Source: Aceticella autotrophica (GTDB lineage Bacteria; Bacillota; Thermoanaerobacteria; Thermoanaerobacterales; Thermoanaerobacteraceae). From it: 64,000 nucleotides of DNA. The position numbers and the translations under genes were made by a program. The notes beneath the pieces are model-generated. The model searched no databases. It saw only the letters and a list, made by a program, of their open reading frames with translations, and was not told the origin of the DNA. Location: assembly GCF_017357865.1 (NCBI RefSeq), contig NZ_CP060096.1:1909001-1973000 (forward strand), read 5' to 3'. Shown one piece after another: positions 1 to 64,000 of the stretch; within the stretch, counting starts at the first letter, position 1; every line of letters begins with the position of its first letter.

Positions 1-32
1 CCCCGTTAAAATTTTGCATCATAATATGAATT

Positions 33-443
33 TTAAGAATCTTCCTTGTGAACATAACGAAATACCCAAAATTTATTTCCCATAAAATTAACTGTCATGG
101 AAACAACTGTCGCAATAATTTTCCCGTACATCACACCAAAATAATCTTTCAAAACATACAAGACAAAAAGAGATACAGCGAGTGATACTATATTCGTCAA
201 GACGAACTTTATTACATCGGAACCCTTCAATCTGCCTTTTGCCTCAAATGTCCAGTTTTTATTCATAATAAAGCTGTTTATGACACCGCAGCTATATGAT
301 ATCACCTGTGCAATCATACAATAAACTCCAAGAAAGTTTAAAAGGGTAAAAACGGAAAAATCCACTAATGTATTCACAACACCGACGATATTAAACTTTA
401 TAAACTGGATTATTTCATCCTTATACTCTTTTATTATCTTCAT
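33..443 (-). CDS. GtrA-like membrane protein
   Basis: GtrA family proteins are small four-helix membrane proteins thought to flip lipid-linked sugars in polysaccharide or teichoic acid glycosylation. The sequence shows an N-terminal FIKFNIVGVVNTLVDF segment, a second segment ending in SFIMNKNWTF and a late NFMGNKFWVF, all typical of the family, with four hydrophobic stretches. I start it at the ATG at 443 (MKIIKEYK), about 136 residues, because the longer open frame would run about 110 bases into the upstream glycosyltransferase gene. Even so it overlaps that gene by 23 bases, which implies translational coupling. No strong ribosome site is visible, so the start is approximate. Confidence 0.8.
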   Translation of the reverse strand: MKIIKEYKDEIIQFIKFNIVGVVNTLVDFSVFTLLNFLGVYCMIAQVISYSCGVINSFIMNKNWTFEAKGRLKGSDVIKFVLTNIVSLAVSLFVLYVLKDYFGVMYGKIIATVVSMTVNFMGNKFWVFRYVHKEDS

Positions 444-1395
444 TATTTTTATCAAAACCCACTTTCTTTGAAATAATGTATAGAGGCCTGTTCCTCGTTT
501 CATCATAGATTCTGCCGATATATTCGCCAAATACCCCCAAAATCATAAAATTAATTCCTGCAAAAAAGCCGTTTACTGCAATCATTATTCCCCACATCGA
601 AATATGCGATATACCAAAAATTCTTAGAATAAGTACAGCCAAAAGATAAATTGCGCTTATTGCCGATAAAAAACCTCCAAGCCTTAAAGGAATCTTTAAA
701 GGTACATAGGAAAAAGACGTTATGCCGTCCATTGCAAGCTTCAACATCTTCTTTAAGGTATATTTCGTCTCACCGGCAAGCCTTGGGTCCCTTATATACG
801 GAACAGCAGTCTGCTTAAAGCCTGCCCAGCTTATAAGACCTCTTACATAACGATTTTTTTCCCTGACAGAATTGAAGGAATTCATCACATCGCAGACTTT
901 GCGGTCTATTAAACGGAAATCTCCTGTATCAACCGGTATGTCAATATTTGTCATACTTTTTAATAATCTATAAAAAAGCCTTGCGGTAAATAGCTTAAAG
1001 AAAGACTCTCCCTTTCTTTCAAGCCTTTTGCCGTATACAACATCATATCCTTCCTTCCACTTCTCTATCATCTTTAGAATAACCTCCGGAGGGTCCTGCA
1101 AATCAGCATCGATAACAACAACAGCATCGCCTTTTGCATTATCCATACCGGCGGTTATAGCTATCTGATGACCAAAATTCCTTGAAAAATTAATTAGCTT
1201 GACATGTGAATCATTATCACATATCCCTGTTAATATTTCATCTGTCCCGTCACGGCTCCCATCATTGACAAATATAAGCTCATATGGCTCGTTTGTAGTA
1301 TCCATAACATTCTTAAGCCTCTTATATGATTCCTCTATCAATGATTCCTCATTAAATGCAGGTATTACAATGGAATATTTAATACCTTCCGACAT
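421..1395 (-). CDS. GtrB/DPM1-type family 2 glycosyltransferase
   Basis: Predicted polyprenyl-phosphate glycosyltransferase (324 residues) that loads a sugar from a nucleotide donor onto undecaprenyl phosphate. The GT-A fold signature is clear: YSIVIPAFNEE at the N-terminus, FVNDGSRDGT near residues 42-51 and the metal-binding DADLQDP at 96-102. Two hydrophobic segments near residues 230-300 match the C-terminal membrane anchor of GtrB/CsbB/YkoT-like enzymes. It overlaps the GtrA-like gene downstream, the classic GtrB-GtrA pairing. The start is set by GGAG about 10 bases upstream of ATG. The sugar and final acceptor are unknown. Confidence 0.9.
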   Translation of the reverse strand: MSEGIKYSIVIPAFNEESLIEESYKRLKNVMDTTNEPYELIFVNDGSRDGTDEILTGICDNDSHVKLINFSRNFGHQIAITAGMDNAKGDAVVVIDADLQDPPEVILKMIEKWKEGYDVVYGKRLERKGESFFKLFTARLFYRLLKSMTNIDIPVDTGDFRLIDRKVCDVMNSFNSVREKNRYVRGLISWAGFKQTAVPYIRDPRLAGETKYTLKKMLKLAMDGITSFSYVPLKIPLRLGGFLSAISAIYLLAVLILRIFGISHISMWGIMIAVNGFFAGINFMILGVFGEYIGRIYDETRNRPLYIISKKVGFDKNNEDNKRV

Positions 1396-1461
1396 GGTGT
1401 ATTATCTCCTTTCTTTATTATATCATTTGTATGATATATTACAATTTAGCGATCTTATTTT

Positions 1462-1500
1462 AAAAAATTCATCAGACAAAGTACCTGTCCCCTTGTCTTA
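1462..1500. repeat. possible REP-like hairpin
   Basis: Read on the minus strand, GACAAGGGGACAGGTACTTT lies just beyond the stop of the PIG-V-like gene and is followed by GTC, giving short GACAA/TTGTC arms. It resembles the GGGGACAGGTAC-type extragenic palindromes spread through many bacterial genomes and might also act as a weak terminator. Only one copy is seen here, so its repeat nature is inferred. Confidence 0.3.
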
Positions 1501-2748
1501 CACAACAAAAAAATAATTATTAATAAATGCGATAACGTATATGGTATTTAATCCTAAAAATAACCATGTATAAAAAATATTAATCAGTTTGTTTTCTGAC
1601 GCCGCTTCAGCAATATAAACAAAGACCGGTACAGAAACCATCATATACCTTACAATGCTTGTCATAAAGATTGCTGTTGAATATGGTATAACAAGAAGCA
1701 AGAGTCCATATATAAAGAAGATTATATCCTGAAAACTAATTTTTCCTTCAAAATACCTGTAAACAAATGTACCTATATAGACTAAAAACACAGCCGTTGA
1801 AATCACAAACGATATAAGCCCGTTATCCCATCCGCCGGGTGCATTAAAATAAGGATATCTAAAGTAGTTAAAATACGCTGCAAGCGGAAATGTAGTGCTT
1901 CTGCCCCAATTGAATTCTTCATGAATCGCAGCAAGAAAATCCCCTGTAAGCCCTTTTAAATACCAAAAATAAATAAACAAAGGTATCCCTGCAATTAAAC
2001 CATATAAGGCTGCTTTAATTAATAACCTCATATTAAATCTCTTTCGTTCCTGATAAAGCATCGTTGATAGAAGAAGAAAAACATTTATAAATCCCGGAAT
2101 TCTTGTTCCGGCAGATAAGGCTGCGGCAACAAGTGCAACAAAATATTTTCCCTTATATGTATAGTATATCGTCAATACAGATAGAAGCAAAAACAAACCT
2201 TCCGTGTACATAATAGAAAAATATAGTGATGCAGGATATATAAGCAGGAAGAACAATGCCTTAAGAGCCGTATCCTTTGAAAAACCCCTTATTTCAAAAC
2301 AAAATTTATACAAATATACAAGTGCAATTAAAAAAAATATATTTGATAGCATTATTCCTATTAAGCGGTAATCCATAAACGGTAACACATCATGAACAGC
2401 TTTTACCGTTAAAGGGTACAACGGGAAAAACACCCAATTTGCGGGAGGATGCTTTTCGTTCATTTTATACTTATCATAGCCCTTTTCAACGATTTGCAAA
2501 TACCAGCCGGCATCAAATTTATTAAAATCATTAAGATTGAGTGGTTTCATATCTTTTATCATATCCGGCAGTTTCATCGTATTGCTCTGCCATGTTCCAT
2601 AATCAATAACGACATATTCAGTTGGTACGACATAATTACTAAAAAGATTCTTACCGAGATAAGCTTCAAAAAGCATAATTCCTCTGCTTATTATGAAAAG
2701 CATGATAATGAATATAATAATATTTCTCCCTGTCTTTCGTTCGTACAT
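1498..2748 (-). CDS. PIG-V-like membrane mannosyltransferase
   Basis: A 416-residue protein with about ten hydrophobic segments, resembling the PIG-V/COG5542 group of GT-C glycosyltransferases that transfer a sugar from a lipid carrier on the outer face of the membrane. Supporting features are an N-terminal helix followed by an extracytoplasmic loop containing the FDAGWYLQIVEKGYD motif, FFPLYPLTVK, and the family-typical YFSIMYTEGLFLLLS segment. The ATG start has AGGAG eight bases upstream. It lies upstream of the GtrB/GtrA pair on the same strand, so the three genes probably glycosylate an envelope polymer or the adjacent surface protein. The acceptor is not known. Confidence 0.8.
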   Translation of the reverse strand: MYERKTGRNIIIFIIMLFIISRGIMLFEAYLGKNLFSNYVVPTEYVVIDYGTWQSNTMKLPDMIKDMKPLNLNDFNKFDAGWYLQIVEKGYDKYKMNEKHPPANWVFFPLYPLTVKAVHDVLPFMDYRLIGIMLSNIFFLIALVYLYKFCFEIRGFSKDTALKALFFLLIYPASLYFSIMYTEGLFLLLSVLTIYYTYKGKYFVALVAAALSAGTRIPGFINVFLLLSTMLYQERKRFNMRLLIKAALYGLIAGIPLFIYFWYLKGLTGDFLAAIHEEFNWGRSTTFPLAAYFNYFRYPYFNAPGGWDNGLISFVISTAVFLVYIGTFVYRYFEGKISFQDIIFFIYGLLLLVIPYSTAIFMTSIVRYMMVSVPVFVYIAEAASENKLINIFYTWLFLGLNTIYVIAFINNYFFVV

Positions 2749-2823
2749 ATCTTTCTCCTTTTTGAAATATTCTATATTTGTTTTTACTCAATAATTATAC
2801 CACAAGTTTAATATGAAAACAGA

Positions 2824-2886
2824 AAAATAAACAGAAAAAGAAGAACCCGGTCATAAATACCGGATTCTCCTTTTTCTGTTTATTTT
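2824..2886 (-). terminator. Rho-independent terminator of surface protein gene
   Basis: A long hairpin with arms AATAAACAGAAAAAG and CTTTTTCTGTTTATT, capped by an inner CCGGT/ACCGG stem, sits 13 bases beyond the stop of the 728-residue surface protein. T-rich runs occur on both sides, so it may also work in the opposite direction. Confidence 0.85.
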
Positions 2887-2898
2887 TATTATCAAGCT

Positions 2899-5085
2899 TT
2901 ATTGTGTCTGGATAACTGGCTGATACAAATCCATAGTAACTGTGTTGGCATTTGGATCATAGTTGACTTTGGCACCGAATGCTACTTGTGCTATCCACCT
3001 AAATGGCAACATTGTACGGTCATTTTTTAATGTTGCAGGTACATCCATTGTAATAGTAGTACCATTAATTGTCATAACATTGCTGCCTATAGTCATTTTT
3101 ACTATCTTATCCCCTTTAATAAGTGTAACTGTTCCTGTTGCATCATCATAAAGAATATTATCATCTGATACACCAAGAGCCTTAGCAACATACCTAACCG
3201 GCAAGTATGTTCTGTCATTTTCTACATACGGTGCTACGTCCATTGTCTGAGTTGTTCCATTTAATGTATAAGTTGTAGAACCGATTGTAAATACTACATT
3301 TGTTTTTTCCTCTGAAGGAGCAGGTGTTACAACTGTAGCTATTGTTGCTCTGGCAGCTATAGTATCATTTGGGAAATATTTGCCTGTACCGCCATTTTCT
3401 ACTAAAGCATTTCCTGTAATTCCTACAGAAACATTACCTTCAGGTACTGTACGATCTACAGTAAGTTTAATATTTGAAATCTTTATCGTACTTGCTTTTG
3501 TGCTTGAACCTTTAACTTTAATTTGTGGATAACCCGAATCATAAGTTACTATAGAATCAAGCACAAGGTCTCCGTCTGTAACCTCAAATTTTGGAGTGTC
3601 AGCGAAACTTACACCTTGTGGCAATTTAAGTTTTATATACCCTGTTTGATTATTGTTATCCGTTGATTTAATCTGTCCTGCCATTGTTTCTGTAAGTGTT
3701 ACATCACCGGCTGGCTGGCTCTTAAGTCCTATAATTACTGCTGGCTTACTAGAAGCAGTTGCTGTTACTGACTTTACTGTCGCAACCGTAGCTGTACCGT
3801 TAGCGCCTGCCGAACCGCTTACAGTTAAAGCAATATCCCCAGTATAACCGGCTTTAACCGTTATTTTACCACCGCTAAATACTAAATGAGGCGCATTATT
3901 CCCGCTTGAAGAGGTAGTAACTTTTGCCATAAGCGTCTTAATGCCGTATACATCACTTTCTACCGGTGTAAAAGAACTAATCTGAAAGCCACAATCTGTT
4001 GAAAGATTAGTGTCAAACTGCGGATAATTACCTGCAATCCATCTTGCGTTGTCAGGTAATGTTAAAACAATTGTACGACCTTCTACTAAGGTCCCAGGCA
4101 ATGCCTCATCAATTGCAAATTTTCCTATCTCTTGGTCAACTTTGCCTGCATCAATGGTCTTAGTTTCTACGCTGTTTACAGTAACCGTATAATCACCATA
4201 CGTACCAACTTTTAAACCATCTTTTAAAGTACTTGGTGAAACTGTGCTTTTACCGCCAACTGTAGCTACTACATCACCTTTTTTAGCCATGGAAATATCA
4301 ACCTTAATAGGCGCATATAAATCAGCTAAGGTACTAATTGATGAAGCTTGAGCGCATTTGATTTGCAAAGTACGCCCTGAATCCAATGTAATTGGATTTA
4401 CTGTAAGATCTGCATTTCCAGTTAATATATCGATATTTGCGTTGGTAACATCCCATGTAAAGCCTAAAGGCAATGTCAATTTTACGCTGTCGTCAGCCTT
4501 TTTAAGACTTCCAGCTAATGATTCGTTAATGCGAATATGTGCTCTTGTCCCTGAATCACCAAATGCCGGTGTGTCAACAGCCGTTAAATTAACCTGTGGT
4601 GTTGTTGCAACACCTGCAACAACATCACCATTCATCAACTGACCAAAAGCTTTGGAGAATTGTACTTTTATATTTCCGGCTGCGCAATTTTGTGCATTTA
4701 CATTTACACTAAATTGTACATTTGCTTCTGTACCAGCATTTAAAGTTAAAGTTACTTTATATACATTTGAAGCAACTTGAGTTACTTGTTGTGAATACAC
4801 ATCTCCAGATACGCTCAAAGAATTGATGTCAAGGAGCGACCCCTCTGAATCTACAACCTGAACAAGAGCTGAAGATTGTTGATTTGTTAATACAGGTTTA
4901 ATATCTGCATTTATTGTTGCAAGGTTTTGATTTTGAGCTGCGCTACTATTTGCATTAAATGTCGGTATTGCAGTAATCGCTGAATAAGTCGTGCCAGCCA
5001 TTGCAACAGATGGCATAGCACCTATCATACCTAACATCATGGCTAATACCATAAGCATAGAAAGCCATTTTTTACTTGATTTCAT
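2899..5085 (-). CDS. large secreted surface protein with CuAO-N-like C-terminal repeats
   Basis: A 728-residue secreted protein. The signal peptide (KKWLSMLMVLAMMLGMIGAM, cleavage near AMAG) starts at the ATG at 5085, preceded by AAAGGAG; the upstream in-frame ATG at 5103 overlaps that ribosome site and is rejected. Residues about 150-570 contain about three similar blocks with the pattern E.LPG.L..G..I.L.LP.G, probably beta-sandwich repeats. The last 125 residues hold two copies of the copper amine oxidase N-domain-like fold (NDRTYLPVRYVAKALG and NDRTMLPFRWIAQ), which in clostridia is a wall- or surface-associated module, not an oxidase. No SLH domain or sortase motif is seen. Low-charge, Thr/Val-rich composition fits an abundant cell-surface or S-layer-like protein. 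Exact role unknown. Confidence 0.8.
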   Translation of the reverse strand: MKSSKKWLSMLMVLAMMLGMIGAMPSVAMAGTTYSAITAIPTFNANSSAAQNQNLATINADIKPVLTNQQSSALVQVVDSEGSLLDINSLSVSGDVYSQQVTQVASNVYKVTLTLNAGTEANVQFSVNVNAQNCAAGNIKVQFSKAFGQLMNGDVVAGVATTPQVNLTAVDTPAFGDSGTRAHIRINESLAGSLKKADDSVKLTLPLGFTWDVTNANIDILTGNADLTVNPITLDSGRTLQIKCAQASSISTLADLYAPIKVDISMAKKGDVVATVGGKSTVSPSTLKDGLKVGTYGDYTVTVNSVETKTIDAGKVDQEIGKFAIDEALPGTLVEGRTIVLTLPDNARWIAGNYPQFDTNLSTDCGFQISSFTPVESDVYGIKTLMAKVTTSSSGNNAPHLVFSGGKITVKAGYTGDIALTVSGSAGANGTATVATVKSVTATASSKPAVIIGLKSQPAGDVTLTETMAGQIKSTDNNNQTGYIKLKLPQGVSFADTPKFEVTDGDLVLDSIVTYDSGYPQIKVKGSSTKASTIKISNIKLTVDRTVPEGNVSVGITGNALVENGGTGKYFPNDTIAARATIATVVTPAPSEEKTNVVFTIGSTTYTLNGTTQTMDVAPYVENDRTYLPVRYVAKALGVSDDNILYDDATGTVTLIKGDKIVKMTIGSNVMTINGTTITMDVPATLKNDRTMLPFRWIAQVAFGAKVNYDPNANTVTMDLYQPVIQTQ

Positions 5086-5503
5086 CCAAATTTCTCCTTT
5101 CATAAAGAAAATTTATTTTGCTTGAAGGTAATTCTTAACCTTAAGTAAGATTGAATGCAAATATCGCATTCGGGGCTTTCGCCCTATGTTCATACCGGAT
5201 CATGCTTTTTTGTCCCGTTTTCCTTTCAACATGCTTTAACATATGCATACTTACTTTACAGTATTGATTTAATTGCTTACGCATATGTTTTTCTCTGGAA
5301 ACCGGGCTTACATCCCCCCTCTTACAAATCTAAGGTTGTGAATATCTCTATTCCTCCTTTAAATATCGGAGTATTTCCAGCAATTCTCATTGCTGTTCTA
5401 TCTGAATTTCAGGAGTTAAATGTCTCCCAAAAATTCATTCTGTTATTACCATCCACAAAAAGCCTACCCACTTTTTGCAAAGGGTTATTTTAACATCAAC
5501 TTT
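5086..5503 (-). ncRNA. 418-nt structured leader RNA (candidate regulatory element)
   Basis: Between a consensus promoter and the surface protein start lies a long untranslated leader that folds by eye into a chain of strong hairpins. Examples: CAGCAAT-GAGA-ATTGCTG at 5378-5395; GAATA-GAGA-TATTC at 5340-5353; GGGC-GAAA-GCCC at 5173-5184; and a long-range CCCGGTTTCC / GGAAAACGGG pairing (5297-5306 with 5214-5223) that encloses AACATATGC / GCATATGTT (5281-5289 with 5238-5246). Three of the loops are GNRA tetraloops. It does not match any riboswitch consensus I can recall. It could be an mRNA stabiliser, a riboswitch-like regulator, or an embedded mobile RNA element. Confidence 0.6.
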
Positions 5504-5509
5504 TCCTCT

Positions 5510-5538
5510 ATTATAACAGGTATTTTTACCAAGGTCAA
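5510..5538 (-). promoter_or_regulatory. sigma-A promoter of surface protein leader
   Basis: Minus-strand -35 TTGACC (5533-5538), 17-base spacer and -10 TATAAT (5510-5515), predicting a start near 5503. This near-perfect promoter fits strong expression. The remaining 250 bases up to the deacetylase gene are very AT-rich and show no other clear feature. Confidence 0.8.
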
Positions 5539-5791
5539 TAAATGTTACCAATTTGTAATAAAACTGTAACACTATATTAACATTCATTGATATATTTATT
5601 TGTCCTATGAAATTTATATTCTTATAAAATTATGTTATTCATAATTTTTTGGACAATTTCCCTTATTTATCTATTTTTTATTATAAATTATATATCGGAT
5701 AATGTGAAGCTTTATTTAATGGCGTTATGAATTTTTTATAAAATATGTTAAAATCATATTTGAAATCAATAAATGATTAAGGGTGTAGAAC

Positions 5792-6706
5792 ATGAAAAAA
5801 AAATTTTTTGTATTCATTATAACGGTTCTTATATTTACCGCCGGTTTCTATTTCCATAAAACCGATAATAATATTTATAGAAATTTTTCTGTGCCTGAAA
5901 CCAAAATCAATATCAAAAGTCCCTCCTATGTGCCTGTTCTTGAATATCACCATCTTCAAAAAGAAGGCACCTTTGATAAAAAACTTGGCGGTCTGATCAT
6001 TGACCCCGGCAGATTTGAAATGCAGATGAAATACCTTAAATCCAAGGGTTATCATACTATAACATTGGAGGAGCTGAAAAATTTTGTGCTATACAATAAA
6101 AGCCTTCCTTCAAAGCCTATGCTTATAACTTTTGATGACGGTTACCTCAGTAATTATGAATATGCGTATCCGATATTGAAAAATCTCCACATGAATGCCG
6201 TAATCAATATCATTGTAAGCTATGTTCCGAATGATTACAAGAAACAGCCAGCCTGTGTCCATGTGCCGCATTTTGACTGGAAACAGGCAAAGGAGATGTC
6301 AGACAGCGGAGTAATAGAAATTGAGAGTCATACATATAACCTCCACAACCTTGCATCAAACGGCAAAACCATGATTCCTATGGTTTCCGGTCCCATACTT
6401 GTAAACGGCAGGCTTGAAACAGAATCTCAATATAAGGAAAGGCTAAAAAGAGATTTTATATTGTCATCAACCCTTATTAAAAAGCATGTAGGTAAAGCCC
6501 CCGTTGCCATTGCATATCCTTTTGGTGTGGGAAATCATATATCCAACGAAATAGCTCGAAAAGCCGGCTTTGAGATGGCTTTTGCACAGGAAAGGGAGGG
6601 TGTGGTTCGCTTCGGTGATGACGTTATGAGCCTTAAAAGGATCATAATAAATAATTCTTTTACAGGCAGGGATATTATAAATCAAATAAATAAATACGGC
6701 AGATAA
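5792..6706 (+). CDS. membrane-anchored polysaccharide deacetylase
   Basis: NodB-fold (carbohydrate esterase 4) protein of 304 residues, predicted to remove N-acetyl groups from peptidoglycan or another envelope glycan outside the cell. An N-terminal hydrophobic segment (residues 4-20) serves as signal or anchor. Catalytic motif 1 is FDDG at 114-117 and motif 2 is SHTYNLH at 179-185, the family's SHT-x3-H metal site; AIAYPFG follows near residue 230. The start is the ATG after AAGGGTG. It converges with the DUF4127 gene, whose stop lies only two bases away, so the two messages overlap at their ends. Confidence 0.88.
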   Translation: MKKKFFVFIITVLIFTAGFYFHKTDNNIYRNFSVPETKINIKSPSYVPVLEYHHLQKEGTFDKKLGGLIIDPGRFEMQMKYLKSKGYHTITLEELKNFVLYNKSLPSKPMLITFDDGYLSNYEYAYPILKNLHMNAVINIIVSYVPNDYKKQPACVHVPHFDWKQAKEMSDSGVIEIESHTYNLHNLASNGKTMIPMVSGPILVNGRLETESQYKERLKRDFILSSTLIKKHVGKAPVAIAYPFGVGNHISNEIARKAGFEMAFAQEREGVVRFGDDVMSLKRIIINNSFTGRDIINQINKYGR

Positions 6707-6708
6707 TG

Positions 6709-8247
6709 TTATTCTGCCTCAACCTTTATCTCAAACATCCTGTTCCATGGAAAAACAGCCTTTGCCTTTTTTATTCTTAATATGGTATTTCTATTAAATA
6801 TATCTATTAATCTGTCAAAATACGGATTCATTTTTTGCTGCAGTACACTATCGGCTTCATTGGTATTTTTTAAATTATACTTATCCTCCCCTTGTGATTG
6901 AGCCCATTTGTACATTTCATTCCTTACAATGCTTTGATATATGTAATCGTCGGCGTATCTTATGAATAGAAATGTAAGATATGCCTTATCTCTTTCATTA
7001 TATATCTTTTTATCTTTTACCGTATCAAGATTTGACTTTATACTAAGCTCTGATATAACAGTGCCAATCGTATTGCTTGGGGTATTCCAGCCCGAATATG
7101 CATCTATTTTTTTGAAATTGTCGTTTGTTAAAATTTCTTCCACAAGATGAGGATCCCCACCGTTAGTCATGGCAACATCAGCAATGCCAAGATTTTGATT
7201 CTTTTTTTTACGTGTATTTATTATACTGTTAATAGTGATACCGCTGTCTTTATTTGAATGGATGTAAATTATATTTTTTGCATCTTTCTCTATATCTCCG
7301 CCTATATAATGTATCTTTTCCTCTGTTATTTCTTTCAATGTTCCTCCTTCATATGGAAGATTCATCCTGTCATCCCAATGCTTTTCGTATGCTATTTCAA
7401 AGGAAGGCTTTGCCTGTTGATTTCCGTTTGCAAGTTTGGCAATCGTCATCAAACTGATTTCATCCGCACCATGAAGCATATAGATATTTTTATATTTCTT
7501 TATACCATTTTTTTTAAGGTCATCGTATGCATAATTAAGCATGCTTTTCATTGTTGTATCATCAATGCCGATTGTCAGGATTGCGTTCGATTTTAAGCCT
7601 GATGCTATTTCATAATTTATAACCGCTTCTTGAGCAATGACATACATATAATTAAATAGGTTTGATGGCATACGTGATTTTAATCCTTCTATATCCGACA
7701 TGTTATTTGACAATATATCGGTTTTTATCGCATTAAAATACCCTATATTTAACGAATTTGCAGCATATACAGTGTCCTGTTCCTCTAAGGTATTTGAAAC
7801 GCGGGGCATGATTGATATAAGAATACATTTTTTATCCCTTGAAAGATTTATAATATTTTTTAATTTATTTATAGCTTTTTTATATCCTGTAACATTTTTA
7901 TAGTTTCGTGATGCGATAAGCCCTCCAGAAATAAATTGATTTGTAGATATGACAACGGCATATACATCAGGTCTCACAACCACGCCTTGAAGCCAATCAT
8001 ACAGCTTATCCTGATTACCCGGTTTTATATAATTGTCAAGTGAATCAAAAGGCGGCACAAGAAGCTCATATCCTCCTGCTTTCGATAGTATTTCAACATT
8101 TTGTAAGGATACGGGTCTTGTATCAAGCGGCACAAAGACAATTTTGTCTTTGTGAATATATTTTGTTTTATCGTTGTATGAGGTTTTATTACAATATGCA
8201 CTGATGGTTATGATAAATACTATGATAAATGTAATAATTTTCTTCAT
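6709..8247 (-). CDS. DUF4127 family secreted protein
   Basis: A 512-residue protein with an N-terminal signal-like helix and the DUF4127 hallmark opening FVPLDTRPVSLQNVEILSKA. Further family-like motifs are TNQFISGGLIASRN, GADEISLMTIAKL and the later DVAMTNGGDPHLVEE and YSGWNTPSNTIGT. Members are widespread in Firmicutes but have no established biochemical function. GGAG upstream of ATG sets the start. No operon partner is evident because the downstream gene is convergent and the upstream DNA is a degraded acyltransferase. Function unassigned. Confidence 0.85.
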   Translation of the reverse strand: MKKIITFIIVFIITISAYCNKTSYNDKTKYIHKDKIVFVPLDTRPVSLQNVEILSKAGGYELLVPPFDSLDNYIKPGNQDKLYDWLQGVVVRPDVYAVVISTNQFISGGLIASRNYKNVTGYKKAINKLKNIINLSRDKKCILISIMPRVSNTLEEQDTVYAANSLNIGYFNAIKTDILSNNMSDIEGLKSRMPSNLFNYMYVIAQEAVINYEIASGLKSNAILTIGIDDTTMKSMLNYAYDDLKKNGIKKYKNIYMLHGADEISLMTIAKLANGNQQAKPSFEIAYEKHWDDRMNLPYEGGTLKEITEEKIHYIGGDIEKDAKNIIYIHSNKDSGITINSIINTRKKKNQNLGIADVAMTNGGDPHLVEEILTNDNFKKIDAYSGWNTPSNTIGTVISELSIKSNLDTVKDKKIYNERDKAYLTFLFIRYADDYIYQSIVRNEMYKWAQSQGEDKYNLKNTNEADSVLQQKMNPYFDRLIDIFNRNTILRIKKAKAVFPWNRMFEIKVEAE

Positions 8248-8284
8248 TTTAGTTCTCCTATTACTTCAAACAAATATTGTATTG

Positions 8285-8563
8285 CTATATTTTTTCTAAT
8301 GTCATATGGTAAAACATACCGCCAAGCAAAAAATTTTTCACCGTTAATATTGATTTAAGCGGCATATGATAGCGTACAATTAAGTATGCGCCATAAATAA
8401 AAGTCCACAATATGTATGGGAATAAAACATTTTTAAAACGTTTTTATAGAATATTCCCCAATCGTGACTATCGCCATAGTTGTACATAAGAAGCATGGCA
8501 GATGCGAATATGAATGCAGGTACAGCGAACTGTGAAAATCTGTTTATAAAATCGAACTTATTT
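8285..8563 (-). pseudogene. acyltransferase-3 family relic
   Basis: This stretch translates into pieces of an OafA/WecH-like membrane O-acyltransferase. One frame gives FINRFSQFAVPAFIFASAML followed by a LLMYNYG and FYKNVLKMFYSHTYCGLLFM segment; after a frameshift a second frame gives AYLIVRYHMPLKSI and LLGGMFYHM before a stop. No start codon, N-terminal region or C-terminal half is left. The relic abuts the stop codon of hepT exactly, which suggests that the toxin-antitoxin module arrived by insertion or deletion at this gene. Confidence 0.7.
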
Positions 8564-8989
8564 ATTCTCTTGTTCTAAAAAATTACCGATTGACAAAATA
8601 AATTTATTAAAATCGTTTATATTATTTTGTAAAATATTATAAACCTCCGACTCGTTAACATCATCGTAAAAATGTACAATTCTATTACGAAATTTTGCCA
8701 TCTGCTTATATGTATTAACCATATTTTGCATTACAATATCATGTTTTCCAAGAATTTCAAAGGTATCTGCATAAGTTTTTGGCGGTTCTAAACCCATTCT
8801 TGATATAATATGATTCCCTATATCTATCATTGCTTCTATTGCAATTTGCAAATTATATTTGGCAGAATCATAATACCTAAAATCAGATACAAATTCTTTT
8901 GGTTTTAAGTTTGACAATTCGTCAAGATTATTTATGCACTTTTTAATTATACTAATTTTTTTGAATAATTTTTCTTTATCATAAGGCAT
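8558..8989 (-). CDS. hepT: HepT-like HEPN toxin
   Basis: A 143-residue HEPN (DUF86) protein, the toxin half of a HepT-MntA type toxin-antitoxin pair. The RX4HXY signature is present as RNRIVHFY at residues 101-108; in studied homologues this motif is the RNase active site or the site silenced by AMPylation of the tyrosine. The gene overlaps mntA by 11 bases, the usual arrangement with the antitoxin first. The family assignment is firm; toxicity is inferred from relatives. Confidence 0.88.
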   Translation of the reverse strand: MPYDKEKLFKKISIIKKCINNLDELSNLKPKEFVSDFRYYDSAKYNLQIAIEAMIDIGNHIISRMGLEPPKTYADTFEILGKHDIVMQNMVNTYKQMAKFRNRIVHFYDDVNESEVYNILQNNINDFNKFILSIGNFLEQENK

Positions 8990-9401
8990 TTTTCATCAAC
9001 CCCTTTAAGTAATCATCATAAAATAATTTCATTGTTATACCATAGTCACCGTAATATTTAAAAACATATTCCTTGAAATCGGCTAATTTTAACTCATCTT
9101 TACAGTACAAAAGGTCACCAGTATAGATTACTTTATGCTGAAACTCCAGTGATGCACGATTTAAATTTACAATATCTATATTGTCCGTTCCAAATATTTC
9201 TGAAAATTCTACTTCTAATATAAGCTCATCATTGAGATTTGGTACAATATTATATAAAACTGCAAAATCAATATCACTATGCTCATTTTGATATTCTGTA
9301 CCGTATGAACCAAAAATATACAATGCAACAACATTTGGTTTGTTTTTAAGATTATCAAATAATAAATTTAGTTTATCTTCAATACCCTTTAAATTCCGCA
9401 T
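8979..9401 (-). CDS. mntA: MntA-like nucleotidyltransferase antitoxin
   Basis: A 140-residue minimal nucleotidyltransferase. The motif GSYGTEYQNEHSDID (residues 31-45) fits GSX10DXD exactly and supplies the metal ligands; a third acidic residue is likely in the following IDIVNL strand. In characterised pairs MntA poly-AMPylates the HEPN toxin on its active-site tyrosine. The ATG start follows AAGGTGAT. A probable extended -10 (TGATACAAT, minus strand, near 9431-9440) lies about 25 bases upstream, so the pair has its own promoter. Confidence 0.88.
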   Translation of the reverse strand: MRNLKGIEDKLNLLFDNLKNKPNVVALYIFGSYGTEYQNEHSDIDFAVLYNIVPNLNDELILEVEFSEIFGTDNIDIVNLNRASLEFQHKVIYTGDLLYCKDELKLADFKEYVFKYYGDYGITMKLFYDDYLKGLMKNAL

Positions 9402-9464
9402 AATAACATCACCTTTTTTAACATACTTTTATTGTATCATAGAATAATTTTATATTAAATATAT

Positions 9465-9497
9465 ATAAAAATAAAGGATCCGGCAAATCGAATCCTA
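9465..9497 (-). terminator. weak terminator after pyrG
   Basis: On the minus strand AGGAT...ATCCT forms a short hairpin followed by TTTATTTTTATA, just beyond the pyrG stop codon. It is small and may be inefficient. Confidence 0.45.
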
Positions 9498-9502
9498 ATA
9501 AA

Positions 9503-11153
<1,651 letters not shown>

Positions 11154-11164
11154 CTTCTATCCCT

Positions 11165-11212
11165 TTAATTTTTTGCCGTTTTTTTTAATTTTTCTGCATA
11201 ATATTGATACAT
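11165..11212 (-). CDS. 15-codon leader peptide upstream of pyrG
   Basis: A short reading frame encodes MYQYYAEKLKKTAKN. It has a good ribosome site (GAGGTG five bases before ATG) and begins about 30 bases after the predicted transcription start, ending 12 bases before the attenuator hairpin. Its position is that of a leader peptide. Three tyrosines in five codons are notable, but there is no run of codons obviously linked to CTP. Whether it is translated is inference. Confidence 0.5.
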   Translation of the reverse strand: MYQYYAEKLKKTAKN

Positions 11213-11240
11213 AAAAACACCTCATGAAAATAAATACTGA

Positions 11241-11281
11241 TTTATTATATAGCATTTGCTTAAGGTTGTAAAGAGGCAAAA
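11241..11281 (-). promoter_or_regulatory. pyrG promoter
   Basis: Minus-strand TTTACA, a 17-base spacer (ACCTTAAGCAAATGCTA) and TATAAT lie upstream of the leader peptide. The initial transcribed bases are not the GGG run used for reiterative CTP sensing in Bacillus subtilis. Confidence 0.7.
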
Positions 11282-11328
11282 TGATTATAGCATAAGTTGC
11301 AATACTTCGCTTAAAATATTATAATCAT
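11281..11328. promoter_or_regulatory. promoter of PHP gene inside an inverted repeat
   Basis: Plus-strand TTGCAA (11297-11302), a 17-base spacer and TATAAT (11320-11325) form a good promoter for the PHP-family gene. It lies between inverted arms ATGATTATA and TATAATCAT (11281-11289 and 11320-11328), which could be an operator or chance symmetry between divergent -10 elements. Confidence 0.6.
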
Positions 11329-11395
11329 TTTGTAAGTCTTAGATTAAAAAACATAAAGCAAAATATCGCTTATATACTTTTAAGGAGGAGAATAG

Positions 11396-12214
11396 ATGGC
11401 GGCAGATTATCATGTTCACATCGAAAGAGGTCCATATACGATAGATTGGTTGAAAAATTTTATAGATACAGCATTAAATAAAGGCTTGAAAGAAATAGGC
11501 ATATCCGAACACGGATACAGATTTAATGAAGGATATGATGCCTTTGGAAGCAAGGGCTTCAGAGGTAAATGGGTCAAAGAGTACAGCGGACAGAAAATTG
11601 ATGAATATGTTTCCCTGATAAATAAAGCAAAGTCTATGGGACTTCCTGTTAAACTTGGAATTGAAGCTGATTTTATTCCGGGAAAAGAAAAGGAATTGGA
11701 GGAATTTTTAAAGCCGTATCCTTGGGATTATGTCATAGGTTCTATACACTGGATCGGGGATTGGGGAATTGACCTTGATGATCATCTTGATGTATGGGAA
11801 TCCTGCGATGTTGACTCTGTTTACTTGGAATACTTCAATATGATTGAGGTAATGGCAAGAACAGGGCTTTTTGATATTATCGGACATATCGACCTTGTTA
11901 AGATATTCGGATATAGACCAAGCCCGGCTGTTTTTGAAAAGATTGAGAAAAATCTTGAAGAAATCGCTAAAACAGGTATTTGCCTTGAGGTTTCAACAGC
12001 AGGATGGAGAAAACCTGTTGGTGAAATATACCCTTCAAAAGAAATTATGACGATGATAAGCAAATACAATATCCCCCTTGTTGTAAATTCCGATGCACAT
12101 ACGCCTGAGGATGTCGGAAGGGATTTTGACAGGGCATATGAATATGTCAAATCATATGGAATAGATACACTTTATTATTTCGACAGGAAAAACAGAACCC
12201 CGTATAAGATTTAG
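11396..12214 (+). CDS. PHP-domain histidinol-phosphatase-like phosphoesterase
   Basis: A 272-residue PHP-domain protein of the HisJ/HisK type. Metal-binding motifs are visible in order: DYHVH near residue 4, ISEHGY near 40, the GSIHW block near 113, IGHIDL near 160 and VNSDAH near 229. HisJ members dephosphorylate L-histidinol phosphate, but several PHP proteins act on other phosphomonoesters and no his gene is nearby, so the substrate is uncertain. AAGGAGG before the ATG sets the start. It converges on serA and shares a compact terminator hairpin. Confidence 0.85.
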   Translation: MAADYHVHIERGPYTIDWLKNFIDTALNKGLKEIGISEHGYRFNEGYDAFGSKGFRGKWVKEYSGQKIDEYVSLINKAKSMGLPVKLGIEADFIPGKEKELEEFLKPYPWDYVIGSIHWIGDWGIDLDDHLDVWESCDVDSVYLEYFNMIEVMARTGLFDIIGHIDLVKIFGYRPSPAVFEKIEKNLEEIAKTGICLEVSTAGWRKPVGEIYPSKEIMTMISKYNIPLVVNSDAHTPEDVGRDFDRAYEYVKSYGIDTLYYFDRKNRTPYKI

Positions 12215-12220
12215 GAAAAG

Positions 12221-12251
12221 AGTAAAAGCATCCGTTTAGGATGCTTTTACT
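12221..12251. terminator. shared bidirectional hairpin overlapping the serA stop codon
   Basis: Perfect 13-pair arms AGTAAAAGCATCC (12221-12233) and GGATGCTTTTACT (12239-12251) flank a five-base loop. The serA stop codon lies in this loop and its last four codons form one arm, so the terminator is embedded in coding sequence. The T-tracts outside are interrupted. Confidence 0.75.
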
Positions 12252-13834
12252 GCTCTCGCCCTTAGTATGCTGTTAAGATTGTTAAGGGCGTCTACCGCCT
12301 CATGAGGTATTTCCTTGTCTGTATTTACAATCATAAGTGCAGTTCCATCACTTTTATTTGGGCTTACATGCATTGATGAAATATTTATCCCAAATTCCGA
12401 AAGAACATTGCCTATATGCCCAATTACACCGGGAACATCCTTATTCCTTACAAACAACATATAATCGGTGGGCTCAAAGTTAACCTTATGACCTAAGCAT
12501 TCTACAATCCTTATTTCATCTCCATAGGTTGTACCTGCAAATTGCGACATGCTGCCTTTTGTATCGGTTATCTTAAGAATCACAAGGCTTGAATAATGGT
12601 TTATTTCTTCAACCTTTCCTTCAATAACCTCAATGCCCATTTCTTTGGCTCTAATCCTTGCGTTTATTATGCTGACACCTTCTTTTAATGCAGGTTTAAG
12701 TATCCCTTTAAGTGCATATAATGATACGATATCTGTATTGTGTTTTGAAATTTTGCCTCTGTATATTATCTCAACAGTACTTATAGGTGTTTCATTTATC
12801 TGATAATATAGGGCTCCCATCGCCTCGCAAAGCCTCATATAAGGTTTAAGCATATTAAATTCGTCTGCCTTAACATCCGGAAGGTTAACTATATTGCCAT
12901 AGAGTTTACCGCTTAATGCTGTTACAACTTCCCTTGCAACCTCAATGCCCACATTGTTCTGGGCTTCTACGGTAGATGCGCCAAGATGCGGCGTAACAAC
13001 CACATTAGGAAGTTCTAAAAGGGGATTATGGAAGTCTTTGTTTTCCTTGTCATATACCGGTTCTATTAAGAGTACATCAAGGGCGGCTGCTGCAACAGTA
13101 CCTTCTTTTACAGCATTGTATAATGCTTCTTCATTTATAAGACCACCCCTTGCACAGTTGACAATCCTTACACCCTTTTTTACTTTTTTTAATTCTTTTT
13201 CACCAATCATGCCCAGTGTTTCTTCGGTTTTTGGTGTGTGTATCGTTATAAAGTCAGACTGCTCTAATAATTCATCAAGGGTTACTTTTTGTACGCCGAA
13301 TTTTTCAAAGCGGCTGTCAGGTATATAAGGGTCATATGCTATTACATTCATATTGAAAGAAGAAAGCCTTGTTGCCACAAGTGAGCCAATCCTGCCAAGC
13401 CCAATTATTCCAAGGGTTTTGCCGTTTAACTCTACTCCTTTATACCTATTTCTTTTGAAATCACCGTTTTTACATCCATTATATGCCTGTGGAATATTTC
13501 TTGCAATTGACAGCATGAGTCCTATTGTGTGTTCTGCCGCAGCAATGATATTTCCTTCCGGGGTGTTTACAACAATTATGCCTTTTTTTGTGGCGGTATT
13601 AAGGTCTATATTATCGACACCGTTGCCTGCTCGTCCGATTACTTTTAAATTTTTACCTTTTTCAATAAGTTCCTTGTCAACCTTTGTAACACTTCTTACT
13701 ATAATCGCATCATAATTATCGATAATATCGAGAAGTTCTTTTCTTTCTAAACCAAGCTTGACATCTACATCAACATATTTTTTAAGATATTCTATACCAT
13801 TTTCTGATATTCTTTCCGTTACAATTACCTTCAA
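12236..13834 (-). CDS. serA: D-3-phosphoglycerate dehydrogenase
   Basis: A 532-residue SerA catalysing the NAD-dependent first step of serine synthesis. The nucleotide site is GIIGLGRIG (residues 142-150); VNCARGGLINEEAL and the HLGAST histidine motif complete the catalytic domain. An allosteric substrate-binding domain and a C-terminal ACT domain (DVPGVIGHIGNVLSEFGINI) follow, as in the long bacterial form. The start is a TTG with AGGAGG eight bases upstream. It lies 20 bases after a class V aminotransferase gene, which probably provides the next or a linked transamination. Confidence 0.95.
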   Translation of the reverse strand: MKVIVTERISENGIEYLKKYVDVDVKLGLERKELLDIIDNYDAIIVRSVTKVDKELIEKGKNLKVIGRAGNGVDNIDLNTATKKGIIVVNTPEGNIIAAAEHTIGLMLSIARNIPQAYNGCKNGDFKRNRYKGVELNGKTLGIIGLGRIGSLVATRLSSFNMNVIAYDPYIPDSRFEKFGVQKVTLDELLEQSDFITIHTPKTEETLGMIGEKELKKVKKGVRIVNCARGGLINEEALYNAVKEGTVAAAALDVLLIEPVYDKENKDFHNPLLELPNVVVTPHLGASTVEAQNNVGIEVAREVVTALSGKLYGNIVNLPDVKADEFNMLKPYMRLCEAMGALYYQINETPISTVEIIYRGKISKHNTDIVSLYALKGILKPALKEGVSIINARIRAKEMGIEVIEGKVEEINHYSSLVILKITDTKGSMSQFAGTTYGDEIRIVECLGHKVNFEPTDYMLFVRNKDVPGVIGHIGNVLSEFGINISSMHVSPNKSDGTALMIVNTDKEIPHEAVDALNNLNSILRARAVKAS

Positions 13835-13854
13835 ATTGCAAACCTCCTTTGAAT

Positions 13855-14946
13855 CTATTTTTTTAGTTTTAAAACAGCTTCTTTTAATGCATTTAAGGTT
13901 TTTTCAAGCATTTCTTCCGTAACATAACCCATATGACCTATTCTGATTATCTTCCCTTTAAGCCTCCCCTGCCCTCCTGTTATGAGAATATTGTGTTTTT
14001 CTAAAATATAGTTTATTATATCAGATGCGCTTATATCCTCAGGAACCTTTATCGCACTAATCAGATTTGATGCTATACATTCCTCTGGAAACAGTTGAAG
14101 CCCTATGTCTTTTATATAATCCCTTACCTTCTTCCCGAAGTCCTCCTGCCTTTTATATACATTGTCAAGTCCAAGACTTAAAAGCATGTCTGTAGCACGT
14201 TTGGCAGCCATAATGGTTGATACTGCCGGCGTATAGGGTGTATCGGGTTTTTCTTTCATGACACCCTTTCTCGCTTTTTTAAGGTCAAAATAATATTTAG
14301 GAAGGGTCGATTTTTCTGCCATACCCCATGCTCTTTCGCTTAAAGATATAAAACTTAAACCCGGCGGAGACATAAAACACTTCTGGGAACATGTTATTAC
14401 AACATCAACTCCCCATTTATCCATTTCAAGGGGTATTCCTCCAAGAGAACTTACCGCATCTACAATGACAGGTATTGAATATTTGCCTGCGGTTTCCGCA
14501 GCCGCCTTTATATCGTTTGTAACGCCTGTTGATGTTTCATTCTGTGTGATAAAAAGCGCTTTATAATCCCCATCTTTTAGTTTATCCTCAAGTACATTAA
14601 GGTCCACTGCATTTCCCCAGCCGAAATCCAATAATTCTGCATCAAGACCGTATATCTTTGCAATATCATAGAATCGTTCTCCAAAATGCCCTATAGTTGC
14701 AAAAAGCACCTTATCTCCTTTAGAAAAAAGATTTGCTACAGATGCTTCCATAGCTCCGGTACCTGATGCTGTCAATGTCATTACTTCCATCTTTGTTTTG
14801 AATATTTTTTTAAGATTCAAATTAAGACCGGAAAACAATTCATAAAATTCCTGTGTCCTGTGATGCATCGGCTGACGACCATTTATCTCAAGAACCTCTT
14901 CTGGCACCATCGTTGGTCCCGGTGTCATTAGAATTTTCTTATTCAT
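13855..14946 (-). CDS. class V alanine-glyoxylate / serine-pyruvate-type aminotransferase
   Basis: PLP-dependent aminotransferase of 363 residues in the alanine-glyoxylate/serine-pyruvate group. Motifs are MTPGPTMVPEEVL and GRQPMHHRTQEF at the N-terminus, SGTGAMEASVANL near residue 61, the VDAVSSLGG aspartate block and TCSQKCFMSPPG with the PLP lysine. As first gene of an operon with serA it may make phosphoserine or interconvert serine/glycine-linked keto acids; archaeal and clostridial relatives can stand in for SerC. The ATG is preceded by GGGGTGAG. Which amine donor it uses is unknown. Confidence 0.88.
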   Translation of the reverse strand: MNKKILMTPGPTMVPEEVLEINGRQPMHHRTQEFYELFSGLNLNLKKIFKTKMEVMTLTASGTGAMEASVANLFSKGDKVLFATIGHFGERFYDIAKIYGLDAELLDFGWGNAVDLNVLEDKLKDGDYKALFITQNETSTGVTNDIKAAAETAGKYSIPVIVDAVSSLGGIPLEMDKWGVDVVITCSQKCFMSPPGLSFISLSERAWGMAEKSTLPKYYFDLKKARKGVMKEKPDTPYTPAVSTIMAAKRATDMLLSLGLDNVYKRQEDFGKKVRDYIKDIGLQLFPEECIASNLISAIKVPEDISASDIINYILEKHNILITGGQGRLKGKIIRIGHMGYVTEEMLEKTLNALKEAVLKLKK

Positions 14947-15023
14947 TGACTCACCCCACGATAAATATTTATTTTATATGATAAACTATAAAAGGATAAA
15001 ATGCAATATATACTCACAATAAA

Positions 15024-15056
15024 ATAGGAAATCCCCTCAAAAGAGGACCTCCTGTT
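15024..15056 (-). terminator. terminator of ctpA
   Basis: Minus-strand hairpin with arms around GGTCCTC / GAGGGGA and outer AGGA/TCCT, followed by ATTTTATT, immediately after the ctpA stop. Confidence 0.75.
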
Positions 15057-15061
15057 TTACA

Positions 15062-16189
15062 TTATTTTAGAATTTCCAGTGCTTTATTAAGCTGGTTATC
15101 GCCAGACTTATTCAATACTTTTATATCAGGCATCAATCCTACTCCATCTATACACCTCCCGGAGGGAAGTTTATATTTGGCTACTGTAAGCTTGAGTCCG
15201 CCTCCATCAGAAAGCTGCACTATTACCTGAACGGTACCTTTCCCATAGGATTTCTCACCTATTAATATACCTGTTTTAGTATCTTGGATTGCACCGGCAA
15301 GTATTTCTGCGGCAGATGCCGTACCTCCATTTATCAGAACAGCTAATTTGTATTTCGTCTTTTTAAGATTTGAATAATATTTTTCATCTTTCCCGTTTTT
15401 TGTGGCAACTGAAACAACTACACCTTCAGGAACGAAAAAATTTGCAACATTAACCGCTTCCTCAAACATTCCTCCGGGATTATCCCTTAGGTCGAGAACA
15501 ATTTTCTTTACATTATTGGAATCCATATAATCAAGTGCCTTTTTAACATTTTCCGTAGTGTTATTATTAAATTCGTTTATCCTGATATACCCGATTCCAT
15601 TGATTATTTTATAGAATACAGGATTTATCTTTATTACTTCCCTTGTGAATTCATATTCTTTATCAATGCCATTTACCTCAAAAACTATCTTTACTTTTGT
15701 GCCTGTTTTGCCTTTAATAAGGTCAACAACATCGTTAATATCCATGCCTTTTACATCTTTTCCGTCTACCGCCTTTATGACATAGCCGCTTTTTATGCCG
15801 GCTTTCTCTGCAGGAGAGCCTTCTATCGTTGATATTACGACAAATTTTCCATCGGGATTTTGTTGTATAACCATGCCAACCCCGCTGAAAACTCCTGATA
15901 CAGACTGTTGAAACGCATTTAAATCAGAACTGCTAAAATATTCACTGTATTTATCAAGGGATGATAATATGCCTTTTAATGCCGCATCCTTCATCTGGTC
16001 ATAGGTAATATTCCCGGGGTAATTTTCTTTAATATACTGCATTACCTCTCCAATTTCTGATAAGTTCTTATAAAGTTCTTTATCTGACTGCTGTGTTTGG
16101 TTTGTATCTGCATATGCATTAACCGGTATGTAAATTGTTAAGCTGATGGAAATTATAACTGCAAGCAAAAAAGATAGAAATTTCTTCAA
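15062..16189 (-). CDS. ctpA: S41 carboxyl-terminal processing protease
   Basis: A secreted or membrane-attached C-terminal processing peptidase (375 residues). A signal peptide spans residues 1-27. A PDZ domain covers about 95-170, with VISTIEGSPAEKAGIKSG. The S41 catalytic domain carries the Ser-Lys dyad: NGGTASAAE with Ser292 and GEKSYGKGTVQ with Lys317. Such enzymes trim or degrade extracytoplasmic proteins, and some act in sporulation signalling. The start codon is TTG with GGAGG upstream. Target proteins cannot be inferred here. Confidence 0.92.
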   Translation of the reverse strand: MKKFLSFLLAVIISISLTIYIPVNAYADTNQTQQSDKELYKNLSEIGEVMQYIKENYPGNITYDQMKDAALKGILSSLDKYSEYFSSSDLNAFQQSVSGVFSGVGMVIQQNPDGKFVVISTIEGSPAEKAGIKSGYVIKAVDGKDVKGMDINDVVDLIKGKTGTKVKIVFEVNGIDKEYEFTREVIKINPVFYKIINGIGYIRINEFNNNTTENVKKALDYMDSNNVKKIVLDLRDNPGGMFEEAVNVANFFVPEGVVVSVATKNGKDEKYYSNLKKTKYKLAVLINGGTASAAEILAGAIQDTKTGILIGEKSYGKGTVQVIVQLSDGGGLKLTVAKYKLPSGRCIDGVGLMPDIKVLNKSGDNQLNKALEILK

Positions 16190-16263
16190 TTTGTTTCCTC
16201 CTTTTTTTATTTTTTAAATGCAACCTGATTTAATTATATCATGTAAAAATAATTTTAAAAAAT

Positions 16264-16485
16264 CTATATTTTTTCTTTATATTCAAGTTCTTTTTTATAA
16301 TCCTCCCATATTTCCGCCATTTTTTTCTTGTAAAAGCCATATGCATCATTATCCGGTGTTAGATTGACTATTGTTCTCTGGCAATCAGTACACAAAAACT
16401 TTCCAAGCACTTCTATTCCTTCATCCGATTCCTGATCGCATATAAAGCATTTTCTCTTAAGTATAATTTCCATATTATGCACCAT
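16264..16485 (-). CDS. csfB: sigma-G inhibitor Gin-like protein
   Basis: A 73-residue (or 69-residue if the second ATG at 16473 is used) zinc-binding protein resembling Gin/CsfB, which restrains sigma-G (and sigma-E in the forespore) during sporulation. Two cysteine pairs CFICDQE and CTDCQ flank the EGIEVLGKFL block, and the C-terminal DAYGFYKKKMAEIW helix matches the family pattern. Its presence is direct evidence that the organism sporulates. It sits alone between ctpA and the ROK kinase gene. Confidence 0.85.
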   Translation of the reverse strand: MVHNMEIILKRKCFICDQESDEGIEVLGKFLCTDCQRTIVNLTPDNDAYGFYKKKMAEIWEDYKKELEYKEKI

Positions 16486-16577
16486 CTTTCTATTATATAT
16501 TTTTATATATAATTATTGCCATAATTTTTGCATAATATACATATATTTGCCTTATATGATAATCTCAAGGTAAAAAT

Positions 16578-17546
16578 TCATAAAACTCCTTTTGATTCTC
16601 TTAACACAAGTAATGCAGCGCCCAGTAATCCAACATTTTCGCCAAGCTGTGCCTTTACAACATCACATATTTCTTTGTTCGGTTTGAGGGCTCTTTTATT
16701 TACTGTTGCCATTATTTTATCATATAGCACCTTCCAATGGCATGATATCCCGCCGCCTACTGCTATTCTCTCGGGATTATAGAAGGACATTATATTTGCG
16801 ATACCTATCCCAAGATAAAATGCCTCTTTCTCTATAAGTTCTATTGCTATCTTATCGCCCTTTTCCGCAGCTTCAAAGACATATTCAGCTTTAATAGCTC
16901 TGTTTCCTGCTATTTCCTTAATAATTGTATCTTTCCCAGAGTCAACCACATCTTTTGCAAATCCTGCAAGGGCTGTTCCTGATGCAAATGCTTCAAAACA
17001 GCCGTAATTTCCGCATCCGCATCTGGGACCGTCGAAATTTATTGTATGATGCCCAATTTCAGCCGCATTTGAATTAGCCCCGTTATAAAGCTTCCCATTT
17101 ATAATAACGCCACCGCCAATACCTGTGCTTACCGTAATATATACAAAATTATTTATTCCTCTGCCTTTCCCAAATAAATATTCAGCAAGTGCCGCCGCAT
17201 TTGCATCATTATTTATTCTAATCTTTATGCCAAATTCTTTTTTAAGTATTTCTGTCAGCGGTATATTAACCCAGCCAGTAAGATTTGGGGGGCATAAAAC
17301 AATGCCTGCTTCAGCATCAAGAGGTCCCGGTGAACCAACGCCAATTCCCGATAAATCCTTTAATTTTACGCCGGTCTTGTCTACAACCTCATAGATGCTC
17401 TTTATTATTCTTTCTATAACCTCGTAAGGTCCTTTTTGAGCTTCTGTCGGGATTTTGATATTATACAATATTTCACCCTTGCTGTTGACAATTCCTGTAT
17501 TGATTTTTGTACCTCCAAGGTCAACTCCACAAGCAATGTCAATCAT
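16578..17546 (-). CDS. ROK-family sugar kinase (glucokinase-like)
   Basis: A 322-residue ROK kinase, probably glucokinase (ATP + glucose to glucose 6-phosphate). The ATP-binding GVDLGGTKINTGIV is at the N-terminus, the catalytic INNDANAAALAEYLFG lies mid-protein, and the zinc-binding CGCGNYGCFEAF motif defines ROK proteins. Absence of an N-terminal helix-turn-helix argues for enzyme over repressor. I use the ATG at 17546, six bases after GAGGG; the alternative ATG at 17552 overlaps the upstream glycosylase stop. It is the last gene of a run with the fumarase and glycosylase genes. Confidence 0.9.
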   Translation of the reverse strand: MIDIACGVDLGGTKINTGIVNSKGEILYNIKIPTEAQKGPYEVIERIIKSIYEVVDKTGVKLKDLSGIGVGSPGPLDAEAGIVLCPPNLTGWVNIPLTEILKKEFGIKIRINNDANAAALAEYLFGKGRGINNFVYITVSTGIGGGVIINGKLYNGANSNAAEIGHHTINFDGPRCGCGNYGCFEAFASGTALAGFAKDVVDSGKDTIIKEIAGNRAIKAEYVFEAAEKGDKIAIELIEKEAFYLGIGIANIMSFYNPERIAVGGGISCHWKVLYDKIMATVNKRALKPNKEICDVVKAQLGENVGLLGAALLVLRESKGVL

Positions 17547-17548
17547 TT

Positions 17549-18118
17549 TCATCCCTCGTTTTTATCTTCCAGTTTGTCAAGCTGTGCTTTTATTTCTTTA
17601 AAATCCTCCCATGCAGGTTTTTTCTTCTCAGGGTCCCGGAGAAGTGCTGCCGGATGGTATGTTGCAATAATTTTTACGCCTTTTCTCTCTGTCCACTGCC
17701 CCCGCATAGCAGTAATTTTAAAATCTTTGTCAATTATAGCTTTTGCTGCTGTTGCGCCAAGGCAGACAATAATTTTCGGTCGTATAATTGCAACCTGATT
17801 TCTCAGATAAGGTATACATGCCTCAATCTCATTTTGAAGCGGAGGTCTGTTGTTTGGAGGACGGCATTTTACTATATTGGCTATGTATACATCCTCTCTG
17901 TTAAGTCCGATTGCCTCAAGCATCTTATTTAAAAGCTGCCCCGCCTTGCCAACGAAAGGGCGTCCCTGAATATCCTCTTCTTTCCCGGGTCCTTCTCCTA
18001 TGAACATTATTTTTGACCTTAAATTGCCTCCTCCAAATACAACATTTTTTCTTGTTTTGCTTAATGGACATTTATTGCAGTTCTGACATTCAAGCCATAG
18101 TTCCTTTAGACACAACAC
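17549..18118 (-). CDS. family 4 uracil-DNA glycosylase (Fe-S)
   Basis: Type 4 uracil-DNA glycosylase, about 189 residues, excising uracil from DNA; common in thermophiles and clostridia. The Fe-S ligands begin with CQNCNKC and continue with CRPPNN and a later cysteine in IVCLGATAA. The active-site motif FIGEGPGKEEDIQGRPFVG and the YHPAALLR block are both family-specific. The open frame extends upstream into the fumarase gene, but AAGGTGA lies before a GTG (18118) and TTG (18115), so one of these is the likely start. The stop overlaps the beginning of the ROK gene. Confidence 0.9.
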   Translation of the reverse strand: MLCLKELWLECQNCNKCPLSKTRKNVVFGGGNLRSKIMFIGEGPGKEEDIQGRPFVGKAGQLLNKMLEAIGLNREDVYIANIVKCRPPNNRPPLQNEIEACIPYLRNQVAIIRPKIIVCLGATAAKAIIDKDFKITAMRGQWTERKGVKIIATYHPAALLRDPEKKKPAWEDFKEIKAQLDKLEDKNEG

Positions 18119-18140
18119 TATAATCACCTTGACTTTATAT

Positions 18141-18695
18141 TTATAAATTTCTTCTATATTTTTCCCTTTCGCTTTCATAAAGATTATTTCCATACATATC
18201 TATTGTAACAATAACCGGGAAATCTTCAACTACAAATTCGTGTATGGCTTCCGGTCCAAGGTCATCATATGCGATAATTCTTGCTTTTTTCACCTTACCT
18301 GCAAGAAGGGCGCCTGCTCCACCTATTGTTGTAAAATATACACCATGATATTTAATAATTGCATCAATAACATCTTTATTCCTATATCCCTTGCCTATCA
18401 TGCCCTTCAGCCCCAGTTTCAAAAGCATAGGAGCATATAAATCCATTCTTCCGCTTGTTGTTGGACCACAGCTTCCCACAACATGTCCGGGTTTTGCAGG
18501 GCATGGACCTACGTAATATATAATTTGGTTTTTTATATCTATCGGCAAATTTCCTCCATTATTTAACGTATCTATCATTCTTTTGTGTGCGGCATCTCTT
18601 GCGGTATATATTTTCCCTGTTATATAGAGGGATTCACCGGCTTTTAAATCTTTAACGGTATCCTCCGTTAAAGGTGTTTTTATAATTTTACCCAT
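18141..18695 (-). CDS. fumarate hydratase class I, beta subunit
   Basis: Small subunit of the two-subunit, iron-sulfur class I fumarase/tartrate dehydratase family, here about 184 residues. Recognisable segments are GESLYITGKIYTARDAAHKR, VGPCPAKPGHVVGSCGPTTS with the conserved GPTTSGRMD continuation, and TIGGAGALLA. The start at 18695 has GGAGATG seven bases upstream; the frame upstream overlaps the alpha subunit gene and is ignored. It follows the alpha gene by 40 bases. The enzyme interconverts fumarate and malate; a tartrate or mesaconate variant cannot be excluded. Confidence 0.92.
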   Translation of the reverse strand: MGKIIKTPLTEDTVKDLKAGESLYITGKIYTARDAAHKRMIDTLNNGGNLPIDIKNQIIYYVGPCPAKPGHVVGSCGPTTSGRMDLYAPMLLKLGLKGMIGKGYRNKDVIDAIIKYHGVYFTTIGGAGALLAGKVKKARIIAYDDLGPEAIHEFVVEDFPVIVTIDMYGNNLYESEREKYRRNL

Positions 18696-18735
18696 TAAAT
18701 CATCTCCATAAATTTTTTTATCTTCTCGGAACCTT

Positions 18736-19578
18736 TCATAATACTGCATTGGCATGCCGTGTAACATGGCATCCTATATTTACAGCAACAGGAAGACATG
18801 CAATATGTGTAGGGTATTTCTCAATATTTACCGAAAGGGCTGTTGTTGTACCGCCAAGCCCCTGCGGTCCAATTCCAAGGTTGTTTATTTTATCAAGCAA
18901 TTCTTCTTCAAGCTTTGATGTTTCTTCATCACCGTTTTTCCGCCCCACTGGTCTTAAAAGGGCTTTTTTGGCAAGCAATGGCGCATATTCAAAATTCCCT
19001 CCTATACCAACACCTACAATAAGTGGAGGACATGCATTAGGTCCTGCCGCTTCTACTGATTCAATCACAAATCTCTTTATGCCTTCTATGCCGTCAGAAG
19101 GCTTCAGCATCTTTAACGTACTCATATTCTCACTGCCGGCGCCTTTAGGTGCAATAGTTATCGAAAGCTTATCTCCTTCTGCTATTGAGTAATGTATAAT
19201 TGCAGGTGTATTATCACCGGTATTTTTCCTCATAATAGGGTCTCCTACAACGGATTTTCTCAGAAATCCTCTGTAATACCCCCTTCTAACGCCTTCATTT
19301 ATAGCATCTTCTATGCTCCCATTTACAATATGTACATCCTGACCGATTTCCACAAAAACAACTGCCAAACCTGTATCCTGACATATGGGAACTCCTTGTT
19401 CTTTAGCCATTTCCGCATTTTTAATAATGTTCTCAAGTATTTCTTTCCCTATCGGACTTTTTTCGGTTTTCAGGCTGCTTTTTATTTTTTTTAGAATATC
19501 CTCCGGAAGGTTGTAGTTAGCTTCAATGGACAAAAGCTCAACAACATCGGAAATTTTCTTCGCATTTATTTCTTTCAA
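18736..19578 (-). CDS. fumarate hydratase class I, alpha subunit
   Basis: Large subunit (about 280 residues) of class I fumarase, carrying the 4Fe-4S cluster: cysteines in VPICQDTGLAVVFVE, in ANACPPLIVG-type context (GPNACPPLIVGVGIGG) and in NIGCHVTRHA. GLGGTTTAL and KGAGSENMS are further landmarks. The start is a TTG at 19578 with AGAGGTGG upstream; an in-frame GTG nine bases earlier is within the ribosome site. It is oxygen-sensitive in relatives, in keeping with an anaerobe. Forms an operon with the beta subunit. Confidence 0.93.
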   Translation of the reverse strand: MKEINAKKISDVVELLSIEANYNLPEDILKKIKSSLKTEKSPIGKEILENIIKNAEMAKEQGVPICQDTGLAVVFVEIGQDVHIVNGSIEDAINEGVRRGYYRGFLRKSVVGDPIMRKNTGDNTPAIIHYSIAEGDKLSITIAPKGAGSENMSTLKMLKPSDGIEGIKRFVIESVEAAGPNACPPLIVGVGIGGNFEYAPLLAKKALLRPVGRKNGDEETSKLEEELLDKINNLGIGPQGLGGTTTALSVNIEKYPTHIACLPVAVNIGCHVTRHANAVL

Positions 19579-19635
19579 GATTACCACCTCTTCATAAATT
19601 AAACATTTACTTCCTTAAATATAATGATAGCATAA

Positions 19636-19668
19636 ATAAAAAAGCTATTCCATATATGAATAGCTTTA
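19636..19668 (-). terminator. terminator after DEAD-box helicase
   Basis: Minus-strand arms AAAGCTATTC and GAATAGCTTT with a short loop and a T run overlap the end of the helicase gene. Confidence 0.85.
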
Positions 19669-21228
19669 TCTTCTATTTGACATCTCGACATTTACTTTTC
19701 TACCGCAAAGCCTCTTCCCCGGGCAGTATTTCAATATTTGTTTTGCTGCATCACCGCTGACATCTGCAAAAGAAAATTTGTCAAGTATATCTATATCACC
19801 GATATCCTCATTGCTTATTTCTGCTGTATTATTAAAGAATTCAATAAGCTCTTTTGGATTAAGTTTATCCTTACGACCGACATTCAAAAAAAGTCTTACT
19901 ACTTTGGGCTCTTCTCCATCATCTATATAGTCTCGGCATATTTCCTTGCTATAAACCATATTCATCAATGCTGCCGCAACATCAACTAAGCTGTAATCTT
20001 CATCAAGTTCTTCTACGAAAGGAATAAATTTTTTAAACTCTTCACCCTCTAATATCTCCTTTACCCTTGAAACCATATTCTGATATTTTGACATAAATAC
20101 CTCATCAATAGAGGGAACTTCTCTTCTTTTTATTTTGCTTTTAGTAATTTTTTCTATCTGTTTTAGTGTTACATATTCCCTTGAGGTAACGAGGGTGTAT
20201 GCTTTGCCTTCTTTATTAGCCCTTCCTGTTCTTCCAATTCTGTGAACATAGGATTCAACATCCTGTGGAAGGTCGTAATTTATTACATGTGATACATTTT
20301 CTACATCAAGCCCTCTTGCTGCGACATCTGTAGCGACAAGGAAGTCAAGATTTCCTTCCCTGAATTTTTTCAAGGTGTTTAATCTTTGGTTCTGACTCAT
20401 ATCGCCATGCATTCCTTCAACATTATATCCCCTTGCCTGCATTGAATTCACAAGTTCATCAACACCTTTTTTTGTTTTGCAAAAAATTATTGCTGTTGAC
20501 GGTTCATCAACATCCAATATCCTGCATAATGATTCGAATCTATCTTTTTGCTTGATTTCATAATAATATTGATAAACGGTAGAAACTGTCATGGTGTTTT
20601 TTGCAATTAATATATGTTTAAGGTCCGGTTTCATATATTTCTTTGCAAGCCTTTGTACTTTTTCAGGCATTGTAGCCGAAAACAACATTGTTTGTCTTTC
20701 ATCACTTAAAAGCTTGATTATCTCCTCTATATCTTCAATGAAACCCATATTAAGCATTTCATCTGCTTCATCAAGCACAAAATATTTTATACCGCTTAAA
20801 TCTAATATCTTCCTTCTGCACAGGTCTAAAATCCTGCCGGGAGTCCCTACGACAATATCAACTCCTCTTTTCAAGGCTTTAATCTGTCTTTCGATTGGCT
20901 GTCCGCCATAAACAGGAAGCAATTTGACTTTAGTATATTTTGCAATACGATTCAATTCATCATTTACCTGTATCGCCAACTCCCTGGTAGGTGCTACTAT
21001 TATACCTTTTATCTTGCCCCCTGTTTTGTCCATATTATTTAAAATAGGAGCCCCATATGCAAGTGTTTTTCCTGTACCTGTCTGTGCCTGCCCAATAACA
21101 TCATATCCCTCTAATAAAACCGGCACTACTTCAACCTGAATTTTTGACGGCTCTTCAAATCCCATGTCATCAATTGCCTTTAGGATATCTTCATTAAGCC
21201 CCAATTCATTAAATTTTCTTTCTTCCAA
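19666..21228 (-). CDS. DEAD-box RNA helicase with DbpA-type RNA-binding tail
   Basis: ATP-dependent RNA helicase of 520 residues. All core motifs are present: AQTGTGKT (I), PTRELAIQ (Ia), TPGRILD (Ib), DEAD (II), SAT (III), ATDVAARGLDV (V) and HRIGRTGR (VI). The C-terminal region after residue 420 ends in an RRM-like DbpA/YxiN domain (VRLFLNVGRKDKLNPKELIE), which in relatives binds 23S rRNA hairpin 92 and directs the helicase to ribosome assembly; other clostridial CshA/DeaD helicases share it. The start is TTG after AAGGTT. Confidence 0.93.
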   Translation of the reverse strand: MEERKFNELGLNEDILKAIDDMGFEEPSKIQVEVVPVLLEGYDVIGQAQTGTGKTLAYGAPILNNMDKTGGKIKGIIVAPTRELAIQVNDELNRIAKYTKVKLLPVYGGQPIERQIKALKRGVDIVVGTPGRILDLCRRKILDLSGIKYFVLDEADEMLNMGFIEDIEEIIKLLSDERQTMLFSATMPEKVQRLAKKYMKPDLKHILIAKNTMTVSTVYQYYYEIKQKDRFESLCRILDVDEPSTAIIFCKTKKGVDELVNSMQARGYNVEGMHGDMSQNQRLNTLKKFREGNLDFLVATDVAARGLDVENVSHVINYDLPQDVESYVHRIGRTGRANKEGKAYTLVTSREYVTLKQIEKITKSKIKRREVPSIDEVFMSKYQNMVSRVKEILEGEEFKKFIPFVEELDEDYSLVDVAAALMNMVYSKEICRDYIDDGEEPKVVRLFLNVGRKDKLNPKELIEFFNNTAEISNEDIGDIDILDKFSFADVSGDAAKQILKYCPGKRLCGRKVNVEMSNRR

Positions 21229-21298
21229 TTTTTAACCTTCTTTCTAATATATATTAGCATGCAATATATATTTTTCCCATTTATAATTTAAAACACAC

Positions 21299-21332
21299 AA
21301 AAACCCCATAAGAATTAATCTTATAGGGCCGG
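21299..21332 (-). terminator. terminator after zinc-ribbon gene
   Basis: Minus-strand stem CCCTATAAGA / TCTTATGGGG with a five-base loop and TTTTT follows the small zinc-ribbon gene. Confidence 0.85.
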
Positions 21333-21342
21333 TGCAATAAAA

Positions 21343-21513
21343 TTATCTTCTAAATCCTCTATTGTTGTTGTGTTGCTGTTTTTTTGCTCTTCTGCAATCA
21401 GGACATCTTTGTGGTTCATTTTCAAAACCTTTTTCTTTATAAAAAGCCTGTTCACCTTCAGTAAATACGAATTCTTTTCCGCAATCTTTGCAAACTATTG
21501 TTTTATCTGCCAT
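21343..21513 (-). CDS. small zinc-ribbon protein
   Basis: A 56-residue protein with two CxxC knuckles (CKDCGKEF and CPDCRR) separated by about 31 residues including an EGEQAFYKEKGF segment. This matches the probable zinc-binding domain family (zf-trcl) of small clostridial proteins of unknown function. The basic, Asn-rich tail KKQQHNNNRGFRR suggests nucleic acid contact. The start at 21513 has AAGGAGG nine bases upstream; an earlier in-frame ATG at 21591 lacks one. It lies upstream of the helicase gene on the same strand but with its own terminator. Confidence 0.8.
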   Translation of the reverse strand: MADKTIVCKDCGKEFVFTEGEQAFYKEKGFENEPQRCPDCRRAKKQQHNNNRGFRR

Positions 21514-21713
21514 CTCAACATTCCTCCTTTTTCGAATAATAAGATTTAAAACTGATCCACATGTTCCTAAAAAGAGGAATGTGATAATCATTTAAATCTG
21601 TTTCAGCGATTATCAAAAATACCACCGCTTAATTAGTATAACACTTCAATAAATAAAATGCAACACCATTTTTAGTTTTTTACATAATTTATTTTTCTAC
21701 AATTATCATATTT

Positions 21714-22069
21714 TTATACATCTTCTTTTTTAAGATTTTCAGCTTCCTTTAAATTTTCCCTCAAGCCTGTAAGAAGTTCGACATATGCTTCCCTGTTTTC
21801 CTGTTTATCCTATATATCAAAGGCAAGAAATCTGCCGCTATGTCTATGGCAACTAAAGAACCCAGGGACCATCCGATTATTGAAAATCTTTCAATTCCTT
21901 TTTCTCTTATTAAAGCCTTTACCTTATCTTCAAACCCATATGCTGAAGTCACATCCTCCCAATCAATGAAAGTTATGTTATAATCTTGTTTCAGCAGCTC
22001 ACACAAAGGCTTCCACACAAATTTGCCGACTGCCCAACCTGTCAATATTATTAAACAATTTTTCATCAT
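21714..22069 (-). pseudogene. decayed BioH-like alpha/beta hydrolase
   Basis: The intact N-terminal 85 residues look like a BioH/BioG-type hydrolase: LIILTGWAVGKFVW (oxyanion region) and SIIGWSLGSLVA with the nucleophile serine. After AADFLPL the frame runs into unrelated residues and stops, while another frame continues ENREAYVELLTGLRENLKEA to a stop at 21714. The catalytic Asp and His are lost, consistent with an internal deletion. The ATG overlaps the bioF stop codon (ATGATG), so it was the second gene of a biotin operon. The pimeloyl-ACP release step may be missing or supplied elsewhere. Confidence 0.7.
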
Positions 22070-22070
22070 A

Positions 22071-23243
22071 TCATCCTTCTATAACACCTAATCTTTTTCC
22101 GTGTAATTTTACTTTATCAAGTACATACTGCAAATCATTATAGGTATGTGTTGCCATCAAGGAAATCCTTAGCCGGCTGCTCCCCTTCGGTACTGCAGGA
22201 GGTCTTATGGCCGGGACATAGATTCCATCTTCAAGCAGGTTTTTAAAGAATTCGACAGTTTTTCCGGCATCCCCCACAATAAGTGGTATAATCGGTGTAA
22301 TTGTATCTGTGACGTGAAAACCTGCAAATTCAAGCTCTTCTTTAAACCATTGGGTCAATTCCTTAAGATAATTCCTCCTGTTTACGTCATTTCTAATAAT
22401 ATCGATGGATTCTAAGGAAACAGCAATAGATGCTGGAGGCAGTGCGGTTGAAAAAATAAAACTCCTGGAAAAGTTCCTTAAATAATCAATCAAGTATTTC
22501 TTTCCTGCTACATATCCCCCTACGGAAGCCGCAGCCTTGCTTAATGTTCCCATCTGTATATCTACATCCTCATTGGCATTAAAATATGATACGGTACCAG
22601 AACCATTTTCCCCCAATACCCCCATCCCATGGGCATCATCAACCATAATAAGCATTTCATGTTCTTTGGCTAATTTTATAATGTCAGACAGCGGCGCTAA
22701 GTCACCCTCCATACTGAATACGCCGTCAGTCACTATCAAATTGTTTTCGCCTTTATATTCACGGATTTTTCTCTCTAAATCCTTCATATCACAGTGCTTA
22801 TACCTAATAAGCCTTGCCCTGCTTAGCAGACAGCCGTCAATAATGCTGGCATGATTGTATTTATCGCAAAAAATAACCCATTTTCTGTCGCATAGGGTTG
22901 AAATAACTCCAACATTAGCCATATAGCCTGTATTAAAAACTATACTTGACTCTGTACCTTTAAACTCAGCAATCTTTTCTTCGAGTTTTCTGTGCAACAC
23001 ATATGAACCAGTAGTAAGCCTTGACCCTCCCGCCCCTACGCCATATTGGTTCACAGCTTGAACCGCCGCTTCTTTTAAGCGTGCATCATTACAAAGTCCC
23101 AAATAATTATTGGAGCCCAGTAAAATTATTTCTCTTCCATCAATTTCAACTCTGGGAGCCTGACAAGAATCCAAATATTTAAAATCTCCGCGGTACAACC
23201 CTTTTTCTTTTGCCTCCGTCAGCTTTTTAAAAATGTACTTCAT
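22071..23243 (-). CDS. bioF: 8-amino-7-oxononanoate synthase
   Basis: PLP-dependent alpha-oxoamine synthase of 390 residues. Key motifs are LGSNNYLGL, GVGAGGSRLTTGSYVLHRKLE, FNTGYMANVGVIS, the DDAHGMGVLG PLP-aspartate motif and the lysine segment QMGTLSKAAASVGGYVAG. BioF condenses pimeloyl-ACP with alanine in biotin synthesis; glycine C-acetyltransferase is the nearest alternative. The BioF call is favoured by the overlapping BioH-like gene and by an upstream BirA-type palindrome. GGAGG precedes the ATG. No other bio genes lie in the window. Confidence 0.88.
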   Translation of the reverse strand: MKYIFKKLTEAKEKGLYRGDFKYLDSCQAPRVEIDGREIILLGSNNYLGLCNDARLKEAAVQAVNQYGVGAGGSRLTTGSYVLHRKLEEKIAEFKGTESSIVFNTGYMANVGVISTLCDRKWVIFCDKYNHASIIDGCLLSRARLIRYKHCDMKDLERKIREYKGENNLIVTDGVFSMEGDLAPLSDIIKLAKEHEMLIMVDDAHGMGVLGENGSGTVSYFNANEDVDIQMGTLSKAAASVGGYVAGKKYLIDYLRNFSRSFIFSTALPPASIAVSLESIDIIRNDVNRRNYLKELTQWFKEELEFAGFHVTDTITPIIPLIVGDAGKTVEFFKNLLEDGIYVPAIRPPAVPKGSSRLRISLMATHTYNDLQYVLDKVKLHGKRLGVIEG

Positions 23244-23319
23244 AGTAATTCCTCCAAAATTATCTTGTCTATTTTTATAAATAACTCATATCATATATAA
23301 AATATATCAACAAATCATA

Positions 23320-23353
23320 AATGTCAACTTTGTTATAAAAACAAGTTGACATT
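23320..23353 (-). promoter_or_regulatory. BirA-like operator and promoter of bioF
   Basis: Inverted arms AATGTCAACTT and AAGTTGACATT enclose 12 bases; equivalently TGTCAAC and GTTGACA are separated by 16 bases, the spacing of BirA biotin operators. One arm supplies the minus-strand -35 TTGACA, with TATTTT 17 bases downstream as -10, so repressor binding would cover the promoter. Confidence 0.65.
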
Positions 23354-23411
23354 TATTAAAACACTACTATTAATAATAAAATAGCAGGAGCATATTTATA
23401 CATTTTATCTT

Positions 23412-23576
23412 TCATTTTAGTCCACTGTCCTTTTGGTCTTCACCTTTTTGATAATATTCAACAATATATTTGTCTATTTTTTGGCTTATTTTCAGGATGA
23501 TTTCTTTTTTCATATACATATTTGTCGCATTATTAAGAATCTTTCTGGCTATTTCTATTCCATATTTTTCTTTCAT
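23412..23576 (-). CDS. Spo0E-like aspartyl-phosphate phosphatase
   Basis: A 54-residue protein starting MKEKYGIEIARKILNNAT and containing ILKISQKIDKYIVEYYQK, which matches the Spo0E family signature S-Q-x-L/I-D-x-x-I-x-x-Y. These small proteins dephosphorylate Spo0A~P and delay sporulation. AAGGAGTG lies seven bases before the ATG. It is divergent from an XRE regulator gene, with a palindromic region between them. It is short but well supported by its ribosome site and motif. Confidence 0.78.
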   Translation of the reverse strand: MKEKYGIEIARKILNNATNMYMKKEIILKISQKIDKYIVEYYQKGEDQKDSGLK

Positions 23577-23627
23577 TATTATTCACTCCTTAAAAAAACA
23601 CCACAAACATAATTTTATATTAAATAT

Positions 23628-23664
23628 TAGCAATTTGCAAATATTTAATATATGCAAATTGCAT
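23628..23664. promoter_or_regulatory. palindromic operator between Spo0E-like and XRE genes
   Basis: GCAATTTGC (23630-23638) and its exact complement GCAAATTGC (23654-23662) lie 15 bases apart, with partial symmetry continuing inward through AATAT/ATATA. The site is centred between two divergent genes, one of which encodes a DNA-binding protein, so autoregulation is likely. Confidence 0.6.
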
Positions 23665-23719
23665 ATTCCTATAATGTTAAAAGTCATATAAAGTATTCCT
23701 ATGCAGGGAGTGATTAAAT

Positions 23720-24109
23720 GTGGAGAAAAATACAGAGATAAATAATACAGCAATTGGTCAAAGAATAAGAGAAGAAAGAAAAAAACTTGGTCTTTCGCGG
23801 GAAGAATTTGCGGAAATCGTAGAACTTTCAGACTACTATGTAGGACAGTTGGAACGTGGAGAAAGGCAAATGAGCCTGCCTGTTTTAGTTAAAATCTCTA
23901 ATTGTTTGCATATATCTTTAGATTACCTGATTTTTGGGAAAAACCCTTATAATGCTTATTATATACATGATTCCCATGATTCTTATAATACTTTTGATAG
24001 AAACAAAAATGCCGAAATAGACAATTTACTAAATAAATGCTCACCAAAAGAATTAGAGCTAATCAAAAAACTTATAAAAACTATCCTTCCTTATATTAAC
24101 AAAAACTGA
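23720..24109 (+). CDS. XRE-family transcriptional regulator
   Basis: A 129-residue regulator with a lambda-Cro/SinR-type helix-turn-helix at residues 12-70 (GQRIREERKKLGLSREEFAE, then YVGQLERGERQMSLP). The C-terminal half ends in a helical NLLNKCSPKELELIKKLIKT segment that may mediate dimerisation. The GTG start at 23720 follows GGGAGTG. Position opposite a Spo0E-like gene suggests a role in sporulation timing, as SinR does in Bacillus, but this is inference. Confidence 0.85.
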   Translation: MEKNTEINNTAIGQRIREERKKLGLSREEFAEIVELSDYYVGQLERGERQMSLPVLVKISNCLHISLDYLIFGKNPYNAYYIHDSHDSYNTFDRNKNAEIDNLLNKCSPKELELIKKLIKTILPYINKN

Positions 24110-24154
24110 AGAAACTATTTTAATTGTAAGCTTGTTATATTGACCCAAGATTTT

Positions 24155-24634
24155 TCATTTATGGTACGGTTCACCCTTCATTATCTTAAATACACGATAT
24201 ATTTGTTCAACAAGGACAAGTCTCATAAGCTGGTGTGGAAATGTCATCTTTGAAAAGGAGAGTTTTAAATTTGATAAATTTTTTATATCCTCAGATATAC
24301 CAAGAGAACCTCCGATAATAAAAGTTATACTTGGATTCCCTGATATGGATAGATTTTCTAAATAATGCGCAAATTCTAATGAGTCAAATTGCTTACCTTC
24401 TATACACAGTGTGATTATAAAACTCCCCTTTCTGATTTTATTCATAATTTTAATGCCTTCACTGTGCATAACTTCAAGCCTTTCTTTTTCACTTAATTTT
24501 TCAGGTGCCTTTTCATCGGAGACCTCTATTATCCTCATATTGCAATAGACTTTAAGCCTCTTTAAATACTCCTTAATACCTTCATCAAAAAATCTTTCTT
24601 TTATTTTTCCGACAGCAATTATATCTATGTTCAT
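24155..24634 (-). CDS. rlmH: 23S rRNA pseudouridine-1915 N3-methyltransferase
   Basis: RlmH (159 residues), a SPOUT-class methyltransferase acting on helix 69 of 23S rRNA in assembled ribosomes. It starts MNIDIIAVGKIKE and carries the knot motif FIIGGSLGI and C-terminal KMTFPHQLMRLVLVEQIYRV followed by GEPYHK, all diagnostic. Its position downstream of htrA and the CxxH/CxxC gene is the conserved Firmicute order near walRK. Confidence 0.97.
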   Translation of the reverse strand: MNIDIIAVGKIKERFFDEGIKEYLKRLKVYCNMRIIEVSDEKAPEKLSEKERLEVMHSEGIKIMNKIRKGSFIITLCIEGKQFDSLEFAHYLENLSISGNPSITFIIGGSLGISEDIKNLSNLKLSFSKMTFPHQLMRLVLVEQIYRVFKIMKGEPYHK

Positions 24635-24662
24635 TGTAAATTCTCTCCGTAACTATAAATTT

Positions 24663-24690
24663 TAAAAGAGCAGGTTTTACCCACTCTTTT
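24663..24690 (-). terminator. hairpin between CxxH/CxxC gene and rlmH
   Basis: Minus-strand AAAAGAG...CTCTTTT with inner GGTAAAACC pairing and a following AAAATT; probably a partial terminator separating rlmH from the htrA unit. Confidence 0.5.
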
Positions 24691-24699
24691 AATGGTTTG

Positions 24700-24867
24700 T
24701 CAGACAACAAGATATTTTGGCACTTCATCACAGAAATCACATTTGTGTGGAACCAGCCAATCAGTAAATGTTATTTCATCAAGTTTATATATATCCGGCG
24801 GCTGTTCATATACATCCACAAATTCCTCTATCGCATCTTCAAGGTGTTTTTCACAAACAACATACAT
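24700..24867 (-). CDS. CxxH/CxxC family protein
   Basis: A 55-residue protein with CEKHLEDAIEEF near the start and HKCDFCDEVPKY near the end, matching the small Firmicute CxxH/CxxC family that is typically found between htrA and rlmH. The four ligands probably hold one zinc ion. AGGTGAGG precedes the ATG and the gene begins nine bases after htrA, so they are co-transcribed. Function unknown; the neighbourhood links it to envelope stress or ribosome maintenance only by position. Confidence 0.85.
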   Translation of the reverse strand: MYVVCEKHLEDAIEEFVDVYEQPPDIYKLDEITFTDWLVPHKCDFCDEVPKYLVV

Positions 24868-24875
24868 ATCCTCAC

Positions 24876-25997
24876 CTATTTCCCAAGAGTTACTGTTTTA
24901 TACCCTGTATTTCCGGTTAATGTCCTGTATTTCAAAATTACTTTATCACCCATATTTTTACTGTATATCACCGTTTTAAGAGCTGTCATTGTGTTAACAG
25001 GTTTTCCATCTACCTCTAATATTATATAACCTTTTTTAATTCCAGCCATTGCAGCAGGTCCTGCCGGGTCAATATCTGCTATATAAATTCCCTCTGCAAT
25101 AACTATATCAGCATTTATATAACTGGCAATTTCTCTGTCATACCCTACAATACCAATATAAGGAGCTTTAAATGTACCTGTCTTTATAACCTTTTTAACT
25201 ATAGGTTTTGCTATATTTATAGGTATTGCAAATCCGAGCCCTTCAGCCGTTGTCACCTTTGCCGTATTTATTCCTATAGCATCACCTTTTGAATCAACAA
25301 GCGGTCCTCCGCTATTACCTGGATTTATAGATGCATCAGTCTGAATAAGGTCCTCCATTATCTTTTGTTTGCCGTCTTCTTCAATAGGAAGGCTTCTATT
25401 CAATGCACTTATTATACCATTTGTAACGGTTCTTTCAAACCTCAATCCTAATGGATTTCCAATAGCTATTGCTGTCTGTCCAACAACATTGTTATCTGAA
25501 TTGCCCAGGGTTATTGTCGGCAGATTTTTTGCATCAATTTTGACAACAGATAAATCCAATGTTGAATCAGACCATAGCACCTTCCCCGACAATGTGCTTC
25601 CATTGCTTAAATATACGGTGATTTTTTTTGAATTTGGATTTGCAACATGATTATTTGTCAATATATATCCATTTTCATCAATTATAAATCCTGACCCAAC
25701 CCCTTCTACTTTTTTCTCAAGAACATAATACTTCCGCTCAAATTCTATTGTAGAAATCCCTACAACCGCAGATGTATCTTTTTTTGCAACCGCCTCTGCA
25801 ACAGTTGGGGGTTCCGCCCTTGGAATAATTACTTCTTTCTTAGCAGCTTCCGGAGCAATATATGGAAATGGTATTATTTTGCCCCATAAAAATTTTGGAG
25901 CAATATATGTAAATATTAGTGACGTAATAACCGCTGTTATTATGACAATTACTATATATGATGGCTTTTTTAAATTGTTACCGTTTTGCTCATGCAT
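24876..25997 (-). CDS. htrA: HtrA/DegP-type membrane serine protease
   Basis: S1C protease of 373 residues, anchored by a transmembrane helix at residues about 13-32. The catalytic triad is His117 in TNNHVAN, Asp148 in DSTLDLSVV and Ser229 in NPGNSGGPLV. A single PDZ domain fills the C-terminal 90 residues (IDPAGPAAMAGIKKGYI). Such proteases remove misfolded proteins at the cell surface. It follows murA and precedes the CxxH/CxxC gene. ATG after AGGTGAT. Confidence 0.94.
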   Translation of the reverse strand: MHEQNGNNLKKPSYIVIVIITAVITSLIFTYIAPKFLWGKIIPFPYIAPEAAKKEVIIPRAEPPTVAEAVAKKDTSAVVGISTIEFERKYYVLEKKVEGVGSGFIIDENGYILTNNHVANPNSKKITVYLSNGSTLSGKVLWSDSTLDLSVVKIDAKNLPTITLGNSDNNVVGQTAIAIGNPLGLRFERTVTNGIISALNRSLPIEEDGKQKIMEDLIQTDASINPGNSGGPLVDSKGDAIGINTAKVTTAEGLGFAIPINIAKPIVKKVIKTGTFKAPYIGIVGYDREIASYINADIVIAEGIYIADIDPAGPAAMAGIKKGYIILEVDGKPVNTMTALKTVIYSKNMGDKVILKYRTLTGNTGYKTVTLGK

Positions 25998-26052
25998 AAT
26001 ATCACCTCAAGATTATCATGTGATACATGCAGAAAAAATATTCTTTATCATA

Positions 26053-26090
26053 TGTGAAAATAAGCCCATTTTATGGACTTATTTAATTTT
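26053..26090 (-). terminator. terminator after murA
   Basis: Minus-strand AATAAGTCC...GGGCTTATTTT hairpin overlapping the murA stop region. Confidence 0.7.
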
Positions 26091-27329
26091 CTTTATGTCT
26101 GCTCCAAGAGCTCTTAGCTTTTTTTCGATAGATTCATATCCTCTTTCAATATACTCGATATGTGATATTTCTGTAACACCCTGTGCAGCAAGACCTGCTA
26201 TAATCATTGCAGCACCTGCCCTTAAATCCGTAGCTACAAGATGTGCACCTGTAATCCTTTCAACACCTTCAATTACTGCAGTTCTTCCTTCAACCTTTGC
26301 CTTGACTCCCATTTTTTTGAGCTCATCAAGATATTTAAATCTTCCTTCATATACATTTTCTGTTATTATACTAACACCTTCAGATAGAGCAAGAAGCACA
26401 GCAATAAGCTGCTGCATATCTGTAGGAAATCCCGGATATGGCAGTGTCTTTACATCAACAGCTTTTAGCCTTCCTTTTGTTCTAACCCTAATCTCGTCTT
26501 CACCTTCCTCAAGTATAACTCCCATTTCTATCAACTTTGCCATAACAGCTTCTAAATGCTTTGGTATTATACCTCTTACAACAACATCACCACCGGTAGC
26601 TGCTGCTGCAACCATGTAAGTACCGGCTTCAATCTGATCAGGAATCACCGAATGCCTGCAACCATGTAAATCTTGAACTCCTATGATTTTTATGGTGTCA
26701 GTGCCGGCACCTTTAATATTAGCGCCCATTCCATTAAGAAAAGTTGCTACATCTACCACATGAGGCTCCTTTGCACAATTTTCAAGAATAGTGGTACCTT
26801 CCGCTTTACATGCTGCAAGCATCAAATTAATTGTTGCGCCTACGCTTACAACATCAAAATATATATGATTACCAATAAGTTTATCTGCTTTTATTTTTAT
26901 AATTCCATGTTCTATTAAAGTTTTTGCTCCTAATGCTTCAAAACCTTTTATATGCTGGTCAATAGGTCTTACTCCAATATTGCAGCCTCCAGGCATCGCT
27001 ATTGCAGCCTCTTTAAATCTGCTAAGCAATGCACCAATTAAGTAATAAGACGCTCTCATCTGTGAAGCACATTCAGGCGGTGGATAAAATGAATTAATCC
27101 CATTCGCTTCTATACATATCTCATGCCCTTTTCTATTTACTTTTCCACCAAGGTATTCTATCATCTCTGACAGCAATTTTATATCACTAATATCAGGCAG
27201 ATTATCAATTATGCTTGGAGAATCTGCCAAAAGTGCAGCGGGAAGTATTGCAACAGCCGAATTTTTAGCCCCACTTATAGGTACAGTACCTTTTAATGGA
27301 TTTCCACCAGTAATAATAAACTTATCCAC
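26079..27329 (-). CDS. murA: UDP-N-acetylglucosamine 1-carboxyvinyltransferase
   Basis: MurA (416 residues) transfers enolpyruvate from PEP to UDP-GlcNAc, the first committed step of peptidoglycan synthesis. The N-terminus [20 protein letters not shown] and the loop [11 protein letters not shown], with the fosfomycin-target Cys116, are diagnostic. [15 protein letters not shown] and [12 protein letters not shown] complete the C-terminal part. The start codon is GTG with GAAGG upstream. In the ancestral arrangement it would lie just downstream of walK. Confidence 0.97.
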
Positions 27330-27507
27330 AGTCTAACCTTCCCTTCAAGAATAACAATAATAAAATCTCTTATAACACTATATACTTTAATACAATTTTA
27401 ATAAATTTACAAGCATTTTTTTGTTAAAAAACATACTATTTTATACAACAATATTTACCTTTTTAAAATTCCCTCAAAGGTATATTATATAACCTGCTTT
27501 AAGACCA

Positions 27508-27541
27508 ATAAAAAAATCCACCTTTTTATGTGTGGACTTTA
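27508..27541 (-). terminator. terminator of the 131-residue secreted protein gene
   Basis: Minus-strand stem AGTCCAC / GTGGATT around an AT-rich loop followed by seven T residues. Confidence 0.75.
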
Positions 27542-27556
27542 TTATAAATCTTTATA

Positions 27557-27952
27557 TTACTTAAAAAGTATATCAAGTAAATCTTTAAGTGTATTCACCG
27601 TTATCTGAAGGACTCCATCCTTATATTCTAATTTAATATGTCCTTTTACAATCTGTTCTTCTCCATTTTTGGTTGCTTTTAGTGTAATATAGTTATCGCC
27701 CAATACCAATCTTATAAGTCTTGCAAACAAACCTGTATCTCCAATAACCCATTTATCATTTAATTGGTCATTTAAAATCAGCTTTACATACGTATCCGGC
27801 TGACCTTCTCCAGAAATAACAAAATACTTGTTCTCTGTTGTAACATTATCTATATTGGATTTTACTGTTATCAGATCAGTTGCTGCAAAACCACATGTCA
27901 TAAAAGACATTATCATAATAACAGTCATAAACATGACCATGACTTTTTTCAC
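27557..27952 (-). CDS. small secreted protein of unknown function
   Basis: A 131-residue protein with a clear signal peptide (VMVMFMTVIMIMSFMTCGFA) and a mature part of alternating beta-like segments; YFVISGEGQPDTYVKLILN resembles bacterial Ig-like or cell-adhesion repeats. The start is GTG with AGGAGG eight bases upstream. It lies between murA and the left direct repeat of the accessory island and was probably next to walK before insertion. No function can be given. Confidence 0.7.
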   Translation of the reverse strand: MKKVMVMFMTVIMIMSFMTCGFAATDLITVKSNIDNVTTENKYFVISGEGQPDTYVKLILNDQLNDKWVIGDTGLFARLIRLVLGDNYITLKATKNGEEQIVKGHIKLEYKDGVLQITVNTLKDLLDILFK

Positions 27953-27990
27953 ATGAATAACCTCCTTATATAATACTCTTTTTTATAACT

Positions 27991-28068
27991 TTATTATAAA
28001 GTATTAATATTACAGCACTATTACAATAATATTAAAATATAATTACGAAATTAATTATATTTTAATAT
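27991..28068. repeat. left 78-bp direct repeat of the island
   Basis: Matches 41070-41147 at 77 of 78 positions in the same orientation. It contains a copy of the last five codons and stop of walK and most of an 18-bp-arm palindrome. It ends five bases before the IS1634-family element. Confidence 0.9.
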
Positions 28069-28200
28069 ACGGGAGTTTGACAGTTGAATAAAGAAAAAAT
28101 TACTTATAAGCCCTGAAATAGGCTTATTTTTTTGTCAAATTTTTAATTTGTATATTGCGTGATATGTTATAATATAGCTAATTCTGTGAGGGGGATGTCT

Positions 28201-29943
28201 ATGAGATTAAAAATATCACGTTCAAAAAATTCAGCTTCACTTTACGTTACAAAAACTGTTTATATAGATAAAAAAGAACGCACAATAACTGTTGAAAAGC
28301 TTGGCACTTACAATGAACTTCTTAAAAAATTAAACGGACAAGATCCCATTGAATGGGCAAAAAAGTATATTGAAGAGCTTAACAATAAAGAGAAGGAAGA
28401 AAAACGGGAAGTACTTGTTAAGTATTCTCCTTCAAAATTTATTCCTAAAGATGAACAGCGTTCCTTCAACGGTGGTTATCTATTCCTTCAAAAAATATAT
28501 CATGAACTTGCATTACATAAAATTTGCAATCAGATTACCAAAAAGTATAAATTTGATTTTGACTTAGATTCAATCTTATCAAGGCTTGTTTACAGCAGAA
28601 TTATTTTCCCTGCTTCTAAACTTGCGACCTATGAACTTTCTAAAAGGTTTATTGAAAAACCGAATTTTGATTTGCATCAAATATACAGAGCTCTTGAAAT
28701 TCTCGCTAAGGAGACAGATTTTATTCAGTCCTCATTATATGAAAACAGCTTGAAAGTTTCCAAAAGAAATACACGCGTTCTCTATTATGATTGCACCAAT
28801 TACTTTTTTGAAATAGAAGAGGAAAATGGCATCAAACGGTATGGTCCATCTAAAGACCACAAGCCTAATCCAATTGTTCAAATGGGATTATTTATGGATG
28901 GAGACGGAATCCCTTTAGCTTTTAGTATTAACAAAGGGAATATGAATGAACAGCTGACTTTAAAACCTTTAGAAAAGAAAATTATTTCTGACTTTGAGAT
29001 TTCTAAATTTATCGTATGCACAGATGCAGGTCTTGCATCTGAAGCTAATAGAAAGTTTAATAACAAGGATGACCGTGAATTCATTACTACACAATCTATC
29101 AAAAAATTAAAAGATCATCTTAAGAAGTGTGTTCTTTCTACAGATGGATGGAAACTTCCTTACAGCAAAAAAAAGTATGACATTTCTAAACTTGATGAAA
29201 TGATAGATAAAGATAGTACTGAAGATAAAACAAAAATACGTGAAAAAGTCTTTTACAAAGAACGCTGGATAAATGAAAATGGCCTTGAGCAAAGACTTAT
29301 TGTAACTTATTCGATTAAATACAGAGACTATCAGAGAGAAATTCGCAATTCTCAAATACAGCGTGCACAAAGGATTATTGATACAAACCCAACAAAAATC
29401 AATAAATGCAACGCTAACGATTGCAAAAGATTTATTAAGAAAACAAGCATTACTCCTGACGGTGAAATAGCAGGTAAAGAAATCTATAATATTGATTCTG
29501 TGCTCATTCAAAGAGAAGAAGCTTTTGATGGTTTTTATGGAGTATGTACAAACCTTGAAGATGATGTATCTGAAATTATCAAGATAAATCTGAGAAGATG
29601 GGAAATTGAAGAATGTTTCAGGATTATGAAAAGTGAATTTAAAGCAAGACCAGTGTATTTAAGCAATGATGACAGGATTGAAGCGCATTTTACAACCTGT
29701 TTCATATCACTAATTATTTATAGGCTGCTGGAGAAGAGACTCAAAGAGGAATTTACTTGTCACGAGATTATTTCCGCACTAAGAAGTATGGAATTCCTTG
29801 AGGTTAAAGGTGAAGGCTATGTTCCAATCTACACAAGAACTGATTTTACTGACGCTTTACATGATGCTTTTAGCTTTCGCACAGATTATCAGATTGTTTC
29901 AACAAAAATGATGAAAAAAATTTTTAAAGAGACGAAAAAGTAA
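28201..29943 (+). CDS. IS1634-family transposase (IS A)
   Basis: DDE transposase of 580 residues. The RNase-H-like core is visible: YYDCTNYFFEIEE with the first Asp, the PIVQMGLFMDGDGIPLAF block, IVCTDAGLA with the second Asp, and the C-terminal WEIEECFRIMKSEFKARPVY region with the Glu (YREK-type motif). I start at the ATG at 28201, six bases after GAGGGGG; an upstream in-frame ATG at 28159 is poorly placed. The frame is intact, so the element may be active. Confidence 0.92.
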   Translation: MRLKISRSKNSASLYVTKTVYIDKKERTITVEKLGTYNELLKKLNGQDPIEWAKKYIEELNNKEKEEKREVLVKYSPSKFIPKDEQRSFNGGYLFLQKIYHELALHKICNQITKKYKFDFDLDSILSRLVYSRIIFPASKLATYELSKRFIEKPNFDLHQIYRALEILAKETDFIQSSLYENSLKVSKRNTRVLYYDCTNYFFEIEEENGIKRYGPSKDHKPNPIVQMGLFMDGDGIPLAFSINKGNMNEQLTLKPLEKKIISDFEISKFIVCTDAGLASEANRKFNNKDDREFITTQSIKKLKDHLKKCVLSTDGWKLPYSKKKYDISKLDEMIDKDSTEDKTKIREKVFYKERWINENGLEQRLIVTYSIKYRDYQREIRNSQIQRAQRIIDTNPTKINKCNANDCKRFIKKTSITPDGEIAGKEIYNIDSVLIQREEAFDGFYGVCTNLEDDVSEIIKINLRRWEIEECFRIMKSEFKARPVYLSNDDRIEAHFTTCFISLIIYRLLEKRLKEEFTCHEIISALRSMEFLEVKGEGYVPIYTRTDFTDALHDAFSFRTDYQIVSTKMMKKIFKETKK

Positions 29944-29964
29944 AAAAAGTACGCAAATTTTATA

Positions 29965-30022
29965 ACAGATAAAAAATCCTGTAAAAGCTTTTATATCAAG
30001 ACTCACAGGATTTTTTATCTGT
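29965..30022 (+). terminator. terminator of IS A
   Basis: Perfect 18-pair arms ACAGATAAAAAATCCTGT (29965-29982) and ACAGGATTTTTTATCTGT (30005-30022), immediately after the transposase gene and just inside the right inverted repeat. Confidence 0.85.
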
Positions 30023-30042
30023 TCCAAGTGTCAAACTTAGGA

Positions 30043-30090
30043 TTATAAAAATAACATAATATAAGAAATGTGTCAAGTCTAAAAAAGTAA
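30043..30090 (-). repeat. partial third copy of the island promoter region
   Basis: This piece resembles 40989-41036: ATAACATAATA followed by AAATGTGTCAAGT and TAAAAAAGTAA. It retains the -35 TTGACA (minus strand) and the outer half of the palindromic operator found before the flavin-reductase-like genes, but no gene follows. It lies between IS A and the IS B relic. Confidence 0.65.
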
Positions 30091-30250
30091 CATAGCCCGG
30101 AACCATTAATTTTATTTAATAATGATTGGAGATAAAAATTTGACGAAAAAAGTTAATTTCCACTACATTTTCATGAAAAAATTAGAATGCCCAAAACCCC
30201 TTATTCTAAAGTGGTTGAGGGCATTTTTTATCTCGCTTTGCTGCAAAAGT
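30081..30250. mobile_element. internally deleted relic of IS B
   Basis: The left about 60 bases (AAAGTAACATAGCCCGGAAC onward) match the left end of the intact element at 52382-54346, and the right about 110 bases, ending TGCTGCAAAAGT, match its right end. The transposase gene and the outermost left inverted repeat are gone. Such derivatives can behave as MITEs only if both ends remain, which is not the case here. Its right-end hairpin may terminate the fmdE-like transcript. Confidence 0.8.
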
Positions 30251-30259
30251 CAGTATATT

Positions 30260-31756
30260 CTACTTTATTAAGTCTAATTTTACAAGCGGATTTACTCCTG
30301 GTTGTGCATAATCAGTAGGTACCTCACCCGGTTTTAACTCAAATGATTTAATCACGTTTATGAAAAATTGTGGTTTTTCAAGATAATTAAGGAGCCAAAT
30401 ATCTAATTTTAAACGTGATTCCCAAGGAAATCCTTTATTCATATTAATACCACTTAACCCTTGTGCTTTTGAAAAATCAAATGACAGCACAACACCATCA
30501 CCTTTTTTAGTTACACTATCATATCGGAAATATATTCCAGCTAAATTTTGTGCATCCGGTTTTAGATTTTTCTTATTATTATCATTCATAGGAATTACTG
30601 CCATACCGCCTTTTCCAGGAGTAGTATTTAAAATTACCTGGAGAGCGTCTTCCTTGCACCATGGTGGAACAGCTAAAATATAATAACTTTCACTTGGAGA
30701 ACGAAGCGGAAATTCTTTTTTTAAATAATTAGCTATAATATAGCCACTGGTTACTCCCGGGCATAAATGATCATGAAAAAGTGCCGACTTAATTAAACCA
30801 GCAGGAGCACCTTTTGATGCTATATTTGCTATTGTAACTATAGCAAACTCATATCCATCAAATACTTTCTTTTGTATCTTTTGATTCCACGCATCAGGAT
30901 TAGCCAGTAAATTATCAGAAGCAATATTTTCTTTATCAACTATTTTAAAGAACGAAGATGGATCCTTTTTTACATCATTTAACTTTATATTCCCATTTAA
31001 ATATCTTGCAACTTTTATTCCATCCATTTCAATAAAAATACCATTACCGCTATTTTTTTCATAAAAGAAAAACCAAAGGGGTTTACTATCAGCCGTATGT
31101 ATCTCCAAGAGATTACCATTTCCTGAAGTACAACCAATAACAGAAGTTATTCCATCAAGACAAGGAGAAGTAGATTTATTATCTATAATCGCATATCCAG
31201 CATTAGTTAACACCATGAAATCTCCTTTATTTCCTAAGGTTTTTAAAGCAAACTTTGCTGTTTGTTCAGCTAATACTCGTAATAAATTATATTCACTTGT
31301 TGTTTTTTGTAAAACATTTGAAGTAATAACTTCAACCTTTTCCGTTTCATCATTCCATTTAACTTGTGCTCCTAATGCTTCTGACACAAACTTTAGAGGA
31401 ACCATTTTTTTATCAAACATAAGTAATGGTTCAACATCAATAAGTCTATTTTCCCCATTTATTACTACTTCTTTTTTCCCAATAATTAATTTTATATTAA
31501 CATTTTTACCTTGTATTATTATGGTTTGTGTTATTGGTTCCCATTTAACTTCTGCTCCAAAATTATCAGAAAAAAATTCTGAAGATACCATTGTTCGGCC
31601 ATTTACTATAATCGAAGAGCTTTTTTCTTTATCTATAGGCATATTATTAAATAAAATTTTTACTGGCTGAATTGTTGGGGTATCAGCAAGTCCTAAAATA
31701 GGAAATAAAGAAAGCAGCAAAACAAAAATCATCAAAAAGCAAAGTTTCTTTTTCAT
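30260..31756 (-). CDS. secreted FmdE-domain protein with CuAO-N-like stalk
   Basis: A 498-residue exported protein. Residues 1-24 are a signal peptide nearly identical at its start to that of the solute-binding protein at 40259. Residues about 30-145 hold two copper amine oxidase N-domain-like repeats. The rest appears to contain two FmdE-like regions: the first has GCTSGNGNL (208-216); the second has the hallmark HDHLCPG (328-334) and WCKEDALQV (366-374), but TTPGKGG where a cysteine is usual. FmdE was first named from a molybdenum formylmethanofuran dehydrogenase operon; His/Cys residues suggest metal or cofactor binding. It follows a flavin-reductase-like gene by 58 bases and shares its promoter. 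Confidence 0.85.
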   Translation of the reverse strand: MKKKLCFLMIFVLLLSLFPILGLADTPTIQPVKILFNNMPIDKEKSSSIIVNGRTMVSSEFFSDNFGAEVKWEPITQTIIIQGKNVNIKLIIGKKEVVINGENRLIDVEPLLMFDKKMVPLKFVSEALGAQVKWNDETEKVEVITSNVLQKTTSEYNLLRVLAEQTAKFALKTLGNKGDFMVLTNAGYAIIDNKSTSPCLDGITSVIGCTSGNGNLLEIHTADSKPLWFFFYEKNSGNGIFIEMDGIKVARYLNGNIKLNDVKKDPSSFFKIVDKENIASDNLLANPDAWNQKIQKKVFDGYEFAIVTIANIASKGAPAGLIKSALFHDHLCPGVTSGYIIANYLKKEFPLRSPSESYYILAVPPWCKEDALQVILNTTPGKGGMAVIPMNDNNKKNLKPDAQNLAGIYFRYDSVTKKGDGVVLSFDFSKAQGLSGINMNKGFPWESRLKLDIWLLNYLEKPQFFINVIKSFELKPGEVPTDYAQPGVNPLVKLDLIK

Positions 31757-32530
31757 TTGACATAACCTCCCGCATATAATTAATTCTTTTAATGTTATTT
31801 AACCTTTTTAAACCTTATTTTTCTTCCTCAATAGCAGAAGCCTGATCTTTATTGCTTAAAAACATTTCCGTATACTTCATTTCCTTTCCTGTAAAAACTG
31901 GATAGGTAAAGTGCATTCCTTTTTCTCTAAGCATCACTGATAAAGGCTTTGCCTTTTCATAATCCATTTCTCCATCTTTGTCAAAGAAGGAGTCGTTTAC
32001 CTCAAGATGCATTACCTTGCCGATTACAATGGAATAATTTTTCCTGCTTATCTCCTCTACCAATGAGCATTCTGCCCACGCTATACAACCATCAATTCCA
32101 GGAGCTTTTACCTTTTGAGAAATACGTGGCGTTAAGCCTGCCTTTTCAAACTCATCAACATCCGGAGGATAATCCCGTGATGAAATCACAATAGCTTCAA
32201 TCATATCTACAGTTGGTACATTGACTACAAATTCCCCTGTTTCGCGAATATTATTTAATGTGTCGCGTTTAATCCATGATGCAATAGCTATATCGTCAAG
32301 CGGTCTTAATACCGGCATCACACATGACCATGGAGCAGCATTCCTTACTCCATCCTTTCCAATAGTTGAAATCAGTACAACCGGAAGCGGCATTATCTGT
32401 TCTCTCTTACGTGGTTCAAGTATCATGATTTAACCCCCTTTTTATAATACATGCTAAATTTTGCTCAGTTTATGTTATGTTTATTATAATAGTAACACAA
32501 TGTTAGACATGTGTCAAGTATAAAATAATT
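31704..32530 (-). repeat. 827-bp direct repeat, copy 1
   Basis: Aligns without gaps to 40207-41033 (offset 8,503). It covers the promoter, a flavin-reductase-like gene, the intergenic ribosome site and the first about 17 codons of the following secreted protein. Identity is high through the gene; the operator palindrome differs. Confidence 0.9.
31815..32426 (-). CDS. flavin-reductase-like FMN-binding protein, copy 1
   Basis: A 203-residue protein of the flavin reductase-like/DIM6-NTAB family, split-barrel flavoproteins that bind FMN. The N-terminal PLPVVLISTIGKDGVRNAAP segment, SWIKRDTLNNIRETGEFVVN and the KAPGIDGCIAWAEC region with cysteines are typical. It differs from copy 2 at only six residues. 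AAGGGGG seven bases before the ATG sets the start. It is the first gene of a two-gene unit with the FmdE-like gene. Redox partner and substrate are unknown; it may reduce a flavin, a metal or a chelate. Confidence 0.88.
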   Translation of the reverse strand: MILEPRKREQIMPLPVVLISTIGKDGVRNAAPWSCVMPVLRPLDDIAIASWIKRDTLNNIRETGEFVVNVPTVDMIEAIVISSRDYPPDVDEFEKAGLTPRISQKVKAPGIDGCIAWAECSLVEEISRKNYSIVIGKVMHLEVNDSFFDKDGEMDYEKAKPLSVMLREKGMHFTYPVFTGKEMKYTEMFLSNKDQASAIEEEK

Positions 32531-32632
32531 ATGATTTTTTGCTGATGAAAAAGTTTTTCAAATGCAGTTTACAATGAGTTCTAACCTGATTTTTTCTTTT
32601 TAAAAAACTATATGGTTCAGTAAAAATTTAAT

Positions 32633-33396
32633 TTATTTTGGTTTTATGCCCGTTACTATATACCGCTGGTAATTAAAAATCAATCGATATCGTAAAGGCA
32701 TACCTTTTTTCTGTGCCTCAACAACCTTATTTAAAGGCTCAACGCATACTTTTGTTAATCCTGCGCTCTCCATAAGTTGCATAATGTCATTTGGATTCGC
32801 TCCACCCATAAATGGAAGTTCCTTTTGAATTGCTTTTTCATAACGTCCATGACCCTTCCACGGATTACGTCCTTCTATCAAAGCAACTAAGCAGTTGCCA
32901 AGCAAACGCCGCACTTTACTTAAGGCTCCGGCTCTATTCCATATACCGTCGATTATGATTACCTTTCCTCCTGGGTTAAGCACCCGTACCCATTCCTTGA
33001 GTGCCACTTTCGGCTGGGGCAGCGTCCAAAGCAAGTGACGGTTGATAACCACATCAAAAGTTCCATTCTCAAATGGCAGCTTCTCTGCGTCCCCCAGGGA
33101 AAAATCAATCTTCATTCCAGCTTGTCGAGCTTTTTTTGCGCCTGCTTCAACATCTCTTGCGAAAGGTCCACACCGGTACATTGATGATCTAATTCAACAA
33201 GTAAGAAAGCCAAAAAACCCGTACCTGTACCCACATCCAAAATTCGGCGTCTATCTTGTCCTACCAACTCCTTTAAGGTTTCCAACCATGCGGTTTTCTC
33301 ATATTTACTTTTTAAACAATGACCGTATAGTTGGTCAAAAAGTGCAGCACTTTCATCCCAATTCCTGCTGATTTTTTCTTTTAAGTTCATATTCAT
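32633..33396 (-). pseudogene. UbiE-type SAM methyltransferase with -1 frameshift
   Basis: Two overlapping frames encode one class I methyltransferase. The first (to a stop just after KKLDKLE) has the SAM motif RILDVGTGTGFLA and VDLSQEMLKQAQ; the second continues ARQAGMKIDFSLGDAEKLPF, VVINRHLLWTLPQPK and LNPGGKVIIIDG. They join at a run of seven A residues (33131-33137), in the phase A-AAA-AAG, where a -1 slip restores the reading frame exactly. This is either an indel mutation or a functional slippage site. The start is the ATG at 33396 or 33390, overlapping the end of the ABC ATPase gene and preceded by AAGGGGG. Confidence 0.75.
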
Positions 33397-34346
33397 ATTA
33401 AAATTCCCCCTTCTTTTAAATAAGTACATAGGCACCTCACCTTATGTCTTGAGTTAATATTAAGTAGCTCGGGCAATTGCTCTTTGCAGGAATTTTTCCT
33501 TATGGGGCAACGAGCGTAATATCGGCAACCTTCTATAATAGAATTGCTATCATCTTCTATATCGAAGGTGTATAAATTGCTCGTCAGTTCTGCCGATTCA
33601 ATGAGAAATTGTGTATATGGGTGTAATGGGTTGTTAAATAGTTCATTGGGTTCAGCCATCTCTATTATCTGCCCGGCATACATGATGGCAATACGATTAC
33701 TCACTTTTCTTGCAACCTCCAAGTCATGAGTAATAAAGATGATAGAAAGATCAAATTTTTTTTGTAAGTTCATCAGCAGATTCAGTATCTGTGCCTGAAC
33801 AGACACATCCAGCATAGATGTGGGTTCATCCGCAACGATGATTTTAGGATTCAAAGATAGAACTCTTGCAATCATTACTCTTTGAAGCTCCCCACCGCTC
33901 AGCTCATGTGGATACCTGTCCAAATGATCCTCTTTCAAGCCTACCATATTCAATAGTTCAAAAACCTTTTTCTTTTCATCTGCCCTGCTTTTTACCACTC
34001 GGTGTATCCTCATCGGTTCAACTATACTATCATAAACCTTCCATCGCGGATCAAATGATACTTCTGGATGCTGTGGTATTAATTGCAGGTCTTTTCTAAT
34101 GTTTTGGAGTTCTCTTTTTTTTACCTTTGTAAGCTCAACTCCATCAAGAAATATCTGACCTTCAGTAGATTCAAGCAATAGAAGCAACATCTTGCCCAAG
34201 GTTGTCTTCCCTGAGCCCGACTCACCCACTAATGCTATAGTCTCATTTCTGCCGATTTCCAAATCTACACCATCAACAGCAACCAAAGATTTTTTTTGCC
34301 AAAATCCACTTTCAAACACCTTTTTTAACTGTACAGCTTTAAGCAT
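33393..34346 (-). CDS. OppF/DppF/NikE-type ABC transporter ATPase
   Basis: A 317-residue ATPase of an oligopeptide/nickel-type importer. Walker A is GESGSGKTT, the signature is LSGGELQRV, Walker B is KIIVADEPTSMLD, and the switch histidine is in FITHDLEV. The C-terminal Opp extension has a cysteine pattern (CRYYARCPIRKNSC) that forms an Fe-S site in some relatives. It overlaps the OppD-like gene by eight bases. Base composition here is less AT-rich than in the permease genes upstream. Confidence 0.92.
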   Translation of the reverse strand: MLKAVQLKKVFESGFWQKKSLVAVDGVDLEIGRNETIALVGESGSGKTTLGKMLLLLLESTEGQIFLDGVELTKVKKRELQNIRKDLQLIPQHPEVSFDPRWKVYDSIVEPMRIHRVVKSRADEKKKVFELLNMVGLKEDHLDRYPHELSGGELQRVMIARVLSLNPKIIVADEPTSMLDVSVQAQILNLLMNLQKKFDLSIIFITHDLEVARKVSNRIAIMYAGQIIEMAEPNELFNNPLHPYTQFLIESAELTSNLYTFDIEDDSNSIIEGCRYYARCPIRKNSCKEQLPELLNINSRHKVRCLCTYLKEGGILI

Positions 34347-35289
34347 AATGCCAGCACCTCACCATCGATCCATTTATTTTTAATAATGGTGGTTCCATAT
34401 CTTTACACTTATCCATGGCCTCTTTACAGCGAGGATGAAAACGACATCCACTTGGGGGATTGATCATACTGGGAATTTCCCCCGGTATACTTTTCATTCC
34501 CCTCGCTGGTAGAGATTCAAGCAGTGCTTTCCCATAGGGGTGTAGTGGCTCTTTGAAAAACATCTCTGACAAATTTATTTCTATAATCTGCCCACAGTAC
34601 ATAACAGCAATACGGTCACATAAGGCTTGGGCAAAAGATAAATCATGTGTAATTAATAGAATGGAAAGGTCTTTGTTGTCATCCTTTACCTTCCTGAACA
34701 TAAAGGCTACCTGTTTTTTTCGAAAGTTATCCAAACCCTTTGTTGGCTCATCAGCAATCAACAGCTTTGGTTTAGTGGAAGTACCCATGGCTACCATAGC
34801 TCTTTGCCTCATCCCGCCGCTATACTGGTATGGATATTGATCTACCCGCTCCTCTGCAGGTTGGATGCCAAATAATTGCAATAATTCCACCACTTTTTTC
34901 CGTGCCTGAATTTTATCAAGAGACATATGCAAAACCATCGGTTCTGCTATCTGGAAACCTATTTTAAGGACCGGATTAAAAGACGCTGAAGGATTTTGAG
35001 GAATCCAAGCTATCTCTTTACCTCGAATTTTTCTCATGTCTTCCTCTGAATAATAGGTCAAATTCTTATCTGCAAACCATGTCTCTCCTTTGATTTTTGC
35101 ATTTGATGGAAGCAATCTTAAGATGGATAACCCGAGTATAGATTTGCCAGAACCGCTCTCCCCAATTATCCCTATAGTTTCACCTTCTAAAATTTCGAAA
35201 TTTACTCCGTCAACCGCCTTGACTGACGAATTACCCAGATCGAATATAATGTGCAAATCATTTATTCTTAGAATAGTTTGCTGACTCAT
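34339..35289 (-). CDS. OppD/DppD/NikD-type ABC transporter ATPase
   Basis: A 316-residue ATPase paired with the OppF-like subunit. Walker A is GESGSGKSI, the signature is YSGGMRQRA, Walker B is LLIADEPTKGLD and the switch region LLITHDLSF. The C-terminal extension contains GCRFHPRC...C, the usual Opp/Dpp cysteine motif. The ATG overlaps the stop codon of a relic permease tail (ATGA), showing that the gene was once translationally coupled to a different OppC than the present one. Confidence 0.92.
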   Translation of the reverse strand: MSQQTILRINDLHIIFDLGNSSVKAVDGVNFEILEGETIGIIGESGSGKSILGLSILRLLPSNAKIKGETWFADKNLTYYSEEDMRKIRGKEIAWIPQNPSASFNPVLKIGFQIAEPMVLHMSLDKIQARKKVVELLQLFGIQPAEERVDQYPYQYSGGMRQRAMVAMGTSTKPKLLIADEPTKGLDNFRKKQVAFMFRKVKDDNKDLSILLITHDLSFAQALCDRIAVMYCGQIIEINLSEMFFKEPLHPYGKALLESLPARGMKSIPGEIPSMINPPSGCRFHPRCKEAMDKCKDMEPPLLKINGSMVRCWHYA

Positions 35290-35408
35290 AGCGAAACAAC
35301 CTTCCTTCTCAAACGTGGATCTAAAAGATCCCTCACTCCATCACTTATCAAATTACATGAGAATATAAAAAATATTCCAAATAAAATTTGAACTTTTAAA
35401 ATACATAA
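35286..35408 (-). pseudogene. relic C-terminus of a DppC-like permease
   Basis: An open stretch without a start encodes VQILFGIFFIFSCNLISDGV and then RDLLDPRLRRK before a TGA that overlaps the OppD start. This NLIxDGxRDxLDPRLR ending is characteristic of OppC/DppC permeases. The current OppC-like gene upstream ends differently (EEKIVPTLKNEKYSYKNY), so this is a leftover of the original permease. Confidence 0.75.
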
Positions 35409-35424
35409 AAATAAATAATACTTA

Positions 35425-36261
35425 TTAATAATTTTTATAAGAATATTTTTCATTTTTTAATGTAGGGACTATTTTTTCTTCCAAACTATATGCCAATAAG
35501 GAAATTGCAACTGATATAATTGCAGTACATAATCCCGGTGGAATTAACCACCACCACAATCCTAAAGCAAATGCTCCTCCCGTATAAGCATCATTTATCA
35601 TCTGTCCCCAATTAATATTAGTTGGATCTCCAATACCTAAAAATCCAAGCCCTACTCCCATTAACATATAACCTTGTACAGCAAAAATAAAATTAGCAAT
35701 TGATAATGGTAGTATATTTGGTACTATATGTTTAATAATAATATATAAATCACTGCCTCCTATAGCTTTAGTCATAAGTATAAATTCATAATTAACCAAA
35801 GCTAATACCTGTGATCGTATTATTCTTGCACATCTTGTCCATCCTAAAATACCCATTATTATAGAAACCCCAACTATATTTGGAGTAAAAAATAAACTAA
35901 GAAGAATCAAAAGAGGAAACATTGGAATAGTCATCTGGAAATCAATTAATTTTGTTATAATTACATCAATCGACTTACCATAGTATCCTGATATTGCACC
36001 CATTAAAGTACCTATACATGTTGATAAAAATCCTCCAATAACTCCCATTAACAATGTACCCCTTGTCCCATATAAAAGCTCACTAAAAATATCTTGACCT
36101 AAAGTATTAGTGCCAAGAAAATGCTCTGCATTAGGTCTTTCTAAAGGTACTCCTGTTACTGCAGTGGGATGATATGGTACTAACCATGGAGAAAAAATTG
36201 CAATGATTATGTAAAGAATCAGTAAACATAAACCTACCATAAAAGAATTATTTCTATACAT
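35425..36261 (-). CDS. OppC/DppC-type permease
   Basis: Integral membrane permease of about 278 residues with six predicted helices. LSNSF-like start aside, the family features are GTNTLGQDIFSELLYGTR near the N-terminus and the EAA-type loop AIGGSDLYIIIKHIVPNILP that docks on the ATPase. The ATG at 36261 is chosen because AAAGGA lies upstream; the open frame extends seven codons further. Its last segment lacks the usual DPRLR ending. Codon use is extremely AT-rich compared with the ATPase genes, suggesting a different origin. Confidence 0.85.
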   Translation of the reverse strand: MYRNNSFMVGLCLLILYIIIAIFSPWLVPYHPTAVTGVPLERPNAEHFLGTNTLGQDIFSELLYGTRGTLLMGVIGGFLSTCIGTLMGAISGYYGKSIDVIITKLIDFQMTIPMFPLLILLSLFFTPNIVGVSIIMGILGWTRCARIIRSQVLALVNYEFILMTKAIGGSDLYIIIKHIVPNILPLSIANFIFAVQGYMLMGVGLGFLGIGDPTNINWGQMINDAYTGGAFALGLWWWLIPPGLCTAIISVAISLLAYSLEEKIVPTLKNEKYSYKNY

Positions 36262-36301
36262 TTTTATAATCATTCCTTTCATTTATGAAAAAATCAAAAA
36301 T

Positions 36302-37273
36302 TTAATTATCTTTAATACAAGGATTAATAAAAAGATATAAAATATCGGCGATGAAATTAGCTATTATAATTAGAAAAGTTTCTATTAGAAAAATTGCTTG
36401 TAATAAAGGAAAATCTCTTGCTTTTATTGCATCGAATGTAAGTAGTCCCATACCAGGCCATGAAAATATCGTTTCTATAAAAAGACTGCCAGTAAACAAA
36501 TGTGCACACTCCAAAGAAATAACAGTTAACATAGGAAGTATTGCATTTTTTATGGCATGTAAATAAAGAATATAATTTTCAGGTAAACCTTTTGCTCTTG
36601 CTACTGTAATATAAGGTTCTTTAATTACTGAAAGCATTGAATTCCTCATTAAATAATAATGCCCAGGAATTGAACATAATGTTAAAGTTAAAATAGGTAA
36701 AAAAGCATGATACAAAATATCAAGATAATTAACTCCATACTTAAGTGCATTAACGTTAGTAAATCCGCCTAATGGAAAAATTTTTATATAATAACTGAAT
36801 AATAAAATAAAAGTTATTGCCCACCAATAAGAAGGAATAGTTTTTATAAAAATCATAAAATTTGTAATAAATAAATCATTTCTTGAACCATTTTTCCATC
36901 CCATATATGCACCTACAATAATACCTACAAAAATAGATAACATAGTAGATGGAAATAATATTATAAGCGTCCAGTTTAATTTTTCATTAATAATATTCAA
37001 TACAGGTCTAGCATATTGTAAAGAATAACCCCAATTGCCATAAAAAATATTTTTAAGATAAATTATATATTGAACTATCAATGGTTTATCTAATCCAAAC
37101 TTTTCTTTAAATAATACAGATACCTCCGGATTAACTTGGGCAAGATCTTTTAATAAATAATCGAGATAATTCCCTGGAAGCATATGTATTAAAACAAAGC
37201 TTATACTTATACTTATAAAAAAAATTATTATAGAAAAAAAACTTTTACAAAAAATATATTTTACTCTTTTCAT
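36302..37273 (-). CDS. OppB/DppB-type permease
   Basis: Partner permease of about 323 residues. Features are the N-terminal helix with FVLIHMLPGNYLDYLL, FKEKFGLDKPLIVQYIIYL, the GNWGYSLQYARPV segment, the coupling loop TVARAKGLPENYILYLHAIK and SWPGMGLLTFDAIKARDFPL, all typical of OppB. GGAGG lies 14 bases before the chosen ATG; the longer frame begins at a TTG that precedes that site, so the start is uncertain. Very AT-rich, like the OppC gene 40 bases downstream. Confidence 0.87.
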   Translation of the reverse strand: MKRVKYIFCKSFFSIIIFFISISISFVLIHMLPGNYLDYLLKDLAQVNPEVSVLFKEKFGLDKPLIVQYIIYLKNIFYGNWGYSLQYARPVLNIINEKLNWTLIILFPSTMLSIFVGIIVGAYMGWKNGSRNDLFITNFMIFIKTIPSYWWAITFILLFSYYIKIFPLGGFTNVNALKYGVNYLDILYHAFLPILTLTLCSIPGHYYLMRNSMLSVIKEPYITVARAKGLPENYILYLHAIKNAILPMLTVISLECAHLFTGSLFIETIFSWPGMGLLTFDAIKARDFPLLQAIFLIETFLIIIANFIADILYLFINPCIKDN

Positions 37274-37416
37274 TAATAATATTATAACCTCCTTACTCAA
37301 ATAAATAAATTTATCTTGTTAAAAATATTTTAAAATATTTTATTTCAAGTATATAAGAAGCTCCCCTTGTTCAAGGAGAGATTTGTTCTGAATTAATAAT
37401 TTAAACTTTTATATAT

Positions 37417-38457
37417 TCAAATTTTTTCTTTTCTTACAATAATTGTTTTTATTGGCATTTCCGAAGAGCTTGACATTTCTACATCCTTTATTTTATTAAA
37501 TCCTGATTTTTTAAATATATCATCTAATTCTGAATCAGTAAAAATATGCATATGTCTATGCCCATCAATTGTTTCTTTTAAATCCCATAAAAGTGTTGAT
37601 ATAGGACCCGTTTTGTCATTATTAATTGTGAATGTTTGTAAAATAAATAATCCTTTTTTATTTAAAATATTGTTTATTTTACTAAAAAATGATATGCTTT
37701 CCTCTTTATTTCCATCAAATGATAATGAACAAAATGCTATATCATAATTACTTCCTAAATTATCTTTAATATAATCCCCTGCCCACACTTTGACTCTATC
37801 TGTTAAATAATATTTATTGACATATTCTTGAGCAACTTTTGCTACATGCGGTCTATCAAAAAGAATCACCTTTAGCTTTGGATTTTCTTGAGCTAATCCA
37901 ATACCAAAAAGTCCATGTCCACAACCTAAATCTATTAATTTTTCTGCTTTTAAGAATTCAGGTAATTCTTTTATAATTTTTAAAGTAGCTTGCAACCTAC
38001 CTAACATAGCTCCTCGAGCTATCCAATCAATACATTCTTTATCATAATCATGGTTAGTCTCCCTATTTTTTGATTTCTCTTTAACTCCTTCATATAAATA
38101 TTGTCTTAAATTCATCCAGTCTTTTCTATCTTCTAATGAAAAAGCAAGATATCGAGCAAAATATGGTCCGCTTTCATTTAGAAATGGACTAAGTTCAGGT
38201 CTTGTTTTATAATATTCTCCATTTTTAATAAGCAGTCCCTCAGCTACTAATATATCTAAAAGTTTTTCAGTTAGTACATCATGTGTTTTAATTTCTTGAG
38301 CTATATCTCTCGCAGTTTTGAATTCGTCAAGATAATTAAAAATTTTTAATTCAAGTGCAGTAAAAAATACCTGTGCTTTTTCAAAACCAGAAGCTATTTC
38401 TCGAAGAAATCCACTTTGATCATACAAAGGTGGTTTTAAGCTAATTAATTTTTCCAT
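37417..38457 (-). CDS. O-methyltransferase-like SAM enzyme with winged-helix dimerisation domain
   Basis: A 346-residue class I methyltransferase. The N-terminal 100 residues form a winged-helix dimerisation domain (FTALELKIFNYLDEFKTARD), as in plant-type and polyketide O-methyltransferases. The C-terminal domain has the SAM motif LIDLGCGHGLFGIGLA, KVILFDRPHVAKVA and VKVWAGDYI. Alternatives are C- or N-methylation of a chelator or cofactor. The ATG at 38457 has GGAGG seven bases upstream. It sits between the solute-binding protein and the OppB-like gene, which ties methylation to the transported molecule. Confidence 0.85.
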   Translation of the reverse strand: MEKLISLKPPLYDQSGFLREIASGFEKAQVFFTALELKIFNYLDEFKTARDIAQEIKTHDVLTEKLLDILVAEGLLIKNGEYYKTRPELSPFLNESGPYFARYLAFSLEDRKDWMNLRQYLYEGVKEKSKNRETNHDYDKECIDWIARGAMLGRLQATLKIIKELPEFLKAEKLIDLGCGHGLFGIGLAQENPKLKVILFDRPHVAKVAQEYVNKYYLTDRVKVWAGDYIKDNLGSNYDIAFCSLSFDGNKEESISFFSKINNILNKKGLFILQTFTINNDKTGPISTLLWDLKETIDGHRHMHIFTDSELDDIFKKSGFNKIKDVEMSSSSEMPIKTIIVRKEKI

Positions 38458-38515
38458 TTGGTTTTCCTCCAAGTATATTATATTTGTAATAAAGTTACAT
38501 GGTTTATATCAAATC

Positions 38516-38588
38516 GGGAGTCAATATACCTAATAATATTTTAAAATAATTTTTCTATCTTCAGATATATTCCAATATTTGACTCCCA
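38516..38588. repeat. long-loop inverted repeat upstream of methyltransferase
   Basis: GGGAGTCAATAT (from 38516) and ATATTTGACTCCC (to 38588) are imperfect complements around an approximately 45-base AT-rich loop, in the 197-bp gap between the binding protein and methyltransferase genes. It could modulate expression within the operon or be a small mobile relic. Confidence 0.45.
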
Positions 38589-38654
38589 TATTATGCATAT
38601 CTTAATTTAAATGAATTTATATGGCACATCTATAGAATTTAAATTTTTATTTTA

Positions 38655-40259
38655 TTACTTTACTGGTCGTACTTTTAATAATTGCTTTATATCTACCACA
38701 CTCCAATACATAGGATAAGTTTCTTTCCAACCAGTAAATTTATCAGATCTATATGCTACCACCGTATCACTAACACAAATTGGGATGCTTGGTATATCTC
38801 TTGCAAGAATATCTTGCATTTGATAAGCAATTTTTTTCCTATCTTCTTTATTAGTTGTATTTTGTAATTGTTTAATTAATTGATCATATTCATTATTACT
38901 ATAACCATACCAATTATCTTTACCAAAAAATGATTTAGAACCAAAATGACTTAAATCATCTGGATCATCATGCATTAGCCAAGGCATTCCAACAAAAAAG
39001 ACCTCATTTTTATGAACTTCATTAAACCATTGGTTAAAATCCACTTGTTTAATTTTAACATCAATACCTAATTGTGTCCAATCATTTTTAATAACTTCAG
39101 CTAAATTATTATCAACACTACCAGCTTTCCCTCCTGTTGGTATTGTTATTTGTACTTTTTTCTTATCTGGACCTTCCAATACTCCATTATTTTCAACAAA
39201 TCCAGCTTCATTTAATAAATCCTTGCATTTTTTAAGATTAAATTCATACTTCCTTATATCTGTTTTTACGTAGTCATGAGCCACTTCTGGCATTAGAAAT
39301 GTATTCGCAGGCTTAGCATTCCCTCCAAAAACTATTTTACAAATTTTATCCTTATCAATTGCATATTCCATAGCTTTCCTAAACTTTATCATATTTGTTG
39401 GATATTTATTTACATTAAAGCCAAGTTCATAACCATTAGTACTGGGAATATTATAAACTACAATTTTTTTATTATCTTTTAAACTATTAGCTACTGCTTG
39501 ACTTATTCCACAAACAACATCTACTGTTCCAGATTTTAATGCTAATATCTGAGCATCTTTATTTTTTATAACTTTTAAAACTATTTCTTTAATATGAGGT
39601 TTATTACCATGATAATCTTGATTTGCCACAAGTTTTACCATATCACCAGGTATTCTATTCTCATATTTAAAAGGACCCGTACCAACATATTGCTTATCCT
39701 CATAATGCTCAGGATCATTAATATTTTCCCATATATGCTTTGGTATAATTGGAATTCCAGGGCAATGGGATAAATGATCTAAAAATGCAGGATTTGAAGA
39801 TTTAAGAAAAAACACTACCGTATATTTATCTGGAGTTTCAACATGATCAACCGTCATTGGTAAATATGATAATATCATGATTTTTTTCTCTTTAGCATAA
39901 TCATAGGTAAATTTTACATCTTCAGATGTAAAAGGTACACCATCATGCCACTTAGCATTTTCAACCAAATTAAATTTCCATATCTTGCCATTTTCAGTTG
40001 ACTTCCAATTTTTTGCTAGCCAAGCATCATAAGAACCTTGCCTGTTTTTTGTTACTAACCCTTCATATATAAGTGAGCCTGTCGGTCCTCCTCCCATATT
40101 TAATATATTTCCTGCCATAAATTCTGAATCTACAGGTATTACTAGCTGACTGGGAGTCTCAGATGATTTTGTCGTCTGGCTTGACTTATTAGCTCCACAT
40201 CCAGATAATAAAGAAAGCAGTAAAACAAAAACCATCAAAAAGCAAAGTTTCTTTTTCAT
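38655..40259 (-). CDS. SBP family 5 solute-binding lipoprotein
   Basis: Extracellular solute-binding protein (534 residues) of the peptide/nickel (family 5) type. The lipobox LLSGC gives a lipid-anchored Cys after about 20 residues. Landmarks are KNWKSTENGKIWKFNL, KWHDGVPFTSEDVKFTYDYA and NVNKYPTNMIKFRKAMEYAI, typical for DppA/OppA/NikA. The ligand may be a peptide, metal chelate or other small molecule. GGGAGG nine bases upstream of the ATG sets the start. Its signal peptide start is shared with the FmdE-like protein because of the duplication. Confidence 0.92.
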   Translation of the reverse strand: MKKKLCFLMVFVLLLSLLSGCGANKSSQTTKSSETPSQLVIPVDSEFMAGNILNMGGGPTGSLIYEGLVTKNRQGSYDAWLAKNWKSTENGKIWKFNLVENAKWHDGVPFTSEDVKFTYDYAKEKKIMILSYLPMTVDHVETPDKYTVVFFLKSSNPAFLDHLSHCPGIPIIPKHIWENINDPEHYEDKQYVGTGPFKYENRIPGDMVKLVANQDYHGNKPHIKEIVLKVIKNKDAQILALKSGTVDVVCGISQAVANSLKDNKKIVVYNIPSTNGYELGFNVNKYPTNMIKFRKAMEYAIDKDKICKIVFGGNAKPANTFLMPEVAHDYVKTDIRKYEFNLKKCKDLLNEAGFVENNGVLEGPDKKKVQITIPTGGKAGSVDNNLAEVIKNDWTQLGIDVKIKQVDFNQWFNEVHKNEVFFVGMPWLMHDDPDDLSHFGSKSFFGKDNWYGYSNNEYDQLIKQLQNTTNKEDRKKIAYQMQDILARDIPSIPICVSDTVVAYRSDKFTGWKETYPMYWSVVDIKQLLKVRPVK

Positions 40260-40317
40260 TTGACATAACCTCCCGCATATAATTAATTCTTTTAATGTTA
40301 TTTAACCTCTTTAAACC

Positions 40318-40929
40318 TTATTTTTCTTCCTCAATAACAGAAGCCTGATCTTTATTGCTTAAAAACATTTCCGTATACTTCATTTCCTTTCCTGTAAAAA
40401 CTGGATAGGTAAAGTGCATTCCTTTTTCTCTAAGCATCACTGATAAAGGCTTTGCCTTTTCATAATCCATTTCTCCATCTTTATTAAAGAAGGAGTCGTT
40501 TACCTCAAGATGAATTACCTTGCCGATTACAATGGAATAATTTTTCCTGCTTATCTCCTCTACCAATGAGCATTCTGCCCATGCTATGCAACCATCGATT
40601 CCAGGAGCTTTTACCTTTTGAGAAATACGTGGCTTTAAGCCTGCCTTTTCAAACTCATCAACATCCGGAGGATAATCCCGTGATGAAATCACAATAGCTT
40701 CAATCATATCTACAGTTGGTACATTGACTACAAATTCCCCTGTTTCGCGAATATTATTTAATGTGTCGCGTTTAATCCATGATGCAATAGCTATATCGTC
40801 AAGCGGTCTTAATACCGGCATCACACATGACCATGGAGCAGCATTCCTTACTCCATCCTTTCCAATAGTTGAAATCAGTACAACCGGAAGCGGGATTACC
40901 TGTTCTCTCTTACGTGGTTCAAGTATCAT
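40318..40929 (-). CDS. flavin-reductase-like FMN-binding protein, copy 2
   Basis: First gene of the transporter operon, 203 residues, 197 of them identical to copy 1. Changes are conservative (for example Ile/Val and Met/Ile at residues 11-12 and Asp/Asn in SFFxKDGE), which suggests recent duplication or gene conversion with both copies functional. It keeps the flavin-binding split-barrel motifs. Located 58 bases upstream of the binding protein gene. Possible roles are reduction of an imported ferric or other metal complex, or of a cofactor precursor; nothing in the sequence decides between them. Confidence 0.88.
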   Translation of the reverse strand: MILEPRKREQVIPLPVVLISTIGKDGVRNAAPWSCVMPVLRPLDDIAIASWIKRDTLNNIRETGEFVVNVPTVDMIEAIVISSRDYPPDVDEFEKAGLKPRISQKVKAPGIDGCIAWAECSLVEEISRKNYSIVIGKVIHLEVNDSFFNKDGEMDYEKAKPLSVMLREKGMHFTYPVFTGKEMKYTEMFLSNKDQASVIEEEK

Positions 40930-40972
40930 GATTTAACCCCCTTTTTATAATACATGCTAAATTTTGCTCAGT

Positions 40973-41003
40973 TTATGTTATGTTTATTATAAACATAACA
41001 TAA
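40973..41003. promoter_or_regulatory. palindromic operator over the -10 region of the transporter operon
   Basis: Perfect 14-bp arms TTATGTTATGTTTA and TAAACATAACATAA flank three bases. The minus-strand -35 TTGACA lies at 41015-41020 and the 17-base-spaced -10 (TATGTT) falls inside the palindrome, so a dimeric repressor bound here would block transcription. Confidence 0.75.
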
Positions 41004-41069
41004 TACCAAAAATGTGTCAAGTATAAAAAAGTAATCATTTTAAATAATTTTTATCTTTTAATCGCAATA

Positions 41070-41147
41070 TTATTATAAAGTATTAATATTACAGCAGTAT
41101 TACAATAATATTAAAATATAATTACGAAATTAATTATATTTTAATAT
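41070..41147. repeat. right 78-bp direct repeat of the island
   Basis: Second copy of the repeat at 27991-28068; only one position differs. It includes the last five codons and stop of the intact walK gene, so the insertion left walK whole. Palindrome arms of 18 bp (41107-41124 and 41131-41148) overlap the walK stop. Confidence 0.9.
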
Positions 41148-42857
41148 TATCTTAACAACAGTACCTTTATCAATTTCGCTTTCTATATTTATTTCTCCTT
41201 TATGTGCTTCTACGATTTCTTTTGCAATTGAAAGACCTAAGCCTGTCCCTCCAAGCTCTCGTGACCTTCCTTTATCAACACGGTAAAATCTTTCAAATAT
41301 CCTCGAAAGGTCTTTTTCTGGTATCCCTATTCCATTATCTTGAACAATAATATACGCAGCCTCCTCATCATAGTCTGTATAAACCCTTATACAGCCACCT
41401 TCAGGTGTATATTTTATGGCATTTGCTACAATATTAATAATTACCTGCTCCATTTTATCCTTATCTATATTAACATTTTTTTTAGCATCTTTAAGAGATA
41501 ATGACAGTATTTGATTTTTCTTTTCCATTTCTATTTTTAAATTCTGAATAATATCTTCAACAAATTTATTCAAATTTACACTTTCCAGCTTCAATTTGCC
41601 ATTTGAATCCATCCTTGATAATAATAAAAGGTCTTTTACCAACCTCACCATCCTATCTACTTCTTTATCTATTATACCGAGAAATTTATCAATAAATGCT
41701 TTGTCAACATCTGCATTTAAGAGTGTTTCAGTATAGCTTTTTATTGTTGTAAGGGGTGTCCTTAATTCATGTGACACATTTGCAACAAATTCCTTCCTCA
41801 TATTTTCAAGCTCCTGCTGCTCTGTTATATCATGAAGTACAAATACATAACCTTCTATATTTTCATCTGCATTAATTGGTGTCACAAAGGATGTTAATAT
41901 TTTCTCATTGCATAAAAATGTACCTCCATTAATGCTAATTTTCCCATTTGCCAAATTCTCCACCGACTGCCCGATACCTAATTTTTCTCCAATCATCTTT
42001 TCCGCAGCATCATTATAGAGGATTATATCTTTTTTACTGTCAACAGCAATAACTCCATCTGTCATAAAGCTGATTATTGCCTCAACCTTGCTTTTTTCGT
42101 TTTTCATCTCATCTAAGGTATGTTTTAATCTTTGTGACATGAAATTAAACATAGAGCCTAAGTTGCCGATTTCATCCCTTGATTTAATATTAATCTTTAC
42201 ATCAAAATTACCAAGTGCCATCTCATGTGCGTATTTTGTTACTTCCTTAATTGGATTTGTTATAGCACATGAAAGAAAATAACCGAGTATTACGGTTACA
42301 AAAACTGCAAAAAGCGTAGCACTCAATAGAATCATATTTATATCTGAAAGTACATCATACACGCTATTTAATGAACCACTCATATATACAACGCCAGAAA
42401 TGCTGCCATCGCTGTTAACAACCGGTACTGCAAAACTTTTGAGTTCCTCATTAGAATTATAGTCTTTTGTTGTTTCACTGCTTTTATTTCCATGTAATGC
42501 TTTAACAACTGCAGTTGTCAAAAATTTACCTTTGTCACCTGTTGAACTTGCAAGTATATTACCATTCTTGTCCAGTATGTACACATATTTTATATTTGAA
42601 TTCGGTCCTAAGTACATACTTATAATATTGTTAAGGTTTTTATTAGATTCAAGATTGTCTTTTAACGTGCATGACATTCCTTTAACCTGTGCCTGAATAT
42701 AACTGTCAAAATTTTTCATGTGATAACTTTCAAGGGAATTATAAAGATATACCCATATGATTCCCATTGCTACAAGAACTAAAAGACCATATATTAAAAT
42801 AATCTTCCACTGTAAAGTTTGAAACCATTTTATGCTTTTAAACTTGTCCTTCTTCAC
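41130..42857 (-). CDS. walK: WalK-type sensor histidine kinase
   Basis: Membrane sensor kinase of about 575 residues. Order of domains: helix near residues 15-40, extracytoplasmic sensing region, second helix near 170-190, HAMP, PAS (VIAVDSKKDIILYNDAAEKM), HisKA with FVANVSHELRTPLTTIKSY, and HATPase with NAIKYTPEGG, DNGIGIPEKD and GGTGLGLSIAKEI. Partner of WalR in control of cell-wall metabolism. The open frame extends back into walR; a GTG at 42857, overlapping walR by 20 bases, is the most plausible start. The 3' end coincides with the right direct repeat of the island. Confidence 0.93.
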   Translation of the reverse strand: MKKDKFKSIKWFQTLQWKIILIYGLLVLVAMGIIWVYLYNSLESYHMKNFDSYIQAQVKGMSCTLKDNLESNKNLNNIISMYLGPNSNIKYVYILDKNGNILASSTGDKGKFLTTAVVKALHGNKSSETTKDYNSNEELKSFAVPVVNSDGSISGVVYMSGSLNSVYDVLSDINMILLSATLFAVFVTVILGYFLSCAITNPIKEVTKYAHEMALGNFDVKINIKSRDEIGNLGSMFNFMSQRLKHTLDEMKNEKSKVEAIISFMTDGVIAVDSKKDIILYNDAAEKMIGEKLGIGQSVENLANGKISINGGTFLCNEKILTSFVTPINADENIEGYVFVLHDITEQQELENMRKEFVANVSHELRTPLTTIKSYTETLLNADVDKAFIDKFLGIIDKEVDRMVRLVKDLLLLSRMDSNGKLKLESVNLNKFVEDIIQNLKIEMEKKNQILSLSLKDAKKNVNIDKDKMEQVIINIVANAIKYTPEGGCIRVYTDYDEEAAYIIVQDNGIGIPEKDLSRIFERFYRVDKGRSRELGGTGLGLSIAKEIVEAHKGEINIESEIDKGTVVKIILKYN

Positions 42858-43542
42858 TGAAATAATAACCAACCCCTCTTTTTGTATGGATATATTTAGG
42901 ATTTGAAGGGTCATCTTCTACTTTTTCCCTTAACCGTCTTATTGTTACATCTACTGTTCTGACATCACCGAAATATTCATACCCCCATACCTTTTCAAGA
43001 AGCATTTCCCGTGAAAAAATGAGACCTTTATTTGTTACAAGAAACTTAAGTAAATCAAATTCCCTCAAAGTAAGTTCTATCGGTTCTCCATATTTACTTA
43101 CTTTATATTTAGAAAGGTCAATAGTTAAATCTTTTATATGTATTAGCCTTGATTCTATTTCGCCGTTTTCATTGCTCCTTCTTAAATTTGCTTTTATCCG
43201 TGCAATAAGTTCTCTCATAGAAAATGGTTTTGTAATATAATCATCTGCTCCAAGCTCCAAACCTAAAACCTTATCAACTTCCTCTTCCCGTGCCGTAAGC
43301 ATTAAAACAGGCATCGTCATTGTCTGCCTTAAATGCTTAAGCACCGTAAAACCGTCCATCTTAGGCAACATAACATCAAGCAGTATTAGATCAGGTTTTT
43401 TACTCTGAGCGGTATTTAAACCATCCTCACCATCATATGCCTCGCAGACACTGTAGCCGTTTTTTTCAAGATTGAATTTTAATATTTCAACAATTGGTTT
43501 TTCATCATCAACGATTAATATTTTGTTTTTCAAATCATTCAC
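42838..43542 (-). CDS. walR: WalR-type response regulator
   Basis: OmpR/PhoB-family regulator of 234 residues. The receiver domain has the acidic pocket VDDEK and the phospho-acceptor Asp in LILLDVMLPKMDG, plus LTARE and KPFSMREL. The C-terminal winged helix ends in DVRTVDVTIRRLREKVE and a KYIHTKRGVGYYF tail. With WalK it controls autolysins and wall synthesis in Firmicutes. The GTG at 43542 overlaps the upstream stop (GTGA); a TTG nine bases later has better spacing from AAGGGGTGA, so the true start may be 43533. Confidence 0.95.
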   Translation of the reverse strand: MNDLKNKILIVDDEKPIVEILKFNLEKNGYSVCEAYDGEDGLNTAQSKKPDLILLDVMLPKMDGFTVLKHLRQTMTMPVLMLTAREEEVDKVLGLELGADDYITKPFSMRELIARIKANLRRSNENGEIESRLIHIKDLTIDLSKYKVSKYGEPIELTLREFDLLKFLVTNKGLIFSREMLLEKVWGYEYFGDVRTVDVTIRRLREKVEDDPSNPKYIHTKRGVGYYFSEEGQV

Positions 43543-44351
43543 CCCTTAACGCTTAATACAAAGCTATCCAGTTCTTCTCCTGTTTCTTTATAAAAGCTTT
43601 CTTTAAGGTTCATGCCATTACCAAGGTCTTTTAATATGCTCCTGATTGTACTCATACCATATTTATCACTTATAGCTTTCGTAACCTGGAATGCCCTTTT
43701 ATATGCAAGCATTTCATCTAACGTATCGAAATCATCAGTTAACTGCTTTAAAGTATATGGCTTGTCATTATAATTATATCCTTCACCCCATTCATATTTG
43801 TCCTGCCTGTACTCTTCCAAAAGGGCTAATCCTTCTGTAAACCAAACAGGATAATTACCCTTTGCTATATCATCTACTATTAAATGTGTAAACTCATGAA
43901 CAACAGGTCCCTCTTTTTCAAAAACTTCTTTCAGATTTTGCCCAGGCTTTATCCATAATGCCGGAGATTGTATACTTATAATACCAACGAGATAAATCCC
44001 CATAGCATCATCCCCTTTAACAAGGGAAAAATCCCTGTTCATTTTATAAGGAGTTGGGTATACGATTATCATTGTTTTATCTGTTGGCATATATCCCAAA
44101 TCATTAACCACATCATAATAATGTTTTTCTGCGGTTTCGATAATTAAATCTACATATTTGCTATCACTATCGGTATATTTTATTATAAAATGTTTGCTAT
44201 AGGCTGTTTTGTAATTTTTTACATTATTTTCTATTTTGGTTTTTGCAATATTTTTATAAACCGGATATGCAAAAGACATAAGCTTATTATTAAATATAAG
44301 CCCAAATAAAAATATTAATAGTATTATTATGGTTATATTTTTCTTCTTCAT
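43539..44351 (-). CDS. MA-superfamily metallopeptidase, first gene of wal operon
   Basis: A 270-residue membrane-anchored gluzincin peptidase. After an N-terminal helix (residues 5-20), the zinc motif HEFTH occurs at 152-156 with the third ligand in WFTEG (Glu173), and YRQDKYEW follows. Such Peptidase_MA-like proteins are common in clostridia and face outside the cell. It is translationally coupled to walR by a 4-base overlap, which places it in the wall-stress operon, where Bacillus has YycH/YycI downstream instead. Substrate unknown. Confidence 0.85.
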   Translation of the reverse strand: MKKKNITIIILLIFLFGLIFNNKLMSFAYPVYKNIAKTKIENNVKNYKTAYSKHFIIKYTDSDSKYVDLIIETAEKHYYDVVNDLGYMPTDKTMIIVYPTPYKMNRDFSLVKGDDAMGIYLVGIISIQSPALWIKPGQNLKEVFEKEGPVVHEFTHLIVDDIAKGNYPVWFTEGLALLEEYRQDKYEWGEGYNYNDKPYTLKQLTDDFDTLDEMLAYKRAFQVTKAISDKYGMSTIRSILKDLGNGMNLKESFYKETGEELDSFVLSVKG

Positions 44352-44418
44352 GGAATATCACCTCACAAACAAAATCCTCTATGTACAAATATTTATTTAT
44401 ATGAGGTAATACAGTTTA

Positions 44419-44447
44419 ATTATAACTTATTTTAAATTTTATTGCAA
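44419..44447 (-). promoter_or_regulatory. promoter of peptidase-walRK operon
   Basis: Minus-strand TTGCAA (44442-44447), 17-base spacer and TATAAT (44419-44424), about 65 bases upstream of the peptidase start. Confidence 0.7.
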
Positions 44448-44547
44448 AATATTTTTTAAATCAACAGAGCTGAAGTATGATATATTTTAATTGTTATTAT
44501 TAAAGAAATTTTAAAATTTGTCGTAATATATATTATATTCTTTTTAA

Positions 44548-44576
44548 TTGAAGGATATGACATACTATGTTATAAT
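44548..44576 (+). promoter_or_regulatory. promoter of dnaD-like gene
   Basis: TTGAAG (44548-44553), 17-base spacer and TATAAT (44571-44576). It lies 20 bases before the chosen start of the DnaD-like gene and explains why the longer upstream reading frame is not used. Confidence 0.7.
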
Positions 44577-44595
44577 AAAACAAGAGGTGGGGTAT

Positions 44596-45567
44596 ATGAG
44601 CATTTGTAAATTTTCATCTGATTTTGATGATGTGGGAAGCACCCCTGTTAGCAATATTTTCATAAATCATTTTATGCTTGAAGCACCTGGAGAATATGTT
44701 AAAGTCTACCTCTTGGGCTTGAAATGCTGTTACTATGGGCAGGAATTTTCTATACACTCTTTAGCAGACAAACTTTTTATGTCTGAAATTGAAATCGAAA
44801 AGGCACTGAAATTTTGGGAAAAATCCGGATTGATTAAACTTTGCTATACTGATGGAGAGTATACAGTAAAATATTTGCCAATTGCCAATACAGGTGATAA
44901 AAAACATACCATGTCTATTAATGATACAGAAGTTAGGCAGATGTTTGAAACTATAGAGCAAATGTTGGGAAGACCTTTATCTTCAAGTGAAATGGATACA
45001 TATCTTAGCTGGATTGACGAATATGATTTCTCACTTGAAATTATTGCCATGCTCGTAAGCTATTGTGTCACAAAAAATAAAACATCTTTAAGATATATGG
45101 AGAAAATAGCAATTGCATGGCATGATGCCGGTGTTAAAAATGCTCTTGACCTTGAAGAATATCTTAAAACCGAAAGCAAAAAATGGATAAAATACAAAAA
45201 GATTTTACATACACTTGGTCTAAATACCGACGAAGTCATGGAAGCCCACAAGCAGATGATGGACAGATGGATGAATGACCTCGGTTTTGACGTGGATGTA
45301 ATTATAAAAGCCTGCAATGAATGTACTTTAAAGATAAATGAACCCAGTTTCCCTTATATAAATCAAATACTTATCAACTGGTTCAATGAAGGTATAAAAA
45401 CGATAAACGATCTGGAAAAAATAAAAAAAGTGCCGAAACATAAGAAAACTTCTACTGTCTTTAAGGCACCAAAAAATTATTTCAACGGTTATAATCAGAG
45501 AACATATGACGTTGATGAACTCGAAAGAAAACTTTTAGCACATTCAAGAGGTGAATCCGGTGAATAA
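44596..45567 (+). CDS. DnaD-domain replication initiation protein
   Basis: A 323-residue protein with an N-terminal winged-helix region (FMLEAPGEYVKVYLLGLKCC) and two DnaD-like DDBH2 domains (residues about 115-200 and 210-290), including SSSEMDTYLSWIDEYDFSLE and the YxxxI-type motif FPYINQILINWFNEGIKTIN. DnaD proteins remodel the origin and help load the replicative helicase. AAGAGGTGG precedes the ATG at 44596. It overlaps the DnaC-like helicase loader gene. Confidence 0.9.
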   Translation: MSICKFSSDFDDVGSTPVSNIFINHFMLEAPGEYVKVYLLGLKCCYYGQEFSIHSLADKLFMSEIEIEKALKFWEKSGLIKLCYTDGEYTVKYLPIANTGDKKHTMSINDTEVRQMFETIEQMLGRPLSSSEMDTYLSWIDEYDFSLEIIAMLVSYCVTKNKTSLRYMEKIAIAWHDAGVKNALDLEEYLKTESKKWIKYKKILHTLGLNTDEVMEAHKQMMDRWMNDLGFDVDVIIKACNECTLKINEPSFPYINQILINWFNEGIKTINDLEKIKKVPKHKKTSTVFKAPKNYFNGYNQRTYDVDELERKLLAHSRGESGE

Positions 45568-46540
45568 TGCAGTTCAAGAAGTATTAAGACAGTATGAAAT
45601 CAAACGGGATAATTCTTTAAGAGAAAACCTCAAAAAACGAGAAGAAATTTATAATAAAATACCTGAAATATTGAAAATTGATGATGATATAAAGAATATA
45701 GGATTTGAAATTTCCCGATCAATTTTTAATGAGCCTCAGCAATCAAAAAAGCTGCTGTTAAAACTTAAAGAAAAATTATTTGATTTAAAAGAACGTAAAG
45801 CATATTTACTTAAGTTAAATGGATATCCTGAAGATTACATGGAGCCAAAATATGAATGCAAATTATGTAAAGACACAGGTTATATAAATGGCAGAAGATG
45901 TAACTGCTTTGAACAGAAATTAATAAATATTTATTATAAACAGTCAAGTATTGAAAATATAGTGAAAAGGGAAAATTTCGCCACTTTTGATATGAACTTT
46001 TATTCTGATAAAGCACTCGGCGATAAACCTTCCCCACGAAGCAATATAAAAAAAATCCTTGAAACTTCATTAACCTTTATAAGAAATTTCAATAATGAGA
46101 GAGAGAGCTTATTCTTCTATGGAAATTCAGGACTTGGAAAGACTTTTTTATGCAATTGCATTGCAAAAGAACTCTTGGACAAGGGTAAGGTTGTATTGTA
46201 CAGAACATCCTCTGATTTAATTGAGGACTTAAGAGCAAATAAATTAAATAGCGATAACAATTCCTACAGCAGTTATTTTGAGCTCCTAAAGCAATGCGAC
46301 CTCCTTATTATAGACGACCTTGGCACCGAATCCATAACCGCTTTTAGTCTGCAGGAAATTTTTAATATAATCAATACTCGCCTGCTGATGTGCAAGAAAT
46401 TTATTATATCAACAAATTTATCAATATCTGAAATAATGGTAATATACCCGGAAAGGATATATTCCCGGATATTTGGCAACTTTAAGATGCTTAACTTTTA
46501 TGGTGAAGATATAAGGCTTAAAAGTAAGATAATAATTTAA
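45560..46540 (+). CDS. DnaC/DnaI-like helicase loader ATPase
   Basis: AAA+ ATPase of about 326 residues. Walker A is FFYGNSGLGKTFLCN, Walker B is LLIIDDLGTES, and sensor regions ISTNLS and RIFGNF follow. The N-terminal half is predicted helical with a four-cysteine zinc motif (CKLCKDTGYINGRRCNC), as in DnaI-type loaders. The GTG at 45560 with AGAGGTGA upstream is preferred; an in-frame GTG nine bases earlier overlaps the ribosome site. It overlaps the dnaD-like gene and ends 4 bases into the convergent peptidase gene. Confidence 0.9.
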   Translation: MNNAVQEVLRQYEIKRDNSLRENLKKREEIYNKIPEILKIDDDIKNIGFEISRSIFNEPQQSKKLLLKLKEKLFDLKERKAYLLKLNGYPEDYMEPKYECKLCKDTGYINGRRCNCFEQKLINIYYKQSSIENIVKRENFATFDMNFYSDKALGDKPSPRSNIKKILETSLTFIRNFNNERESLFFYGNSGLGKTFLCNCIAKELLDKGKVVLYRTSSDLIEDLRANKLNSDNNSYSSYFELLKQCDLLIIDDLGTESITAFSLQEIFNIINTRLLMCKKFIISTNLSISEIMVIYPERIYSRIFGNFKMLNFYGEDIRLKSKIII

Positions 46541-47979
46541 TTCAACCATTCCTGAAAAAACCCTCCTGTATCTTTACCAGTAACACTGTCCACTACGTCG
46601 ATGAAATCTTCCGTAGTGGCGTTTTTATATTTATATTCATCATAGTATTTATTCATAACTTCCTTAAATTTTTTTTCGCCTATAAGCCCTCTTAATTGGT
46701 GAAATACCATAGCTCCCTTGTTATACACTATATTGGTATATTCATTCCATCCTTTAAATTGTCCTAAGGTTTTTATCATAGATTCATCTTTGTTTACTTT
46801 AATATATTTATTAAATTCGCCTGAAATTATATAATTATAAAGGCTCTCGGCAGCAGCTTTACCATAATACCTTTCTATATACATGATTGTGGTATACTCT
46901 GTAAGACCTTCGTCAAGCCAAGCCTCTTTTACTTCATTATTGCCGACAATCCCATACCACCATTGATGTGCAGTTTCATGTGCAATAACATATTCAAGAT
47001 TGAAGATGTTGTTTTTTGTATAAAGACTCTTAGAAATCATTACAAGATTGGGATATTCCATCCCACCTAAGTAAAAATCACTTTGAACTACCGAATACTG
47101 TTTATATGGATATTTGCCGATAAATTCATTGTAAAATTTAACTGCATCCTTAGCAAACTTTAATGCCTTAGTCCCATATTCATCATTGAAATAGTAGGAT
47201 TTCACCTTTATTCCATCAATATCTGTTTCGGCAACTTTAAAATCTGGAGACATAACCATGGCAAAATCTCTGACATTTTCTGCATTAATCATTATTGTCT
47301 TTTGATTATTATATATTTTCTCATCTTTAACCATGCCCGTTGATGCAACCACCATATTTCTGGGTACAGTAAGCTTAACATTATAATTTGAAACATCACT
47401 GTAAAACGGATCTCCCAGTGCATAATACGGGTCATTATTCCATCCTTTTTTATCATAAACAGATAATATGGGGTACCAATTAGCAACCTGCACCGTTTTT
47501 TCCCCATATCCAAATCTTCCTGTTGCAGGAGGAAGCTGTACTTTAAAATCTATTGTAAATTTTATCCTATTACCTTTTGATAATTTTTCCGGCAATTGTA
47601 TCCTTAAAATTTGCTGACTCTCCCCTTCAATTTTATATGAAGCCATTTTTTTACCTTCAAAAGTTATATTTTTTATATCTATATATCCGGGTTTAAATCC
47701 ATAAGGATATGCCAGTTCAACCTCCTCTTTTGTAAATGGAATCTTATCCTTTTCTTTGAATGCATTTGGATAAAGATGAAGATATAATTGATTTAATACT
47801 GTATCATCTGTATTTATAAAATCCACTGTTTCTAATCCTGATATCACCTTATTTGTATCATCATATTTTACATCCATTATATATGTTGTAAGATTTGTTT
47901 TGCCAAATGGGGCAAAATAAACAGCAAGTGCCGTTATAATAACCGCAGTCGCTATCAATATAAATTTTTTCCCTCTCAT
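46537..47979 (-). CDS. M1-family metallopeptidase
   Basis: A 480-residue membrane-anchored aminopeptidase-like protein. The N-terminal helix is residues 5-24, the substrate motif GGMEYPN at 305-311 replaces the classical GAMEN, and the zinc site is HETAH at 334-338 with Glu357 in WLDEGLTEY. Located outside the cell, it probably trims peptides. ATG preceded by GGAG. It is convergent with and overlaps the DnaC-like gene by four bases. Confidence 0.9.
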   Translation of the reverse strand: MRGKKFILIATAVIITALAVYFAPFGKTNLTTYIMDVKYDDTNKVISGLETVDFINTDDTVLNQLYLHLYPNAFKEKDKIPFTKEEVELAYPYGFKPGYIDIKNITFEGKKMASYKIEGESQQILRIQLPEKLSKGNRIKFTIDFKVQLPPATGRFGYGEKTVQVANWYPILSVYDKKGWNNDPYYALGDPFYSDVSNYNVKLTVPRNMVVASTGMVKDEKIYNNQKTIMINAENVRDFAMVMSPDFKVAETDIDGIKVKSYYFNDEYGTKALKFAKDAVKFYNEFIGKYPYKQYSVVQSDFYLGGMEYPNLVMISKSLYTKNNIFNLEYVIAHETAHQWWYGIVGNNEVKEAWLDEGLTEYTTIMYIERYYGKAAAESLYNYIISGEFNKYIKVNKDESMIKTLGQFKGWNEYTNIVYNKGAMVFHQLRGLIGEKKFKEVMNKYYDEYKYKNATTEDFIDVVDSVTGKDTGGFFQEWLN

Positions 47980-48105
47980 TCTTCTATCAGCTCCTATACT
48001 TTACTTTCCATTATATATTTAGTACAGATGTATTGATATTAGAACATGAGAGTGAAAAATTTATAATCCCTTGAATTTACTTTCGCTTTGTTCTTTAAAG
48101 ATTTT

Positions 48106-48498
48106 TTAATTTGATTTGTCAGGAAAGCAATTTCTATAAGTATTTAAAAAATTTTCTAAGAATTTTTTTTGCTTCTCAAGGTCTGTAACCCAGTTGTGAA
48201 GAAGTTTAACACCTGAAGGGGTAAGTTCATAATACTTTTTTGCCGGACCAATATCACCAACCTGCCATTCTGATTTTACATATCCTTCTTCTTCTAACTT
48301 CCGAAGCTGCCGATAAACTACAGCGCTATCCGGTGTTATATCATAGAAATTACTAATTCTTTCGATAAGTTCATAGCCATAGGACGGCTTTGAATATAAG
48401 GCTAACAATAAATTAGGCTGTACAAATCTATTTAGCCTTCCTGTACAACTGCACATGTCATTATTGTTATTATGACAATTTTCATGTTTCCCACACAT
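48106..48498 (-). CDS. PadR-family regulator with Cys/His-rich N-terminus
   Basis: A 130-residue repressor-type protein. The winged helix spans about residues 25-100 (LLLALYSKPSYGYELIERIS, VVYRQLRKLEEEGYVKS). The unusual feature is a leading CGKHENCHNNNNDMCSCTG segment with four Cys and two His that could bind a metal or sense oxidants; typical PadR proteins lack it. It is divergent from a chromate-type transporter gene, with a perfect palindrome across both -35 elements. Regulation of the transporter is inferred. Confidence 0.88.
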   Translation of the reverse strand: MCGKHENCHNNNNDMCSCTGRLNRFVQPNLLLALYSKPSYGYELIERISNFYDITPDSAVVYRQLRKLEEEGYVKSEWQVGDIGPAKKYYELTPSGVKLLHNWVTDLEKQKKFLENFLNTYRNCFPDKSN

Positions 48499-48531
48499 TT
48501 TCTATCACCTTTTTTAATATGCCATAAAACC

Positions 48532-48589
48532 ATCTATATGTCAATATCATATAATTGTAATTGACATATAGATAAACCCAGTATATAAT
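48532..48589. promoter_or_regulatory. divergent promoters with PadR-type operator
   Basis: Arms ATCTATATGTCAAT (48532-48545) and ATTGACATATAGAT (48560-48573) are perfect complements 14 bases apart. Each arm contains a TTGACA. On the plus strand TTGACA (48561-48566), 17 bases, then TATAAT (48584-48589); on the minus strand the mirror TTGACA is followed after 17 bases by CATATT. Confidence 0.85.
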
Positions 48590-48632
48590 TATTTTATTAT
48601 ATGACTATAAATATGATATAGAAGGTGAAAAT

Positions 48633-49826
48633 ATGGATAATGAAAATACCAGACAGGTAGCAGATGATATCAGCATATGGAAAATATTTTTAACATTCCT
48701 CAAAATAGGATTTACAGCTTTTGGACCTGCTATGATGATAGAAACTAAAAAAAACATAATTAAAAAATTAAAATGGATAAATGAAAAAGAATTTTTTGAA
48801 GGTCTCGCTCTTGCACAATTGATACCTGGAGCAACCTTTGCATCCCTTACTATTTACATTGGTTATAAACTAAAAGGGTTATTAGGAGCAACAGCAAGCT
48901 TTATAGGTTTTATACTGCCCTCATTTCTTATGATGCTATTATTATCATGGCTATATTTTAAATATCAGAATATTACAATAGTAACTATTTTATTTAAAGG
49001 TTTTGGAGCTATAGTCCTTGCAATAATATTAAATGCTGTATTTGATTTGGCAAAAACAACAGTAACGAACATTCCTACAATACTTATTGCTGTTACAGCC
49101 TTTTTAATCTCGATATACTATAACAATATTTTTCTTATTTTATTTATATCAACTATTATGGGGATTATATTAATTCATCCAAAAGCATCTGAAGTAAAAG
49201 AAGCTGCTTTGTCAGAAAAAACCAAAATACAATGGAAAGACCCTCTTATTATTTTTATTATACTTATATTATACTTTTTATCAATTTCTTTTAACCATGA
49301 ATTACTAATAATGTCCATTGTATTTTTTAAGATTGGAGCATTGGTTTTTGGCAATGGTTTTACAATGATTCCATTGATACAGCATGATGTAGTAAATATA
49401 CATCATTGGTTAACTCTTAATCAATTTACGGTCGGAGTAGCATTAGGACAAATTACACCTGGTCCGATTGTAATCACATCAACTTTTATCGGATATAAAA
49501 TTATGGGTTTTATAGGAGCATTAGCAGCAACACTGTCAATCTTTTTACCATCTTTCTTGTTAGTAATAACAATCTTTGGTCTTTATAGGAAAATTAAACA
49601 TTTAACATGGGTTACAGCCGGATTAAATGGATTGATTGCATCATTTGTTGGACTCATGTCAATATTTGCAATAAATATGGGAAGACATGTTCTTGTTGAT
49701 ATTATTAATGTAATACTATTTATTGCATCTTTTATCGCTTTGCAATTTACTAAATTAGATACAAAGCGTGTAATCCTCTTTGGTATGATAATTTATTTAA
49801 TCATATATTTAACTCAAATGATTTAA
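48633..49826 (+). CDS. chrA: chromate-transporter family (CHR) membrane protein
   Basis: A 397-residue two-domain CHR protein with about 10-12 helices. Both halves carry the family motif: FLKIGFTAFGPAMM with LAQLIPGATFASLTIYIGYK in the first, and FFKIGALVFGNGFTMIPLI with ALGQITPGPIVITSTFIGYK in the second. ChrA exports chromate by proton exchange, but CHR proteins in anaerobes may carry other oxyanions. AAGGTGA precedes the ATG. The natural substrate is open. Confidence 0.9.
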   Translation: MDNENTRQVADDISIWKIFLTFLKIGFTAFGPAMMIETKKNIIKKLKWINEKEFFEGLALAQLIPGATFASLTIYIGYKLKGLLGATASFIGFILPSFLMMLLLSWLYFKYQNITIVTILFKGFGAIVLAIILNAVFDLAKTTVTNIPTILIAVTAFLISIYYNNIFLILFISTIMGIILIHPKASEVKEAALSEKTKIQWKDPLIIFIILILYFLSISFNHELLIMSIVFFKIGALVFGNGFTMIPLIQHDVVNIHHWLTLNQFTVGVALGQITPGPIVITSTFIGYKIMGFIGALAATLSIFLPSFLLVITIFGLYRKIKHLTWVTAGLNGLIASFVGLMSIFAINMGRHVLVDIINVILFIASFIALQFTKLDTKRVILFGMIIYLIIYLTQMI

Positions 49827-49901
49827 AAAATTTTTACTCCTCATAGCTGATTTTGTGACAGCAAACTTGAGTTTTCCTTATAAATCTGTCATGGATATGT
49901 T

Positions 49902-50426
49902 TTATAAAATTACTTTCAACATATCCATGAGCGTTTCTCTGGCATTATCATATTCATCTCTAAACAGCAGCTTGCAGTTTTCAATCTTTTGAGTACCCAG
50001 CAGGAGCTTTGTTGCAAAGGCAAAACAAGTTAATTCCCCGCATTCTTTACAGTTGGTTTTAGGCAGCCAGTTGTAAAGCTGTAGTACTGTTGGTTTTTCT
50101 TTCTTTTCATAGCTTGGAGTGATAGTTTCTCTTTTCCCCCATGTATCATTTATTAAATTCTTTAACCAGTCAAGAACCTGCAGTGCATCTGTCATGTTTA
50201 CTGCTTTAGCCATAGTAAGACTTTGAGGATATAGGACAATAAGCCTGAATTCCTTTGTAAAACTTAGCAAGGGTACATTTTTATTAAAAACCGCATTGCT
50301 GATTACTGTGTTTAAATAAGGCATTAGTTCTACAATATTATCTGATAGTTCCGCCTTTAACCTGATTTTTTCCGGATCGGCAACGCAGGGTTCCATAAAA
50401 GTGATATTAATATCATTTAAAAACAT
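49902..50426 (-). CDS. 4Fe-4S-domain protein linked to cysteine desulfurase
   Basis: A 174-residue protein with a unique N-terminal 110 residues and a C-terminal Fe-S domain. Cys126, Cys129, Cys134 and Cys151 (TNCKECGELTCFAFATKLL and a following NCK) match the putative Fe-S cluster domain found in the corrinoid Fe-S protein and related redox proteins. It ends a run with a cysteine desulfurase gene 47 bases upstream, which may supply sulfur for its cluster. Function beyond cluster binding is not known. Confidence 0.78.
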   Translation of the reverse strand: MFLNDINITFMEPCVADPEKIRLKAELSDNIVELMPYLNTVISNAVFNKNVPLLSFTKEFRLIVLYPQSLTMAKAVNMTDALQVLDWLKNLINDTWGKRETITPSYEKKEKPTVLQLYNWLPKTNCKECGELTCFAFATKLLLGTQKIENCKLLFRDEYDNARETLMDMLKVIL

Positions 50427-50473
50427 AAGCGCCCCTACCTTTCTATGAGTTTTAATAGTTAAAATTACAGAGT

Positions 50474-51622
50474 TTAAACAAAGTTTAAAATATCTTTTAT
50501 TGCATCAATAAATACATCAATGTCTTTTTCAGTGTTGAAGTAACCAAGACCTATTCTTATTGTCCCACTATTTATGGTACCAATAGTCCTATGAGCACAA
50601 GGAGCACAGTGCAAACCGGTGCGGACCATAACACCGTATTTTTCATCAAGCGTATATCCAACTTTTTGAGGATTTAAATTCCCTATATTTAATGAAATTA
50701 CTCCCACACGTCCAATAATGCTTTGTGGTCCATATATTTTTACTTTGTCAATTTCTGATAGTTTACGTAAAGCATAATTAGTAAGAACTGTTTCTTTTTT
50801 GTGTATTTCTTCAATACCTTCATTGAGGATAAACTTAACCGCTGCACCCAAACCGGCAATACCACTCACATTGGGAGTACCCGCTTCATAACGGTCAGGA
50901 AGGAATTCAGGTTGATATTCAAGTATTGAGTCACCGCCAGTTCCACCTTCTCTCAAAGGTTTAATCGAAATGCCTTCCCGGATATACAGCCCACCAGTCC
51001 CCATAGGTCCCATTAAACCTTTATGTCCGGTAAAAGCTAATAAATCAATGTTCATTGCTTCTACATCGAGCGGGTATAAACCAGCCGTCTGAGCAGCATC
51101 AACAAGAAACCAAACGTTATTTTCACGAGCTACAGCTCCTACATCCTGTATAGGCATAACCGTACCAGTAACGTTAGAGGCGTGTGTTAAAACTATTAAC
51201 TTAGTTCTTTTTGTAATAGCATCTTGTACTTTTTGAGGATCAAGAACTCCGTTAGAATCACAAGGTATTGCGGTTATGCTGACACCACGTTCCTTTTCTA
51301 TGGTTTTTAAAGGTCTCCATACAGCATTATGCTCCATACTGCTGGTAATTACATGGTCGCCAGATTTGAGAAGGCCTTTCAAGGCAAGATTAATAGAGTC
51401 TGTAATGTTAAATGTAAAAATAATTCGGGTAACATCTTTAACATTAAAAAGCTTGGCAAGGTTTCTTCTTGTTTCATAGATTATCTTGTCAGCTTCCAAA
51501 GCCTGCCTATATGCTCCCCGTCCTGCATTTACGCCAATTTTACGCATAAATTCGTCGACAGCCCTGTAAACGACCTCGGGTTTTGGAAAAGAGGTAGCAG
51601 CATTATCAAGATATACAGACAT
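50474..51622 (-). CDS. cysteine desulfurase-family protein
   Basis: PLP-dependent class V enzyme of 382 residues, NifS-like. Motifs: VYLDNAATSFPKPE, SSMEHNAVWRPLK, VDAAQTAGLYPLDV, the PLP lysine in AFTGHKGLMGPMGTG, and a C-terminal LHCAPCAH holding the sulfur-relay cysteines. It fits the EF2568-type subgroup, some members of which occur with selenium-dependent molybdenum hydroxylases; no such genes are here. The ATG at 51622 is eight bases after AGGAGG. Confidence 0.88.
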   Translation of the reverse strand: MSVYLDNAATSFPKPEVVYRAVDEFMRKIGVNAGRGAYRQALEADKIIYETRRNLAKLFNVKDVTRIIFTFNITDSINLALKGLLKSGDHVITSSMEHNAVWRPLKTIEKERGVSITAIPCDSNGVLDPQKVQDAITKRTKLIVLTHASNVTGTVMPIQDVGAVARENNVWFLVDAAQTAGLYPLDVEAMNIDLLAFTGHKGLMGPMGTGGLYIREGISIKPLREGGTGGDSILEYQPEFLPDRYEAGTPNVSGIAGLGAAVKFILNEGIEEIHKKETVLTNYALRKLSEIDKVKIYGPQSIIGRVGVISLNIGNLNPQKVGYTLDEKYGVMVRTGLHCAPCAHRTIGTINSGTIRIGLGYFNTEKDIDVFIDAIKDILNFV

Positions 51623-51732
51623 AGACATTACCTCCTCTCATTCTTTATATTGAACATTTTTGTATGATCCAATCATAAACAAAACTGATGAAAAACATCT
51701 TTGATATATATATCAATTTTAGATTTTTCACC

Positions 51733-51981
51733 TCATTTTTTGAGGATATAAGGACTTGATGGATTTCCATTCTCATCTTTATATGTTTTTAATAAAGTTT
51801 CATATACCTGATTTACATCACATTTTCCCGTAAAAATATGCCAAATAGATTTGTCGTTACCCTTAGGTTCCATTTGACGTAGAATACCACCATTTTTAAA
51901 AACAATAGTATTGCTATAATCCCTTGTTTCTCTTGCAACTACTTCGCAAAAAGAATAGAATTCCTTTTCTGTTTTAAACAT
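51733..51981 (-). CDS. 82-residue conserved-looking small protein
   Basis: A small soluble protein (MFKTEKEFYSFCEVVARETR start) with one later Cys in FTGKCDVNQVYETL. GAGGTGAT before the ATG at 51981 supports translation. It precedes the cysteine desulfurase gene by 110 bases on the same strand and may belong to the same unit. I do not recognise a family; composition is that of a normal folded protein. Confidence 0.6.
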   Translation of the reverse strand: MFKTEKEFYSFCEVVARETRDYSNTIVFKNGGILRQMEPKGNDKSIWHIFTGKCDVNQVYETLLKTYKDENGNPSSPYILKK

Positions 51982-52167
51982 AACAATCACCTCGATTCTA
52001 TATGTGTTAGTTCTATGAGAAATAATTTTGTTTCATAATAATTTAATTATAACATAAAATATTAAAAATAAAAAAATTTACATTATGCAATTTTATATTT
52101 TTGTTTTCCAAATCGAAGTTTAACTATCATAAAGCACTTATAAAATTTTAAGCATTTTTCAAGCACC

Positions 52168-52202
52168 TAAAAAGGGTATCGACTTTTTATCGATACCCTT
52201 AA
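52168..52202 (-). terminator. terminator of tRNA-Thr
   Basis: Arms AAGGGTATCGA and TCGATACCCTT with a short T-rich loop; on the minus strand a T run follows the distal arm. Confidence 0.9.
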
Positions 52203-52216
52203 ACCTGCTTAAATAA

Positions 52217-52293
52217 TGGAGCTGGCGATAGGACTTGAACCTACAACCCGCTGATTACAAATCAGCTGCTCTGCCGATTGAGCCACGCCAGCA
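52217..52293 (-). tRNA. tRNA-Thr (anticodon TGT)
   Basis: Cloverleaf on the minus strand: acceptor GCTGGCG pairs with CGCCAGC; D-arm GGCTCAATCGGCAGAGCA-type; anticodon stem-loop CTGATTTGTAATCAG with TGT; T-arm with GGTTCAAGTCC. CCA is encoded (52217-52219). The body is intact. Confidence 0.97.
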
Positions 52294-52341
52294 AATTCTT
52301 TTACATTAAATTCTTAATCTTTAACAACCTTACATGCAAAA

Positions 52342-52370
52342 ATTATACACGATATTTTTTCAAATGTCAA
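52342..52370 (-). promoter_or_regulatory. promoter of tRNA-Thr
   Basis: Minus-strand TTGACA (52365-52370), exactly 17 bases, TATAAT (52342-52347): full consensus, about 48 bases before the mature tRNA. IS B begins 11 bases upstream of the -35. Confidence 0.88.
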
Positions 52371-52381
52371 CACCTTTCCCC

Positions 52382-54346
52382 ACTTTTGCAGCACATTTTA
52401 AAGTAACATAACCCGAAACCATTAATTTTACTAATGATTTCGGGTAAAATTTTTTTAAATTTTTGTCATATTTTTATGGATTTTTTTGGATTGGTATGAT
52501 ATAATAGAAGTAATAGAGGGGAGTGTTATTACCATGTATCTTAGAAAAGCCACTAATAAAAAAACAGGACGTACATACCTATCTATCGTTCATAATTATT
52601 GGGATAAAAATACTAAAACTACAAGATCTATTACTGTAAAATCCCTTGGCTATCTTGATAAATTAGAAAAAGAGTATGATGACCCTATTGGATTTTTCAC
52701 CAACGAGGCAAAAAAGCTGGAGGAAGAAAGGCTATCGGAGAATTCACCTCTTACGTTTACTATTGCAAAAAATGAGTTAATTTTAGCCAACTCATTTAAC
52801 CGCAAGAATTTCGGTTATGCAGCTTTGAGTAAAATTTATCATGAACTTGATGTAGATACATTCTTAAGAAACAGACAACGGCATTCAAAAGAAAAATATG
52901 ATGCAAATGCCATCATGAAATTGCTTGTATTTTCACGCCTGCTTTATCCTGCTTCTAAGAAAAAAACTTATGAAAACAGGGATATATTCTTTGAAAAATT
53001 TAATTTTTCTTTGGATGATATATACAGATGCCTTACTCTTTTTAACAAACACAGTGATGCTCTTCAGCTTTGGCTGCATGAACACATTAAATCTCAGTAT
53101 AATCGCAACACAGATCTTGTTTACTATGATGTCACAAATTATTATTTTGAAATAGATGAACAGGATGACTTGCGTAAAAAAGGAGTTTCTAAAGAACATC
53201 GTCCTGATCCTATTGTACAGATGGGATTATTTATGGACACAAATGGTATACCTATTACATATAAGCTTTTTCCAGGAAATACGCCGGATAAAACTACCCT
53301 GATTCCGTCTCTAAGCGGGATTCAACGTGAATATTCCTTAGGCAGAATTATCGTGGTAGCAGACAGAGGATTAACCACAGGAGATAACATTTGGTATATT
53401 CTATCTGCTAAAAATGGTTATGTATTAAGTTATTCTGTTCGCGGTGCCGACAAAAATTTTCAGAAGTATGTCCTTGATGAAAATGGATATGTTAGCAAAG
53501 GTGATGGTTTTAAAATAAAATCAAGACTTTATCCAAGAGAAATTCAAGTGACTGCAACGAATGGAAAAAAGATAAAAAAGATAGTGGATGAAAGACAGGT
53601 TATCTTCTATAGCCCCGAATATGCTGCAAAGGCAAAGCAAGATCGAGCAGCTGCATTAGCTAAGGCAATGGACCTTATTAAAAATCCTGCAAGGTACAAT
53701 AAGTCTATATCTTATGGTGCTTTAAAATACGTAAAAAACCTTACATTTGATGCTAATACCGGTGAAATATCGGAGAGTGTACGTCAACATTTAGCTTTTA
53801 ATAAAGAGAAGTTACGTGAAGAAGAAAAGTTCGACGGTTATTATGCTATTGTTACCAGTGAATATAAGGAGTCACCCGAGAAAATAATTGAGATGTACCG
53901 TGGACTTTGGAAGATAGAAGAGTCCTTTAAGGTAACCAAAAGTGATTTTGAGAGTAGACCGGTTTATTTGTCGTTGAAGGAGCATATTGATGCTCATTTT
54001 CTGACATGCTTTATATCACTTGTAATTGTAAGGATACTTGAACATAGATTAAAGGGTAAATATTCTGTAAGAGAAATGCTTGAGAGTCTGAGTAAAGCCT
54101 CCTGTAGTCATATAAAGGAGAATTATTATCTTTTTGATTTTTATAATGATATTCTTGAAGATATCGGAAAAGAGTTAAATATTGATTTTAGTAAAAAGAT
54201 TATGAAACTTGGAGAGATTAAAAAAATTTTAGGAGAGACGAAAAAAAGTTAATTTCCACTATATCTTTATGACAAAATTAGAATGCCCAAAACCCTTTAT
54301 TTTAAAGTGGTTGAGAGCATTTTTTATCTCTTTTTGCTGCAAAAGT
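52382..54346. mobile_element. IS1634-family insertion sequence B
   Basis: A 1,965-base element with terminal repeats ACTTTTGCAGCA (52382-52393) and its complement TGCTGCAAAAGT (54335-54346). A hairpin near the left end (CCCGAAACCATTA / TAATGATTTCGGG) and one near the right end (GAATGCCC...GAGAGCATTTT) frame one intact transposase gene. No target duplication is obvious. An internally deleted relative lies at 30081-30250. Confidence 0.88.
52534..54252 (+). CDS. IS1634-family transposase (IS B)
   Basis: DDE transposase of 572 residues, related to but distinct from the IS A enzyme. The catalytic blocks are LVYYDVTNYYFEIDE, PIVQMGLFMDTNGIPITY, IIVVADRGLTTG and WKIEESFKVTKSDFESRPVY. The ATG at 52534 follows GAGGGGAG; the longer open frame lacks a ribosome site. 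Intact frame. Confidence 0.92.
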   Translation: MYLRKATNKKTGRTYLSIVHNYWDKNTKTTRSITVKSLGYLDKLEKEYDDPIGFFTNEAKKLEEERLSENSPLTFTIAKNELILANSFNRKNFGYAALSKIYHELDVDTFLRNRQRHSKEKYDANAIMKLLVFSRLLYPASKKKTYENRDIFFEKFNFSLDDIYRCLTLFNKHSDALQLWLHEHIKSQYNRNTDLVYYDVTNYYFEIDEQDDLRKKGVSKEHRPDPIVQMGLFMDTNGIPITYKLFPGNTPDKTTLIPSLSGIQREYSLGRIIVVADRGLTTGDNIWYILSAKNGYVLSYSVRGADKNFQKYVLDENGYVSKGDGFKIKSRLYPREIQVTATNGKKIKKIVDERQVIFYSPEYAAKAKQDRAAALAKAMDLIKNPARYNKSISYGALKYVKNLTFDANTGEISESVRQHLAFNKEKLREEEKFDGYYAIVTSEYKESPEKIIEMYRGLWKIEESFKVTKSDFESRPVYLSLKEHIDAHFLTCFISLVIVRILEHRLKGKYSVREMLESLSKASCSHIKENYYLFDFYNDILEDIGKELNIDFSKKIMKLGEIKKILGETKKS

Positions 54347-54411
54347 CAGGTTGATGGTATTTATCAAGGCTTAATTTCCTATGCCTTTTTTAAGGTTTCT
54401 CTTTTAAAGAG

Positions 54412-54484
54412 ATGTATAGAATAAATTGCATGTTTTTATGTCTTTTTTATGTCTTTAGATTACAAGACATAATATTCTATACAT
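54412..54484. repeat. nested inverted repeats
   Basis: Outer arms ATGTATAGAATA and TATTCTATACAT are perfect 12-bp complements; inside them TTATGTCTT and AAGACATAA pair again. The 73-base structure lies 65 bases beyond IS B. Confidence 0.7.
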
Positions 54485-54782
54485 AGTATATCTACAATTA
54501 ACGCGTGCTTTGAAAGGCTCTTCGACAATTTTATATTATTATCAATTCAAAATCTTTTGCTACAATTTTACTTCGTTTTAAGAAAAATTTGTTACCATCA
54601 CTGAAACATAAAAGCATATTTAAACATGATATTTTCACTGAATAAATTTGCTCTTTTTTAGGTGACATTTTCACAGACTATTGACACACCTTTTTTATAC
54701 ATTCTCCTAACTAAAAATTGCCCAATACTTTTATAATTTATATCTATACTTCCTTTGCCTAACCTGAACTTAAAAATATTGA

Positions 54783-54845
54783 CCCCCCAACATAACCAAG
54801 AATTAAGGTATTGGTCATATTTTCATAATATCTTTATCCACATTT
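54783..54845 (-). pseudogene. short relic of a YibE/F-family gene
   Basis: The DNA closely matches 59548-59615, part of the intact YibE/F gene coding for VGKDIMGTMTNTLILAYVGG. Here the frames read NVDKDIM, then after a one-base loss MTNTLILGYVGG. Only this conserved segment remains, so a paralogue or duplicated copy decayed at this site. Confidence 0.55.
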
Positions 54846-54852
54846 ATATTTG

Positions 54853-55554
54853 TTAGTTTTTATCATTATTTAAAAATTCCATTATATCCTTTCTTAATAT
54901 TTCTTGAATTGACATAATATCTTGTTTGGCATCAATTATTTTGAAATTGTATTCCTGTGCCATTGTATCGAATTCCTTTTTTAATAATCCTTGATATTTA
55001 TGAAAGCTTTCAAACATATCTCTTGATATATCTAAATCCATTCCGGATTCCCAATAATCAAGTTGCCCACGTTTTTTAAAGGCTCTTCCAAGTAAATATT
55101 CTGGCTCTAACTGTAAATAAAAAATAAGGTCCGGAACTAATGCAAAGCTAAAGACTTCCTTGACCCATTCCCTCTTTGCACCCCTTACAATATCTCTTGC
55201 CATTAAAGTAAATATATATCTATCTACTAATACAATTATTCCGGCTTTTAGTGCGGGAATGATTATATTTTCAAATTGATCAGCAAAATCCGTTGCATAT
55301 AAAAGAGCTAATGTTGTTTTTCCAAGCACATTTCCTTTCTTTGCTTCATCAATAGTATCTCCAAGTATTGATGACCTTTTTAAACCTGTATTCAGAACAG
55401 CGTAACCTTCCCTTTCAAGCCATAACTTTAAATATTCAACCTGTGTTGACCTTCCTGAACCGTCAGCACCTTCTATTACAATTAGTTTACCTATCAATTC
55501 ATCAGCATTTATATTAGCAAGTCCTTTACCATAAAACTTTTTTGTTTCATTCAC
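54853..55554 (-). CDS. thymidylate-kinase-like P-loop protein 2
   Basis: A 233-residue dTMP kinase-fold protein. P-loop VIEGADGSGRSTQVEYL, the DRY block VLVDRYIFTLMARD and a C-terminal ESGMDLDISRDMFESFHKYQ stretch shared with its tandem neighbour. That C-terminal motif and the ARDIVRGAKREW segment differ from ordinary Tmk, so it may act on another substrate. The GTG start at 55554 follows AAGGGGGA. It lies 13 bases after the neighbour. Confidence 0.8.
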   Translation of the reverse strand: MNETKKFYGKGLANINADELIGKLIVIEGADGSGRSTQVEYLKLWLEREGYAVLNTGLKRSSILGDTIDEAKKGNVLGKTTLALLYATDFADQFENIIIPALKAGIIVLVDRYIFTLMARDIVRGAKREWVKEVFSFALVPDLIFYLQLEPEYLLGRAFKKRGQLDYWESGMDLDISRDMFESFHKYQGLLKKEFDTMAQEYNFKIIDAKQDIMSIQEILRKDIMEFLNNDKN

Positions 55555-55567
55555 TGTAAATCCCCCT

Positions 55568-56347
55568 TTAAATAACATTATCCTCGCTTATTATTCGTAA
55601 ATAATCTGGAATTTTATAATCTTTTAAAAATTCATCAACATATTCCCTCATAATTTTTTGTTGAGACTCTATCTTTAATGTTGCATCTATTACAATTAAT
55701 TCTTCTTTTTTCGACATCAAATCATACTGTTTTTTTACTAAACCTTGGAAAATTTTAAAACTTTCTTCGATATCATTACTTAACTTTAAATCCATACCTG
55801 CTTCATAAAATTTTAACTGAGCCCTTCCATTTAATATTCTGCTTATAGATATTTCTAATGGAGCCTTAAAATAAAAAGCAGCCGTTGGCTTTATTGCAAA
55901 ATTATATATTGTTTTTACCCACTCCAAATCCACACCTCTAGCTACATCTCTTGCCCATGCCGTATATATATATCTGTCAGCTAAAACTATGTAACCAGCC
56001 CTTAAATGCGGTAATATCTGCTTTTCATATCTGTCTGCAAAATCTGAAGCATGTATAAGGCAAAAAGTCGTCGGTGTCAAAAGATTTTTCTTTTTAGCTG
56101 TTTTAGTAGCTTTTTTAACAACTTCTGATGAATTCCACTCAGTATAATATACCGGATAACCTTTATCTTCAAGATATCTCTTCAATAAATAAAGCTGAGT
56201 GCTTTTTCCGGAACCATCGCATCCCTCAACAATAAACAGCTTTCCTTTGTATTTCTTACAATCATTAAACATATTATTCATACCTACCACCCCTAAATCA
56301 TTCTTATGGAATTTGCTGAGAATTTTTTTTATTAAATTTCTTAACAC
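55568..56347 (-). CDS. thymidylate-kinase-like P-loop protein 1
   Basis: A 259-residue paralogue of the next gene. P-loop FIVEGCDGSGKSTQLYLL, DRY motif VLADRYIYTAWARDVARG and YEAGMDLKLSNDIEESFKIF. The N-terminal 35 residues are extra and basic. Start is a GTG with GGGAG six bases upstream. It starts one base after the Ppx/GppA gene ends, so the three genes form one operon, which suggests a shared role in phosphate or nucleotide metabolism instead of routine dTTP synthesis. Confidence 0.8.
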   Translation of the reverse strand: MLRNLIKKILSKFHKNDLGVVGMNNMFNDCKKYKGKLFIVEGCDGSGKSTQLYLLKRYLEDKGYPVYYTEWNSSEVVKKATKTAKKKNLLTPTTFCLIHASDFADRYEKQILPHLRAGYIVLADRYIYTAWARDVARGVDLEWVKTIYNFAIKPTAAFYFKAPLEISISRILNGRAQLKFYEAGMDLKLSNDIEESFKIFQGLVKKQYDLMSKKEELIVIDATLKIESQQKIMREYVDEFLKDYKIPDYLRIISEDNVI

Positions 56348-56348
56348 A

Positions 56349-57863
56349 CTAATCTCCCTCTATTACTTTTATATTCCTTTTAAATACTTTATGAAATATA
56401 TCATTATTTTTATCCACGCTGAATTTTTCTAACTCGATAATCCCGTCATTTGACTTCAGGTCTATTAAAACATCTGTTTTCCCAACTACACATGAAATTA
56501 TATTTACTCTACCCAGTTCACTTATGTCAAGTCCCTCAGCGATTCTTAAAATAGAACCCATCTTGCGGATTTTTTCAAGCTCGTCTATTGTTAAAATACT
56601 TTTATATTCATTTATAATTTTTTCATATCCATTACCTTCATGCATCATCGTCATTAGAGCACATTTTAATATTTTTTTATGTGAAAGCCCATTTATACCA
56701 TTATTTAATATAATATATCCGCTATGAATATTATGATGATAAAAATTCACGATTAGACCTATATCATGGAGAAGAGATGCAATAGCCAAAAGTTCACGGT
56801 ATTCATTTTCACATCCATGGAGATTTATTAGATTATCATAAAGACATATCGCAAGTTGTTTTACATTTTGGGCATGATGCTCATTTACATTATAATACTT
56901 CATCATATTGTAAACACTGTATGTACAAACATCATCAAGTATTTTGTCGTCATTTAAAATATTCTTATATAGTATACCTTCCCTTATACCGTTTCCACTG
57001 ATTTTTATCTTTCTTATTCCGGTATGTTTTAAAATTTCTTTTACTGTTATTAAACCTGCCAAAATTATATCCGAACGTTCACTTGATAGACCAGGTACCT
57101 TTTTTAGCTCTTTAACCGTTTTATTTATTACTAATCCTAAAATATTATCAATATCAGCGGAATACATTTCATAATTATGTATTAAATTTATTGGATACAA
57201 CTTTTTCCTTCTGTCAATTTTTGCAATAGTCCTTACTGTACCTCCAATACCGACTAATGTATTGATATCTTTATCTTTAATCCAATCCAATTTATTGATT
57301 TGTTTTCCTAAAAATTCTTCTAAATTTTTTATACACTCAATTTTAGGAGGGTCATCTAATAAAAAAGTTTCTGTTAAAGTAACAACGCCATGTGGTAAAC
57401 TTATATAATTTTTTATTTGCCTGTTCTTTACCTTTAAAATTTCCATGCTGCCTCCGCCTATATCAATAAGCAAGGCATTTTTTATATCCATTGTATTTAT
57501 AACGCTATAATAATCAAGCCATGCTTCTTTTTTACCTGATATAATATTGATTTCAATTCCAGTCTTTAGCTTTAATGTATTTATAAATTCCTTTCCATTT
57601 TCTGAATTTCTTACTGCAGCAGTAGCAACCGCTATTATTTTATCCACCTTATAAATTGAGCAAAAATCATTAAAAACTCTAATTGTTTGTAAAGCTTTCT
57701 TCATGGTTTCAGGTTTTAATCTATTTGTTTTGTTCAGTCCCTTTCCAAGCCTGACACTTTCTTTTAATTCATTGGCTAATTTAAATGACCCATCATCATG
57801 TAAATCAACAATTATAAGCCTAATGGTATTTGAACCAATATCAATTATACCTATACGTCTCAT
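56349..57863 (-). CDS. Ppx/GppA phosphatase with C-terminal HD domain
   Basis: Exopolyphosphatase/pppGpp phosphatase of 504 residues. The ASKHA fold is shown by GIIDIGSNTIRLIIVD, VATAAVRNSENG, DIGGGSMEILKVK and LVGIGGTVRTIAK. A C-terminal HD-type domain has LLAIASLLHDIG and the HHNIHSGYIILNN metal site followed by MTMMHEGNG, as in long Ppx proteins. It hydrolyses polyphosphate or pppGpp; sequence alone does not decide. First gene of an operon with two kinase-like genes. Confidence 0.9.
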   Translation of the reverse strand: MRRIGIIDIGSNTIRLIIVDLHDDGSFKLANELKESVRLGKGLNKTNRLKPETMKKALQTIRVFNDFCSIYKVDKIIAVATAAVRNSENGKEFINTLKLKTGIEINIISGKKEAWLDYYSVINTMDIKNALLIDIGGGSMEILKVKNRQIKNYISLPHGVVTLTETFLLDDPPKIECIKNLEEFLGKQINKLDWIKDKDINTLVGIGGTVRTIAKIDRRKKLYPINLIHNYEMYSADIDNILGLVINKTVKELKKVPGLSSERSDIILAGLITVKEILKHTGIRKIKISGNGIREGILYKNILNDDKILDDVCTYSVYNMMKYYNVNEHHAQNVKQLAICLYDNLINLHGCENEYRELLAIASLLHDIGLIVNFYHHNIHSGYIILNNGINGLSHKKILKCALMTMMHEGNGYEKIINEYKSILTIDELEKIRKMGSILRIAEGLDISELGRVNIISCVVGKTDVLIDLKSNDGIIELEKFSVDKNNDIFHKVFKRNIKVIEGD

Positions 57864-57985
57864 TTAGCTTCCCCTTTTCGTCTTCAATTGCTATATAAAT
57901 TTTATCAAAAAATAGATTGCCATACAATGAAGATTAGATTTTTAAAAGTTAAATATATGTTAAATTCACTTCTGTTTTTCTATTC

Positions 57986-58951
57986 TTAATATTGACTGCC
58001 ATATTTATAATCCCCCGGATTAACATTAAAATTTATGTTGTTTCCGTCACTTACTGCAACAATGGTACCGCATTCATCTGTCCTGTATACAGTAATGCCT
58101 GCATTTTTAAGCTTTCCCATTGTTACTTTGTGCGGATGTCCGTAGTCATTGTTTTTACCGCATGATATAACTGCATACTTAGGACTTACTGCTTTTAAAA
58201 ACGGTAATGTACTTGCAGTACGACTTCCATGATGTCCTACTTTAAGCACGTCCGCCTTTAAATCATAATTCTTATTAAGCATTTCCTGTTCTGATTCTCC
58301 CTCTGCATCACCTGTAAACAGGAATGACGTATTTTTGTACGTTATTTTAATTACCGCACTGTAGTTATTCAACTTATCATAATGCAGACTATTAGGCGCA
58401 ATCATTTCTGCTTTTATATCTGAACCGAGATCAAGAGTTACCCCTGCTTTTGCAACGTTTATTGAAATCCCCTTATTTTTTGCTGCTATTAGAACATTTT
58501 CAAATGCCTTTGTATTTGTTGTGACTTTCGGTATATAAAATTTGCCTATATCAAAATTACTTATTACAGCAGGTATGCCTCCTATATGGTCGTTATGAGG
58601 GTGTGTAGCAACAAGTACGTCTATTCTGCTTACTCCACGGTTTTTTATATAGTCTGCGACTTTGCTTCCCATTTCCGGTATTCCGGCATCTATTAACATT
58701 GTTTTACCTGAAGGTGTTTGTATAAGTTCGCTGTCGCCTTGTCCTACGTCTATAAAGCTTACGGTAAGTTTACCTGATACGGACGTTTGATTATTTCCCT
58801 CTGTATTTGCTTGTTGCCTCATGCTATCATTTGCTTTATGTGTCTGTGCTGTTTTGGATGATTCTTGAACATTTGATGTGTTTGAGCAGCCGGTAAATGT
58901 AAATATTAAAACAAAGACTAAAAGCAATAAATACAATTTCTTTTTCAGCAT
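57986..58951 (-). CDS. ComEC-like metallo-beta-lactamase-fold lipoprotein
   Basis: A 321-residue exported hydrolase. The lipobox FTGC follows a 20-residue signal. The MBL fold has VATHPHNDHIGG (HxHxDH), SFLFTGDAEGESEQEM, KVGHHGSRTAS and GHPHK, as in the ComEC C-terminal nuclease-like domain. The Thr/Ser/Gln-rich linker after the Cys joins it to the membrane. Related free-standing proteins may degrade extracellular DNA or cleave phosphodiesters. The ATG at 58951 has AGGAGG upstream. The DUF3006 gene precedes it, a common pairing. Confidence 0.9.
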   Translation of the reverse strand: MLKKKLYLLLLVFVLIFTFTGCSNTSNVQESSKTAQTHKANDSMRQQANTEGNNQTSVSGKLTVSFIDVGQGDSELIQTPSGKTMLIDAGIPEMGSKVADYIKNRGVSRIDVLVATHPHNDHIGGIPAVISNFDIGKFYIPKVTTNTKAFENVLIAAKNKGISINVAKAGVTLDLGSDIKAEMIAPNSLHYDKLNNYSAVIKITYKNTSFLFTGDAEGESEQEMLNKNYDLKADVLKVGHHGSRTASTLPFLKAVSPKYAVISCGKNNDYGHPHKVTMGKLKNAGITVYRTDECGTIVAVSDGNNINFNVNPGDYKYGSQY

Positions 58952-58964
58952 TTTATATTTCCTC

Positions 58965-59189
58965 CTAATCATCTACAAACAAATCTTTTGCAAGATTTTC
59001 TATAATTTTATTGCGATTTAAAGTTTCTTTTTTGTTTATTTGAACATTGAATGAAAGCACATCACCTTCTTTTCCGTTTTCAGGCAAAAGTTCTTTTGGA
59101 AAATTGAACGTTTTGTTTCCATATTCAACTACTGCCCAGTCACCTTCAAATCTGTCTATAATGCATAATTTTCGATTGTTTTCTGACAT
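58965..59189 (-). CDS. DUF3006 protein
   Basis: A 74-residue protein beginning MSENNRKLCIIDRFEGDWAV and containing FPKELLPENGKEGDVLSF, diagnostic for DUF3006, a small beta-barrel-like domain. It usually accompanies ComEC-like MBL proteins, as here, where it is immediately upstream. GGGGAGG precedes the ATG. Biochemical function unknown. Confidence 0.88.
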   Translation of the reverse strand: MSENNRKLCIIDRFEGDWAVVEYGNKTFNFPKELLPENGKEGDVLSFNVQINKKETLNRNKIIENLAKDLFVDD

Positions 59190-59208
59190 TATAAAGCCTC
59201 CCCAAAAA

Positions 59209-59352
59209 TTAAATCATTTTAAATTTTATGTATTTCCCATCCATTTTCTTAAAGATTTTTTCTTTTTTATATTCATAATTATAACATTCACCATCTATTT
59301 TTTCCATCTTGTTTAAAGCGGTTTGTATACAGCAACCAAAATACTTATAACA
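59209..59352 (-). CDS. small cysteine-rich reading frame, start unresolved
   Basis: Between the YibE/F and DUF3006 genes an open frame encodes CFVCYKYFGCCIQTALNKME followed by a GECYNYEYKKEKIFKK segment ending 19 bases before the DUF3006 start. It fits the operon spacing, and the five clustered cysteines look purposeful, but no ATG, GTG or TTG opens this frame: AAGGAGATG lies in a different frame just upstream. It is either a frameshifted gene or uses an unusual start. Confidence 0.35.
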   Translation of the reverse strand, partial: CYKYFGCCIQTALNKMEKIDGECYNYEYKKEKIFKKMDGKYIKFKMI

Positions 59353-59374
59353 AACAAAACATCTCCTTAGTACC

Positions 59375-60544
59375 TCAATCTAAGCTTAAAAATGTTGATA
59401 CAATCACTGTAAGAGGAATAGCAATAATTAAGCCGATACTTCCGGCTAATGTTTTCAATATCTCTGCTGCAATAATATCCTGATTAATAACAGTAGAAAG
59501 CGTGTTTATATATGGTAAAATCATAATTATTATATACATGGATCCTCCAACATAAGCAAGAATTAATGTGTTGGTCATGGTTCCCATAATGTCTTTTCCG
59601 ACATTCATACCGGATTTAATTAGTTCTATTACGGATATCTTGGGTCTTATTGCTTTAATTTCATATACAGCAGATGCTATTGACATACTTACATCCATCA
59701 CCGCACCTAAAGCACCCATAATAAGACCCGCAAAATAAATTCCTGTTAAATTAATATTTTGATTTTGCGTTATATTAATCATTGATTGTATCTCTTCATC
59801 TGTAAAACCGTTCACCCTAATTACTGAATTTAAAAAAAATGCTATTGCACCAGCTATAAGTACTCCACCAGAAGTACCAATAATAGCCGATAATGTTTTT
59901 TTATTACAACCATTTATGATAATTAGATTTATTATGACCAGCAAAATACAAATTATAGCAGTTGTTAATATTGCATTATAACCGTTGAGTATTAATGGTA
60001 TAAGAATTTTTATTACGGCAAATCCGGTAATAAGCAATGTAATAATCGATTTAAAACCTTTTATACCTCCAAATAATATTAATAAAATTAAAAAAAATAA
60101 ACTCAATTTATATAAATATTTATATCTTACAATTTCATATATATAAGCATCCTTTATATTCCCATCAGCATCTTGATTTAGATTTACAAGCACCTCATCT
60201 CCAAGTTTCGCATACTCCTGATTGTTGCTTTGGGAATTGCTAATAAATCCTACAACAAGATTAGGAACCGTGATTGTTTTTCCCTTAAATTTTCCTGATA
60301 AGATTTTTATATCCACATTAAAGGAATGAGAATCTTTATTGGTTTTTTTGCTGTTAGCTTCCATATTTATAATTTTTCCATAAACTTCATCTGTATTTTT
60401 ACTTGTAACAATTTCATTGCTTGATTTATTATTTGAATAAACCTTAACTACTGTAAATATAATAAACAAAATGGTTGTTATTATTATCAAATAAAATATT
60501 GCAGTCATAATTAGATTTACAAAATTTCTTAATATTTTAAACAA
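59375..60544 (-). CDS. YibE/F-family membrane protein
   Basis: A 389-residue integral membrane protein with an N-terminal helix, an extracytoplasmic beta domain (residues about 55-135) and about seven further helices. Family motifs include TGIYFAGLIMGALGAVMDVS, SIASAVYE and the conserved VGKDIMGTMTNTLILAYVGG. YibE/F proteins are widespread in Firmicutes; their function is not settled. The start is a TTG preceded by GGATGA. A decayed fragment of the same family sits at 54783. Confidence 0.87.
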   Translation of the reverse strand: MFKILRNFVNLIMTAIFYLIIITTILFIIFTVVKVYSNNKSSNEIVTSKNTDEVYGKIINMEANSKKTNKDSHSFNVDIKILSGKFKGKTITVPNLVVGFISNSQSNNQEYAKLGDEVLVNLNQDADGNIKDAYIYEIVRYKYLYKLSLFFLILLILFGGIKGFKSIITLLITGFAVIKILIPLILNGYNAILTTAIICILLVIINLIIINGCNKKTLSAIIGTSGGVLIAGAIAFFLNSVIRVNGFTDEEIQSMINITQNQNINLTGIYFAGLIMGALGAVMDVSMSIASAVYEIKAIRPKISVIELIKSGMNVGKDIMGTMTNTLILAYVGGSMYIIIMILPYINTLSTVINQDIIAAEILKTLAGSIGLIIAIPLTVIVSTFLSLD

Positions 60545-60722
60545 TTCTATTCATCCTTTTTATATTCTTCTTAATGTATAGTTGATTTTCAATGCAGTCT
60601 CTAATATGCCTTTTCATATATAAATTTATTCTATTTGTTATTTTTTAGAACAAAAAATAAGGATTACTGAGATACTTATCAATATGAGTTCAAGAAGAAA
60701 TTTACATATAATTTACTGAGGA

Positions 60723-60765
60723 TTAACATAAGTTTAACATTATTCTAAATAACATATCTTATAAT
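60723..60765 (+). promoter_or_regulatory. PHO-box-like promoter of 5'-nucleotidase gene
   Basis: TTAACA at 60723-60728 and again at 60734-60739, with a weaker CTAAAT at 60745, give the 11-base periodicity of Gram-positive PhoP sites. TATAAT at 60760-60765 is a consensus -10 at the right distance, and no good -35 is present, as expected for an activated promoter. Confidence 0.6.
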
Positions 60766-60841
60766 TTATTTGATAGACATTTCATTTCTAACATTTTTTT
60801 TATTTCTTAATTAATAAAATATAAAAAGAGGAGGATTTTAA

Positions 60842-62719
60842 ATGTTCAATAATAAGGGAAAAATCTTAAGTTTATTCCTCGCTTTTATCGTGGTTGTCAG
60901 CATGCTTGTCTCAAGTATACCACAGACCTCTTTTGCAGCAGCATCAAAGACATTTGACTTTATCGAAGTAACTGATTTCCATGGACATCTTATTGATGAC
61001 GGTAAACTAAATGATGGAACTCCGATAAAACAACAAAGAGGCGCAGTCCTTGCAAAACAAATAAAAGATATAAAAGCATCAAATCCTAATACAATTATCC
61101 TATCAGGCGGTGATATGTTCCAAGGCACACCGATTTCAAATGTTTTATATGGCAAACCCGTAATACAAATGATGAATAGTATAGGCTTTGATGCAATGGC
61201 ACTTGGAAATCACGAATATGACTGGGGATTAGATAAAATAATAAATATACAGAACGCGACATTAAAGGATTCACAAATACCTGTTTTAGCAGCTAATGTA
61301 TATGACAAAACAACGCATAAACCTGTAACATACGCAAAACCATATGTAATACTTCAAAAAGATGGAGTAAAAATTGGTATAATTGGAATTGTGGATAATA
61401 AAGAATTCCCGAATATAATATTACCCGCATACATCAAAGATATAGATTTCAAAGATCCGGCACCTATAGTAAATAATTTGGCTCAAAAGTTAAGAAACGA
61501 GGGTGTAAATATAATTATCGTATTAGCACATATGGGTGCATATACTGACAAATCCGGTGTCACAAACGGAAATTTAATAGACTTTGCAAATCAAGTAAAA
61601 GGTGTAGATGCAATATTTGGCGGACATACACATACAATAGTTACAACAAAAGTAAATGGAATCCCTATCGGTGTAGCAAATAATGCAGGATATGGTTATA
61701 TAGATTTGAAAATTATTTTGAATCCTGATGGAACAATTTCGACAGGTGATATGAAGTATTTTAATGATTACAATCTATATAATACAAAAACGCCTAAAGT
61801 AGATCCTGATGTTAAAAAAATTGTTGATGAAGCAAATAAAGAAATATCACCTATATTTGACCAGGTCATAGGCAGAGCTGATGTTAACTTGACAAGAACA
61901 CAATCTGCCAAACCGTATGGCGATTCTAACCTTGGCAATTGGACATCAGAGGTTATAAAAAATGCTGTTAAAGCAGACTTTGGATTTGGAAACAATGGAG
62001 GACTGAGGATAGATATTCCAAAAGGCAATATTACATTAGGGACAATATACACACTCATGCCATTTGATAACACAATTGTCACAATGAGTATGACAGGCTC
62101 TCAAGTTAAAAAGGTACTCGAACAGGCTGTCCAAGATAATGGCAAAGGCATACAAGTTTCAGGACTTACATTTAAATATGACCCATCTAAACCATCTATG
62201 CAAAGAGTATTTGATATGAGAAAATCTGATGGTACTCTTATTGATATGAATAAAAAATATATTGTTGCAACAAATAACTTCATGGGCACAGGAGGAGATG
62301 GCTTTAAAGGATTTACAGAACCAGATGTTGAAAAAAGTTATAATGACACACAGAAATTAGTAAGGGATGCATTTATAGATGCAATTAAAGCGCAAAAAAA
62401 CATAATAGCAAGTACGGATGGAAGAATTTCGCCAGCTTCCATGACTGGAACGAACACAATAATAGAACCAACAAATAATTTATTTGCAAACGAAATAAAT
62501 TATTTAGAATATTTAAGAAAATCCCCAAATATAAGCAATGGTACAAAAATATGGGCTAATGAAGCAGAGTATTTATTAATCCTTTTAAAGAACGGAGATA
62601 CTGGGAATCAAATATGGGCTAAATACCGATTAAAAAACATGGGATTTAGTTCCGATCTAATCTCACAATTATTAAGTTATAATACTACATCATTTAAAAA
62701 GAACAAAAATATAGCATAA
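60842..62719 (+). CDS. secreted 5'-nucleotidase / 2',3'-cyclic phosphodiesterase
   Basis: A 625-residue exported phosphatase of the UshA/YfkN group. Signal peptide residues 1-33. The calcineurin-like domain shows DFHGHL, GGDMFQGTP, GNHEYDWG and GGHTHT metal motifs; the 5'-nucleotidase C-terminal domain has GNNGGLRIDIPKGNITLG and TGGDGFKGF. The last about 80 residues (ANEINYLEYLRKSPNIS onward) form a small extra helical domain not part of the standard enzyme. It would release phosphate from extracellular nucleotides. GAGGAGG precedes the ATG. Confidence 0.92.
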   Translation: MFNNKGKILSLFLAFIVVVSMLVSSIPQTSFAAASKTFDFIEVTDFHGHLIDDGKLNDGTPIKQQRGAVLAKQIKDIKASNPNTIILSGGDMFQGTPISNVLYGKPVIQMMNSIGFDAMALGNHEYDWGLDKIINIQNATLKDSQIPVLAANVYDKTTHKPVTYAKPYVILQKDGVKIGIIGIVDNKEFPNIILPAYIKDIDFKDPAPIVNNLAQKLRNEGVNIIIVLAHMGAYTDKSGVTNGNLIDFANQVKGVDAIFGGHTHTIVTTKVNGIPIGVANNAGYGYIDLKIILNPDGTISTGDMKYFNDYNLYNTKTPKVDPDVKKIVDEANKEISPIFDQVIGRADVNLTRTQSAKPYGDSNLGNWTSEVIKNAVKADFGFGNNGGLRIDIPKGNITLGTIYTLMPFDNTIVTMSMTGSQVKKVLEQAVQDNGKGIQVSGLTFKYDPSKPSMQRVFDMRKSDGTLIDMNKKYIVATNNFMGTGGDGFKGFTEPDVEKSYNDTQKLVRDAFIDAIKAQKNIIASTDGRISPASMTGTNTIIEPTNNLFANEINYLEYLRKSPNISNGTKIWANEAEYLLILLKNGDTGNQIWAKYRLKNMGFSSDLISQLLSYNTTSFKKNKNIA

Positions 62720-62737
62720 AATTATAATAATATGTTT

Positions 62738-62775
62738 AACATAAAAAACTGCAATGAAATGCAGTTTTTTATGTT
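62738..62775 (+). terminator. terminator of 5'-nucleotidase gene
   Basis: Perfect 16-bp arms AACATAAAAAACTGCA and TGCAGTTTTTTATGTT around a six-base loop, 18 bases after the stop. Confidence 0.92.
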
Positions 62776-62917
62776 AATATGAAATATATAATAATTTAGC
62801 AATTTTAATTTTTTAAGATTAACAATATCAAAAGGTTAAAAGTTAACTAATATTAAGTTAATGAATAGAGATTCGAAGAGTGTTTTTCTATGTATACAAA
62901 AATAAAGGAATGAAATA

Positions 62918-63658
62918 TTAAGACATGTTAGTTTTTTTCTTTAAAAGATTTATTAAAGCCCCAGGATTATTTGAAATAATTCCATCTACTCCATAATTTA
63001 TCATTATTTCCATATCCTCTTTTCTATCTACAGTCCAAGGAAACAATTTTATATTATTTCTCCTACAAGCTTCAACTATATTAGGTATTATATTTAAATA
63101 AAAAGGGTGAAATGAAAAAGCTTGCATATTAATTGCCATATGCCATGCCTCTACAATACCACATTGACAAATAAGCCCGGTTTTTAATTCTGGTGCAATT
63201 ATTTTAATATTTCTTAAGCTATTATAATTAAAAGAAGATATAATTACCCTATCTTCAAACTTATTAGCCTTTATTGCTTTTACAAGTTTTTCTTCGATCC
63301 CTGAATAAAGCATAATTCCGCTCTTAATTTCAATATTTAACAGAAAATTTTTATTTCCAATTAGCTCAAAAACTTCATATAAAGTAGGTACTCTCTCCCC
63401 TGAAAACTTTTTGTCAAATTTTATACCAGCATCCAATCTTTTAAGCTCCTTTAAAGTAAAATCTTTTACAAAGCCAATTCCATCTGTAGTCCTGTCAACC
63501 CTTTCATCATGTATAACTACAAGTTGTGCATCTTTTGTCAATTGAACATCCATCTCAATACCATCAGCTTCCATTTCTAAAGCATTTTTAAAAGATGAAA
63601 GTGTGTTTTCCGGCGCATTTTTAGAATCTCCTCTGTGAGCAATTACTAATAGTTTCAT
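62918..63658 (-). CDS. glycerophosphodiester phosphodiesterase
   Basis: A 246-residue GDPD of the cytoplasmic type (no signal). HRGDSKNAPENTLSSF carries the catalytic His and Arg, EMDVQLTKDAQLVVIHD the metal ligands and second His, and LNIEIKSG the third region; PWTVDRKEDM near the C-terminus is also conserved. It splits deacylated phospholipids to glycerol 3-phosphate and an alcohol. Start at 63658 after AGGAGG. It follows a UgpC-like ATPase gene, matching ugp operons. Confidence 0.93.
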   Translation of the reverse strand: MKLLVIAHRGDSKNAPENTLSSFKNALEMEADGIEMDVQLTKDAQLVVIHDERVDRTTDGIGFVKDFTLKELKRLDAGIKFDKKFSGERVPTLYEVFELIGNKNFLLNIEIKSGIMLYSGIEEKLVKAIKANKFEDRVIISSFNYNSLRNIKIIAPELKTGLICQCGIVEAWHMAINMQAFSFHPFYLNIIPNIVEACRRNNIKLFPWTVDRKEDMEIMINYGVDGIISNNPGALINLLKKKTNMS

Positions 63659-63713
63659 AACCACGCCTCCTAAAATTTTATGCTAAAATTCAAAAGTTAA
63701 AACAATAACCTCT

Positions 63714-64000
63714 TTAGCTGTTTAAAATTGACATTTCTGTTTGCTTGTCAAAAAAGTGTAATTTATTTGTATCAAAAGCGATTTTTATAATATCGCCAGT
63801 TTTTATTGTAGACATTGAATCACTTTTTGCTATCAGCAGATCTCCTTTAAGGTTAAGATATAAATATGTTAGAGCACCCATAAATTCTATTATTTCAACT
63901 TTTGCTTCAATAACACTTTCAGAATATTTACCTACATATAGATCTTCAGGTCTTATACCAAGCACCACATCTTTTCCAATATATCTTTCGTCTTTAAGTT
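63714..64000 (-). CDS. ugpC: UgpC/MsmK-type ABC transporter ATPase, C-terminal part (partial)
   Basis: Only the C-terminal about 95 residues lie in the window; the frame remains open to the right edge. VVLGIRPEDLYV and VEIIEFMGALTYLYLNLKGD are typical of the TOBE domain of CUT1-family sugar/glycerol-3-phosphate ATPases. The neighbouring GDPD gene favours glycerol phosphate uptake, but MsmK-like shared sugar ATPases are similar. The Walker motifs lie outside the window. Confidence 0.8.
   Translation of the reverse strand, partial: LKDERYIGKDVVLGIRPEDLYVGKYSESVIEAKVEIIEFMGALTYLYLNLKGDLLIAKSDSMSTIKTGDIIKIAFDTNKLHFFDKQTEMSILNS

Follow-up and report, generated by a model that had tools for sequence, protein, structure and literature searches.

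A long structured leader of a surface-protein gene in Aceticella autotrophica appears to contain the end of an SD-seeking IS1182-like transposon

Introduction

In a 64,000-nucleotide stretch of the Aceticella autotrophica chromosome (contig NZ_CP060096.1; hereafter the window), the gene for a surface protein is preceded by a hairpin-rich leader several hundred nucleotides long. Why should such a gene carry so much folded RNA ahead of its start codon, and where did that RNA come from? The original prediction, made from the sequence, described a consensus promoter driving a leader far longer than needed, with at least eight helices, three GNRA loops and a long-range closing stem, belonging to no known riboswitch or leader family; mRNA stabilisation, ligand sensing and a parasitic structured RNA were offered as possible roles. 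The analysis presented here favours, with a probability that we place at roughly 0.6, an mRNA-stabilising S-layer-type leader that captured the end of a transposon seeking Shine-Dalgarno (SD) motifs. The transposon clade, with its use of AGGAGG, is the larger discovery and the surprising part when compared with the leader itself.

Results

The promoter and its gene are of an S-layer type. The promoter is the consensus one that had been described, TTGACC-17-TATAAT with an extended −10 (Table 1), and the block TTACAGTTTTATTACAAATTGGTAAC that lies upstream of it is also found before the S-layer-type gene in related genomes (G001–G004, G006–G009, G011, G012, G014–G016, G018 and G019). The promoter block is kept in both sequence and spacing in about 15 related genomes, across Thermoanaerobacter and Thermoanaerobacterium, and TTACAGTTTTATTACAAATTGGTAAC together with the −35 occurs once per genome across the family, with the exception of G019, in which the block is present as two tandem copies (L192; G019:C8:30097 and 30258, 161 bp apart). 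This conservation supports placing the start of transcription near 5503 and assigning the encoded protein an S-layer-type role. Within the block, direct TTACA repeats lie 11 bp, or one helical turn, apart, as they do in the homologues; this arrangement resembles a response-regulator site, presumably a match to a WalR- or PhoP-type box, and cell-wall control of the S-layer-type gene through these repeats is possible. The protein matches Pfam PF07833 (5e-45) and has an ortholog of 44% identity in G011. Since its gene stands on the S-layer-type promoter of the family, which agrees with the abundant kind of surface protein that had been proposed, it is probably the major S-layer-type protein of the species. 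In most genomes, however, this promoter leads into an SLH S-layer-type gene through a leader of 100–138 nt, whereas in the window, G011, G015 and G019 it leads into a gene for a CuAO_N1-domain surface protein through one of 239–418 nt; the window leader is indeed far longer than its SLH-type counterparts need.

Table 1. Features of the leader locus, in window coordinates
Feature	Position	Strand	Evidence or remarks
Conserved block TTACAGTTTTATTACAAATTGGTAAC upstream of promoter	5544..5569	minus	Also 5′ of S-layer-type gene in relatives
Promoter TTGACC-17-TATAAT, extended −10	5510..5538	minus	Sequence scan; conserved in relatives
Structured leader (5′ UTR), 418 nt	5086..5503	minus	MFE z −4.1, repeat −4.0; start inferred from conserved promoter
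Leader nt 1–63, window-specific 5′ hairpin region	5441..5503	minus	z −2.2
Leader nt 64–135, relic right end of IS1182-like SD-targeting element; hairpins P1 and P2	5369..5440	minus	Covariance-model match, IS homology, z −5.6 alone, covariation, wobble asymmetry
10-nt spacer CGATATTTAA, relic end to AGGAGG; IS insertion signature	5359..5368	minus	Spacing exactly 10 in 26/38 distinct IS contexts
AGGAGG, IS-insertion target motif; strong SD-like site	5353..5358	minus	Anti-SD pairing −12.0 kcal/mol
SD-like G-tract AAGAGGGGGG, then ATGTAAG	5314..5323	minus	Anti-SD −11.9 kcal/mol; 238 nt before ATG
Leader nt 136–418, 3′ structured part; CCCGG..CGGG closing stem and GGGC-GAAA-GCCC hairpin	5086..5368	minus	z −2.6; MFE
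SD of surface gene, GAAAGGAGAA, in part inside hairpin	5092..5101	minus	Anti-SD −12.7 kcal/mol; mean unpaired 0.33
Surface protein, 728 aa from ATG at 5085	2899..5085	minus	Signal peptide-like N-terminus; C-terminal Cu_amine_oxidN1 region

The predicted fold of the full leader has an MFE of −104.8 kcal/mol, compared with a mean of −82.2 kcal/mol for dinucleotide shuffles, of which none of 100 was as low; it includes ten hairpin loops, four of them GNRA (GAGA, GAGA, GUAA and GAAA), and the long-range closing stem. In these respects, as in the position of the leader directly before the start codon, the original prediction holds, and likewise an Rfam covariance-model scan of the leader returned no family at gathering score, with weak matches at E ≤ 10 at chance level. 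No family was found in the leaders of the relatives either, and among loci that carry the repeated module described below, the scan showed only glmS, Moco and CRISPR repeats nearby. Searches for a phage or viral origin of the leader sequence gave no matches. The leader is single-copy in its own genome except for nt 58–152, and nt 164–418 are carried by no other gene in 61 related genomes. It is here that the view of the leader as a single RNA gives way: it is well supported as a composite, an S-layer-type mRNA leader with a transposon end as one structured piece. What had been suspected of being a parasitic structured RNA is, in its nt 64–135, the end of a multi-copy mobile DNA, and that end is part of the mRNA leader rather than a free RNA.

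The evidence for a transposon end begins with the copies elsewhere. A search of the same genome with the leader revealed six further places resembling nt 58–152, and a covariance-model scan found eight copies of the module, seven strong and one weaker at 44 bits. All eight lie just 5′ of an SD motif, before five SLH-like surface genes, modA and an ABC ATPase gene and within the window leader; the adjacent SD is the gene's own in every case but the last. In related genomes the module occurs in many copies, often at contig ends, a sign of a longer repeat. When copies from complete genomes are aligned, it proves to be the terminal 83 bp of an element 1974 bp long, whose ends are inverted (left, GAGTGATTTCGG; right, as complement, GARTATTTTCGG) and which is flanked by short duplications of the target. 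Leader nt 64–135 score 73.4 bits against the module covariance model (E 2.6e-13) and are 74% identical by blastn to IS nt 1891–1974, so that they resemble the terminal 83 bp in sequence and in fold; moreover, the relic terminates in ATACTC, followed by CGATATTTAA and AGGAGG, the signature seen in IS contexts. By homology, then, nt 64–135 are foreign to the leader and derive from an IS1182-like transposon, of which they form the right end. Beside none of the copies in this genome is there an IS body or left end, the transposase relatives encoded there are only 36% identical, and none of the copies is a complete mobile IS with left end, transposase gene and target duplication. On their inner side the solo copies have a sharp common boundary at GAATGAA, and inspection by eye revealed no clear MITE-type target duplications around them. 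Thus, the body of the transposon has been lost, and its end is retained in the window leader and in seven other 5′ UTRs of the genome.

Several of these loci are worth describing in their own right. The ABC-transporter ATPase copy, a more diverged one (L138; G000:C1:1973840-1973920), lies about 840 bp beyond the right edge of the window, just 5′ of an SD. Two of the SLH genes with a transposon-end leader (L003, at about 357 kb, and L026, at about 214 kb, of G000:C1) directly adjoin CRISPR arrays with CRISPR-DR2 repeats, with shared sequence lying between array end and SLH gene. At modA (L005/L143; G000:C1:1702370), a Moco riboswitch is followed directly by the module and then by the SD, so that riboswitch and mobile 5′ UTR element stand one after the other. 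A reading of the GAAUUGCUGGAAA stretch as part of a group I intron or IStron was dropped because this stretch is hairpin 2 of the transposon end and no intron core was found.

Intact copies of the element are found in Thermoanaerobacterium, where the covariance-model scan gave up to 14 module copies per genome; the same scan of Thermoanaerobacter and other families of the class gave marginal matches or none. A pattern scan of public genomes added Thermoanaerobacterium butyriciformans, T. saccharolyticum and a Thermoanaerobacterium MAG as carriers, and one intact copy resides on the T. saccharolyticum plasmid pMU3262. The element codes for one protein of 503 aa, transcribed in the direction away from the right end, which had no match in Pfam and a partial match to NCBIfam NF033551 (IS1182 transposase; E 1e-17), at 64 bits against a curated cut-off of 270. 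As this lies below the family cut-off, we file the element as IS1182-like only. It shares with IS1182-family insertion sequences a DDE-type transposase (by the same partial match), inverted ends and a single-gene organisation, but differs from them in that it inserts in strictly one orientation, 4–5 bp before AGGAGG, and carries a hairpin module for the mRNA strand at its right end. A scan for an outward promoter inside the right end of the main IS found none; a relative in Carboxydocella has a TATAAT-like box in its right end. One intact copy (L030/L117; G003:C1:400275) sits immediately 5′ of a glmS ribozyme leader.

Insertion of the element appears to follow a defined rule. At least five of the six positions of AGGAGG are matched within 25 nt of the end in 33 of 38 distinct IS contexts, as compared with 6.8% of random sites, with the distance from end to motif being exactly 10 nt in 26 of them. 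Where target duplications can be read they are 5–7 bp long. With the register assigned automatically, 10 of 14 have the cut 5 bp ahead of the motif; the other four involve G-runs or weak motifs, which make the register ambiguous. Relatives in G011 and G006, with transposases about 38% identical, have duplications of 9–14 bp, and in all 11 cases examined there the cut lies exactly 4 bp ahead of the motif; a Carboxydocella plasmid element (44%) follows the same rule, reading duplication ATTCTTCA, 5 bp, AAGAGGTG, then the start codon. A transposase survey of 398 genomes found a close transposase in 22; elements in G302, G115, G150, G051 and G273, from other Bacillota, also follow the rule, and one in G120 does so more weakly. 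No AGGAGG targeting is seen for the ordinary IS1182-like elements of G015 and of the Aceticella genome, and no SD target was seen for an Alicyclobacillus relative (32%). From these contexts we conclude that insertion of the IS1182-like element has a single orientation and leaves the right end about 10 bp 5′ of AGGAGG motifs. Because some of the targets are not true ribosome sites, among them an apparent tRNA gene 5′ end (L216) and a terminator-like inverted repeat (L126), the rule would concern the DNA sequence as such. No report of SD-targeting insertion sequences was found in the literature searched, which covered few subscription journals and lay outside ISfinder, and on that basis the clade is provisionally new.

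The right end also encodes a folded RNA. In 30 distinct copies, 97% of the cells in the two helices are paired, a figure that leans high since the alignment was made to fit the structure, and some of the sequences had gone into building it. Six pairs have changes on both sides (0 of 500 shuffles), and sliding the helix partner by one column lowers the pairing to 54–60%, with the peak at zero slide. Double changes can be seen in the raw alignment, for example GGGGG/TCTCC to AAGAG/CTCTT in the modA copy and to AAAGG/CCTTT in an SLH copy. Furthermore, G-U combinations outnumber A-C combinations by 76 to 11 in the helix cells, so the helices are continuous mainly in RNA that reads on into the downstream gene. 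The sequences thus indicate a two-hairpin RNA module held on the mRNA strand through compensatory change; for the rest of the leader, where covariation had likewise been proposed as a check, it could not be shown. A palindrome at the left end of the element, GGAAACTAATTTCC, corresponds to helix 2, which may therefore also serve the transposase; helix 1 belongs to the right end only. Part of the covariation in the module may reflect selection on the transposon rather than on the window leader.

Outside nt 64–135 the leader appears to be fast-changing. The four long leaders (window, G011, G015 and G019) have no whole-length alignment and no conserved aptamer core, and what they have in common is an SD-like G-tract and some hairpins. 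The G-tract AAGAGGGGGG is common to the G011 leader and has similar counterparts in G019 and G015; the window and G011 leaders both hold AAGAGGGGGGATG and a closing C/G stem. A whole-leader alignment with G011, in which only the promoter block and the G-tract aligned, was set aside as mostly noise, and the G011 leader is weakly more structured than its shuffles (z −1.5). Each of the four long leaders has one or more internal SD-like sites of roughly the strength of the true SD, compared with none of the five short leaders tested; taken leader by leader such sites are moderately unusual, being equalled in 4–8 of 60 shuffles, and they are partly paired in the predicted fold. In the window leader there are two strong SD-like sites far 5′ of the start codon, one of them being AGGAGG, about 270–276 nt ahead of the ATG, for which no start codon in use is apparent; lying beside the relic, this AGGAGG may never have been used by the present gene. 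The G015 (L185) and G019 (L192) leaders have two mutually exclusive hairpins on a repeated GACTACAG, kept across genera, which are possibly an RNA switch.

Discussion

The most likely role of the leader, by analogy, would be to stabilise an abundant surface-layer mRNA. In the cry3A mRNA, a STAB-SD acts as a 5′ stabiliser (PMC4113751), and given this precedent, protection from 5′-to-3′ decay is the simplest function for the leader. As conservation of its sequence suggests, the family-wide S-layer-type promoter would make the leader RNA; hairpins and the internal SD-like sites (AGGAGG at 5358-5353 and AAGAGGGGGG at 5323-5314), neither of them with an obvious usable start codon, would shield the mRNA from attack at its 5′ end, and a 30S subunit at such a site could block a 5′-to-3′ exonuclease, as at the cry3A STAB-SD. 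An IS1182-like end would have inserted 5′ of AGGAGG and brought in the two-hairpin module, its body then being lost while the end stayed in the leader. The likeness to cry3A lies in a strong SD-like sequence far 5′ of the start codon (PMC4113751). In contrast to cry3A, the window leader has more hairpins and two internal SD-like sites, one of which was brought in, or else marked, by a transposon insertion. Compared with the S-layer leaders of Thermoanaerobacter and Thermoanaerobacterium, it shares the promoter block and a surface-protein gene but is 418 nt long rather than the 100–138 nt of the SLH type, and its gene encodes a CuAO_N1-domain protein rather than an SLH one.

It is just as important to consider what else the leader might be. 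A native short S-layer-type leader could have been swollen by transposon debris and drift and be tolerated, with no RNA function, under a strong promoter; the transposon end is there, most of the leader sequence is not alignable with relatives, and the main SLH genes manage on their short leaders. We nonetheless find this doubtful, because the 346 nt that are left without nt 64–135 still fold better than all of 200 shuffles (z −3.3), which counts against debris, and, in addition, three further genomes have long structured leaders under this promoter and ahead of a CuAO-type gene, and hairpins are common to G015 and G019 across genera. Control of translation is improbable: the SD would be held in a hairpin (mean unpaired probability 0.33), and long-range pairing or alternative hairpins such as the competing ones of G015 and G019 might open it according to temperature or growth state, yet no competing hairpins turned up in the window or in G011, the hairpin around the SD is weak and rich in A/U, and there is no conserved sensor.

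The remaining alternatives are both unlikely, and strongly so. A new class of ligand-sensing riboswitch in nt 136–418 would suit the GNRA loops, the closing stem around an inner helix and the G-tract in common with G011, but the four leaders on the same promoter lack a conserved core, so that nothing aptamer-like is common to those of the three relatives, and the idea of ligand sensing finds no support on this point; nor is there Rfam similarity, any other gene with nt 164–418 in the 61 related genomes, or a metabolic gene context. A free parasitic or regulatory RNA, ending inside the region and separate from the mRNA, could make use of the terminator-like hairpin at 5171-5153; however, the T-tract of this hairpin is weak (AATCTTACTT), terminator-like sites are near their chance number (5 against 3.0), and the region is single-copy in the genome except for nt 58–152. 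The reading as a stabilising leader with a captured transposon end is the one that we retain.

As to the element itself, we lean towards a broader proposal: that a Bacillota clade of IS1182-like elements targets SD DNA (AGGAGG), cutting 4–5 bp before it and in one orientation, with a gene-facing end that forms hairpins on the mRNA strand, such that an insertion becomes a 5′ UTR instead of a knock-out. In this genome, eight ends that have lost their bodies would now serve in the 5′ UTRs of surface-protein, modA and ABC-transporter genes, one of them in the S-layer-type leader of the window. Like IStrons and other insertion-softening elements, this would be a mobile element that spares the host gene via RNA structure; unlike IStrons, it has no intron ribozyme and lands 5′ of the ribosome site, and the sparing of the gene is inferred. 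If true, a transposon uses the ribosome-binding motif as a landing mark, under a defined target rule of a cut 4–5 bp before AGGAGG, and is abundant, mostly at gene starts and before many kinds of genes. It could move from gene start to gene start, leaving coding sequence intact, while giving host genes ready-made leader hairpins, and the origin and change of the leaders of strongly expressed surface genes would become testable.

Most members of the SD-seeking clade (L235–L244, L214–L225 and L131) also hold an SD-like G-run in their right end (GGGGGTGA, GGAGGTAA, GAGGGGAAA). These G-runs sit in or beside the 5′ arm of a hairpin, and they may be a mimic of the target or a stabiliser.
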